45,820 bases of DNA from a bacterium (lineage in GTDB: Bacteria > Electryoneota > AABM5-125-24 > Hatepunaeales > Hatepunaeaceae), in the NCBI GenBank assembly GCA_025774605.1, contig JALGVR010000009.1:1-45820 (forward strand), written 5' to 3'. The position numbers and the translations under genes are program-made. The notes under the pieces are model-generated. The model saw only the letters and a program-made list of their open reading frames with translations, was not told the DNA's origin and searched no databases. Numbering within the stretch: position 1 is the first letter of the stretch; every line of letters starts with the position of its first letter. Shown in pieces: positions 1-45,820 of the stretch.

Positions 1-998
1 ATCTGCGTTCTCTTTCTGAGAGGCACAAACACATCCTTGTCCCGGGTTATTACCGTCTTAACGCCTTTCGCTTCCAGTTCTCTCTTCAACCTCAATCCCA
101 CGTCCAGAACGACATCCTTCTCGTAAAGTCCGGTTGGACCGATAGCGCCCGGGTCCTTTCCGCCGTGTCCCGGGTCGATCACCACCACGTCCAGCGCCCA
201 GGCGTCCTTCTCCTCTTCGAGCCGCCTCCGAGCCTCCCGATCCAGACCGGCGCCGCTCCTGCCGCTGAATTCCACGCAGTACAACGGCGGGTCGGTGATC
301 TTCTCGAAGCCGCTGAAGGACGCGCCGCTGTCGGGGGTTATTGTTATCAGCGCGCCCTTGCGAATCCGGCGGGCGTCCAGCTTGTCGATCAGATCGACCA
401 TCCACGAGCGGTTGAACGATGCCGTGTCGATCTCACCACCGGGAAAGAACAGCTCTACGCTTCCGTCGGACAGGGTATCGACCCTGCATTCCAACAGCCT
501 CCCCGCGGGGATTATCACACGCGTACGCCCCGGTTCAACGTCATACCGCACGCCGTAAAGATCGTGGCGCGGCGGAGTTACTATAAGACAGGGCATCGAC
601 GGATCGAAGAGGAGCTCGCCGGGATAGAACTGCGCCAGAACGGCGATCAACGGTCCGACCGACGCCAGGATCCCGTCATCCTTTCGTATTGTCGGCAAAG
701 GCATCTGAATCAGGTCCGGATCCGCCAGCACAAAGGGATTCCCCGACGTAAATATCAATGAACGAACGGGGAGGTCAAGACGAATGCGCCGACCGGATGC
801 CGCACGCTGCCAGCCGATATCCAGATGATCGGCAAAGCTGCCGAGCTCAACCAGCAACTGGTTGTCGGACTGTTCCATCCGGACGGAATCCCTTCTGTCC
901 GGATCGTTCATCCAGTTGATCGCCAGCCAGTCATCAGCAAACAAAACAATGGGATTGAAGCTGACCGATATGAAGAGAATTATCAGCAGGTACCGCAT
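1..998 (-). CDS. N-acetylmuramoyl-L-alanine amidase (Amidase_3 fold with N-terminal AMIN-like region), 3' end runs off the window
   Basis: Reverse-strand translation reads MRYLLIILFISVSFNPIVLFADDWLAINWMND...DVVVIDPGHGGKDPGAIGPTGLYEKDVVLDVGLRLKRELEAKGVKTVITRDKDVFVPLRKRT; DPGHGGKDPGA and the TRD motif are typical of Amidase_3. No stop before base 1, so absent from the ORF track. Confidence 0.9.
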   Translation of the reverse strand, partial: MRYLLIILFISVSFNPIVLFADDWLAINWMNDPDRRDSVRMEQSDNQLLVELGSFADHLDIGWQRAASGRRIRLDLPVRSLIFTSGNPFVLADPDLIQMPLPTIRKDDGILASVGPLIAVLAQFYPGELLFDPSMPCLIVTPPRHDLYGVRYDVEPGRTRVIIPAGRLLECRVDTLSDGSVELFFPGGEIDTASFNRSWMVDLIDKLDARRIRKGALITITPDSGASFSGFEKITDPPLYCVEFSGRSGAGLDREARRRLEEEKDAWALDVVVIDPGHGGKDPGAIGPTGLYEKDVVLDVGLRLKRELEAKGVKTVITRDKDVFVPLRKRTQ

Positions 999-1123
999 AA
1001 AACCATCTTGGGATCTGTTGAACAAGTTGAAGGAGATGCCTGTTGCATTTTGCATGGACAGGAATATACATACCATCCCTTTGAAAATATCCTCCTATTA
1101 TTGTGGGATCAGGAGGGACATCA

Positions 1124-2191
1124 CTACCTCGATCCACCCATAATCGTCCTCCCTGTGATGCGCAGACTGATTGAATCCGCAAGAGCCATTACACATTCAG
1201 CATACGGCGTCGAATGATTGTAGCGCAGAATCACCCTCTTCATCCGGTTGCGGCTGATGTTTCTTTTCCAGCCGTTTGATTTCAGGTATTGGGCTATCGA
1301 GGCGGCGGCGTCACTGACGTTTTCCAGGTCGATCACGCCGTCCTCATCGCCGTCGCGACCGTAGGCGCGAAAGCTTGTCGGTAAAAACTGCGGCAGACCG
1401 AACGCGCCCGCCCATGATCCGTTTGCCCAGGCTATCCGCTCTTCACCCGCCTCTTCCATCAGCATGACCAGCTCGTGCAGTTGTGAGCGCGCCCATCGGG
1501 CGCGCTTCAGCAGCCTGCGCTTCTGTTCCGCTCCGGCATCATCCTCCCCCTTTAACACTTTTTTCAGCACCTCCGTCCGGTCGGCCACCGCCAGACTCCA
1601 GAAGACGTTGAAAACCGCATCATGACCGATATTTATCCCGAAATCGGTCTCAGCTTTCATGATGGCGATTATAATCTCCAGGGGCACGCCATATTGCGCC
1701 GCCGCCCTGGTAATTTCGTCTCCGTTCTCCCGGCGGAATTCCATACATCTGTCCACCGATTGCGGTGTCAGTTGATGCGTGTACAGTTCATCGGTCTCCT
1801 GATGCGTGGAATTCTTGTCCAGCGTGCAGGGCAGAAACCGGGTGCGCTTGTCGACGAGTAATTTTCTCACCAGGGCGACCTCTGCATCAGCCCAGCCCTC
1901 TTCTCCGAGTGTTTTCAGGAGCAGCCGCTTGTATTGATCCGGAATCCACAATATCAGTTTTTCCTGGATCAACGCCTCATCCGGGGAGAGCGTATCCGAA
2001 TCGATCGGCATACCGGGCGGTTCATCGGTGAGTACCATGTCCACAGCCGATCTTGACATCGGCGCGGGCAGGACGGTTTCGACCTTGCCGGAAGCGGTCC
2101 CACCGGAATTGAATCGCCCGCCGACTCCGCTCCACAACAGGGACAGTCCGATCAACGCCAGCAGCAGACCGAATCCCGACCAGCCCCTCAA
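1124..2191 (-). CDS. Lytic murein transglycosylase, MltB-like
   Basis: 355 aa; KAETDFGINIGHDAVFNVFWSLAV and WANGSWAGAFGLPQFLPTSFRAYGRDGDEDGVIDLENVSDAAASIAQYLKSNGW match the MltB/SLT pattern. Confidence 0.88.
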   Translation of the reverse strand: MRGWSGFGLLLALIGLSLLWSGVGGRFNSGGTASGKVETVLPAPMSRSAVDMVLTDEPPGMPIDSDTLSPDEALIQEKLILWIPDQYKRLLLKTLGEEGWADAEVALVRKLLVDKRTRFLPCTLDKNSTHQETDELYTHQLTPQSVDRCMEFRRENGDEITRAAAQYGVPLEIIIAIMKAETDFGINIGHDAVFNVFWSLAVADRTEVLKKVLKGEDDAGAEQKRRLLKRARWARSQLHELVMLMEEAGEERIAWANGSWAGAFGLPQFLPTSFRAYGRDGDEDGVIDLENVSDAAASIAQYLKSNGWKRNISRNRMKRVILRYNHSTPYAECVMALADSISLRITGRTIMGGSR

Positions 2192-2209
2192 ATCACTGTC
2201 CTCATTGTC

Positions 2210-4210
2210 CTATTCCCGATTTCTCTCACCATACTCACTGTCCAAATAAAGTGACATGGAAAGGTACACTTCAACATCACCGCTTCGGTCGCCATCATCC
2301 ACTCGCTGCGTGCGGGCGACCTGAACCGCCAGCCAATTCAGGCGACTCCTTCGCCAAACCAAGGCTCCCGCCCATCGAAAGCCATGCCCCGAAACCCTAA
2401 CCGAAGCAAGCCGATCGGGCAGTTCGGCTTCACCGATATAGAGAGGCAGCGCTGCCGGTGTCGAGAAGAAGCTTGTGGAAATGTAATACCTCAACGGCAT
2501 CCCGGTCAACGAAAACCGGGCGGACCTGCCGGCAATCCTCAAACCGCCCATGGCTCCATAGCCTCTTCCGTCATCATCCGCCCAGCGTTCGGCACCCTCA
2601 AACCATAGCCTGAACCGATACGGGAGGAAGCGCCGCTTCAACTCCCCGTTCAATGTCATCCTCAGCCGGTTTTCCTCGAAATCCGTCGAAGCCGCCTCTT
2701 CACCATGTCCCTCGGTGCCAGACCGGCGACGATACCGGAGAATCAGCTCATCTCCCTGCCTGACCGGAATGCCGAGCTCAAGCGATCCCCTCGAGCCGGT
2801 AAGCGGTGTCGGTACCGTGTAAGTACGCCAGGGTCTTCGCTCCACCTCCAGATGGACTTTAAACCTGTTCACCGGTCCCCGGTTACACCGCCCGCCGAAC
2901 AACATCGCCGCTCCGGACCTGTTCTGTGGGGATCTCCCTCTGGAGAGCAAGCCGGCAAGGCGGTTGATATAATCGGCGGGATAATGATATAATATAGTGC
3001 AGAAATCCCAGTTCAGACTATTGATGTCCCGCCGAGTCAACACAATCTTCCAGGCGGCGTGTCTGTCGTGATCAAAGCTGATTTCGCCGCCCGACTTAAA
3101 ATTCCGGTCTGAAACTCCGCCGGCTATCCCGACTGCTCCGGACCTGTCACCGGTCATTTGAAACCTGTCCCGGGCGGTCAACTCCGGCATAAAAGGCCTG
3201 TCATATCGCGCGGAATAACCGGAAATCCCAAGACTCCACTGTAATCCATTCACTGCTTGATTGTACCTGATACCGCCGCCCAATGCGGTTTCAGTTACGC
3301 TGTCGTCTTTTCGTTTCTCGCCCTCGGTTCGATGCAAGCCGGAATCTGACAGCCTGGTAACATCGCCTTCGTCATCAACTATGGCATCCAATCCAGTATA
3401 GGCACCGAACAGGATTATTTGCAATCTTTCACCGTTCATTTCCATCCCCAATCCGCGAAAACCGGAGTTCTCCCGGGCTTCGACCGCAGGTCTGACACCC
3501 TCGAACGTTCCGGCGTAAGCGGCTTTCGCATCAAATCCCGCTCCAAACACCGGACGTGTGTCGAGCGTCAAGCCGTATCCGGAAGAGACGTGGAAATCAC
3601 CGCCGATTATCGCCAGACGATCAGATCGGTACGCCAGGTAAAACCTGCTCAGATCAGCAGCCGACGGCTCATACTTGTCCTTGTCCACCATGGCGCCCGC
3701 TGTCATTGAGCCGCCGGCAAGCGAAAGCCTCTGCGTCATGCCCAGTGGCGAACCGTCATAGTGTCTGATGTCGTCATCAGCAGCGGAACCGTAACGACGA
3801 TCGGTTCGAACGTGATAGCGCGCCGAAAAGGCTTTCCCGCCCAACGTCATCAAGCCCTCAACGGTTGCGAGCTGTTCTTTTCCGATGACGGTTCGGGCAA
3901 GCAGATCGTTTTTGCTCCTGAATTCTCCCCTCTGATCGCGCGCTCGAACGATCGAAACCGCGCACGAATCATCCATTAAACCGTAAGCCTCCAACTGCCG
4001 GAGACCGGCCCGGTTGATATTCAACGGCCAGGCCTCCATGCCCCAGAGTGCACTTGATTGATCCGTGTACTCCGACCATCCGCCTCCAATCCAGTCGGCA
4101 AGTCTCTCATTATCACCAACAGCGGCAAACCCGCAACAGCAATACAATACGAGGATCATGCACACAGCTCGAATCACCATGAAAAGCTTAGCCCGGCATG
4201 TTGTGACCAA
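2210..4210 (-). CDS. Secreted helix-hairpin-helix protein with a predicted outer-membrane beta-barrel-like body
   Basis: Signal peptide-like N-terminus, then PLNINRAGLRQLEAYGLMDDSCAVSIVRARDQRGEFRSKNDLLA (ComEA-type HhH), followed by alternating beta-strand-rich sequence. Confidence 0.7.
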   Translation of the reverse strand: MVTTCRAKLFMVIRAVCMILVLYCCCGFAAVGDNERLADWIGGGWSEYTDQSSALWGMEAWPLNINRAGLRQLEAYGLMDDSCAVSIVRARDQRGEFRSKNDLLARTVIGKEQLATVEGLMTLGGKAFSARYHVRTDRRYGSAADDDIRHYDGSPLGMTQRLSLAGGSMTAGAMVDKDKYEPSAADLSRFYLAYRSDRLAIIGGDFHVSSGYGLTLDTRPVFGAGFDAKAAYAGTFEGVRPAVEARENSGFRGLGMEMNGERLQIILFGAYTGLDAIVDDEGDVTRLSDSGLHRTEGEKRKDDSVTETALGGGIRYNQAVNGLQWSLGISGYSARYDRPFMPELTARDRFQMTGDRSGAVGIAGGVSDRNFKSGGEISFDHDRHAAWKIVLTRRDINSLNWDFCTILYHYPADYINRLAGLLSRGRSPQNRSGAAMLFGGRCNRGPVNRFKVHLEVERRPWRTYTVPTPLTGSRGSLELGIPVRQGDELILRYRRRSGTEGHGEEAASTDFEENRLRMTLNGELKRRFLPYRFRLWFEGAERWADDDGRGYGAMGGLRIAGRSARFSLTGMPLRYYISTSFFSTPAALPLYIGEAELPDRLASVRVSGHGFRWAGALVWRRSRLNWLAVQVARTQRVDDGDRSGDVEVYLSMSLYLDSEYGERNRE

Positions 4211-4938
4211 CCGAGAGGATACAGGTTGACAGCCGAGAGACTGACCGTAACGGGATTGAGAATAAAGTACACTCCTCCGCCGATCCTGTATGGGTTGTCA
4301 CAGAGAATCAATCTGCAGCCGACCGTTCGTCGGAACTCCTGTTGCATCGCCAGAGTTAGACCGGCTCTACCGCGCCGCGGGACATCTATCGCCAACGACG
4401 TCTCTGTTGCCGGGGCGGCGTTGACTCGGACCGACCCCCAGCAGTTTCTGTCGATGTCCCGGTGTCCGTCCCTGATCGCACCGGTCAGCAGTCCGTCAAT
4501 TCCGCCGGAAGCCGACACGCCCGGCAGAATCAGCCAGTCCAGCTTGAAACCGAGCCCCGGCGCCAAGGCGGAGCCGTATCCCTTAAGGTCAACGCGGTAG
4601 ACATCAGCAATCACGAAAAAACAGGCGTTTCGCAACCGCAGACCGCATTCACCGGAAAGCCTTTGCTCACGGTAGACATCATCCCCCGAAGCCTGGAAGA
4701 CCATTGCCAGGTTCAGCTCTTCTCCCGGAATGAACAGCTCCATCCTGCTGAGGGCAAGCTCAGGCAGTCCGTATTTCTCAATTCTGGCAAAGCCGACCCG
4801 ATGCTTGCCACTGAAGCCTCCACCATGTAACAGGAAATCGGACGGCTTGTCGAAAAAGCCCTCAAAAGCCGCCTGAGCGTTGATTACAAGGGAGATCAAT
4901 ATGACCGCCGCAAACCGATACCGCATCGTGCAAATCAT
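4174..4938 (-). CDS. Hypothetical secreted beta-rich protein, overlapping the HhH protein
   Basis: ORF 4174..5073; signal peptide MICTMRYRFAAVILISLVINAQA suggests a start at 4938 or 4926. Overlaps the downstream gene by 37 bp. Confidence 0.6.
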   Translation of the reverse strand: MICTMRYRFAAVILISLVINAQAAFEGFFDKPSDFLLHGGGFSGKHRVGFARIEKYGLPELALSRMELFIPGEELNLAMVFQASGDDVYREQRLSGECGLRLRNACFFVIADVYRVDLKGYGSALAPGLGFKLDWLILPGVSASGGIDGLLTGAIRDGHRDIDRNCWGSVRVNAAPATETSLAIDVPRRGRAGLTLAMQQEFRRTVGCRLILCDNPYRIGGGVYFILNPVTVSLSAVNLYPLGWSQHAGLSFSW

Positions 4939-5087
4939 GCCGGCATGGGTGGAGAAATGATCTTGTCTGTAGTTCGGAATATCACCCGATCCATCTATTC
5001 TGATAAATTTAATAAAACAGCCATGACTTGACAAACAGGTATATGGATTGTAGATTGAAATTGAGGTAACCATTAAAGTACTTATTT

Positions 5088-5948
5088 GTGATGCTTAACA
5101 AAAGCCATCTCCTGTTGAAAGCAGTTTTATCGGCAATTCTGCTGTATTGTTCGGCCGGAAAGGTTCATGCACAGAGCGTCAGGTCTGAAGTGGTAATCCA
5201 CACCGATCACCTGCCGCTCGATGAACAGAAATACCTTGCGGGACTTGACCGGGAACTGCAGCAGACACTGGACGCGTACAAATGGACGGACGGGTCATAC
5301 AGATACGAGTTGCCGATTCATGTTGAGATATTCTTCGAAAAATACTCGCTTCTCGGCGCCTGGCACAAGTATGAAGCCGGCATTATGGTGGCGATGAAAA
5401 AGGGAATACAACTCCGGGACAAACGCTGGCAATTCAAGATCAACCGCAATATACCGCTGCATATCGGCGAACCGTACGATACGTTCACCGGATTGATAGA
5501 GTACTATATAGTGATGTGTCTCGGTTACGAGGTTGACCTGTTCGGGCCGCTGCATGGTCAGGAATTCTACGACCGGGCTCGCAAAATCGCCGAGAAATCA
5601 CGATTTGAGAACCAGTTTTACGACGGCTGGGATCAACGCCGGGAGCTGGCTGACGATTTCACCCGGAAGGATTCATACAGGAACCTCCGCACCGCCGCCT
5701 TTTACGTTAACGCCGGCTTATATTATCACGGCAAGGGTAACAGTGAAACCGCCGGCGAATACCTGAAGCGCGGCGCGGAAACAGCCATGAAGGAAAGGTC
5801 CGGGATGATGGAACTCCACCGGGATGGTCATATCATAAGATTCGTCGATCTCGAAAAACTGGCTGCCGCACTTGTGCAATTGGAAGAGTTCGATACCTTG
5901 GACAAACTGGCGGATTGGGACAAGGAAAACTCCGAAATTTACCGGTAA
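5088..5948 (+). CDS. Secreted protein resembling the DUF4835 family
   Basis: 286 aa, signal peptide, QSVRSEVVIHTDHLPLDEQKYLAGLDRELQQTLDAYKWTDG...YRYELPIHVEIFFEKYS; fold-level resemblance only. Confidence 0.6.
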   Translation: MMLNKSHLLLKAVLSAILLYCSAGKVHAQSVRSEVVIHTDHLPLDEQKYLAGLDRELQQTLDAYKWTDGSYRYELPIHVEIFFEKYSLLGAWHKYEAGIMVAMKKGIQLRDKRWQFKINRNIPLHIGEPYDTFTGLIEYYIVMCLGYEVDLFGPLHGQEFYDRARKIAEKSRFENQFYDGWDQRRELADDFTRKDSYRNLRTAAFYVNAGLYYHGKGNSETAGEYLKRGAETAMKERSGMMELHRDGHIIRFVDLEKLAAALVQLEEFDTLDKLADWDKENSEIYR

Positions 5949-5971
5949 TTCTCTCTCAATCATTAAAAGGC

Positions 5972-6000
5972 TTGACAACATCTTGAAAAAACTGTAAACT
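5972..6000 (+). promoter_or_regulatory. Sigma70-like promoter, TTGACA-17 bp-TAAACT
   Basis: TTGACA 5972-5977 and TAAACT 5995-6000, spacer 17 bp, just upstream of the 6037 CDS. Confidence 0.6.
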
Positions 6001-6036
6001 GAACATGATATGGATCATTGTAACCGGATATGGGAC

Positions 6037-6444
6037 ATGACTCTCAATAGATCATTCATCCACTTGTTTTTACTGGTGATATTACTGCAGGCATCGCCGG
6101 CTATTGCCCAGGCTCTGGAGAGCTTCACGGCGACCGTCGACGGTCACAGCGTCAAGCTCGAGTGGACGACCAACAGCGAACGGGGCATCACCGGATTTCA
6201 GTTGCAGCGCAGCTTTGACGGACGGAATTTCTATACAATCTGCAAAATGGAGCCTGCTGGAATCGGTCATACATACCGTTACATCGACAACGACCTGTTC
6301 AAAGACGACACACGAACCTTCTACTACCGCCTCGAAATCCGCCGCACCGGCGGACATAAGGAATACAGTCAGACCAGGGAAGTTACGCTCTCATTCTCCG
6401 GCGTACACCGCACCTGGGGCAGCATAAAGGCAATGTTCCGCTAA
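6037..6444 (+). CDS. Small secreted protein with FN3-like/'FTATVDGHSVKLEWTTNSERGITGFQLQRS' domain
   Basis: ORF 6010..6444; start at 6037 (MTLNRSFIHLFLLV) preferred because 6010 lies next to the promoter. Confidence 0.65.
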   Translation: MTLNRSFIHLFLLVILLQASPAIAQALESFTATVDGHSVKLEWTTNSERGITGFQLQRSFDGRNFYTICKMEPAGIGHTYRYIDNDLFKDDTRTFYYRLEIRRTGGHKEYSQTREVTLSFSGVHRTWGSIKAMFR

Positions 6445-6480
6445 AAACAACCCTCTTCACAATCATACAAGGATCGCCAA

Positions 6481-7041
6481 TTGTTTTGTCCTCAATGTGG
6501 ATCCGAGAACGACGACCAAGCGTTGTTCTGCAAGACCTGCGGCGCCAAGCTCACGAACCTGCCTGAAGATACATCACTACAACAACAGATACCAGTTCCC
6601 CCTCCGCGGGTGGACTACGCCGGTTTCTGGCGCCGTTTTGTGGCATTTTTTATCGATGCCATCATCCTGGGCATCGTCACCGGTATTCTAACCTTTATTT
6701 CAGGCGGTTATGGAGGCTTCAACAATTATGCCGATTTCGGTCCCGGCCATTTGGCCGGTATAATGTTCTCAAACAGTTTCTCGATAGTCATCGCCTGGTT
6801 GTATTACGCTCTGATGGAAAGCTCATCCAGGCAGGCAACGCTGGGCAAGATGGCGATCGGTCTGCTTGTAACCGATATGGAAGGTCGCCGGATCACGTTT
6901 ATGCGCGCCACCGGCAGGCATTTCAGCAAGATCATTTCGGGAATGATCCTGATGATCGGCTATTTCATGGCGGGTTTCACGGCGCGCAAGCAGGCGCTGC
7001 ACGATATGATCGCCGGAACGCTGGTGCTGGTGAGCAGGTAG
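6481..7041 (+). CDS. Zinc-ribbon plus RDD family membrane protein
   Basis: TTG start; CPQCGSENDDQALFCKTCGAKL zinc ribbon, then YAGFWRRFVAFFIDAIILGIVTG RDD motif. Confidence 0.85.
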   Translation: MFCPQCGSENDDQALFCKTCGAKLTNLPEDTSLQQQIPVPPPRVDYAGFWRRFVAFFIDAIILGIVTGILTFISGGYGGFNNYADFGPGHLAGIMFSNSFSIVIAWLYYALMESSSRQATLGKMAIGLLVTDMEGRRITFMRATGRHFSKIISGMILMIGYFMAGFTARKQALHDMIAGTLVLVSR

Positions 7042-7062
7042 GCGGTCAGGAGATTTAATCAG

Positions 7063-7114
7063 AAGACACAAAGACACAATGATAATTACTTGCTAATTAG
7101 TGTCTTAGTGTCTT
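7063..7114. terminator. Imperfect inverted repeat between convergent genes, candidate bidirectional terminator
   Basis: aagacacaaagacacaatgataatta ... taattagtgtcttagtgtcttt between the RDD gene and the GrpB remnant. Confidence 0.45.
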
Positions 7115-7124
7115 TATAGTTTGA

Positions 7125-7388
7125 TTATTCCGGATTGTAATATTGCTTAGCTTTGTAGGTAAGCTGTACGATGAACCCGGTTTTGCCTCCCGAATATGCG
7201 ATCCTGTCGTTTGGATACCTCTCCGCAAGCGATAACTTCAGTTCCTGATAGAGCTCAGCTACATCCGGGAACTCGCGCAAATAATCCCTGAAATATAACC
7301 TGTCCCATAACTCCGAATCGCCTTCTCGGTTCGGACATTGTAGGCACCCCCTGAGGTTAAAATTATAGCCTTTTCCTCGTGTCGACAA
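7125..7388 (-). pseudogene. GrpB-family (UPF0157) 3' remnant
   Basis: SELWDRLYFRDYLREFPDVAELYQELKLSLAERYPNDRIAYSGGKTGFI resembles the C-terminal third of GrpB; the preceding 20 or so residues do not, and the N-terminal two thirds are missing. Confidence 0.65.
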
Positions 7389-7492
7389 ATTCGGGGGAAG
7401 ATCACCATTGGTGAAGCACGGGCTAATCCTTAAGGTTCACCGCCCTCTCATATTCGTCCAATAATGTCGCAATGAGCTCTTTGACAGGAACG

Positions 7493-7544
7493 ATTTTATC
7501 TACGCGATACGCATTTGAATTTTATCTACGCGATACGCATTTGA
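7493..7544. repeat. Perfect 26-bp tandem duplication at the 3' end of the nitronate monooxygenase gene
   Basis: attttatctacgcgatacgcatttga at 7493-7518 and again at 7519-7544. Confidence 0.97.
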
Positions 7545-8591
7545 TCCCGCGAAGGCGAATCCCTTTTTAAGCCTTCCCTTCTTCGCATTTGTCAGCGCAA
7601 AGGCTATGCAGTATGGCGCAGTTTCGTAATCACATGTTTTCAAACATTTCCAGGGACACATGAACGGTTTTTTCATCCCCTTAAGGACATCTTCAAGGAA
7701 TTGGTTTTTTATCGCCCTTCCCGGCAATCCTACCGGACTGTCAATTATGACAAGATCATCCTCCTGACAATTTATATAGGTCTCCTTGAATCCCAGCGAA
7801 GCATCACACTCCAGGGTGCCAACAAACCTGGTTGCCATTTGCACGCCCTGAGCGCCCAATTGCAGGAATTTATAGATGTCCGCTCCGGTATAAATGCCCC
7901 CCGCTACAATCACTGGAATATCCTTATCAAATTGCCTCTCAAAGACTTTAATTACGGAGATGACTTCCGTCAGTATCTTCTCCAGCGTATAATCAGGATC
8001 ATCAATCTGCTCCCGCTTGAAACCGAGATGACCACCGGCCAAAGGACCCTCGACAACCACCGCATCTGGAATATGGTTATACGATTTCGCCCAATACTTG
8101 AATACTATATTCGCGGCTCTTGCTGAAGATACTATGGGAACAACCTTGGTTGAAATATTTTTCAGCCTCTCCACCGGTATTTTTCGAGGGCTCCTTAAGG
8201 GAAGTCCGGCGCCGAGGAAGACTATGTCCGCGCCTTCATTCACAGCAACCAGCATAAGATCATCATAATCAGAAGAAGCCACCATTATATTTACACCAAT
8301 AATCCCATCAGTCATTTCCCTTGCTCTTCTAATCTCTTTAGTCAGGGCTCTGATGTTTGCTCCACTGAAATTCCTGCTGAAATCGGTTTCAAGCATACCG
8401 ATGCCGGCAGAGCCGATAACTCCGATTCCACCCTCATTGGCAACAGCGGAGGCTAATCCCGACAGAGAGATCCCAACGCTCATTCCTCCCTGAACGATCG
8501 GTATTTCAGCCTCAAGCGCCCCGATCCTCAACTTTGGCATTTTACTTGAATTCACAAACCATCTCCCTAACATGGCAAGATACTCCTGCAA
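7500..8591 (-). CDS. Nitronate monooxygenase (2-nitropropane dioxygenase-like), C-terminus altered by frameshift
   Basis: MPKLRIGALEAEIPIVQGGMSVGISLSGLASAVANEGGIGVIG and AGGIYTGADIYKFLQLGAQGVQMATRFVGTLECDAS; likely start MPKLRIG at 8540. Confidence 0.9.
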   Translation of the reverse strand: MQEYLAMLGRWFVNSSKMPKLRIGALEAEIPIVQGGMSVGISLSGLASAVANEGGIGVIGSAGIGMLETDFSRNFSGANIRALTKEIRRAREMTDGIIGVNIMVASSDYDDLMLVAVNEGADIVFLGAGLPLRSPRKIPVERLKNISTKVVPIVSSARAANIVFKYWAKSYNHIPDAVVVEGPLAGGHLGFKREQIDDPDYTLEKILTEVISVIKVFERQFDKDIPVIVAGGIYTGADIYKFLQLGAQGVQMATRFVGTLECDASLGFKETYINCQEDDLVIIDSPVGLPGRAIKNQFLEDVLKGMKKPFMCPWKCLKTCDYETAPYCIAFALTNAKKGRLKKGFAFAGSNAYRVDKIQMRIA

Positions 8592-8654
8592 GGATTACAG
8601 GGAATTCTGATTTCAACTCGCAATTCCCATTCGTACAGGGACTCAACGAGCCTG

Positions 8655-9287
8655 CTACATTATCCTCATTTTCAATTCTTCCCACACCTCCCCCGCTTTC
8701 AGCCTCAACTCATCAATACTCCCATCGTTCACAATCACGATGTCCGCCCGGCTGACCTTTTCGTCAATGCCGATCTGACCCTGCAGCCTGCCTTCCGCCT
8801 GCCGGCGGCTTATTCCCAACCGCTTCACAGTCCGCCCGATCAACTGCTCGTACGGCGCTGTCACCACCACAATCCTGTCGAAATCGCCGTCGATCCCCCA
8901 CTCGAAGATGAGCGCGGCGTCGTAGACGATAACACTGTGTGTCTTTGACAGCTTCTGAAATCCCTGGCGGGCAAGCCTGTTCAAGACGGGAAAGGTCAGC
9001 CGGGTCAGGTCCGCCGCGCCGTCCGCAGAGCCGAACGCCGCCTCAGCAAGCTTGCGCCGGATGACCTGTCCTTCCCCGTCGAGGATTTCCCGTCCGAACC
9101 GTTCGGCAAGCTTCCGTCTCAGTTCCGCATCGACCAGCAGCGCCTGTCGACCCATCCCGTCGCCCTCGACAACGCCCGCGCCTGACCTCGCCCAGACCGA
9201 AGCGACAGTCGACTTGCCGGAACCGATCGGTCCGGTCAGACCGATCAGAAGCGTGCCTGATGGAACAGGTCTGGCGAAGATGCTCAT
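8655..9287 (-). CDS. coaE: Dephospho-CoA kinase
   Basis: LIGLTGPIGSGKSTVASVWARSGAGVVEGDGMGRQ; IDEKVSRADIVIVNDGS. Confidence 0.92.
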   Translation of the reverse strand: MSIFARPVPSGTLLIGLTGPIGSGKSTVASVWARSGAGVVEGDGMGRQALLVDAELRRKLAERFGREILDGEGQVIRRKLAEAAFGSADGAADLTRLTFPVLNRLARQGFQKLSKTHSVIVYDAALIFEWGIDGDFDRIVVVTAPYEQLIGRTVKRLGISRRQAEGRLQGQIGIDEKVSRADIVIVNDGSIDELRLKAGEVWEELKMRIM

Positions 9288-9322
9288 GATGGAAATGGGA
9301 TTATACCTGGATTGTATATTTT

Positions 9323-9371
9323 TAAGTCGGTAGTCATTAGTCGGTAGTCGGTAGTCGGTGGTCGTTAGTCC
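9323..9371. repeat. Short tandem repeat based on 7-bp unit agtcggt
   Basis: aagtcggtagtcattagtcggtagtcggtagtcggtggtcgttagtcc between coaE and leuD. Confidence 0.85.
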
Positions 9372-9877
9372 TTGGACGGTTGGGTCAGTCCAAGTTTGCG
9401 CCGAACCGCCGGGATCAGACCTCCCTCGTCCAGTATTGCCTGCACCGACTCCGGCAGCCGAGGAAACGGGTAACGGTTACCCACTGTATCCCCTATTCGA
9501 CCTTCTTCGAAATTGATAACAATCTCGTCGCCGTCGTTAAACCTGTCAGCGACCTTCGCCTGGACCAACGGAAGACCCTGGTTGACCGCGTTGCGGAAGA
9601 ATATGCGGGCAAATGAACCGGCGACGATCGCGGCAACACCGGCTGATTTGAGGCAGGTCGCCGCCTGTTCGCGGCTCGAACCGCTGCCGAAGTTCATTCC
9701 GGCGACAATGACATCTCCGCGCCTTAATTTTGCCGGGAAATCCGCTGAATATCCCTCCAGGGCGTGCTCCGCCATCTCGACCGGATCAAGGATCGGCAAG
9801 TACTTCCCCGGATAAATGACATCGGTGTCGATATCATCGCCCAGGACCCAGACCTTTCCGGTGATTATCTTCTCCAT
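9365..9877 (-). CDS. leuD: 3-isopropylmalate dehydratase small subunit (LeuD-type)
   Basis: VWVLGDDIDTDVIYPGKYLPILDPVEMAEHALEGYSADF...GMNFGSGSSREQAATCLKSAGVAAIVAGSFARIFFRNAVNQGLPLV. Confidence 0.92.
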   Translation of the reverse strand: MEKIITGKVWVLGDDIDTDVIYPGKYLPILDPVEMAEHALEGYSADFPAKLRRGDVIVAGMNFGSGSSREQAATCLKSAGVAAIVAGSFARIFFRNAVNQGLPLVQAKVADRFNDGDEIVINFEEGRIGDTVGNRYPFPRLPESVQAILDEGGLIPAVRRKLGLTQPSKD

Positions 9878-9885
9878 GTCGAAAC

Positions 9886-10971
9886 CTAAAGCTCCATGAA
9901 TTCACGGGGGGTGCGGTTCAGAACTTCGTTGCCATTCTCAGTGATCAGAATGTCGTCCTCGATACGCACGCCTCCCATTCCGTCAATATATACGCCGGGC
10001 TCAATCGTGACCACCATACCGGGCTTCAGAACGGTCTTGGATGCTTTATTCACCATCGGTCTGGAATGAACCTCCAATCCCAAACCATGCCCCAGACCAT
10101 GGACGAAATATTGCCCGAAACCAGCCGCGGCGATGAAATTCCTCGCTGCAGCATCAACATCACAGCACCTCGCGCCGGGAACCGCAGCCTCAATCCCCCT
10201 CGCTTGAGCTTCGAGAACGATGTCGTAGATATTGCGCAGTTTGGAATTTACCTTACCAACAGCCACAGTGCGGGTCATGTCGGATGGATAGCCGTTGTAG
10301 AGACAACCGATGTCAAAGGTTATCAATTCGTTCCGGTGGATCTTTCGCTTCGAAGCGACACCGTGAGGCATCGACGAGCGCGGTCCACTGGCTACGATCA
10401 GCTCGAATGAGTTCTTCTCGGCGCCGTTTTTCACATGCTGATATGTAATCTCGGCAGCCAGTCCAAGCTCGGTAATACCGGGTTTGACCATCGGCAGCAC
10501 AGACTCCAACGACTTGTCCGTGATCGCCACAGCGCGGCGGATGGCGTTGATCTCGTACTCGTCCTTGACCATCATCAGTTCTTCAACCACGTTTTGCGTC
10601 TCCACCAGACCGCTGTTGGGGAAAGTACGTTTGAGCTGCCGGTAGAAATCAACAGTCAAGAAGGACGCTTCGAAACCGATACGTCCCCTGAACCTGATCT
10701 CACGATTGCTCTTGAGCTCTCGAATAAAGGCATCGGCAGCGTTTAGCCCGTTTGAATAGGTGTAAACCAAGGCGCCGGACACCTCCTCCTTCGCCTGATT
10801 GGTGTATCGACCATCAGTGATGAAATACGCATTTCGCCCCGTGATCAACAGTAGTCCGCTTGATCCGGTGAACCCACACAGCCAGCGTATGTTCGACGGA
10901 CGCTTGACCAGGAAGTTTGCAATCCCAAGTGTCCTGAATCGCCGGCGTAATGCTGCAATCCTCTGTTCCAT
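9886..10971 (-). CDS. Xaa-Pro aminopeptidase (M24B)
   Basis: GYPSDMTRTVAVGK, FVHGLGHGLGLEVHSRP, GMVVTIEPGVYIDGMGGVRIEDDILIT. Confidence 0.93.
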   Translation of the reverse strand: MEQRIAALRRRFRTLGIANFLVKRPSNIRWLCGFTGSSGLLLITGRNAYFITDGRYTNQAKEEVSGALVYTYSNGLNAADAFIRELKSNREIRFRGRIGFEASFLTVDFYRQLKRTFPNSGLVETQNVVEELMMVKDEYEINAIRRAVAITDKSLESVLPMVKPGITELGLAAEITYQHVKNGAEKNSFELIVASGPRSSMPHGVASKRKIHRNELITFDIGCLYNGYPSDMTRTVAVGKVNSKLRNIYDIVLEAQARGIEAAVPGARCCDVDAAARNFIAAAGFGQYFVHGLGHGLGLEVHSRPMVNKASKTVLKPGMVVTIEPGVYIDGMGGVRIEDDILITENGNEVLNRTPREFMEL

Positions 10972-11097
10972 TCAGTTACCCGCCTGATCTGATTTACTTC
11001 TCTTCAGTCGCACCAGGGCTCAATGCATCGGCACGTCGGCCGAAGCAAGAAAAACCCGGCGATCAATGAGTTGATTATTGTTCACAATACCAGCGAG

Positions 11098-11118
11098 GAC
11101 AGGCCTGGAGCGCCTGTC
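11098..11118. repeat. Small palindromic element (family C): gacaggc-ctggagc-gcctgtc
   Basis: 7-bp perfect stem, 7-nt loop with central GGAG; resembles 33502-33525 and 33621-33642. Confidence 0.6.
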
Positions 11119-11204
11119 ACCGCGAATACTTGAACACCCTTTATGGACGGGTACGAAGACACGATCTCCCGAACCGGGTTGATGCAAATTACACTCATAA
11201 TTTG

Positions 11205-12668
11205 TCAAACCTGGTTCTTCAGCTCATCGATTCTCTTGCGATAGGCTTTATTGGTGGGATGCTTCTTCAGAAGCTCCTCGTACACATCCACCGCATTCTG
11301 AATATCACCCTGCGAGGCATACAGCTCGGCGAGGGTTTTCGTCGGAACGCGACCCTTTGATGCGGTCACCGCATCGTCCCTGGTCTTCGGCCCGTCCGCC
11401 TGTTCTGCGGCGGTTCCGCCGGTCGGTTCGACAACCGCCTCCTCCACCGCAGCCGGCTCTGACGGTTCGGCGCCCTCCCCGGCAGGTGGAGCCGTCTTCT
11501 CTTCGGACGGCAGGCTGACATCAGGCTTTTCTTCTCCAACAGGGGGAAGATCCGTCGTTTCAGCCTCCATTTCACCGACCGGTTCAGCCTGCACGCCGGG
11601 TTCAGGCGGCGCCTGGGCTTCCGCGACCCCCTCCTCCCAGGAGGGAACGATTTCAGCCTCAGCTTCCCCGGACACTTCCGGCGACGGTTCCGCCTTGTCG
11701 GATTCTGTCTTCACCGCCGGTCCGGTGACTTCGCGTGCTATTCGAGCCAGCCGAAGCTGATCCTCCTCCATCCGCTTGAGGTCTTCAGGATCAATTTTAA
11801 CCCTCGCTTTCGCCGCCGCTTCAACCGTTGTCCCGCCGGGCACACGCTCCTGTGAAGATACGTCGCTCTGCGCCTTCCCGCCTGCGGCGTCGTCCTCCGT
11901 GACAAACGTCACTTCACGCGGCGTCGGATGCTCCTCCATTTCACCTCGAAGCAGCTTCATCAATGGCGATTCATGTGTCTCCTCTGAATCGAGCTCTTCG
12001 GCGGACTCGGGCTCAGACCGCTCGGAGACGTATCCGGAAGCATATTCCGCCGCCTCGTCGAGCATGTTCGCCTGGACTTCTTCGGGGGGCTGTTCAACGA
12101 CCTCATCGGTCTTGAAATAACGTTCCTTTTTGCGTTCGATCTCAGGCGGGATCAGGTTGTGCTCCAAAAGCGTACGTCGCAGCATTTTGGATGATATATT
12201 GACCACCCTGTCTTCGGTGTAGAGACCGTGCTCGACGGCGGCCTGGCGCAGGAGCGCCGTGTCCAGCCTTCCTTGAATGCTGTCATCAATGGGATCCAGC
12301 TTTTTCAACTCGCGGAGATGATGGATGTATCTTTTACTGTCACCCCTCTCTTCACTGAGCTCGACGCATCTTTCGTGCGCGAACACGATATTATTATCGA
12401 TCTTTAAAGCCTGCTTAAAAGCTGAATACGCCAGTTTGTGCTGGTTAAGATGCAGATGAAGATTTCCCTTGACAAGCCAGCCGGTGGCAAGATTGGGGAA
12501 TTTTTCCAGTCCCTGATTCAGTATTTTGGCAGCCTGCTTGTACTTGCCGAGCAAGATGTAGCAATCCGCCTGATGTGCGAACAGGCGCGGCTGATCCCTG
12601 ACCTGTTTTTTCAGCGAGGCCAGGCGATCCTTAGCCTTCCTTACAATCTCCATTGAGAACCTCACCAT
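11205..12668 (-). CDS. Tetratricopeptide repeat protein with Glu/Pro-rich linker
   Basis: AHQADCYILLGKYKQAAKILNQGLEKFPNLATGWLVKGNLHLHLNQHKLAYSAFKQALKI; C-terminal TLAELYASQGDIQNAVDVYEELLKKHPTNKAYRKRI. Confidence 0.85.
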   Translation of the reverse strand: MVRFSMEIVRKAKDRLASLKKQVRDQPRLFAHQADCYILLGKYKQAAKILNQGLEKFPNLATGWLVKGNLHLHLNQHKLAYSAFKQALKIDNNIVFAHERCVELSEERGDSKRYIHHLRELKKLDPIDDSIQGRLDTALLRQAAVEHGLYTEDRVVNISSKMLRRTLLEHNLIPPEIERKKERYFKTDEVVEQPPEEVQANMLDEAAEYASGYVSERSEPESAEELDSEETHESPLMKLLRGEMEEHPTPREVTFVTEDDAAGGKAQSDVSSQERVPGGTTVEAAAKARVKIDPEDLKRMEEDQLRLARIAREVTGPAVKTESDKAEPSPEVSGEAEAEIVPSWEEGVAEAQAPPEPGVQAEPVGEMEAETTDLPPVGEEKPDVSLPSEEKTAPPAGEGAEPSEPAAVEEAVVEPTGGTAAEQADGPKTRDDAVTASKGRVPTKTLAELYASQGDIQNAVDVYEELLKKHPTNKAYRKRIDELKNQV

Positions 12669-12683
12669 TATAAAAATTATCGA

Positions 12684-14177
12684 TCAGCGAGGGGCAATCC
12701 GTTCAAGGTTTGCCAGTGCAATTTCATAGTCTATGCGGGCGTTCAACAGCGCGGTCTGACTGCGGGTCAGATCGAGCTGAGCATCAAGCAGATCACGCGA
12801 ATCAACCAACCCGCTTTCGAAACGCTCCCCGGTTATGGAATAGCTCCGGCGTGAAAGATCAAGGGCGACTTCGGCAATATCGATCCTGTCGGCCGCCCGC
12901 CGCACCGCCCGCAGCGCTTCCTTCAGTTCCGCGGTGAGCTCCGCCTTCTTCAGGTTATAGTTAATCCGCGCCCGAGCAGCGTCAGCCCTCAGCTTTTCGA
13001 TGCGCCCCCTCGTCAAGCCGAAGCCAAACAGCGGCAGTTCAAAGTGCAGCGTCAACCCGAAATCCCTGTCGACCGGCTTATCCAACATGTCAAGATCGTT
13101 ATTCCGGGTCTCCAGGTCGTAGAATAACTGCAGTGCGGCCTGGATGCGCTCACTTCTCATCGCGGCGCGGTTTTCCAGCTCGATACGCTGCAACGCCAGC
13201 CGCTCCTGCGCCAATTCGAGCCTCTCGCCGGTGGAGTCAATCCCGACGAATCGTTGCGGAAGTACTTCTCCGGGAGACCAGTTGACCTTGACGACTTCGT
13301 CAAGCGGCAGCCCCAACCGGGTTTTCAATTCGTCGGCTGCAGCCTGAAGCTGACCCTCTGCCTGCCGGTAGTTGCCTTCCCGCCTGGCCAGATCGACCTG
13401 TATCTGAAGGAGTTCGACCTCTGGAATCAACCCCGCCTGCAGCTTCCGGCGCGCCAGCTCCTCGGCGGATCGCCCCTGTTCCAGATCCTGTTCGGCTATG
13501 TCCAGTGCGCCACTCGCCGAAACGAGCCCGAAGAAGAGCCGTGTGGCGTTGTACCTGATACGCCTGATCTGCAGCCGGTAATCATTGCGATTGCGTTGAT
13601 AGGCGATTCGACCAAATTCCCGCTCCCTGCCGACCGGATTCCCCGCCAGGATCGGTTGCACAAGCGAGACACGCCGCCACAGTGAATATTCAGTCGTGTC
13701 TTCTCCGGAGCCGATCCTGTCATTACGCCATACACTGCGATAGAGCCCCGTTGACATGCTCAGCGCGGCACCCCAGGGCAACTCCTGCCTGATTTCCAAA
13801 CCTCCCCGCCAGCGCCGGTCACCTGAAGAGATCCGCCTGAATTCCTCGCGCCCGGTCAACGGATCATAGGCAATACTGTAGTCGACGGATTCGCTTAAAG
13901 TCGGCACGTCACCGCTAAGTCTCAACCGGGGATATCTCGCAGACCGGACCGAGAGCCAATCCCCGGCGGCGGCGAGCGAATCCAGCGTCGCCAATTTTGA
14001 AGCCGGGCTCCTCTCCAACGCCAGTCTCAAGCAGTCATCAAGCGTCAGTTGAAGCGTATCGGCGGCACGAGCATCACCAACACGAAAAAGAATATACGAA
14101 AAAAACATCAACCATACCGGTATGGAAATCATGAAAGCACAACAGGGGCGAGAAAGGAGCATACCGACTCGAAACAT
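12684..14177 (-). CDS. TolC-family outer membrane efflux protein
   Basis: LTLDDCLRLALERSPASKLATLDSLAAAGD...; repeated coiled-coil OEP architecture. Confidence 0.88.
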   Translation of the reverse strand: MFRVGMLLSRPCCAFMISIPVWLMFFSYILFRVGDARAADTLQLTLDDCLRLALERSPASKLATLDSLAAAGDWLSVRSARYPRLRLSGDVPTLSESVDYSIAYDPLTGREEFRRISSGDRRWRGGLEIRQELPWGAALSMSTGLYRSVWRNDRIGSGEDTTEYSLWRRVSLVQPILAGNPVGREREFGRIAYQRNRNDYRLQIRRIRYNATRLFFGLVSASGALDIAEQDLEQGRSAEELARRKLQAGLIPEVELLQIQVDLARREGNYRQAEGQLQAAADELKTRLGLPLDEVVKVNWSPGEVLPQRFVGIDSTGERLELAQERLALQRIELENRAAMRSERIQAALQLFYDLETRNNDLDMLDKPVDRDFGLTLHFELPLFGFGLTRGRIEKLRADAARARINYNLKKAELTAELKEALRAVRRAADRIDIAEVALDLSRRSYSITGERFESGLVDSRDLLDAQLDLTRSQTALLNARIDYEIALANLERIAPR

Positions 14178-14181
14178 AATC

Positions 14182-15351
14182 CTAATCGAAATAATTATTC
14201 AAGTCTATGAAAACCGGTTCGATCGCGTACGGCGAACCGATCAGGAGCGTCAGGTCCAGCGGTCTGAACACAAAGCTGACCACACTGCTGTTCATCACAC
14301 CGCCCTGATCCTCGGGAACCTGAAGAACCTGGTCCATCAGGCGGGACATGGTCCACGCGCCCTTGTGATCCCGGAGTATTGCCACCAGGTTGTTCCACCG
14401 GAGATGCGACGACGTGCCGGTGTTGTCGCCGAAATATGCCCGGTTATGTTCCTGCAGCAGGTGATGTATGAAATGATTCGTCTCGCAGATCAAGCCGTCC
14501 TCATCGGGATTCCTCTCGAGAATGACATCGAGAGCGGTTTCAAAACAGGTTCCATTCCCGACATCAGCCGCCAGGTAGTTGCAGCCTAACGCCACCGGCG
14601 CGTCCAGGTAGGCTATTCGCAGCATATCCAGACTTTCACAGGTCATAAGCCATTCAAATGACATAAGCCGGCGCCACGGTCTACTGAGATCGCGCGCGGT
14701 AAAGACATCCGCCATCGGTGCGGCGTTCATCGTAACGCACAGACCCGCGTCGTTAACCCCGGAATTCACCGAGAATATCCCCGGGTAACCAAACACGGCG
14801 AACTGGCGCCCGCTGTCCGTGAACTTGAACACGGTGACACAGAGAAGGTGTGCATAACTGACGGCTTCCTCGTTGTCAAGGTTATGACCGATCAGGAGAC
14901 AACCTCCATCCGTATAATATTCCCAGGCGATTATTCCACTGCAGGCTTCCCGATTCAACAGGATAATATCCATCAACTGCAATATCTTGATCTGATCCAG
15001 CGTCAAGCCGCCGGTCATTGACAAACCGTCGCACAACGCCTTCATCCAGGGCGGGATGACCGTGTCCCAGTATAGGTCTGCCTCACGCAGCAGTTCATCG
15101 TATGTGAATCTGTGTGACCTCAGCCGGGATTCGACCATCAGGTCATACAGCTCTCTAATCTCGCTGCGCATCAGGTTGCCGAGCTGGCGTCCCATCCGGT
15201 TGCCATCACCCTTCAAAACGGGGATCTTGATATCGCCCACCGAATAAAGCTCACCCTGCGGTTCTGAAGGGCTGGCGGGATTTTCATCCTTGTTGCAGGC
15301 GGTCAGAACCAGGGACAACCCAAAAATCAGCATTAAAATCAACCTGTTCAT
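14182..15351 (-). CDS. C45-family (acyl-CoA:6-APA acyltransferase-like) lipoprotein
   Basis: Lipobox LVLTACNKD; GDGNRMGRQLGNLMRSEIRELYDLM; CSGIIAWEYYTDGGCLLIGHNLD; GVNDAGLCVTMNAAP. Confidence 0.75.
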   Translation of the reverse strand: MNRLILMLIFGLSLVLTACNKDENPASPSEPQGELYSVGDIKIPVLKGDGNRMGRQLGNLMRSEIRELYDLMVESRLRSHRFTYDELLREADLYWDTVIPPWMKALCDGLSMTGGLTLDQIKILQLMDIILLNREACSGIIAWEYYTDGGCLLIGHNLDNEEAVSYAHLLCVTVFKFTDSGRQFAVFGYPGIFSVNSGVNDAGLCVTMNAAPMADVFTARDLSRPWRRLMSFEWLMTCESLDMLRIAYLDAPVALGCNYLAADVGNGTCFETALDVILERNPDEDGLICETNHFIHHLLQEHNRAYFGDNTGTSSHLRWNNLVAILRDHKGAWTMSRLMDQVLQVPEDQGGVMNSSVVSFVFRPLDLTLLIGSPYAIEPVFIDLNNYFD

Positions 15352-15434
15352 TGTATCCTCTAAATATTCACATGTTCGCTTTTCACAGAAACCGGCATCT
15401 CCCGGTTGCCCGGTCTGCGGGAACCGGCGGAGCT

Positions 15435-16676
15435 CTACTCAAACCTCAGCGACATGATCGGATCCAGCCGGGCGGCCCGACGCGCCGGCAGCCAGCCGAA
15501 GATGACTCCGACACCCATCGATACAACCACCGCCACCAGGATGGCCCACCATGAAACGGCGGTCTCCCATCCGGCAAACAGGGTGATGCCGTGGGCAAGC
15601 AGAACGCCCAGGATCACCCCCACAATACCACCCGACAACGAAAGCAACACCGCCTCAACCAGAAACTGACGGGCGATATCAGATTGCCTGGCTCCCACCG
15701 CGCGCCTGATTCCGATCTCCCTCGTTCTCTCCAACACCGAAGCCAGCATGATGTTCATGATGCCGATACCGCCCACGAGCAGTGAAATCGAGGCGATAGC
15801 CCCCATCACGACATTGAAAATACGCTGCGTTGCCTGGTGCTGCCTGAGCAGTTCTTCGGGAACCAGAACCTTGTAATCAGCCACGCCCCGGTGTCTGCGC
15901 CGCATGATGCGTTCAATCAAACCCGCATAATCCGCCAGAAGCGAGGGTTCTTCAACACTGGCGACGATTCTTGTCAGTTGGCTGTTATCATCGGTGGATG
16001 CTGGTTGACGCTTCAACGCCGTCTGCAGAGGTATGTAGATATCGAGGTTTTCATTGCGCAGCGGCACGCCCTCGATTTCGCCCTTGCCGACGGCGCGGCC
16101 GCGAACGACTCCGACCACCGTCAGCAGTTGATCCCTGATCCTCACTTCCTTCCCCAGGGGACTTTTCAACGGAAAGAGCTCCCGTGCCGCTTCCCAGCCA
16201 AGCAGGCAGACGGGTTGGTAATTCTCCTCGTCGCCGACAGCCAATTTTCGCCCGGAGGAAAGCGGTCGATCATATATGTTGAAATATTCCGGCATCGTCG
16301 CCACCAGGTTCGACGAGACGGTTCTTCCTTCAGCGGAAGCCTTCACTTCATTGACGGACAGCGGAACCACCCTGACCGCCCCACCGAGAACGGCGCATAA
16401 TGCTTCGGCGTCCTTCAGCGTCAGGCCGCGTGGATTCCTGTCCAGCGAGTTTGTCCGCGCTTCACCCTCCCCGGGACGATGGTGATCGATCAGGATGTTG
16501 GACGCCCCCATCAGCTCGATCTGTCTGAGCGCCTCCCGCCGTGCGCCTTCACCGATTGAAGCCATCCCGATCACCGCCGCCACGCCGAAGATGACACCGA
16601 GGGCGGTCAGGAACGTGCGCAGTTTGTGCGTACGCAGGCTTTCCCAGGCGCTGAGAGTGAGTTCGAGGATCAGCAT
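15435..16676 (-). CDS. ABC transporter permease, MacB/FtsX type
   Basis: ALGVIFGVAAVIGMASIGEGARREAL, VGGIGIMNIMLASVLERTREIGIRRAVGAR, ARRAARLDPIMSLRFE. Confidence 0.92.
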   Translation of the reverse strand: MLILELTLSAWESLRTHKLRTFLTALGVIFGVAAVIGMASIGEGARREALRQIELMGASNILIDHHRPGEGEARTNSLDRNPRGLTLKDAEALCAVLGGAVRVVPLSVNEVKASAEGRTVSSNLVATMPEYFNIYDRPLSSGRKLAVGDEENYQPVCLLGWEAARELFPLKSPLGKEVRIRDQLLTVVGVVRGRAVGKGEIEGVPLRNENLDIYIPLQTALKRQPASTDDNSQLTRIVASVEEPSLLADYAGLIERIMRRRHRGVADYKVLVPEELLRQHQATQRIFNVVMGAIASISLLVGGIGIMNIMLASVLERTREIGIRRAVGARQSDIARQFLVEAVLLSLSGGIVGVILGVLLAHGITLFAGWETAVSWWAILVAVVVSMGVGVIFGWLPARRAARLDPIMSLRFE

Positions 16677-16685
16677 ATCAACCTG

Positions 16686-18038
16686 TCAGTAACGCCTGAT
16701 CCTGACATGGCGGCTCCGCTTGCCCGGTTTACCGGAATTCGAGGCGGCTTCGCCTGCGGGCGGAGACGATTTCACCTGCGGCATTCCTCTTCCGCCCTGG
16801 AGCGTCGGATCAACCAGGGCAACGGTTGCATCCTTATCCAGTCCGTCTTCGATGATCACGAAATTGTCGTTGCGCCGTCCCAATGTAACCTCGCGCTCCC
16901 TGAACCCTGAACCGGCTTTTTCCCAGACGATCTTCCCGCCATCCTTAACAAAAACCGCCTCAATCGGAAGCCACATTTTATCCGGAATCCTGTCAACAAT
17001 GATGCGCGCCGTGGCGGACATGCCCGGTCTAAGCAACGGATCCGATTCCCTTATCCTGACATTGACGTCAAAGACCCTGGCTTCAGACACACCCTCCTCG
17101 ACATTCGCCAGCACCGCGACTTCGACGACCTCGCCGTGAAAGGTCGGTTCGGGATAAGCGTCCAGCTTGACCTCGACCTCCTGTCCCACCTTGACCTTGC
17201 TGATATCCACTTCGCTGACCGATGTTTCGACCAGCATCACCGACAGGTCGGGAAGCTCGATCAACGCCATGCCGCGCCAGGGCGTGTCCCCAACCTTCAG
17301 CTTGGACATCTCCCCCCCCTTCCAGAACTCCTTGTAGATCACCAGTCCCGGAGCGGGCGCGTTGATTCTGAGCCTGTTCAAATCCCGCTTGCTCTTCGCC
17401 AGGTCATTCTCAGCCTGCCTGATCTTCAGCTCCAGCGAACGGACATCCGCCGAGTCGATCTGGCGCTGGGCTACAACCTGCTGCCGCGCCTGTTCCAGTG
17501 AAATCTCCGCCTGCCTCAGGCTCAACCTGCCCTCTTCTATCCTCTTGTCGGCCTCGAATTTCATCTGCTCGAGCCGCAGTTCGGCAAGACGATAGCTTGC
17601 CTCGGCATTCTTTACCGACGATTCGAGGCTTGCCATCTGCGATCTGATCGAAGCCAGTGAACGGGTGAGGTTCGAGCGGGCGATATCGAGGTCAGCCTGC
17701 CGGTCGTCTATAACCCGTTTCAGCTCCGTCGTGTCAAACTGGATGAGAAAATCGCCCTCCTTCACCTGCACACCTTCAGGCACAAGATCAATAATCTGCA
17801 GGTTCGTCCGCACCGGAGGCGACGACACCGTAACTGAATTCTCAGCCCGCAGCCTTCCCGTCTCCTTGAGGTCGATCACGAATTCACCGGACTGGACAGG
17901 CGCGGTCGGCAGATCAGGACCGCCACCCGGGATAACAATCCAGGCAATCAACAGGATAACGCCTGTTAAAAGTACTATTCTCAACCAGCGCGGCAGACGA
18001 CGCCACCGATCGCTAACGGGATTGAAGCGCAAATTCAA
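16686..18038 (-). CDS. HlyD/MacA-type periplasmic adaptor
   Basis: GRLRAENSVTVSSPPVRTNLQIIDLVPEGVQVKEGDFLIQFDTTEL; coiled-coil and barrel architecture. Confidence 0.9.
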   Translation of the reverse strand: MNLRFNPVSDRWRRLPRWLRIVLLTGVILLIAWIVIPGGGPDLPTAPVQSGEFVIDLKETGRLRAENSVTVSSPPVRTNLQIIDLVPEGVQVKEGDFLIQFDTTELKRVIDDRQADLDIARSNLTRSLASIRSQMASLESSVKNAEASYRLAELRLEQMKFEADKRIEEGRLSLRQAEISLEQARQQVVAQRQIDSADVRSLELKIRQAENDLAKSKRDLNRLRINAPAPGLVIYKEFWKGGEMSKLKVGDTPWRGMALIELPDLSVMLVETSVSEVDISKVKVGQEVEVKLDAYPEPTFHGEVVEVAVLANVEEGVSEARVFDVNVRIRESDPLLRPGMSATARIIVDRIPDKMWLPIEAVFVKDGGKIVWEKAGSGFREREVTLGRRNDNFVIIEDGLDKDATVALVDPTLQGGRGMPQVKSSPPAGEAASNSGKPGKRSRHVRIRRY

Positions 18039-19039
18039 ACCGGATTATCCATAACCATACCACCCCTGATGCCAATTCGCTCGAGATGTTCCAAAATCCG
18101 CTGCGACCAACTCCGCGGAGCCCCGGAACCGGATCCCTGCAACCAGACGACGCGTTCGTCAGCCCTGAACCAGGTGAGCTGACGCCTGGCGAACCGCCTG
18201 GTGGAAACTACTATCCTGTCCCTCGCACTGTCAAAATCCGTCGCGCCTTTCAGAAAAGCAACGACATCCCTGTATCCAACGGCTTCCACGATGGAGGGCG
18301 GCAACCTGTCAAATCCTCCGTAGCGGCTTGTCAGGATTTTCACCTCATCCGTCCAGCCGTTCCGCAGCATCGAATCGACACGCGCCGCGATCATCGCATG
18401 AAGCTCGAGGCGCGGCCGGGTAAGTCCGAAGAACAGCGGACGGCACCAATCGCGGTCGGGCTGGCTCTCGTGCCATGAGCTGAAGCTCCTGCCGGTTGTT
18501 TCCCATACTTCCAGCGCACGCGCCAACCGTTTTCGGTCCCCGGGCCCCACATTTTCAGCATACTCCGGATCTATCAGGCGCAGCTCATCGAGCATGGCGT
18601 CCATGCCGCGACGATCGATCCGGCTCTCGATTTCAATACGGACATGAGGATCGGGCGGCGGGATCGGCGCCAGACCGTCGATCAACGCCCGGATGTACAA
18701 ACCGGAGCCGCCGACGACGAGCGGCACTTTACCGCGCCTGATGATCCTCTCGATAACCTGCCTCCCCAGCCGGGCGTATTCCCCCGCCGACATTCTGACA
18801 TGCGGTTCAATCGTCCCGACCAGATGATGTGGAACGCGCACCAGTTCATCGGCTGACGGCGCCCCCGATCCGACAGCCATGCCGCGATAGAGCTGCCGCG
18901 AGTCCGCCGAGACTACCTCACCACCGACCGCTTCAGTCACCAGAAGAGCCGCCGCGGTCTTGCCGACCGCGGTGGGCCCGACGATGACCGGAATTAGCGG
19001 CAGGTCATTACTGCCCGATGGGGTTGCCGAAAGATCCAT
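18035..19039 (-). CDS. miaA: tRNA dimethylallyltransferase
   Basis: VIVGPTAVGKTAAALLVTEAVGGEVVSADSRQLYRGMAVGSGAPS. Confidence 0.95.
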   Translation of the reverse strand: MDLSATPSGSNDLPLIPVIVGPTAVGKTAAALLVTEAVGGEVVSADSRQLYRGMAVGSGAPSADELVRVPHHLVGTIEPHVRMSAGEYARLGRQVIERIIRRGKVPLVVGGSGLYIRALIDGLAPIPPPDPHVRIEIESRIDRRGMDAMLDELRLIDPEYAENVGPGDRKRLARALEVWETTGRSFSSWHESQPDRDWCRPLFFGLTRPRLELHAMIAARVDSMLRNGWTDEVKILTSRYGGFDRLPPSIVEAVGYRDVVAFLKGATDFDSARDRIVVSTRRFARRQLTWFRADERVVWLQGSGSGAPRSWSQRILEHLERIGIRGGMVMDNPV

Positions 19040-19112
19040 CCTGACGTTTACAGTTGATAAAACACTAATCTTGAATCAATTATCCAGTCATGCAGGAAGA
19101 AAACCGCATGCT

Positions 19113-20944
<1,832 letters not shown>

Positions 20945-20948
<4 letters not shown>

Positions 20949-21211
20949 CTATCGATCCCGGACGCGCCGCCGGCAGCGTTATCGACCGTGAGCACCGGCG
21001 GTCTGGTGGAGGGTCTGATCCCACCAAGGGCAATAATGATCAGCGCGATTATGACCAGCAGGATCATCGACACCCAGGGCATCCGGCTCCGTTCGTGGGG
21101 ATCATAAACAGTACTACGACGGAACTTTATGCGCTTTTCATCTTCCGGTTTGTAGTAAAAGGGTCGAAACCGGAACCGCCGCGGTTCAATTTTGGTAAAG
21201 AAAAATCCCAT
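20945..21211 (-). CDS. Small single-pass membrane protein, unknown function
   Basis: 88 aa, VSMILLVIIALIIIALGGI transmembrane segment; overlaps the mutL start. Confidence 0.5.
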
Positions 21212-21220
21212 GTTCCATCC

Positions 21221-21853
21221 TTAGAAGAGCGTCACCTCCCCGGTAAACAGGCTGTAGAACAGCCTTGACAGCTTGAAGATGGGGCTGAAAAAAAAGACGC
21301 CGGTATACCTGCCAAAGAAGAACAGGCCGATAATTACAATCCAACCGATCCGTTCGAACGCTTCCCACTTCGCGAGATACTGCAACGGTATCAGCCCGCC
21401 GACAACCTTGGAGCCGTCCAGAGGCGGGATCGGAATCAGGTTGAAGAAAGCCAGCATCAGGTTGATAAAGACGGTGAAGGCGAGCATCAGGTGCGGTATC
21501 GAGAACTGATCGATTATCCCGCTGATAACCATGAATTTCTGACACATGCCGGTGATCAGCGCAAGCAGGATGTTGGCGCCCGGTCCGGCGAGCGAAACCC
21601 AGATCATGTCACGACGGGGATTGCGAAAATAGGACGGATTGACGGGCACCGGTTTCGCCCAGCCGAAGTGGAAGATCAGCAGCGCCAACGTTCCAACCAG
21701 GTCAAGGTGCGCCAGAGGGTTGAGCGTCAGCCTCCCCATATTACGCGCCGTCGGATCGCCGAGACGGAAGGCGATGAATCCATGGGCGAACTCATGAACG
21801 GTCAACGCCAGCAATATCGATGGTATGAACAGGATTAACTGGGCGATGTTCAA
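21221..21853 (-). CDS. Site-2 protease family (M50) membrane protein
   Basis: ALTVHEFAHGFIAFRLGD (HExxH), FNLIPIPPLDGSKV. Confidence 0.92.
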   Translation of the reverse strand: MNIAQLILFIPSILLALTVHEFAHGFIAFRLGDPTARNMGRLTLNPLAHLDLVGTLALLIFHFGWAKPVPVNPSYFRNPRRDMIWVSLAGPGANILLALITGMCQKFMVISGIIDQFSIPHLMLAFTVFINLMLAFFNLIPIPPLDGSKVVGGLIPLQYLAKWEAFERIGWIVIIGLFFFGRYTGVFFFSPIFKLSRLFYSLFTGEVTLF

Positions 21854-22049
21854 ATATTAACCCGCTTTTAGAAAATAAATGTTTACTTGGCGCCTGGTGA
21901 AGGAGTACTCCGTTTCCAGGATTGTATCCCGCATCGTCACCATTTCCATGGTCAAATCTCACGCTGTCATTCCCGCCAAGGACATGTCCCACACCGTCAT
22001 TCCTGCGAAGGCAGGAATCCACTGTTCACAAGCATGGTTTCTCTCTGGT

Positions 22050-22281
22050 TACCTGCCTGCGCAGGTATGACAAGTTGGTTACCTGCCTGCGCAGGTATGA
22101 CAAGCCGGATACCTGCCTGCGCAGGTATGACAAGTTGGATACCTGCCTGCGCAGGTATGACAAGCTGGATACCTGCCTGCGCAGGTATGACAAGCCGGAT
22201 ACCTGCCTGCGCAGGTATGACAAGCCGGATACCTGCCTGCGCAGGTATGACAAGCCGGTTACCTGCCTGCGCAGGTATGAC
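22050..22281. repeat. 30-bp minisatellite of hairpins, about 8 units
   Basis: tacctgcctgcgcaggtatgacaagYYggW repeated at 22050, 22080, 22110, 22140, 22170, 22200, 22230, 22260; each unit holds tacctgc-ctgc-gcaggta. Confidence 0.97.
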
Positions 22282-22497
22282 ACCCGGCGGACTTCTCCTA
22301 CAGGCGCTAATTCGTAATGGTCGATTTAATTCAACTCAATTACAGCATATAAATATATAAGCGATAACTTCAATAGTCAAAGATTTTAGCTCGCTGCCAC
22401 TCCAAGCCGGTAATAACTCCCCCTTAAGCACGACTCCTCCCGCTCCAGCATCCTGTAACCGTCCCGTTCAGGAACATGTTGAACAGACCGGCTTCGA

Positions 22498-23553
22498 TCA
22501 GATAATCAACATCGCGTCGCCGTAGCTGTAGAAACGATAACCCTCATCGAGGGCGGTTTGATAGGCGAGATTTAACAGGTCCCAACCGATAAACGCCGCC
22601 ACCAACTGAAGAAGTGTGGAATCAGGTCGATGGAAGTTCGTCAGCAGGCGGTCGACAACCTTGAAGTTGTACGGTGGATGGATGAACAGGTCAGCGACCC
22701 GTTCACCGCCGGTCAGGGGCAGTTTTTCATTCGCGGCGTCTTCAAGCGCACGCACCACCGTCGTTCCCACCACCGTCACCCGCCGGCCGGACAGCCGGGC
22801 GTGGTTGATCGATTCAGCGGTCTGTGCCGGTATATGATACCTCTCCTCGTGCATCCGGTGGCGTGCAAGCTCATCGGTTCGAATCGGGATAAACGTCCCC
22901 AGACCGACATCCAGCGTCAGTTTCACGATATCGCAACGCCGGGCTTCAAGCTCGTTAAAGAGCCGGCGCGTGAAGTGTAAGCCCGCCGTGGGCGCGGCGA
23001 CCGATCCGGCCCGCCGGGCATAGGTCGTCTGGTAGCGCTGAACATCGAGCGCTTCCGGTTTCCTCTTGATGTAGGGAGGAAGCGGCGGAGCCCCATGACG
23101 CTCCAGCCACGGCAGAAAGGATTCATCTCCGTCTCCGGATGACCATATACCCCGCCATCTTCCCTCAGAATCCTTGCCCAGCAACCGCAGCGCGGCTCCA
23201 GCGGGCAGTGAGATCCTCAGCTCTGGTCTGAGACGCCTTCCCGGTTTGATCAACACAGACACCTCCCCTCCCGAATCGATACTCGAACCGTCGGTCGTCA
23301 GGAAAAGGAGGCTGACTTCGCCGCCGCCGGGACGATGCCCGGTCACATTCGCCGGCAGAACCCGCGTCTCGTTGACCACGATCAGGTCGCCGTCGACCTG
23401 CTCGACCAGGCTGCGGAAAGTCCCGATGTCCTCGACAAGCCCGTTCCCTCGATCCACCAACAGCAACCGTGACGAATCACGTTTGTCGGCGGGATATTGA
23501 GCCGTGCGATACTCCGGCACGATCACTTCAAACTCCGGTGGTATCCTGCTCAT
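22498..23553 (-). CDS. queA: S-adenosylmethionine:tRNA ribosyltransferase-isomerase
   Basis: DGSSIDSGGEVSVLIKPGRRL, PLPPYIKRKPEALDVQRYQTTYARRAGSVAAPTAGLHFT, LLTNFHRPDSTLLQLVAAFIG. Confidence 0.95.
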   Translation of the reverse strand: MSRIPPEFEVIVPEYRTAQYPADKRDSSRLLLVDRGNGLVEDIGTFRSLVEQVDGDLIVVNETRVLPANVTGHRPGGGEVSLLFLTTDGSSIDSGGEVSVLIKPGRRLRPELRISLPAGAALRLLGKDSEGRWRGIWSSGDGDESFLPWLERHGAPPLPPYIKRKPEALDVQRYQTTYARRAGSVAAPTAGLHFTRRLFNELEARRCDIVKLTLDVGLGTFIPIRTDELARHRMHEERYHIPAQTAESINHARLSGRRVTVVGTTVVRALEDAANEKLPLTGGERVADLFIHPPYNFKVVDRLLTNFHRPDSTLLQLVAAFIGWDLLNLAYQTALDEGYRFYSYGDAMLII

Positions 23554-23584
23554 GTGATATTCAGGCTTAAAAACACCGCATCCC

Positions 23585-23613
23585 TTGACATGTTTAATTT
23601 ATTATGGTAATAT
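23585..23613 (+). promoter_or_regulatory. Sigma70-like promoter TTGACA-17 bp-TAATAT
   Basis: TTGACA 23585-23590, TAATAT 23608-23613. Confidence 0.65.
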
Positions 23614-23662
23614 ACATAGTTTAACCATTTGGGGCTGTAAAGGCAATCCAATCCAGCGATCA

Positions 23663-24427
23663 ATGGACGAAACAGCGCAACATCCTCGGATGCACGGATA
23701 TAGATCACCGGTCTATTTCCTGTCCGATTGTCACCTGCCGCTGATAGCCAAACCCGGCCAGGAATCGTGGGTTCCGACCGTGGTTCGATTCCTGCGTGAG
23801 AAGGCATCTTCAGCCAGGACACTCTTCCTGGTGGGCGATATATTCGACTTCTGGTTCGAGTGGCGGCATTCAATTCCGGCGGCGGCGTTCCCGGTGCTCG
23901 CCGAGCTGAACAAAATGGTACAACAAGGCGTTGAAATATCATACATGGCGGGTAATCATGACGGTCACGTCGGGAGATTCCTGGAGACCGAGGTCGGACT
24001 GACGGCGACGCGCCGGTCGATCGATGCTGAGATCGACGGCAAGCGGTTCCACATCCTCCACGGCGACGGAATTGCCCTCGACGACAGAGGCTACCGCATA
24101 TTGCGCAGCCTCGTGCGCTGGAGACCGACCGAGGCGATTTACAAGCTCGTCCATCCCGACTTCGGCATCTGGTTCGCGCACAAGGTTTCCAGGTACTCCC
24201 GCGTGACGGGTGGAAACCCGAAGGTCACCGGTCTGGGTCCTTACCGGGACTATGCGGAGCGGAAGTTAAACGAGGGGTTCAACTATGTCATCATGGGGCA
24301 CGTTCATGAATCGGGCGTCTTCGATCATCCAAACGGCGGCTTCTACGCCATAGGCGACTGGATAAACCGGCACAGTTACGGTGTTTTTGAGAACGGCGGG
24401 ATGAAGCTGGAATTTTTTAAGGATTAA
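23663..24427 (+). CDS. UDP-2,3-diacylglucosamine diphosphatase-like metallophosphoesterase (LpxH-like)
   Basis: YFLSDCHLPL, FLVGDIFDFWFEW, YMAGNHDGHVGRFLE, ILHGDGIAL, VIMGHVHESG; ORF track start 23585 lies on the promoter, so ATG 23663 is preferred. Confidence 0.85.
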   Translation: MDETAQHPRMHGYRSPVYFLSDCHLPLIAKPGQESWVPTVVRFLREKASSARTLFLVGDIFDFWFEWRHSIPAAAFPVLAELNKMVQQGVEISYMAGNHDGHVGRFLETEVGLTATRRSIDAEIDGKRFHILHGDGIALDDRGYRILRSLVRWRPTEAIYKLVHPDFGIWFAHKVSRYSRVTGGNPKVTGLGPYRDYAERKLNEGFNYVIMGHVHESGVFDHPNGGFYAIGDWINRHSYGVFENGGMKLEFFKD

Positions 24428-24436
24428 CAGAAATTC

Positions 24437-26614
24437 ATGTTAAAAAATATCCTGCGCTTCATACTGAAATCAATCCGAAAATGCTGGCTCGGACTCGGAC
24501 CCAACGACTTCGTCCGCAGCATCAGTGCGGGCATAATCGTGATGATCATCGGCATCAGCGGTATTGGGCTGCTGCTCTGGTCGCTGTCGTCGAACCTGCC
24601 GGATCTCGAAAGGCTGAAGGACTATGAGCCGCGCCTTACCACCCGCATCCTCGACCGCAACGGTGAAACGCTGCTCGAGTTGTACAGCCAGCGCCGGATT
24701 CTGGTTCCGCTGGACAGCGTTCCCCAGCATACGATCGACGCCATACTCACCATCGAGGATACACGATTCTATCACCACTGGGGGCTGGATCTGTTCGGCA
24801 TAATCCGCGCCGCGGCGATCGATATCGCCTCCCTCAGCCTCAAGCAGGGCGCCTCGACCGTCACCCAGCAACTGGCGCGTGATCTTTATCTCCACAAGAG
24901 ACGCACGTTCGGTCGAAAGATCCAGGAGACGATGGCTTCCGTCCAGATCGAGCGCAACTATTCCAAGGACGAGATCCTCGAGATGTACCTGACCCAGATA
25001 CCGCTCGGTCACGGCGTCTATGGCATCGGCACGGCGGCGAAATTATACTTTGACAAGTCCCCGTCTGAATTGACCCTGGCGGAGTCGGCGCTGCTTGCCG
25101 CGCTGCCCAAGGCGCCGGCTCATTATTCCCCGTATTTCCATCCCGACAAGGCGCTCGGCAGGCGCAACCTGGTGCTGAAGAGGATGCTCGAGGTTGGAGT
25201 GATCGACACCCTGCAATATAACGAGGCGACCGCGGAAACGCTGTCGGTGATCCCGCGGACATCCGGCACATCCTGGGGAACGGCGCCCTATTTCACCGAG
25301 ATGATCCGGCAGAAACTGTCTGATGAAGGAAAGAGGCTCGGCTTCAACTACCTGACCGACGGTCTGACCGTTCATTCAACGCTCGACGCCCGCCTGCAGA
25401 GATTCGCCGAAACCGCCGTTGATACACACCTCGCCGTTCTGCAACCGGTCATCAGGGAACGTTTCATCAAACGCTCACTGGCGGAGATCTGCTCGACCCT
25501 GTACGGCCCGGATGAACCTCCCAATCTGCAGAGGGCTCTGGCGGACAGCGTGCTCATCGATTCGGTTTATCCCGGCCGAGCCATCGTTCAGGTTGCGTTG
25601 GTGGCGATGGATCCGCAAAGCGGTGATATACTGGCGCTCATCGGCGGGCGCGATTTTGCGAGTTCCAAGTTCAACCGCGCCGTCCAGGCGGTTCGTCAAC
25701 CGGGTTCGGTGTTCAAGCCGTTCGCCTATATGGCGGCGATCGACAACGGATATTCCCCGACCTTCGAACTGCTGAACCAGGACGTCGTCCTGACCATGCC
25801 GGACGGAACAAGGTGGGTGCCGCAGAATTACGATCATTCGCACGGGGGACCGACCACACTGCGCGAAGGGCTGCGCAGGTCGCTGAATCTCGTAGCCGCC
25901 AGACTGGTTCAGGAAGTGGTTCCGCCGCGCATGGTGGTGAAGTATGCCCACCAGATGGGAATCACCACGCCGATCGCCGCTGTCGATGCGGTGGCGCTGG
26001 GGTCTTCCGGCACAATACCGCTCGAGATGGTCGCCGCCTTCTCGGTGTTTGCCGCGGGAGGCATCTATCACCAGCCCCGCTCGATCGTGGAAGTCGAAGA
26101 CCGCTTCGGGGAGCGTGTGGCGCGTTATCCGATAGAGCGCAGAGTGGCGGTTTCGGCTGAAACCGCGTACATTATGACCGACATGCTGAGTACCGTAATA
26201 AACCGCGGCACCGGTGGATCCGCCCGCTGGAAGTACAATTTCCGTCAGCCCGCCGCGGGCAAGACCGGAACCACCAACGACTTCACCGACGCCTGGTTCA
26301 TCGGTTTCACGCCGAAGATCGTCTGTGGTGTCTGGGTCGGTCTCGACGACCCGCAGGAGACACTCGGCGCCGGTTATTCCGGCGCCGTCGCCGCCCTGCC
26401 GATCTGGGCGAGATTCATGAAGATGACCTACGATTCACTGGGCTGGGAAGGCGAGAAGTTCGAGATGCCGCCCGGCGTTGTCAAGGTCACCATCTGCCAG
26501 GACACGAAACAGGTCGCCGCGCCCTATTGTCCTCATAAGATTCAGGAGGTTTTTCGCGAGGACGCCAGACCAATGAGGGTATGCACAAAACATCGCAGGA
26601 TGGGTAAATTATGA
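24437..26614 (+). CDS. Penicillin-binding protein 1A (transglycosylase/transpeptidase)
   Basis: TIEDTRFYHHWGLDLFGIIRAA, GASTVTQQLARDLYL, RQPGSVFKPFAYMAAI, AAGKTGTTNDFTDAWFIGFTP. Confidence 0.95.
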   Translation: MLKNILRFILKSIRKCWLGLGPNDFVRSISAGIIVMIIGISGIGLLLWSLSSNLPDLERLKDYEPRLTTRILDRNGETLLELYSQRRILVPLDSVPQHTIDAILTIEDTRFYHHWGLDLFGIIRAAAIDIASLSLKQGASTVTQQLARDLYLHKRRTFGRKIQETMASVQIERNYSKDEILEMYLTQIPLGHGVYGIGTAAKLYFDKSPSELTLAESALLAALPKAPAHYSPYFHPDKALGRRNLVLKRMLEVGVIDTLQYNEATAETLSVIPRTSGTSWGTAPYFTEMIRQKLSDEGKRLGFNYLTDGLTVHSTLDARLQRFAETAVDTHLAVLQPVIRERFIKRSLAEICSTLYGPDEPPNLQRALADSVLIDSVYPGRAIVQVALVAMDPQSGDILALIGGRDFASSKFNRAVQAVRQPGSVFKPFAYMAAIDNGYSPTFELLNQDVVLTMPDGTRWVPQNYDHSHGGPTTLREGLRRSLNLVAARLVQEVVPPRMVVKYAHQMGITTPIAAVDAVALGSSGTIPLEMVAAFSVFAAGGIYHQPRSIVEVEDRFGERVARYPIERRVAVSAETAYIMTDMLSTVINRGTGGSARWKYNFRQPAAGKTGTTNDFTDAWFIGFTPKIVCGVWVGLDDPQETLGAGYSGAVAALPIWARFMKMTYDSLGWEGEKFEMPPGVVKVTICQDTKQVAAPYCPHKIQEVFREDARPMRVCTKHRRMGKL

Positions 26615-27324
26615 TTAGAGCGGTCATTTTCGATCTCGATAACACCCTGGTTGACTTTTACCGGATGAAGAAGTCCGCCGTTCGAGCGGCGGTCGATGCA
26701 ATGCTGGACTCCGGACTTGAAGGGAGTTTCGATGAGGCATACGACCATATAATGGGTATATACAAGGATGAGGGGATTGAATACCAGGAGGTCTTCGATC
26801 GCTTCCTCATAGAACGCCACGGCGAAATCAACCACAAGATGCTGGCTGCCGGAGTGGTAGCCTACCGCAGGGCCCGCGACGCGGCGCTGGTGCTCTATCC
26901 CCATGTGACAACGACCCTCACCACGCTCGCCAAGCACGGCATCAAGCTGGCGATCATTACCGACGCGCCGGCCAAGCAGGCCTGGTTGCGACTCTGTTAC
27001 CTGCATCTGCACAACCTGTTTGATGCGGTCATCGTGGCCGAGGAGACCGGCGCCCTTAAACCGTCGCCGTTGCCGTTTCATAAGGCGCTCGAAACCCTGG
27101 AGGTAAAGCCGGAGGAGGCTTTGATGGTGGGAGACTGGCCCGATCGCGACGTGGTCGGCGCCAAGAACGTCGGAATCCGTACCGTGTTTGCCCGTTACGG
27201 CGACCCGCGCGGCGTCGAACATTCCGGCGCCGACTACGAGATCGACGACATCGCCGAGATAATCGGGATCATATTCAAGGATGGAAGGGATGACCCCGGA
27301 CCGCAAGGCTTCCGGACTGCTTGA
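26611..27324 (+). CDS. HAD-family hydrolase
   Basis: IRAVIFDLDNTLVDFYRMK, LAIITDAP, KPSPLPFHKALETLEVKPEEALMVGDWPDRDVVGAKNVG. Confidence 0.92.
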   Translation: MIRAVIFDLDNTLVDFYRMKKSAVRAAVDAMLDSGLEGSFDEAYDHIMGIYKDEGIEYQEVFDRFLIERHGEINHKMLAAGVVAYRRARDAALVLYPHVTTTLTTLAKHGIKLAIITDAPAKQAWLRLCYLHLHNLFDAVIVAEETGALKPSPLPFHKALETLEVKPEEALMVGDWPDRDVVGAKNVGIRTVFARYGDPRGVEHSGADYEIDDIAEIIGIIFKDGRDDPGPQGFRTA

Positions 27325-27384
27325 ACGGAGAACCGGGATCTCAGTGTGTTTTGGATAGTCAAGGGGATAAAACGGAGAATATAC

Positions 27385-27413
27385 TTGACAAATGTGCAGT
27401 AGTATTGTATATT
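27385..27413 (+). promoter_or_regulatory. Sigma70-like promoter TTGACA-17 bp-TATATT upstream of the DUF6504-like/dinB pair
   Basis: TTGACA 27385-27390, TATATT 27408-27413. Confidence 0.6.
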
Positions 27414-27550
27414 GAGACTATTGACCGGTTCAGAGGTGATCACTTCCTCTTGACGAACAGCGCTGTAATATTGTTGCGGAATTTTTTTTCACCCCAATTT
27501 GAACATTTGCGCAGGACTTAAATATGCAGTTTAATCAGGGAGGTCGGTGA

Positions 27551-27805
27551 ATGCGCTTCGAAAAGATGAACGAGCTGATTGAGACGATCGTTCATTTCGG
27601 TCCGCAGAAGGTCATACCGTTGAGGTTGCTGTGGCGGGGACGCCCCCTTAGGATCAGGAGCGTGCGAGGGCGCTGGACAACGCTCGAAGGCAGGAGGAAA
27701 TGCTACCACTGGGCGGTCGTCGTCGACGGCGTCGGTCCCTGCGAGCTCTCGCTGGACGTCGAACGGATGGCCTGGGAGATCAATTCGGTGGCTATCGAGA
27801 ACTGA
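27551..27805 (+). CDS. DUF6504-like small protein, immediately upstream of dinB
   Basis: VIPLRLLWRGRPLRIRSVRGRWTTLEGRRKCYHWAVVVDGVGPCELSLDVERMAWEIN. Confidence 0.65.
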   Translation: MRFEKMNELIETIVHFGPQKVIPLRLLWRGRPLRIRSVRGRWTTLEGRRKCYHWAVVVDGVGPCELSLDVERMAWEINSVAIEN

Positions 27806-27816
27806 CGGGAGCCAAA

Positions 27817-29142
27817 ATGGCCTGGCATCATGACCGGCTTCAGCGCCATGCCCCGATCAGTCCGGCGCTTCTCGAGGGGACGGCAGACCATGCCGGCTCT
27901 GTTGAAATCGATCGCACCTTCCTCCACGTTGACATGGACGCCTTCTTCGCCTCGGTCGAGATACGCGACAATCCGGCGCTGGAAGGGCGTCCGGTCGCCG
28001 TGGGAGGAAGCCGACCCAACCGGGGAGTGATCACCGCAGCGAACTACATCGCCCGCAGGTATGGGTTAAGGGCGGGGATGACCTCGCTTGAAGCCCGGCG
28101 GCGCTGCCCGCACGCGGTCTTCCTTCCGGTGGAAGGAGCCAAGTACACCTACGTCTCGGCTCAAATCATGGCCGCACTGGAGCGTTTCTCGCCGGAGGTC
28201 AGACCGTTGTCGATCGACGAAGCTTCGCTGGAAATAACCGGTTGCCGGAAGCTGTACGGCAGTCCGGAGAAGCTGGGGCGATCCCTCAAGGACATGATCA
28301 GGTCAAGGTTCAGGCTGCCGTGCACGGTCGGCATCGGGCCGAACCGCCTGGTGGCGAAGATGGGGGCGAACCTGGGCAAGCCGGACGGTCTGAAGGTGAT
28401 CGGTGCCGGTGAAGCCGCTGAAATCTTCGCTCCACTGCCGGTGGACAGGATGATCGGCATCGGCGGGTCCACTGCACGGGCGCTTTACAGCCTGGGGATC
28501 AACACACTGGGGCAACTGGGAGCGGCTCCGGAGAAGCTGCTGAAGAGCTGCTTCGGCGTATATGGTCCGGTGATGGCGAAACTCGCGCGCGGCGAATGGT
28601 CCGGCGGGATGCGCCGGGATGAAGAGCGCAGTCCCGTCGAAAAGTCGATGGGGCACCAGCGTACGTTCGGCGAACCTCTCAGTGAGCCCGGGGCGTTGAG
28701 GGGAAAGCTGGTCGCACTGGCGGAAATGGTGGCCAGGCGGGTCAGGCGCGCCGGGATGCAGGGAAGGGTGTTAACGTTGACCGTCCGCTACACTGATTTC
28801 AGGACGGTCAGCCATCAAACGCGCCTGCCGGAGCCTACCGATGATGAAGAGGACATCATCCTCCATGGCTGGATGCTGTTTGATGAGGTCTACGATATTG
28901 GATCGAACGTCAGGCTGTTGGGATTATCGCTGGGCTCGCTGCGTCCGCGCGCCGGGGCGTGCCCGCAGATCGACCTGTTCGACAGCCACGTCAGACTGAA
29001 ACGACGACTCCTCTACCGCGCCCTGGATGACCTGCGCGATCGCTTCGGTGAAAGGGTCATCGCCCGGGCGATGGGGATGAGGTGGGAGCCGCGCGGACGA
29101 GACAGGCCGGGAGGCGATCCGCTTGAAACCCTCATGAGGTGA
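27817..29142 (+). CDS. dinB: DNA polymerase IV (Y-family)
   Basis: FLHVDMDAFFASVEIRDNPALEGRPVAVGGSRPNRGVITAANYIARRYGLRAGMTSLEARRRCP, SIDEASLEITG; start ATG 27817 preferred over 27700. Confidence 0.94.
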   Translation: MAWHHDRLQRHAPISPALLEGTADHAGSVEIDRTFLHVDMDAFFASVEIRDNPALEGRPVAVGGSRPNRGVITAANYIARRYGLRAGMTSLEARRRCPHAVFLPVEGAKYTYVSAQIMAALERFSPEVRPLSIDEASLEITGCRKLYGSPEKLGRSLKDMIRSRFRLPCTVGIGPNRLVAKMGANLGKPDGLKVIGAGEAAEIFAPLPVDRMIGIGGSTARALYSLGINTLGQLGAAPEKLLKSCFGVYGPVMAKLARGEWSGGMRRDEERSPVEKSMGHQRTFGEPLSEPGALRGKLVALAEMVARRVRRAGMQGRVLTLTVRYTDFRTVSHQTRLPEPTDDEEDIILHGWMLFDEVYDIGSNVRLLGLSLGSLRPRAGACPQIDLFDSHVRLKRRLLYRALDDLRDRFGERVIARAMGMRWEPRGRDRPGGDPLETLMR

Positions 29143-29222
29143 ACGGGGCTCGATAATTCGGCCCCTACGCAAAATTGGTTGTCCCCGAACCGGTTCCGGC
29201 TTCATCATAAAACATGCCCCCC

Positions 29223-29251
29223 TTGACATGCAGGCTTTTTCTGTGTATTCT
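29223..29251 (+). promoter_or_regulatory. Sigma70-like promoter TTGACA-17 bp-TATTCT
   Basis: TTGACA 29223-29228, TATTCT 29246-29251, upstream of the racemase. Confidence 0.6.
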
Positions 29252-29283
29252 TAGTGTCGCTATATTCCTTGAACTGGGTTGTT

Positions 29284-29985
29284 ATGAAAACCATCGGATT
29301 GCTCGGCGGCATGAGCTGGGAATCCACACTCGAGTACTACCGGATCATCAATCGCCGGGTTCAGAGGCTTCTTGGCGGGCTGCATTCTGCTGAAATCCTC
29401 CTTTACAGCCTTGATTTTCACCAAATTGAAATCCTGCAGCGGGCGAACGAATGGCAGCGGTTAAGCGTGATCATGGTGCAGGGAGCCCGACGCCTGCAGG
29501 ACGCCGGAGCGGATTTCCTGGTCTTGGCGACGAACACTATGCACAAGCTTGCCGATGATATCGAGAGCAATCTGTCGATTCCGCTGCTGCACATCGCCGA
29601 TGCCACTGCCGCTGAAATCAGGAAACAGGGTCTGAACAGGATCGGCCTGCTGGGCACGCGCTTCACGATGGAGGAGGATTTTTACCGCGGACGCCTCACC
29701 GGCAGGCATGATCTCGAGGTGATGCTGCCGAAGCAAGAGGATCGGGATCTGATACATGGCGTGATCTACGGTGAGCTCTGCCGTGGTGTCGTACGCGGGG
29801 ATTCAGAACGGGAGTTTTACCGCATTATCTCCGAGCTTTCGAGAGCCGGGGCGCAGGGAATCATCCTCGGATGCACCGAATTGTCAATGCTCGTCAAACC
29901 GGCAGGCTACGCGATACCACTGTTTGACACCACCGAAATCCATGCGCGGAGAGCCGCCGAGTCGGCGCTGGAAACATCCGACTGA
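29284..29985 (+). CDS. Aspartate/glutamate racemase family protein
   Basis: MKTIGLLGGMSWESTLEYYRIINRRV, DFLVLATNTMHKLAD, GIILGCTELSMLV. Confidence 0.93.
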   Translation: MKTIGLLGGMSWESTLEYYRIINRRVQRLLGGLHSAEILLYSLDFHQIEILQRANEWQRLSVIMVQGARRLQDAGADFLVLATNTMHKLADDIESNLSIPLLHIADATAAEIRKQGLNRIGLLGTRFTMEEDFYRGRLTGRHDLEVMLPKQEDRDLIHGVIYGELCRGVVRGDSEREFYRIISELSRAGAQGIILGCTELSMLVKPAGYAIPLFDTTEIHARRAAESALETSD

Positions 29986-30195
29986 TCAGCAATCCAAGCG
30001 GTTCTAACGGCGGATTTCGAGATAATAGCGCGAAAACGGCTCTGACCAAGCCGGTTTGGTTGACTTGAACCTTCAATATCATTAAAATGTATGGTTTTCC
30101 GGCGGGTTGTCCGAGGAGGCTTGACCGGGCGATCCGTTAAACGGTCAACGAACATCACGTTGACGATATTCAGATTGAAAAGGAAAACCGCACCT

Positions 30196-30282
30196 GGAGA
30201 GGTGGCCGAGCGGCTGAAGGCCCACGCCTGCTAAGCGTGTGCAGGGTCAAACCTGCCGTGGGTTCGAATCCCACCCTCTCCG
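30196..30282 (+). tRNA. tRNA-Ser (anticodon GCT)
   Basis: Acceptor GGAGAGG/CCTCTCC, discriminator G, anticodon loop ctGCTaa, long variable arm, T-arm gtgggTTCGAATcccac. Confidence 0.95.
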
Positions 30283-30354
30283 CTATCTGTTTGAATGTTA
30301 AGGGATTGCAATCAAATGCCGGGATCACACGCCGCCCGGTTCATCATTCCGCGA

Positions 30355-31170
30355 TCACCATTCATTCTTCAGCTTGACCAACTGCGCAGCCACCGAGACG
30401 GCGATCTCAACCGGTGTGTGTGAGCCGATTTCGATGCCGATCGGGCAGGTTATCCGCGCAATTTCGGCTTTGCTGAAGCCGTCGCCCGCCAACCGCTCCC
30501 GAATCTCCGCCGCCTTGCGTTCACTGCCGATGATACCGAGATAATAGAACGGTTTCCGCATCAATCGCTTCAATACTGAATAATCCTGCGCATGGCTATG
30601 AGTCATTACAAGGATGAAATCGCGGTCGGTCGAGGCGAGCTTTTCGGACAGCTCATCCAGTTCGCCGACCGTGATATCCGCGCCGGGAAACCGTTCGGGC
30701 AGCGCCCATTCGGCGCGCGCATCGTAAACCACGAGCCTGTATCCGACATCCGTCAACAGCTTCGCCGTCGGCTGTGCAACATGACCCGCGCCGAACAGAT
30801 GAACAAGCGGACCGGCGCCGAAAGGCTCGATCAGCAACTCCACCCTGCCGCCGCAGACCATCCCGGTCTGTTCATTGTCAGCGTCGTCGAGGTCGAGCTC
30901 CAACCGTTCAACACGTCCGGTTGACAGCGTTTTCAGCGCCTTCTCCACCGCCAGACGCTCCATCGCCCCGCCTCCGACCGATCCGGTAATCGCGCCCCGC
31001 CGATCCACCAGCATCCGCGCGCCCTCCTTGCGCGGTGATGAGCCTGAAGCCTTGACAATCGTAGCCATTGCGAAACATTCACCGCGCTGCAACATCCGCG
31101 CCGCTTTCAGCAACGGTTCGACGGAAGAATGGGAGAGATTGTCAGCCGTCTTCATCGCAATACCTCTCAA
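30355..31170 (-). CDS. xdhC: XdhC family protein (molybdenum hydroxylase maturation)
   Basis: ATIVKASGSSPRKEGARMLVDRRGAITGSVGGGAMERLAVEKA, HLFGAGHVAQPTAKLLTDVGYRLVVYDAR, YYLGIIGSERKA. Confidence 0.9.
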   Translation of the reverse strand: MRGIAMKTADNLSHSSVEPLLKAARMLQRGECFAMATIVKASGSSPRKEGARMLVDRRGAITGSVGGGAMERLAVEKALKTLSTGRVERLELDLDDADNEQTGMVCGGRVELLIEPFGAGPLVHLFGAGHVAQPTAKLLTDVGYRLVVYDARAEWALPERFPGADITVGELDELSEKLASTDRDFILVMTHSHAQDYSVLKRLMRKPFYYLGIIGSERKAAEIRERLAGDGFSKAEIARITCPIGIEIGSHTPVEIAVSVAAQLVKLKNEW

Positions 31171-31753
31171 GGTTGAACCTCACAGCGTCTTCCTGAGTAT
31201 TGATGTTATGCAACACCCCATCATCCGATACAGTCTCTTCGATTACGTTAATACCCGGCAGGCGAAGCGCCTCCCGCGCGCCGTGATCGGCTATATCTGA
31301 ATAGAGGAATTCCCAGCATGATCTCCCCCACCAGGTCGGATGACCGCGCCGGTTCTGATATACGGGGATCACCACCCGGTCAGCGGCTGCCGCCGAGCGT
31401 ATCGATTGCAGGGTTTCGCATCCGACCAGGGGGTAATCGACCGGAAAGGTCAGCAGTCCGGCGGCTTCATCGCCCGCCCATTCCAGACCCAACCTGATGG
31501 AGCTGATCATGCCCCGCTCCGGCCGGGGATTGAAGAGCAGCGCCGCGTCCGGCAGCCAATCCCTGACGAAGCTCTCCAGCCCTTCATCTGAAATTATCAC
31601 CCCGGTCCCGCCCCAGCCCGACCGATGCAGGCGCCGGTTAATCTCTCTCAGAACCGGCACGCCATCATGCGCCAGCAGAAGTTTGGGAAAGCCCATGCGT
31701 CTCGATGCGCCGGCGGCGAGGATAAGCGCGGGGAATGATGCGTTGGCGTCCAT
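31142..31753 (-). CDS. MobA/MocA-like nucleotidyltransferase
   Basis: ALILAAGASRRMGFPKLLLAHDGVPVLREI, LLTFPVDYPLV, HPTWWGRSCWEFL; overlaps xdhC by 29 bp. Confidence 0.88.
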   Translation of the reverse strand: MDANASFPALILAAGASRRMGFPKLLLAHDGVPVLREINRRLHRSGWGGTGVIISDEGLESFVRDWLPDAALLFNPRPERGMISSIRLGLEWAGDEAAGLLTFPVDYPLVGCETLQSIRSAAAADRVVIPVYQNRRGHPTWWGRSCWEFLYSDIADHGAREALRLPGINVIEETVSDDGVLHNINTQEDAVRFNLERYCDEDG

Positions 31754-31762
31754 ACGAAACAG

Positions 31763-33421
31763 CTACCTCGTGCGGCGCAATTTTATCCTCCTCCAGCCGT
31801 ACTCGTCTATCGCCCTCTCGATCGCTTCATGCGGCGTCAGGTACCAGGCGACCAGATAGTACCCCTGCTCAACGGGGATGCCGATCAGCGTAACCTCATC
31901 GATGTAAGCGCCGTTTATCGGCTTGTCTATGTCCATGAAAAACTGGTATATATTATCCCATTTCGCCAGCCGGATGAACAGGTGATACTTGTATTCCATG
32001 AACATCAGTTGAATCGGCTGAACGATCAGGTTTACCTTTCTATTGACCAGATATTCCAGCGGCGCGATAATCCGGTGTCCCGGCATCGAGCTGAACGGTT
32101 CGCCGATTTCGGGAATCGTCTTATCGGTCAATCCCATGAAATCGACCGAGGGCAGCCCCGAATAATATGGTATCGCTCCCGCCGCGCCCAACGCCAGGGT
32201 CACATCAGTTCCGCCGAACAGATCATGGAGCCTGCGCCCGATCGCCACCCAGTTCTCGGAGGGGGAGTAAAGATGACCGCGCAACCCCTCGACCCGCTCC
32301 ACGCGGTAGCTGTAAAATCGACTGCTCATGTAGCTGAAGTTGTTGACGGTTCCCAGGCAGAGGGCGACGATCACCGCCGCCAGAATCCGTCTGTCCGGTA
32401 TGAACTCCCTGAGGGCGGCTATAATGGCGATCATGATGAATGGAATAACCGGCGCCAGGAAGCGGAATTCCATGAAATCACCACCGACGCTGATAACGTA
32501 AGCCGTCCAGATCAGGGCGAAAACCGCCAGATAACCCGCAGCCCGGTTCCGCCTGACGAAGGTTCTGCCGCGCCATATAACCACCAGCAGAAACGGTATC
32601 AATGTGTAGTATATCACAAACAGGTACACATAGTACAAGCCAAAGCCGAACCCGGTCAAGTCACGCACCTTGGCGTTGAAACTGTTGGGAACGAGGGTGC
32701 CGTAGTAGGTCTGCTTCCAGATCAACCAGGGCGCGACGATGAGAAGAAACGGCAAAAGCAACGCGATATAATCACGGGGTCTCCTGTTTCGGTGTGTCAG
32801 CAACCAGCCGATTATCGCACCTCCAGCCAATAGAAGACTGTCGGGACGGGTCAAAATGGACAGATTGAGCAACAGTGACAACAGCAGCGTCCGGCGAACC
32901 GTCCAACCCTTGTCCGCCCCTATACAGAGGATATAAGCCGCGGTGAGATATTCGAGGAGCTGGAGCGGTGTTTCCATCCCGCTGCCGGCGAATCCGGCTA
33001 CCGAATGGTTGAATCCGACCAGCAACAGGATCACCAATGACAGCGATCTGTTCCTCAATACGTACATTGCCAGCAGCCAGGTGATAATCAGGCAGGCAAG
33101 GTGCAGGGGAACAGCCAGGATGTAAGTGAACGTCTCGGGCTGGATGCCGAGCTTGAAACCCAGGGCGTAGAGCATCACCCAGAGGAAGTTGCTGTAGCCC
33201 TCGACCCGCTCGCCCGGGTTCCAGACCAGACCATTTCCCTCGACGAGGTTCCTTGCGTAACGGAATGAAATGAACGAATCATCGATCAGGATGGGGTTCG
33301 GGTGAAAGGCATACCACATGCTGAGGGCAAGAGCGGCGATAAGAAATATATTGAAACGGCGATCATAGAAACTGATGATGGCTTGCACGATTACTCCGAT
33401 AAACAGAGGGCGGATTCGCAT
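31763..33421 (-). CDS. Large polytopic membrane protein, possibly GT-C fold glycosyltransferase
   Basis: 552 aa with many hydrophobic helices; DDSFISFRYARNLVEGNGLVWNPGERVEGYSNFLWVML near the N-terminus. Confidence 0.75.
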   Translation of the reverse strand: MRIRPLFIGVIVQAIISFYDRRFNIFLIAALALSMWYAFHPNPILIDDSFISFRYARNLVEGNGLVWNPGERVEGYSNFLWVMLYALGFKLGIQPETFTYILAVPLHLACLIITWLLAMYVLRNRSLSLVILLLVGFNHSVAGFAGSGMETPLQLLEYLTAAYILCIGADKGWTVRRTLLLSLLLNLSILTRPDSLLLAGGAIIGWLLTHRNRRPRDYIALLLPFLLIVAPWLIWKQTYYGTLVPNSFNAKVRDLTGFGFGLYYVYLFVIYYTLIPFLLVVIWRGRTFVRRNRAAGYLAVFALIWTAYVISVGGDFMEFRFLAPVIPFIMIAIIAALREFIPDRRILAAVIVALCLGTVNNFSYMSSRFYSYRVERVEGLRGHLYSPSENWVAIGRRLHDLFGGTDVTLALGAAGAIPYYSGLPSVDFMGLTDKTIPEIGEPFSSMPGHRIIAPLEYLVNRKVNLIVQPIQLMFMEYKYHLFIRLAKWDNIYQFFMDIDKPINGAYIDEVTLIGIPVEQGYYLVAWYLTPHEAIERAIDEYGWRRIKLRRTR

Positions 33422-33501
33422 TGTGACAGTCGAGTGTTGGTAAGATAAAGATGAAAACAGTTGGAGTCAATTCATGGGACTATGATGTGGTCACATTGTT
33501 C

Positions 33502-33525
33502 AGCGCAGGCACGGAGACCTGCGCT
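33502..33525. repeat. Palindromic element family C: agcgcagg-cacggaga-cctgcgct
   Basis: 8-bp perfect stem. Confidence 0.75.
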
Positions 33526-33620
33526 ACTGTATCAGTTGAAATATACATTCTCAAGCATATCCTTGGATTGGACGCCTGGTGATGATTTACTGACGTGGCA
33601 AAGATATTATCTCAACAGTG

Positions 33621-33642
33621 GGGCAGGACTCCGCGCCTGCCC
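33621..33642. repeat. Palindromic element family C: gggcagg-actccgcg-cctgccc
   Basis: 7-bp perfect stem. Confidence 0.75.
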
Positions 33643-33721
33643 AAGACTGCAACTTAATCAACAACAGACCAGATTTGAAATCTATGGAAATGAACCTCTC
33701 AATTCAGAACTATATAGAATC

Positions 33722-34618
33722 CTACACCCGGCTCAACCGCTTCAATTCATTCCATCTCTTGTTGACCTGCTTTTGATAAAGCCGGATATCCTCCGCGCTC
33801 CAGTGTGCGAACCGTCGTTGAAGAGCGATATACTCGCCGACGGGCTTCTGAGCTGGATTAACGGTGAAACTTAATTTGCCGTTTTTGACCTCATACAGCG
33901 GGAACACGCGTGTTTCGGTGGCCAGCCTGGATATCCTGATTGTGTCGGCTTCGAGCGACTTGTGACCGGGTGGGCATGAGCAGAACAAATGGATGAAGCG
34001 GAAGCCGCGTATTTTCCTGGCTTTCAAGAACTTCTCGGCGAAATCTTCCGGGAAGGCGGGGTTGGCGGAAGCGATGTATGGTATCTCGTGCGCCCGCAGC
34101 AGCGTCAGGATATCCTTCTTGGGACGGCTCTTCGGTTGTGAGTACGGCGTGGTGGTGGTCCAGGCGCCGCGAGGCGTTGCGGTCGACTGCTGGATGCCCG
34201 TGTTCATATATGCTTCGTTGTCGTAGCAGACATAGATGTAGTCGTCGTTACGCGCTGCTGAAGCCGACAACGCACCCAGCCCGATGTCGAACGTCGCGCC
34301 GTCCCCCGCCCAGCCGACGACGACGGTCTTGCGGTCGCCCTGTTTGCGGAAACCTGCTGCAATGCCCGCCGCACAGGACGCCGCCGATGGGAAGGCGACA
34401 TGATACAGCGGCACGCCCAGAGACGAAAACGGAAACGGTCCGTCGATTACCGCCATGCAGCACGCCGGAATGACAAAGGCGCAGTCCGGCGCGAGCAGCT
34501 TCACCGCCAGCCTTAAGGACAGCGCCGACCCGCACCCGGGACAGGCGAGGTGACCGGGGGACATGACCTCGATTGGACTGTCCAAGGCTTCCAGGCTCTG
34601 GAATTTGGGTTTTGTCAT
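33722..34618 (-). CDS. porB: 2-oxoacid (pyruvate-type):ferredoxin oxidoreductase beta subunit, TPP-binding
   Basis: LACPGCGSALSLRLAVKLL, VVVGWAGDGATFDIGLGALSASAARNDDYIYVCYDNEAYMNTGIQQSTATPRGAWTTTTP. Confidence 0.9.
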   Translation of the reverse strand: MTKPKFQSLEALDSPIEVMSPGHLACPGCGSALSLRLAVKLLAPDCAFVIPACCMAVIDGPFPFSSLGVPLYHVAFPSAASCAAGIAAGFRKQGDRKTVVVGWAGDGATFDIGLGALSASAARNDDYIYVCYDNEAYMNTGIQQSTATPRGAWTTTTPYSQPKSRPKKDILTLLRAHEIPYIASANPAFPEDFAEKFLKARKIRGFRFIHLFCSCPPGHKSLEADTIRISRLATETRVFPLYEVKNGKLSFTVNPAQKPVGEYIALQRRFAHWSAEDIRLYQKQVNKRWNELKRLSRV

Positions 34619-34714
34619 CGGTTCAACTTTTTATCTCAAAATACTGGTGGGACGGACATTCCCGTCTGCCGCCTTATTAAATTCCCGAAGGTGACTCGAA
34701 TTAATGCCATTACA

Positions 34715-35032
34715 TCATTTAAATATTTCAAGAACTTCGGACTTCATCTGATCATTCTCTACTAAATGTTCAATAATCGGGCGGCATAATTCAAAATACG
34801 GATCGCTTACGCCTGCTGGTCTACCGTCAGTTTGTAATAGCCAGCCCAATCCTCTTAGAACATCAATATAATTACGGATTCTTTCTCTCTCTCCATTATT
34901 GCTCCTATGTAAAAGCCGCTCGGCACTTCTATATTCCAAAACACAGGATACAAGAATATTCTCTTTTAATTCTTCGTCTTTAACGAAGTTGATGAATTCG
35001 TTAATGTCACATTCTGGTGAAATCACATTCAT
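34715..35032 (-). CDS. Hypothetical 105-aa AT-rich ORF between the PorA- and PorB-like genes
   Basis: MNVISPECDINEFINFVKDEELKENILVSCVLEYRSAERLL...; clear drop in GC relative to neighbours. Confidence 0.5.
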   Translation of the reverse strand: MNVISPECDINEFINFVKDEELKENILVSCVLEYRSAERLLHRSNNGERERIRNYIDVLRGLGWLLQTDGRPAGVSDPYFELCRPIIEHLVENDQMKSEVLEIFK

Positions 35033-35119
35033 ACCCTTTATTTTGGAATGGCGTAATTTCTGTTTCTGCTGCAGAAACGGTGGCCATCATACTGTCCGGT
35101 AAGACAGGGAGCTATTCAT

Positions 35120-35174
35120 CTTGCTCACTACTTGCCTACTTGATCACTTGCTTACTTGATCACTTGCTCACTTC
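35120..35174. repeat. Short tandem repeat (cttgatcacttgctta-like, about 16 bp)
   Basis: ttgctcactacttgcctacttgatcacttgcttacttgatcacttgctcacttcacc at the porA-like stop codon. Confidence 0.75.
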
Positions 35175-36328
35175 ACCTTCACATCCATCCACCTGATAAG
35201 CCCGTCACCACCCTCCCGGATGATGTTTTCGACCTCATTCGCCAATCCTTCAGCCGTGATCTCGCGTCCCCCCAACCCGGCGATTACGCCGATGATTTCA
35301 GGTTTATCGTCTACATCATACAGTACTGAACGAGCTTCCTGGGCGAAGATGCCGCCGTGACCGTACGAACACGATCGATCCACCACGATCAGCTTTTCAA
35401 GTCCGCCGGTCATCCTTCTGAATTGATCCACCGGGAACGGCCGGAACATCCAGATGCCGATTGACCCGACTTTCAGACCCTTTTCACGCAGTATATCCAC
35501 CGCCAGCGTCGCCGTCCAGGCCGCCGTACCAGCACAGACGATCGCCGCCTCAGCATCCTCCATCCGGTAAGGCAAAAGCGGTCGCAGACGTCGTCCGACA
35601 AGTTTCTCCCAGGCTGCCGCCTCCTCCTCGACAATGCCGACAGCCGCCTCCATGGCGTTCTGCAGGTGCCAGCGCGATTCCATCCAGCAGTCGACGTTCA
35701 TCATCCCGCCGTAGGCGTGGGGTTCATGCGGATCGAGCTTGAATTCCGCCTTTCGTCCGGGCAGGAATCCGTCGACAAGTCCCTGGTCGGGAATCTCCAC
35801 CGCCTCGCTCGTATGTGACAGGACGAATGCGTCAAGCACCAGCATCGCCGGCAGACCCACCCGTTCGGCGATCTTGAAGCAGAGGATCGTCGTGTCGAGC
35901 ACTTCCTGATTGTCACGGCAGTAGAACTGCATCCAACCAGTGTCCCGTTGGGAGAGGCTGTCCTGCTGGTCGGTGTAGATCGTCCACGGCGGCGCCAGGC
36001 TGCGGTTTACCTCAGCCATCACCACCGGCAACCGGCTGCCAGCCGCCCAGTGCAGCATCTCGCACATGTGCGCCAGACCCTGGCTGGACGTGGCGGTGAA
36101 GGCGCGCACGCCGGTCATCGACGCGCCGATCGCCGCTGACATTGCCGAATGTTCAGCCTCGGAATGGATGAACGTCGCGTCCAGATCGCCCCTGCCGCAC
36201 ATCTCGGACAGCTCCTCGACGACGCTGGTCTGCGGCGTGATCGGGTAGGCGGCGATGACCTCGACCCGCGCCAGCCTGACCGCATGGCTGACGGCGTGGT
36301 TGGCTGTTATGACTTTTTTCATTTCCAC
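35168..36328 (-). CDS. porA: 2-oxoacid (pyruvate-type):ferredoxin oxidoreductase alpha subunit
   Basis: VIAAYPITPQTSVVEELSEMCGRGDLDATFIHSEAEHSAMSAAIGASMTGVRAFTATSSQGLAHMCEMLHWAAGSRLPVVMAEVNR. Confidence 0.92.
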   Translation of the reverse strand: MEMKKVITANHAVSHAVRLARVEVIAAYPITPQTSVVEELSEMCGRGDLDATFIHSEAEHSAMSAAIGASMTGVRAFTATSSQGLAHMCEMLHWAAGSRLPVVMAEVNRSLAPPWTIYTDQQDSLSQRDTGWMQFYCRDNQEVLDTTILCFKIAERVGLPAMLVLDAFVLSHTSEAVEIPDQGLVDGFLPGRKAEFKLDPHEPHAYGGMMNVDCWMESRWHLQNAMEAAVGIVEEEAAAWEKLVGRRLRPLLPYRMEDAEAAIVCAGTAAWTATLAVDILREKGLKVGSIGIWMFRPFPVDQFRRMTGGLEKLIVVDRSCSYGHGGIFAQEARSVLYDVDDKPEIIGVIAGLGGREITAEGLANEVENIIREGGDGLIRWMDVKVK

Positions 36329-38214
36329 ATCTCAATTGCAGCTCTTGGACATTCCGACGCGCAGACGCCGCAGCCCTTGCAGTAATCAAGGTTGATCGAG
36401 AGTTCCATCGTAACAGGATCACGCACGACCGCGCCGTCCGGGCAGAAGATGTGACAGTTGCCGCACGAGTCGCACGTTCCGCAGTGAAAGCAGCGCGACG
36501 CCTCCCTGATGACCGACCTCACCCGCCAATCCTGCGCAATTTCAGCGAAATCACCCGTCCGCCTTTCAGGTGACGCCTCATTCAGCCTGGTGCGGGGGCT
36601 GTGTGAGTGATAGGCGAGGTTAAGATCACTGACTTCGACCGGTTCCGGATTGTCGTAGCCGGCCGTTAGATCACCCTCCAGATAACGCCCGACAGTGATG
36701 GATCGATCGAACCCCAGCAGGAGCCCGTCGGCTGAAGGGTCAAACCTGCCGTTCAGCACCATGTCGATGGCGACCGCCGAACGCTTGCCGGCGCCTATGG
36801 CATGGGCGACGGTTCGATCGGCGCCCGAGAAATCGCCGCCGACCCAAATTCCGTCGATGCCGGTTCGACCCCAGATGTCAACAGCCGCCAACGCCGATTG
36901 TTCATCCCCGTCGGGGGTCAACTGCGCCGGATCGGGATATTCGCCGACCGCATCGACGACGTAATCGACCTGTACTGTAAATTCGCTTCCGGAGACCGGT
37001 TCCGGTCTGCGCCGACCGCTGTCATCCGGCCGCCCCAGCCGGTTTCGTATGCACTGGAGGTTGAACTTCCCCATCCCCCCCCGCTCGACTGGTGGGGAAC
37101 CAAGGGGGGGGGCATTTTCAACAATTCTGACCGGACTCACTAAAAAATCAACATTTACACCCTCCACCAGTGCCGCTTCAACTTCATCCTCGTACGCCGG
37201 CATTTCGGCGCGGGTGCGCCGGTAGAGGATGGTTACATCCGCGCCCAGCCTCAACGCCGACCGTGCCGCATCGATCGCGCTGTTCCCGCCGCCGATTACC
37301 ACTATTTTCTTGTTTATCAGGCTATTAGAAAGGCTTACATCCCCCCCTTCCAACGAAGGGGAAGGCAGGGGGGGGGTGCCATCAGAAACGTTTTTCAGAA
37401 ACTCAATCGCCCCAACAACCATCCCATCCGGCGCGCCGCTGATGCCGCTGGAACGATGACCCGCCGCGCCCGGCGCCAGGTACACGGCATCGTAATCATG
37501 CCGCAGGTCAGCCAGGCATCCATCGACGAGTAATGCTGTCCCGCGCCGGAAAGTGACACCGATGCGGCTGAGGCGCGCCAATTCCCGGTCCAATACATCG
37601 CGCGGCAGGCGGTAGGCGGGGATGCCGTACCTGAGCAGTCCGCCCGGTAGCTGCGCCCGTTCCATTACCTCGACACGATGACCCAATCTCGCCAACGTCC
37701 ATGCTGCAGCAAGTCCGGACGGACCCGAGCCGACAACCAGTATCCTGCCGCTCGAAGAGCCCTTGCCGGTTCGGGACGCCGGCAGCACACCCAGCCTCGC
37801 CGCCCGGTCGCCGAGGAAACGCTCGACCGCCCGGATTGAGACCGCCCCGTCGAACTGACCGCGGTTGCAAGCCGTTTCACAGGGATGGTAACAGACCCGA
37901 CCGCAGACCGACGGCAGCGGCTGTTCGTCGATCAGCAGCCTGACCGCTTCGACCCAGTCCCTGTTTCCGACGGCTTCCAGCCAGCCTTCGACGTCGTTGC
38001 CGACCGGACACCCGGCGCGACAGGGCGGCAGTCGTCTGACGTAATGCGGCGTCACGTTCCGCCACGAACCGGTCTTGAAGACGGTCGTCCTGCCCCACGA
38101 AATCGCCACCGGCGGGATCTCATCGACCGTCATCTGAGCCACCGGCTTCGGCGCGCCGTGGTGGATGTAGTCGAGGGATCGGGGGGGAATTATGTGGAAA
38201 TCTGTCTTAGACAA
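36319..38214 (-). CDS. GltD-like FAD/NAD(P) oxidoreductase fused to a C-terminal PorD-like 2x[4Fe-4S] domain
   Basis: CRAGCPVGNDVEGWLEAV, ILVVGSGPSGLAAAWTLARLGHRVEVMERAQLPGGLLRYGIPAYRLP, IVVIGGGNSAIDAARSALRLGADVTILYRR, C-terminal CFHCGTCDSCGNCHIFCPDGAVV...LDYCKGCGVCASECPRAAIEMW. Confidence 0.93.
   Translation of the reverse strand: MSKTDFHIIPPRSLDYIHHGAPKPVAQMTVDEIPPVAISWGRTTVFKTGSWRNVTPHYVRRLPPCRAGCPVGNDVEGWLEAVGNRDWVEAVRLLIDEQPLPSVCGRVCYHPCETACNRGQFDGAVSIRAVERFLGDRAARLGVLPASRTGKGSSSGRILVVGSGPSGLAAAWTLARLGHRVEVMERAQLPGGLLRYGIPAYRLPRDVLDRELARLSRIGVTFRRGTALLVDGCLADLRHDYDAVYLAPGAAGHRSSGISGAPDGMVVGAIEFLKNVSDGTPPLPSPSLEGGDVSLSNSLINKKIVVIGGGNSAIDAARSALRLGADVTILYRRTRAEMPAYEDEVEAALVEGVNVDFLVSPVRIVENAPPLGSPPVERGGMGKFNLQCIRNRLGRPDDSGRRRPEPVSGSEFTVQVDYVVDAVGEYPDPAQLTPDGDEQSALAAVDIWGRTGIDGIWVGGDFSGADRTVAHAIGAGKRSAVAIDMVLNGRFDPSADGLLLGFDRSITVGRYLEGDLTAGYDNPEPVEVSDLNLAYHSHSPRTRLNEASPERRTGDFAEIAQDWRVRSVIREASRCFHCGTCDSCGNCHIFCPDGAVVRDPVTMELSINLDYCKGCGVCASECPRAAIEMWK
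37068..37113. repeat. C/G-run palindromic element (family B) inside the GltD-like CDS
   Basis: Minus strand ccccccccccttggttccccaccagtcgagcgggggggga; read as NAPPLGSPPVERGGMGKF. Confidence 0.8.
37339..37378. repeat. C/G-run palindromic element (family B) inside the GltD-like CDS
   Basis: Minus strand cacccccccccctgccttccccttcgttggaagggggggatg; read as TPPLPSPSLEGGDV. Confidence 0.8.
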
Positions 38215-38417
38215 TAGAAACCGTAATATGTATGTTTAGGTTGTAATTCGCAGCGGATCAAGCGGACGAGACGGAAACCCGGCGCTCCAGACTGATCTGT
38301 GCAATCTGATAAATCAGTTGTTAATCCTTTTGCCTGATTGGACGGTTACGGAGACCCTCCTCCTGGATCATTGTCCACAATTTATACTCCTGATTGCATT
38401 GGAATGACAATGAGGCG

Positions 38418-38513
38418 GCGGGTTGAAGTCCACCCTCCCCGTAACGGCGGACAGGAATGTCCGCCCTCCAGGGATTTGTAAGTTTGCGGACTGAAGTCCA
38501 CGCTCCCCTTGGA
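38418..38513. repeat. Cluster of palindromic elements (ggcggaca-ggaa-tgtccgcc and relatives)
   Basis: Perfect 8-bp stem at 38446-38465; flanking gcgggttgaagtccaccctcc and gcggactgaagtccacgctcc. Confidence 0.75.
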
Positions 38514-38518
38514 AAGGA

Positions 38519-39670
38519 TCAATACTTCCCCTTCTTCAGCAGGTTCCCCGAAATCACCAGCCGTTGTATCTCGTTGGTGCCCTCGAAGATGCGGGTGATG
38601 CGGGCGTCGCGGTACATCCGTTCGATCGGGTAGTCCGCCATGTAGCCCATGCCGCCGTGGATCTGAACCGCATGATCGACCACACGACACAAGGTTTCCG
38701 AGGCGACCAGCTTGCAGATCGCCGCCTCGCGCGAAAACCTCATCCCCTGATCGCACATCCAGGCGGTGCGGTAGGTCATGCACTCCAGCGCGTATATCTC
38801 CGCCGACATGTCCGCCAGCATCCACTTTATCGCCTGCTGTTCGCCGATCGGCCTGCCGAACTGCACGCGCTCCCTGGAATGTTTGATCGACAGGTCGAGC
38901 GCCTCCTTCGCCTGACCGAGACACATCGCCGCCAGCGACAGCCTGCCCACGTCAAGCGTCTGCATTGCCACGACAAAGCCTCGATCCCTCTGTCCGAGCA
39001 GGTTTTCCTTCGGCACCTTTACGCTCTCGAAGAACAGGTCGGTCGTATGCGAGCCGCGGATGCCCATCTTCTTCTCAGGTTTTCCCACTGAGAATCCGGG
39101 CATGTCCGCTTCGACGATGAAGGCTGATATCCCACGGGTTCCCTGTCCCGGCGTCGTCAGAGCGAACACCGAGTAGACGTCCGAGATGCCGCCGTTGGTG
39201 ATGAACGTCTTCTGACCGTTGAGCAGATAGTGATCGCCCTTGTCTTCAGCCCTGGTACTTATTGCACCGGCGTCGGAACCTGCTCCCGGTTCGGTCAGGG
39301 CGAAAGCGGCAAACTTCTCGCCGCGCGCCAGCGGTCCGAGCCACTTCTTCTTCTGCTCGCCGGTACCGGCAAGGTAGATCGCCATGGCGCCGATCGACTC
39401 GTGCCCGCCCACAACCACAGCCGTTGACATGCAGCCCCGCGCCAGCTCCTCCATCAGGATGCAGTAGCCGACCTCGCCCATGCCGCCGCCGTCGTACTCC
39501 TCCGGAAAAACCACGCCCAACATTCCCAGTTGAGCTATCTGATCGAGTACATCTTTCGATACCTCGCCGTCACCGTCCACCTGCGCGCTGCGCGGTCTCA
39601 ACTCCTCGTCAGCGAACTTGCGCGCCAGTTCGCGCAGCATCTCGTGTTCTTCGGAAAATGTGAAGTCCAT
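38519..39670 (-). CDS. Acyl-CoA dehydrogenase
   Basis: FTFSEEHEMLRELARKFADEELRP, FALTEPGAGSDAGAISTRAE, YPIERMYRDARITRIFEGTNEIQRLVIS. Confidence 0.95.
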   Translation of the reverse strand: MDFTFSEEHEMLRELARKFADEELRPRSAQVDGDGEVSKDVLDQIAQLGMLGVVFPEEYDGGGMGEVGYCILMEELARGCMSTAVVVGGHESIGAMAIYLAGTGEQKKKWLGPLARGEKFAAFALTEPGAGSDAGAISTRAEDKGDHYLLNGQKTFITNGGISDVYSVFALTTPGQGTRGISAFIVEADMPGFSVGKPEKKMGIRGSHTTDLFFESVKVPKENLLGQRDRGFVVAMQTLDVGRLSLAAMCLGQAKEALDLSIKHSRERVQFGRPIGEQQAIKWMLADMSAEIYALECMTYRTAWMCDQGMRFSREAAICKLVASETLCRVVDHAVQIHGGMGYMADYPIERMYRDARITRIFEGTNEIQRLVISGNLLKKGKY

Positions 39671-39687
39671 GCAAATCCTCTTTTTGT

Positions 39688-39722
39688 CTCCCCCCCGCGT
39701 TGCAGGGTGGGATCAAGGGGGG
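39688..39722. repeat. Family B palindromic element in the acyl-CoA dehydrogenase 5' region
   Basis: ctcccccccgcgttgcagggtgggatcaaggggggtt. Confidence 0.75.
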
Positions 39723-39749
39723 TTATATTATACTTTTCACTAATGTCAA
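39722..39749 (-). promoter_or_regulatory. Sigma70-like promoter TTGACA-16 bp-TATAAC for acyl-CoA dehydrogenase
   Basis: Reverse strand TTGACA (39744-39749) and TATAAC (39722-39727); family B element lies between it and the ATG. Confidence 0.5.
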
Positions 39750-39823
39750 TCTTGTGAAAAAGTACAAATCCGGATACCAGAGTAGCAGTCTATCAGGGAA
39801 TTACCAGAAAACTCAATATTCAT

Positions 39824-40100
39824 CATTCCAGCGAAAGTTGGAATTTAGATAAGCATTTGATATTACGCGGCTTGCCTGGATTCCCGCCTGCCAGTGTGTC
39901 CGAGAATGAGAAAAACGCACCAAACCTCATCATTCCATCGAAAGATGGAATCCAGTAACACATGTAATATCAGTAGCTTCACTGGATTCCAACTTCCGTT
40001 GGAATGATGAATCCCGAGACAATATGGCATTCTCGGACAAACTGCTGCGCGGGAATGACAATGTTCAACAGAACTTCGATGGAATGACGATGTTCAACAG
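39824..40100. repeat. Cluster of 'ATTCC..GGAAT' palindromic elements (family A, diverged) including a roughly 30-bp near-tandem pair
   Basis: cattccagcgaaagttggaat, cattccatcgaaagatggaatccag, tggattccaacttccgttggaatga, and ggaatgacaatgttcaacagaac / ggaatgacgatgttcaacagaac. Confidence 0.75.
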
Positions 40101-40157
40101 AACATGGGAGTATACCTGCCAGGTTGCGATTCGCTTGAAACCCGGAAGGAACAGAAA

Positions 40158-40192
40158 CCCCCCTTCACTTCCCCCCTACTGCGCAGGGGGGA
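40158..40192. repeat. Family B palindromic element downstream of korC
   Basis: ccccccttcacttcccccctactgcgcaggggggaa. Confidence 0.8.
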
Positions 40193-40218
40193 ATGCCTGC
40201 CTCCACCCGATCTGTTTG

Positions 40219-40758
40219 TCATTCCAGCGCCGCTTTCGCAGCCGCCATCCCCTCATCGAACGCCTTCAAGTTCATCTCCCGGTACTTCTCCGGGCTCTGT
40301 TCGCCCAACGCTTCCCTCAGGGCATCCATCGAAACATCACCGGTTATCTCCATCGCCGCGGTCAGCATCACCACGTTTGCCACTCCCTTTCGACCCAGTC
40401 GTGTGGCAAGCGAAGCCGCGGGTACGCCGATCTGCTCCACGTCGTCGATTTCGCCGCGCTTCACCAGATGGGAGTCGAAGATGACCCTGCCGCCCGGCTT
40501 AACTGTTGACGCAAACCTGTCATACGCCGCCTGCGACATGGCAATCACGACATCGGGCCTCCTGACCTTCGGATAACCGATCGGCTCCGATGACAAGACC
40601 ACTCCCGCATGACACGCCGAGCCGCGCGCCTCCGAGCCGTACGACGCCGACTGTCCTGTTTCCAAGCCGGCACGGATCCCCGCCCTGCCCAACAGTTCAC
40701 CGGCAAATATCACACCCTGCCCGCCGAAGCCGCAGATGAGGATTTCTCTTCTCGGCAT
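40219..40758 (-). CDS. korC: 2-oxoacid:ferredoxin oxidoreductase gamma subunit
   Basis: EILICGFGGQGVIFAGELLGRAGIRAGLETGQSASYGSEARGSACHAGVVLS. Confidence 0.92.
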   Translation of the reverse strand: MPRREILICGFGGQGVIFAGELLGRAGIRAGLETGQSASYGSEARGSACHAGVVLSSEPIGYPKVRRPDVVIAMSQAAYDRFASTVKPGGRVIFDSHLVKRGEIDDVEQIGVPAASLATRLGRKGVANVVMLTAAMEITGDVSMDALREALGEQSPEKYREMNLKAFDEGMAAAKAALE

Positions 40759-41670
40759 TTAAATACCCCCCCTTTGTCCCCCCCTACTGCGCAGGGGGGG
40801 ATTAGAACTGTTCCCCTGACCAGCAGAGGGGGGATTAGAACTGCTCCCCAGACCAGAAGAGGGAGGAATAAAACTGCTTCCCTTATCTATTGGGGGAGTT
40901 ATGGTGTCGGCTGCCTTAATCCACACTCCCGTTGGAATTTTGTCCGCCTGTTCTTCAGGATTCATCCTGTCGTATCGCCTCCGGTCGACATACTGTCCCT
41001 TCATCTGGTTGTGGAAATCGGCCAGAGTCGGCGTATCGTTCAGCTTCCCGTAGTGAGTCGGGCAGGGACTGACCGCCTCGACAAACGCAAAGCCGTCGAA
41101 AGTCAGCGCCCTGGTCAAGGTCTTGATCAACTGCCGCACCTGGAACACGGTATGACGGGCGACGAACGCACCGCCGGCGCCCATGACCAGTCGGCACAGA
41201 TCGAAGGGCGGCTCCTCCCCGCCCCAGGGACTGGTCTGTGTGAAACAACCCTCCGGCGTCGTCGGCGCGACCTGACCGCCGGTCATGCCGTAGACGCGGT
41301 TGTTGGCGCAAACAACCGTAATCCGGATGTTTCGTCGAGCCGCGTGTATCAGGTGGTTACCGCCGATCGCCGTCAGGTCGCCGTCACCCGAAACCACAAC
41401 CACGTTGAGCCCGGGGTTTGCCAGCCTGGCGCCGGTGGCGAAGGCTATCGGTCTGCCGTGAGTGGTATGCAGCGTGTCGGCGTTGAAGTGAGGCGACGGG
41501 ATCCACGCCGCGCAGCCGATCCCCGACACGAACAACGTCTTATCCCAATCCAGACCGGCTTCGTCCATCGCCCTGACCATCGCCCCCAAGAGTATGCCGT
41601 GACCGCAGCCGGTGCAGTACGGCGTCGGAAAGACATCAAGCCTCAGATGTGGGTATAGTTGGCGGCTCAT
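40759..41670 (-). CDS. korB: 2-oxoacid:ferredoxin oxidoreductase beta subunit with repeat-derived C-terminal tail
   Basis: TPYCTGCGHGILLGAMVRAMDEAGLD, NVVVVSGDGDLTAIGGNHLIHAARRNIRITVVCANNRVYGMTGGQVAPTTP; tail ITPPIDKGSSFIPPSSGLGSSSNPPSAGQGNSSNPPLRSRGGQRGGI. Confidence 0.92.
   Translation of the reverse strand: MSRQLYPHLRLDVFPTPYCTGCGHGILLGAMVRAMDEAGLDWDKTLFVSGIGCAAWIPSPHFNADTLHTTHGRPIAFATGARLANPGLNVVVVSGDGDLTAIGGNHLIHAARRNIRITVVCANNRVYGMTGGQVAPTTPEGCFTQTSPWGGEEPPFDLCRLVMGAGGAFVARHTVFQVRQLIKTLTRALTFDGFAFVEAVSPCPTHYGKLNDTPTLADFHNQMKGQYVDRRRYDRMNPEEQADKIPTGVWIKAADTITPPIDKGSSFIPPSSGLGSSSNPPSAGQGNSSNPPLRSRGGQRGGI
40765..40901. repeat. Family B element amplified as about 33-bp tandem units at the 3' end of korB
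   Basis: ccccctactgcgcaggggggattagaactg / ttcccctgaccagcagaggggggattagaactg / ctccccagaccagaagagggaggaataaaactg / cttcccttatctattgggggag. Confidence 0.9.
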
Positions 41671-42827
41671 GAGTTCATCCCCGCTCTTCCCCTGACCCCG
41701 TCAATGATCGATTGGGGACGCATACCCTCGCCATCCACCTGGGTGATCGGCACAACGTCCCGATGCAGTATGCGCTCCACCTCGCGCACGACCTGCCCCC
41801 AGTTCATCTCCGGAACGAAGACCCGCTCAACGGATTTTGCCGCCAGTTTCAGTCCCGCCTCGGGGAAGGGCCAAAGCGTAAGCGGTCGGAACAAGCCCGC
41901 TTTCACACCGTCCCGCCTCAGTTCGCTGATCGCTTCGAGCGCCGCCCTTGCCGAAAAGCCGTAAGCCACGACCAGGATTTCGGCGTCTTCAAGAGAGTAG
42001 GTCTCATACCTGGCGATCTTTTCGGCGGCGTTCCTGATTTTGCCGACCAGTCTGCCCACCAGCCGCTGATGAGCCGCGGAATCCTGCGTCTTGCGGAACC
42101 CCCGGGCGTCGTGGGTCGATCCGGTCACCAGCAGACGCTCACCCTGTCCGAAGGCGGGCATGGGCGGTACGCCGTTCTCATCGTCCGTATCGAAGGGCGG
42201 CATTCCCGGTGCGGTCGGTCTGTGCCAGCGCTCGACCGTTTCACCGATCGTAACCTTTTCCCGCAGGTGACCGATCGACTCGTCGGCCAGAACGAAGGTC
42301 GGCACCCGGTATGCCTCCGCGAGGTTGAAGGCGTCGATCGTCAGGTCATACGCCTCCTGCACCGACCAGGGCGAGAGGGCGATGATCTCGTAGTCGCTGT
42401 GGCTGCCGAAACGAACCTGGAAGATATCGCCGGAACCCGGACGGGTCGCCTGCCCCGTGGAGGGCCCGGCGCGCTGGATATCGACCACCACCAGCGGCGC
42501 CTCGGTCATGGCTGCATAACCGATCCCTTCCATCATCAGGCTCAGCCCCGGACCGGACGTGGTGGTCATCGGTCGCGCGCCGGCCCATGAGGCGCCGATC
42601 AGGGCGCTGATCGAGCCGATCTCGTCCTCCATCTGGATAAAGGAGCCGTTCGTCTCCTTCAGGCGATGAACCATCCGCACCATCAACTCGCTGGACGGCG
42701 TGATCGGATAACCGGCGAAGAAGTTGCAGCCTGCCGCGATCGCCCCTTCCGCCGACGCCTCATCCCCCATCATGAAATAATCGTCCGGCGGCAGCGGGGC
42801 GGGAACCGTTTCAACCGTGTGTTTCAT
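41667..42827 (-). CDS. korA: 2-oxoacid:ferredoxin oxidoreductase alpha subunit
   Basis: EGAIAAGCNFFAGYPITPSSELMVRMVHRL, IQMEDEIGSISALIGASWAGARPMTTTSGPGLSLMMEGIGYAAMTEAPLVVVDIQRAGPSTGQATRPGSGDIFQ. Confidence 0.93.
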   Translation of the reverse strand: MKHTVETVPAPLPPDDYFMMGDEASAEGAIAAGCNFFAGYPITPSSELMVRMVHRLKETNGSFIQMEDEIGSISALIGASWAGARPMTTTSGPGLSLMMEGIGYAAMTEAPLVVVDIQRAGPSTGQATRPGSGDIFQVRFGSHSDYEIIALSPWSVQEAYDLTIDAFNLAEAYRVPTFVLADESIGHLREKVTIGETVERWHRPTAPGMPPFDTDDENGVPPMPAFGQGERLLVTGSTHDARGFRKTQDSAAHQRLVGRLVGKIRNAAEKIARYETYSLEDAEILVVAYGFSARAALEAISELRRDGVKAGLFRPLTLWPFPEAGLKLAAKSVERVFVPEMNWGQVVREVERILHRDVVPITQVDGEGMRPQSIIDGVRGRAGMNS

Positions 42828-43074
42828 CTTCCTCCACCGTTATCGCAAGGTCGGGACAGAGCAGCTCGCACAACATACACCCCGTGCAGCCCTCCGGGTC
42901 AACAAGGACGGGCTGGAAACCGCGCGCCCCGATCTCGTCCGAACGGGCGAATATGCCTTCAACCGGACAGATCTCAATGCACATATAACAGCCCTTACAC
43001 CAATCCTGGCGGAGCTCGATCTTCCAGCGTCCGGTTTTTTTCCGTCGCCTGGTTACAGTTTCGGTTTCTTTCAC
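42811..43074 (-). CDS. korD: 2-oxoacid:ferredoxin oxidoreductase delta subunit, 2x[4Fe-4S] ferredoxin
   Basis: LRQDWCKGCYMCIEICPVEGIF and VDPEGCTGCMLCELLCPDLAI. Confidence 0.9.
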   Translation of the reverse strand: MKETETVTRRRKKTGRWKIELRQDWCKGCYMCIEICPVEGIFARSDEIGARGFQPVLVDPEGCTGCMLCELLCPDLAITVEEDETHG

Positions 43075-43094
43075 TCTTTACACCTTCACCCCTT

Positions 43095-44129
43095 TCAAGG
43101 CACTATCACCGACCGCAGCGTCTTCGGGTCGTTGTTGCGCAGCAGATCGAAGGCGTCATTGATATGATCGAGGTCAAACCTGCCGGTGACCAACTCCCTG
43201 ACCCTGATCTTGCCGATGCGCACCATTTCTATGATGCGGGGATAATCCACCGGACGGCAACCGAGCGACCCGATGAGCGATTGTTCGAAAAACATCAGTT
43301 TGGATACCGGAATCTCCGCCGGCAGATGCGTGTAACCGACCACCACGCACGTGCCGCCCATGCGAATGGTATTATAGGCCGCCTGGATTGTCTTCGGGTT
43401 GCCGATGGCCTCAAACGCCACATCAACGCCGTCGCCGATCATTTTTTTAATAGCCTTGTCGACCCGTCCCTTTTCAACCTCATTGGGATTGATGGTTTCC
43501 TGGGCGCCGAACTTCTCAGCCATTTCGAGCTTCTCGGGCATCAGGTCGATCGCAATCACCGAAGCGCCGACCGCCGCCGCGACCTGGACGAGATTTATGC
43601 CGACACCGCCGCAGCCGAACACCGCGACCCAGTCGCCGGGCTTGACCCGACCCCGGTTTACGACGGCATGGAAGGGGGTCGAGATAGCGTCGGCGATGAT
43701 CGAACCCTCGATCAGCGGTACATCTTCCGGCATCACAAGAGCATCCTTGGCGGGAGCGAGCACGTATTCGGCGTATGAGCCGTCGACGTGATTGCCGAAC
43801 ATGCGCATGTGCTGGCAGATGTTCTCGCGACCGATGCGACACTGACGGCAGGTTCCGCATGACAGCACCGCCGGCAGCAGGACCCGGTCGCCCTCCTTCC
43901 AGTTGGTAACGCCTTCGCCAAGCCCGGCGACCGTGCCGGAAGCCTCATGCCCGAGGATCATCGGCGGCGTCTTGAACGTCGGCACACCGTGGTCGATGTA
44001 GTGCATGTCGGTATGGCAGACGCCGCATGCCGCCACCTTGACAAGGATCTCGCCCGCTCCCGGCCTGGGCGTTGGAACCTCCTCAACCTTCAACGGCTGG
44101 CCGGACCCGTGAAATACTGCTGCTTTCAT
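43095..44129 (-). CDS. Zinc-dependent alcohol dehydrogenase
   Basis: GEILVKVAACGVCHTDMHYIDHG, ILGHEASGTVAGLGEGV, CGTCRQCRIGRENIC, VAVFGCGGVGINLVQVAAAVGASVIAID. Confidence 0.94.
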   Translation of the reverse strand: MKAAVFHGSGQPLKVEEVPTPRPGAGEILVKVAACGVCHTDMHYIDHGVPTFKTPPMILGHEASGTVAGLGEGVTNWKEGDRVLLPAVLSCGTCRQCRIGRENICQHMRMFGNHVDGSYAEYVLAPAKDALVMPEDVPLIEGSIIADAISTPFHAVVNRGRVKPGDWVAVFGCGGVGINLVQVAAAVGASVIAIDLMPEKLEMAEKFGAQETINPNEVEKGRVDKAIKKMIGDGVDVAFEAIGNPKTIQAAYNTIRMGGTCVVVGYTHLPAEIPVSKLMFFEQSLIGSLGCRPVDYPRIIEMVRIGKIRVRELVTGRFDLDHINDAFDLLRNNDPKTLRSVIVP

Positions 44130-44166
44130 ATTCTCCTCCGTGTTTTCTAATTTAAATCTCAGTCAG

Positions 44167-44340
44167 TGTCATTCCTGCGAAGGCAGGAATCCAGATTGAG
44201 AGTTTTTTCTGATTTTTACACTGATAAGGACATTTATTGACGAAACGACACCCCGTTCCAATATTTAGTTGAAAGAGCAAGTTTAAATTGGAAAGCTCGT
44301 AATTACCTGGAATGATGAGAATTATACCTTTATTCTGGAT
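44167..44340. repeat. Copy 1 of about 170-bp direct repeat
   Basis: tgtcattcctgcgaaggcaggaatccagattgagag...attatacctttattctggat; copy 2 at 44535-44707. Confidence 0.95.
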
Positions 44341-44402
44341 GTAAAGTGTGTCAAATCCAGATCATGCGATGTCATGCCAGGTTCGGAATCTGGTTCCCCG
44401 CG

Positions 44403-44515
44403 TACGCGGGGATGACGAAAGCTGGAAGCGCGGGAATGACAATCCGCTGTCGATATTCTGGATTCCCGCCTGCGCGGGAATGACAACCCGCGGCTGATTT
44501 TTATAACTGCGAAAC
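44403..44515. repeat. Family A palindromic elements and parts of a rearranged duplicate
   Basis: gtacgcggggatgacgaaagctggaagcgcgggaatgacaa and gcgcgggaatgacaacccgcggctgatttttataactgcgaaac, both recurring at 44744-44814. Confidence 0.9.
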
Positions 44516-44534
44516 TTGAGATTATATCTCACCC

Positions 44535-44707
44535 TGTCATTCCTGCGAAGGCAGGAATCCAGATTGAGAGTTTTTTCTGATTTTTACACTGATAAGGACA
44601 TTTATTGACGAAACGACACCCTGTTCCAATATTTAGTTGAAAGAACAAGTTAAATTGGAAAGCTCGTAATTACCTGGAATGATGAGAATTATACCTTTAT
44701 TCTGGAT
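44535..44707. repeat. Copy 2 of about 170-bp direct repeat
   Basis: Differs from copy 1 by about two substitutions and one 1-bp indel. Confidence 0.95.
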
Positions 44708-44898
44708 CCCCGCCTTCGCGGGGATGACAACCAGTTGCCGATACGTACGCGGGGATGACGAAAGCTGGAAGCGCGGGAATGACAACCCGCGGCTGATTTT
44801 TATAACTGCGAAACAATGAACCGCCATCGTTAATGTATGTTATGGATTTCGATTATCACCCTCAACCGCGGATGGTCGACACCGTTATAATTATCTCA

Positions 44899-45162
44899 TT
44901 AAAACAACTCATCATCTATTTCATCCACACCATCCACCTTCCTCACGTACAAGACCATCACCGGCGTAGGCGAATCCCTGAAACAAATGTTGCATCCCCC
45001 GCACTTATCCGGATCGAACGGCTCCACCCTGGTCTGGAAGCCGAGTTCCTCAAACAGCTCCACCTGTTCGGACAAGCGAGGCTCACCACCGATGTACTTC
45101 GCTTCCCAACCCTCTATTTCGGGGGCAACAGGCGCATCATCAGGCGCGGGCTCAGTGCTCAT
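44899..45162 (-). CDS. Small Cys-containing hypothetical protein (CxxCxxC), overlapping the GNAT gene
   Basis: EPFDPDKCGGCNICFRDSPTPVMVLYVRKVDG; ORF 44899..45180, start at 45162 (MSTEP) or 45180. Confidence 0.55.
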   Translation of the reverse strand: MSTEPAPDDAPVAPEIEGWEAKYIGGEPRLSEQVELFEELGFQTRVEPFDPDKCGGCNICFRDSPTPVMVLYVRKVDGVDEIDDELF

Positions 45163-45673
45163 GCCTGGGCATCGGTTCAAGCTTCCTCTCGAGTGCGACC
45201 ATTTTTGCCTGCTTGAAGTCCTGCGAACGGAAGAATTCGACGATATCGGGATAATCCTCGGAAATAAGGGTTGTCATCAGCTCTATACCCGCCTTGGCGG
45301 CAAGGGCGCAATATTCGTCCAACAGCATCGCGCCGACGCCAAGCCGTTTATACGCGGGATCGATACCTATCGTATCAACAGAAGCGACCGCCTCCGGGAT
45401 GCCGTATTCGCCGGTGTTCGCCTCACCCATAATGTACCCGATGACCCTGTCGCCGTCGGTCGCCACCAGTGAAATCAACAACTGGTGATCTTCACCAAAG
45501 ATCCGCTCAAACTTACGCTTGAAGTAACTGTTGCGCGGAAAACCGGTGGCAAGACTGTCGATCCGGATGATTTCGTCGAGGTCGCTCCTCCTGAGATTGC
45601 GCATTACTATCTTCGATTTACTTACATTTGCGGTCATTTTTTGCTCCAATATGTGTTTGTTATTGCAGTTCAT
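45152..45673 (-). CDS. GNAT family N-acetyltransferase
   Basis: VMRNLRRSDLDEIIRIDSLATGFPRNSYF, IGIDPAYKRLGVGAMLLDEYCALAAKAGIELMTTLIS. Confidence 0.9.
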   Translation of the reverse strand: MNCNNKHILEQKMTANVSKSKIVMRNLRRSDLDEIIRIDSLATGFPRNSYFKRKFERIFGEDHQLLISLVATDGDRVIGYIMGEANTGEYGIPEAVASVDTIGIDPAYKRLGVGAMLLDEYCALAAKAGIELMTTLISEDYPDIVEFFRSQDFKQAKMVALERKLEPMPRHEH

Positions 45674-45676
45674 AAG

Positions 45677-45820
45677 GTAACCCCCCCTTTTATCCCCCCC
45701 TACTTCGCAGGGGGGAAAGGATGTTAAAGGTAACCCCCCCTTTTATCCCCCCCCCTACTTCGCAGGGGGGAAAGGATGTTAAAGGTAACCCCCCTCCCTT
45801 TTTATCCCCCATTACTTCGC
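45677..45820. repeat. Three tandem family B palindromic elements (about 53-bp period), running off the window edge
   Basis: ggtaacccccccttttatccccccctacttcgcaggggggaaaggatgttaaa repeated three times with C-run length differences. Confidence 0.93.

Follow-up and report, generated by a model that had tools for sequence, protein, structure and literature searches.

A perfect tandem duplication of 26 bp in the 3'-terminal part of a FabX-like gene in a draft genome of the Electryoneota

The four cysteines of FabX hold a [4Fe-4S] cluster (PMC8626469). According to Waite et al. (2001, 2003, as cited in PMC4022640), perfect out-of-frame tandem duplications in pneumococcal capsule genes control phase variation. 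Spurious frameshifts are also known to be introduced by assembly (PMC11017572); on tandem-duplication errors of metagenome assemblies in particular, only this general paper on spurious pseudogenes was found in the literature.

The locus described here lies in a window of 45,820 nucleotides (the whole stretch of DNA analysed, from contig JALGVR010000009.1), in which a gene on the minus strand carries a perfect tandem duplication near its 3' end. The genome is represented by a single draft assembly with 175 contigs and 93% completeness. Relatives were collected from 61 genomes and from a public genome collection. The features of the gene are as follows.

7500-8540, minus strand: FabX-like gene as assembled (PF03060, NMO superfamily), 346 aa, ending ...KIQMRIA-stop (from the ORF, homologues and structures)
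7493-7544, minus strand: perfect tandem duplication, two 26-bp copies (from Tandem Repeats Finder and direct reading of the sequence)
7423-7492, minus strand: ancestral C-terminal tail, no longer read in frame, VPVKELIATLLDEYERAVNLKD (from the single-copy frame, homologues and the helix in the model of the G006 protein)

The unit ATTTTATCTACGCGATACGCATTTGA is present in exactly two head-to-tail copies at 7493-7544 (period 26, 2.0 copies, 100% match by Tandem Repeats Finder), as the original prediction had described and as direct reading confirms. In the reading direction of the gene, on the minus strand, the copy at 7519-7544 comes first and that at 7493-7518 second, and the layout of the site is GCCTTCGCGGGA-TCAAATGCGTATCGCGTAGATAAAAT-TCAAATGCGTATCGCGTAGATAAAAT-CGTTCCTGTCAA. 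The repeat is far above chance: in a random window of the same composition, about 2e-11 perfect two-copy repeats of period 26 are expected, and about 8e-8 of any period from 20 to 100. A 251-bp query spanning the site matched nothing in the genome other than itself. The run of period-26 matches is exactly 26 bases long, with zero extension on either side; the breakpoints are therefore without microhomology, and none was found there. The region also folds no better than shuffled sequences (z = +1.49), so that there is neither microhomology nor a stable hairpin to suggest a site designed for duplication. The identity of the copies had been taken to mean that the event is very recent, which is a weak argument, as zero differences in 26 bp bound the divergence only at about 11% (95%; 3/26); copy identity over so short a unit dates the event only weakly.

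The mechanically derived ORF runs from 7500 to 8591 on the minus strand, and the homologue in the relative G006 (87% identical) supports the ATG at 8540 as the start; numbered from this ATG, the duplication begins at codon 333, at the 3' end of the gene. Because 26 is 2 modulo 3, the duplication shifts the reading frame, and the assembled product ends ...YRVDKIQMRIA*, with QMRIA standing in place of the last 22 residues, which form the conserved C-terminal helix. In the single-copy frame, the DNA after the second copy still encodes VPVKELIATLLDEYERAVNLKD, with a TAG stop at 7425-7423. The frameshift, its coordinates and both translations are thus as originally predicted. Compared with G006, the 19 codons of the tail differ at 2, 3 and 11 first, second and third codon positions, and the 332 codons upstream at 29, 16 and 118. 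The tail therefore keeps a coding pattern, which suggests that it was constrained until fairly recently. Rescue by translational frameshifting is not supported: the ribosome would have to slip by a net -1 ahead of the TAG to regain the old frame, and inspection by eye found only AAAA and no standard slippery heptamer.

The original prediction had also proposed that the single-copy reading ends in a natural C-terminal helix, and alignment of the C-terminus to homologues bears this out. We found that each of the 42 homologues whose alignment extends through residue 358 (85% to 38% identity by tblastn) continues past KI with x-x-V-x-x-(L/I), and that their tail is mostly (V/I)SVKEL. None of these 42 ends at QMRIA, and none of them, all reading through this point, has the 26-bp duplication. 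Outside this set are two partial loci that stop earlier (L024 and L051), one locus that is itself frameshifted nearby (L039), and five remote paralogues that aligned only further upstream (L027-L031). In an alignment of 37 sequences, the tail too contains nearly invariant columns (G006 residues I341, V344, L347 and L351). The model of the G006 protein (mean pLDDT 91) has a terminal helix at residues 344-360 with pLDDT of about 98, and the equivalent of this helix is wholly missing from the window protein. Sequence comparison thus supports the single-copy reading as the ancestral C-terminus.

The gene had been named a nitronate monooxygenase, and its Pfam match is indeed to NMO (PF03060); the NCBIfam FabK model scores well short of its cut-off. 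Among solved structures, those of H. pylori FabX (PDB 7e1q and others) come closest, and a fold search with the G006 model also recovers them, at a TM-score of 0.87 and 38% identity. The NMO-type TIM barrel with its catalytic histidine (FabX His182) is present: EGPLAGGH aligns to EGPLSGGH around this residue, and H171 (G006 numbering) is invariant in the 37 aligned sequences, the window included. The segment CPWKCLKTCDYETAPYC aligns to the FabX cluster cysteines C300, C304, C308 and C320, which belong to the C-terminal subdomain, and all four are found in the window protein. Among the 37 sequences, C299, C303 and C311 (G006 numbering) are invariant and C295 is conserved in at least 90%; the four-cysteine motif is kept in homologues of several phyla (Dehalococcoidia, Planctomycetes, Desulfobacterales and others). 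With FabX structures closest and the histidine and four cysteines kept, FabX-like is therefore the better name, and from sequence and model the product would be a FabX-like flavin/[4Fe-4S] enzyme, putatively an acyl-ACP dehydrogenase/isomerase. This class appears to fit the ancestral gene, of which the assembled gene is a truncated derivative: the catalytic and cluster residues are all upstream of the break, and the complete C-terminal subdomain with its last helix is present in the ancestral gene and absent from the assembled protein. The truncation would be expected to weaken or abolish the enzyme.

We consider the most probable reading (probability about 0.58) to be that this is an ordinary private duplication, present as real DNA, that removes a conserved C-terminal helix and is no programmed device. 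A random, out-of-frame 26-bp tandem duplication would have arisen near the 3' end of the FabX-like gene, in the organism itself or in the strain variant that was assembled, and this unprogrammed event would truncate the enzyme. Loss of one copy could restore the gene, as it could for any perfect tandem duplication, but there is no sign that the organism exploits this.

That the duplication is real DNA is something we infer, and an assembly error is a possible, though less probable, explanation. The chromosome would then hold one copy and an intact gene, the second copy coming from an unmerged 26-bp contig overlap or from a minority or chimeric read path. Such an error is consistent with the fragmentation of the draft into 175 contigs, with the coding pattern retained by the tail, with the known capacity of assembly to create frameshifts (PMC11017572), and with a unit that is exact and unextended, as an unmerged overlap would give; however, real duplications are also often unextended by chance. 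Tandem repeats elsewhere in the same genome were surveyed in 1.25 Mb (44% of the genome), in which there are 48 perfect tandem arrays of period at least 12, with periods of 12-83 bp. Many of these are members of repeat families, for example a 16-bp one. The duplication in the window is the only exact, unextended 26-bp case in this sample; the other occurrences of period 26 are a roughly two-copy pair extended by two bases (L162) and a longer array (L065). Since the periods are spread over 12-83 bp, with no excess at 26 bp or at any other single overlap length, we rejected a fixed-overlap assembler signature, which argues against this explanation in its systematic form and leaves room for an isolated error. 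Only two arrays in the sample break a reading frame that reads like a gene when one copy is removed, namely this one and an exact, out-of-frame 19-bp tandem duplication at 12336-12373 of L093, in a gene for a putative signal-peptide protein. The latter gene carries a further apparent frameshift and has one weak match among relatives; a second exact duplication together with a frameshift in the same assembly would suit assembly error, and also fits decay.

Two other arrays were observed in the window. Positions 22050-22282 hold 7.8 copies of a partly palindromic 30-bp unit (TACCTGCCTGCGCAGGTATGACAAGCCGGA), and this genome has many tandem arrays of similar palindromic units with other periods. 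The contig breaks off within a 55-bp tandem array (45674-45820), and this end is therefore probably an assembly break caused by the repeat.

The original prediction had offered a very recent mutation, a reversible switch or an assembly error; mutation and assembly error both stay in play, and the switch lacks specific support. A switch would require frequent gain and loss of copies, with the population going back and forth between the full-length enzyme and one without the tail. The repeat is perfect and out of frame, as in the precedent reported for the pneumococcal capsule (as cited in PMC4022640), but a single state has been seen, no homologue has the duplication, the site is without microhomology or a stable hairpin, and the gene codes for a metabolic enzyme and not for a surface structure. 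We therefore regard a switch as very improbable, and slightly more improbable still the proposal that cells in nature acquire and shed the 26-bp unit, producing full-length and tail-less forms of the FabX-like enzyme and perhaps different fatty-acid states of the membrane. Equally far-fetched is a fixed and tolerated shorter version, in which the QMRIA end does no harm or is of use and the last helix is dispensable for the enzyme; all catalytic and cluster residues do precede the break, but every one of the 42 homologues keeps the tail, even at 38% identity, as does H. pylori FabX, and the tail is modelled with confidence as a helix.

Two further features lie downstream of the gene.

7328-7404, minus strand: probable insertion sequence, left end (dispersed copies in the relative G002)
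7125-7325, minus strand: grpB 3' fragment, fused to the insertion-sequence end (PF04229 positions 102-157 of 159; similar to L118 of G006)

The probable insertion-sequence end, read from 7404 down to 7328, is separated by 18 bases from the stop codon that the FabX-like gene originally had and comprises TGATCTTCCCCCGA..., a TATAAT box and ATG TCC GAA CC. It occurs once here, and G002, a relative in the same family, has six copies at 88-90% identity, which share the same starting base within differing flanking sequence and are located at contig ends. The name is an inferred one because no transposase was identified for this element. A longer grpB is found elsewhere in G006 (L118). An insertion and then a deletion seem to have reshaped the downstream region, and this scar is separate from the 26-bp duplication. 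A target duplication or excision footprint of the insertion sequence was rejected as the source of the 26-bp unit, as about 90 bp lie between it and the element's end, which is unrelated in sequence.

Most probably, then, the duplication is an ordinary private mutation or an error of assembly; it gives no evidence for a genetic switch. It calls for caution in annotation, as a conserved enzyme looks truncated in a draft genome through one small duplication. If the two-copy state proved polymorphic, the locus would offer a modest case of switching by duplication in the lipid metabolism of an uncultured bacterium.

With the spurious pseudogenes that arise from assembly error (PMC11017572), the locus shares a frameshift in an otherwise conserved gene of a draft assembly; that study differs in covering frameshifts and internal stops generally. 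The pneumococcal capsule genes, as they are described in the citing source (PMC4022640), likewise have a perfect tandem duplication inside an ORF that inactivates the gene and is reversible in principle; there, phase variation of a surface capsule is reported, whereas here the gene is that of a metabolic enzyme in one assembly. H. pylori FabX has in common with the FabX-like protein the fold, the active-site histidine and the four cluster cysteines, and its tail IISVHELIKELTE (...YRVDKI-ISVHELIKEL) aligns with the tail that is lost in the window. It differs in being about 38% identical to the intact relative, and the window protein, unlike FabX, is without the terminal helix.
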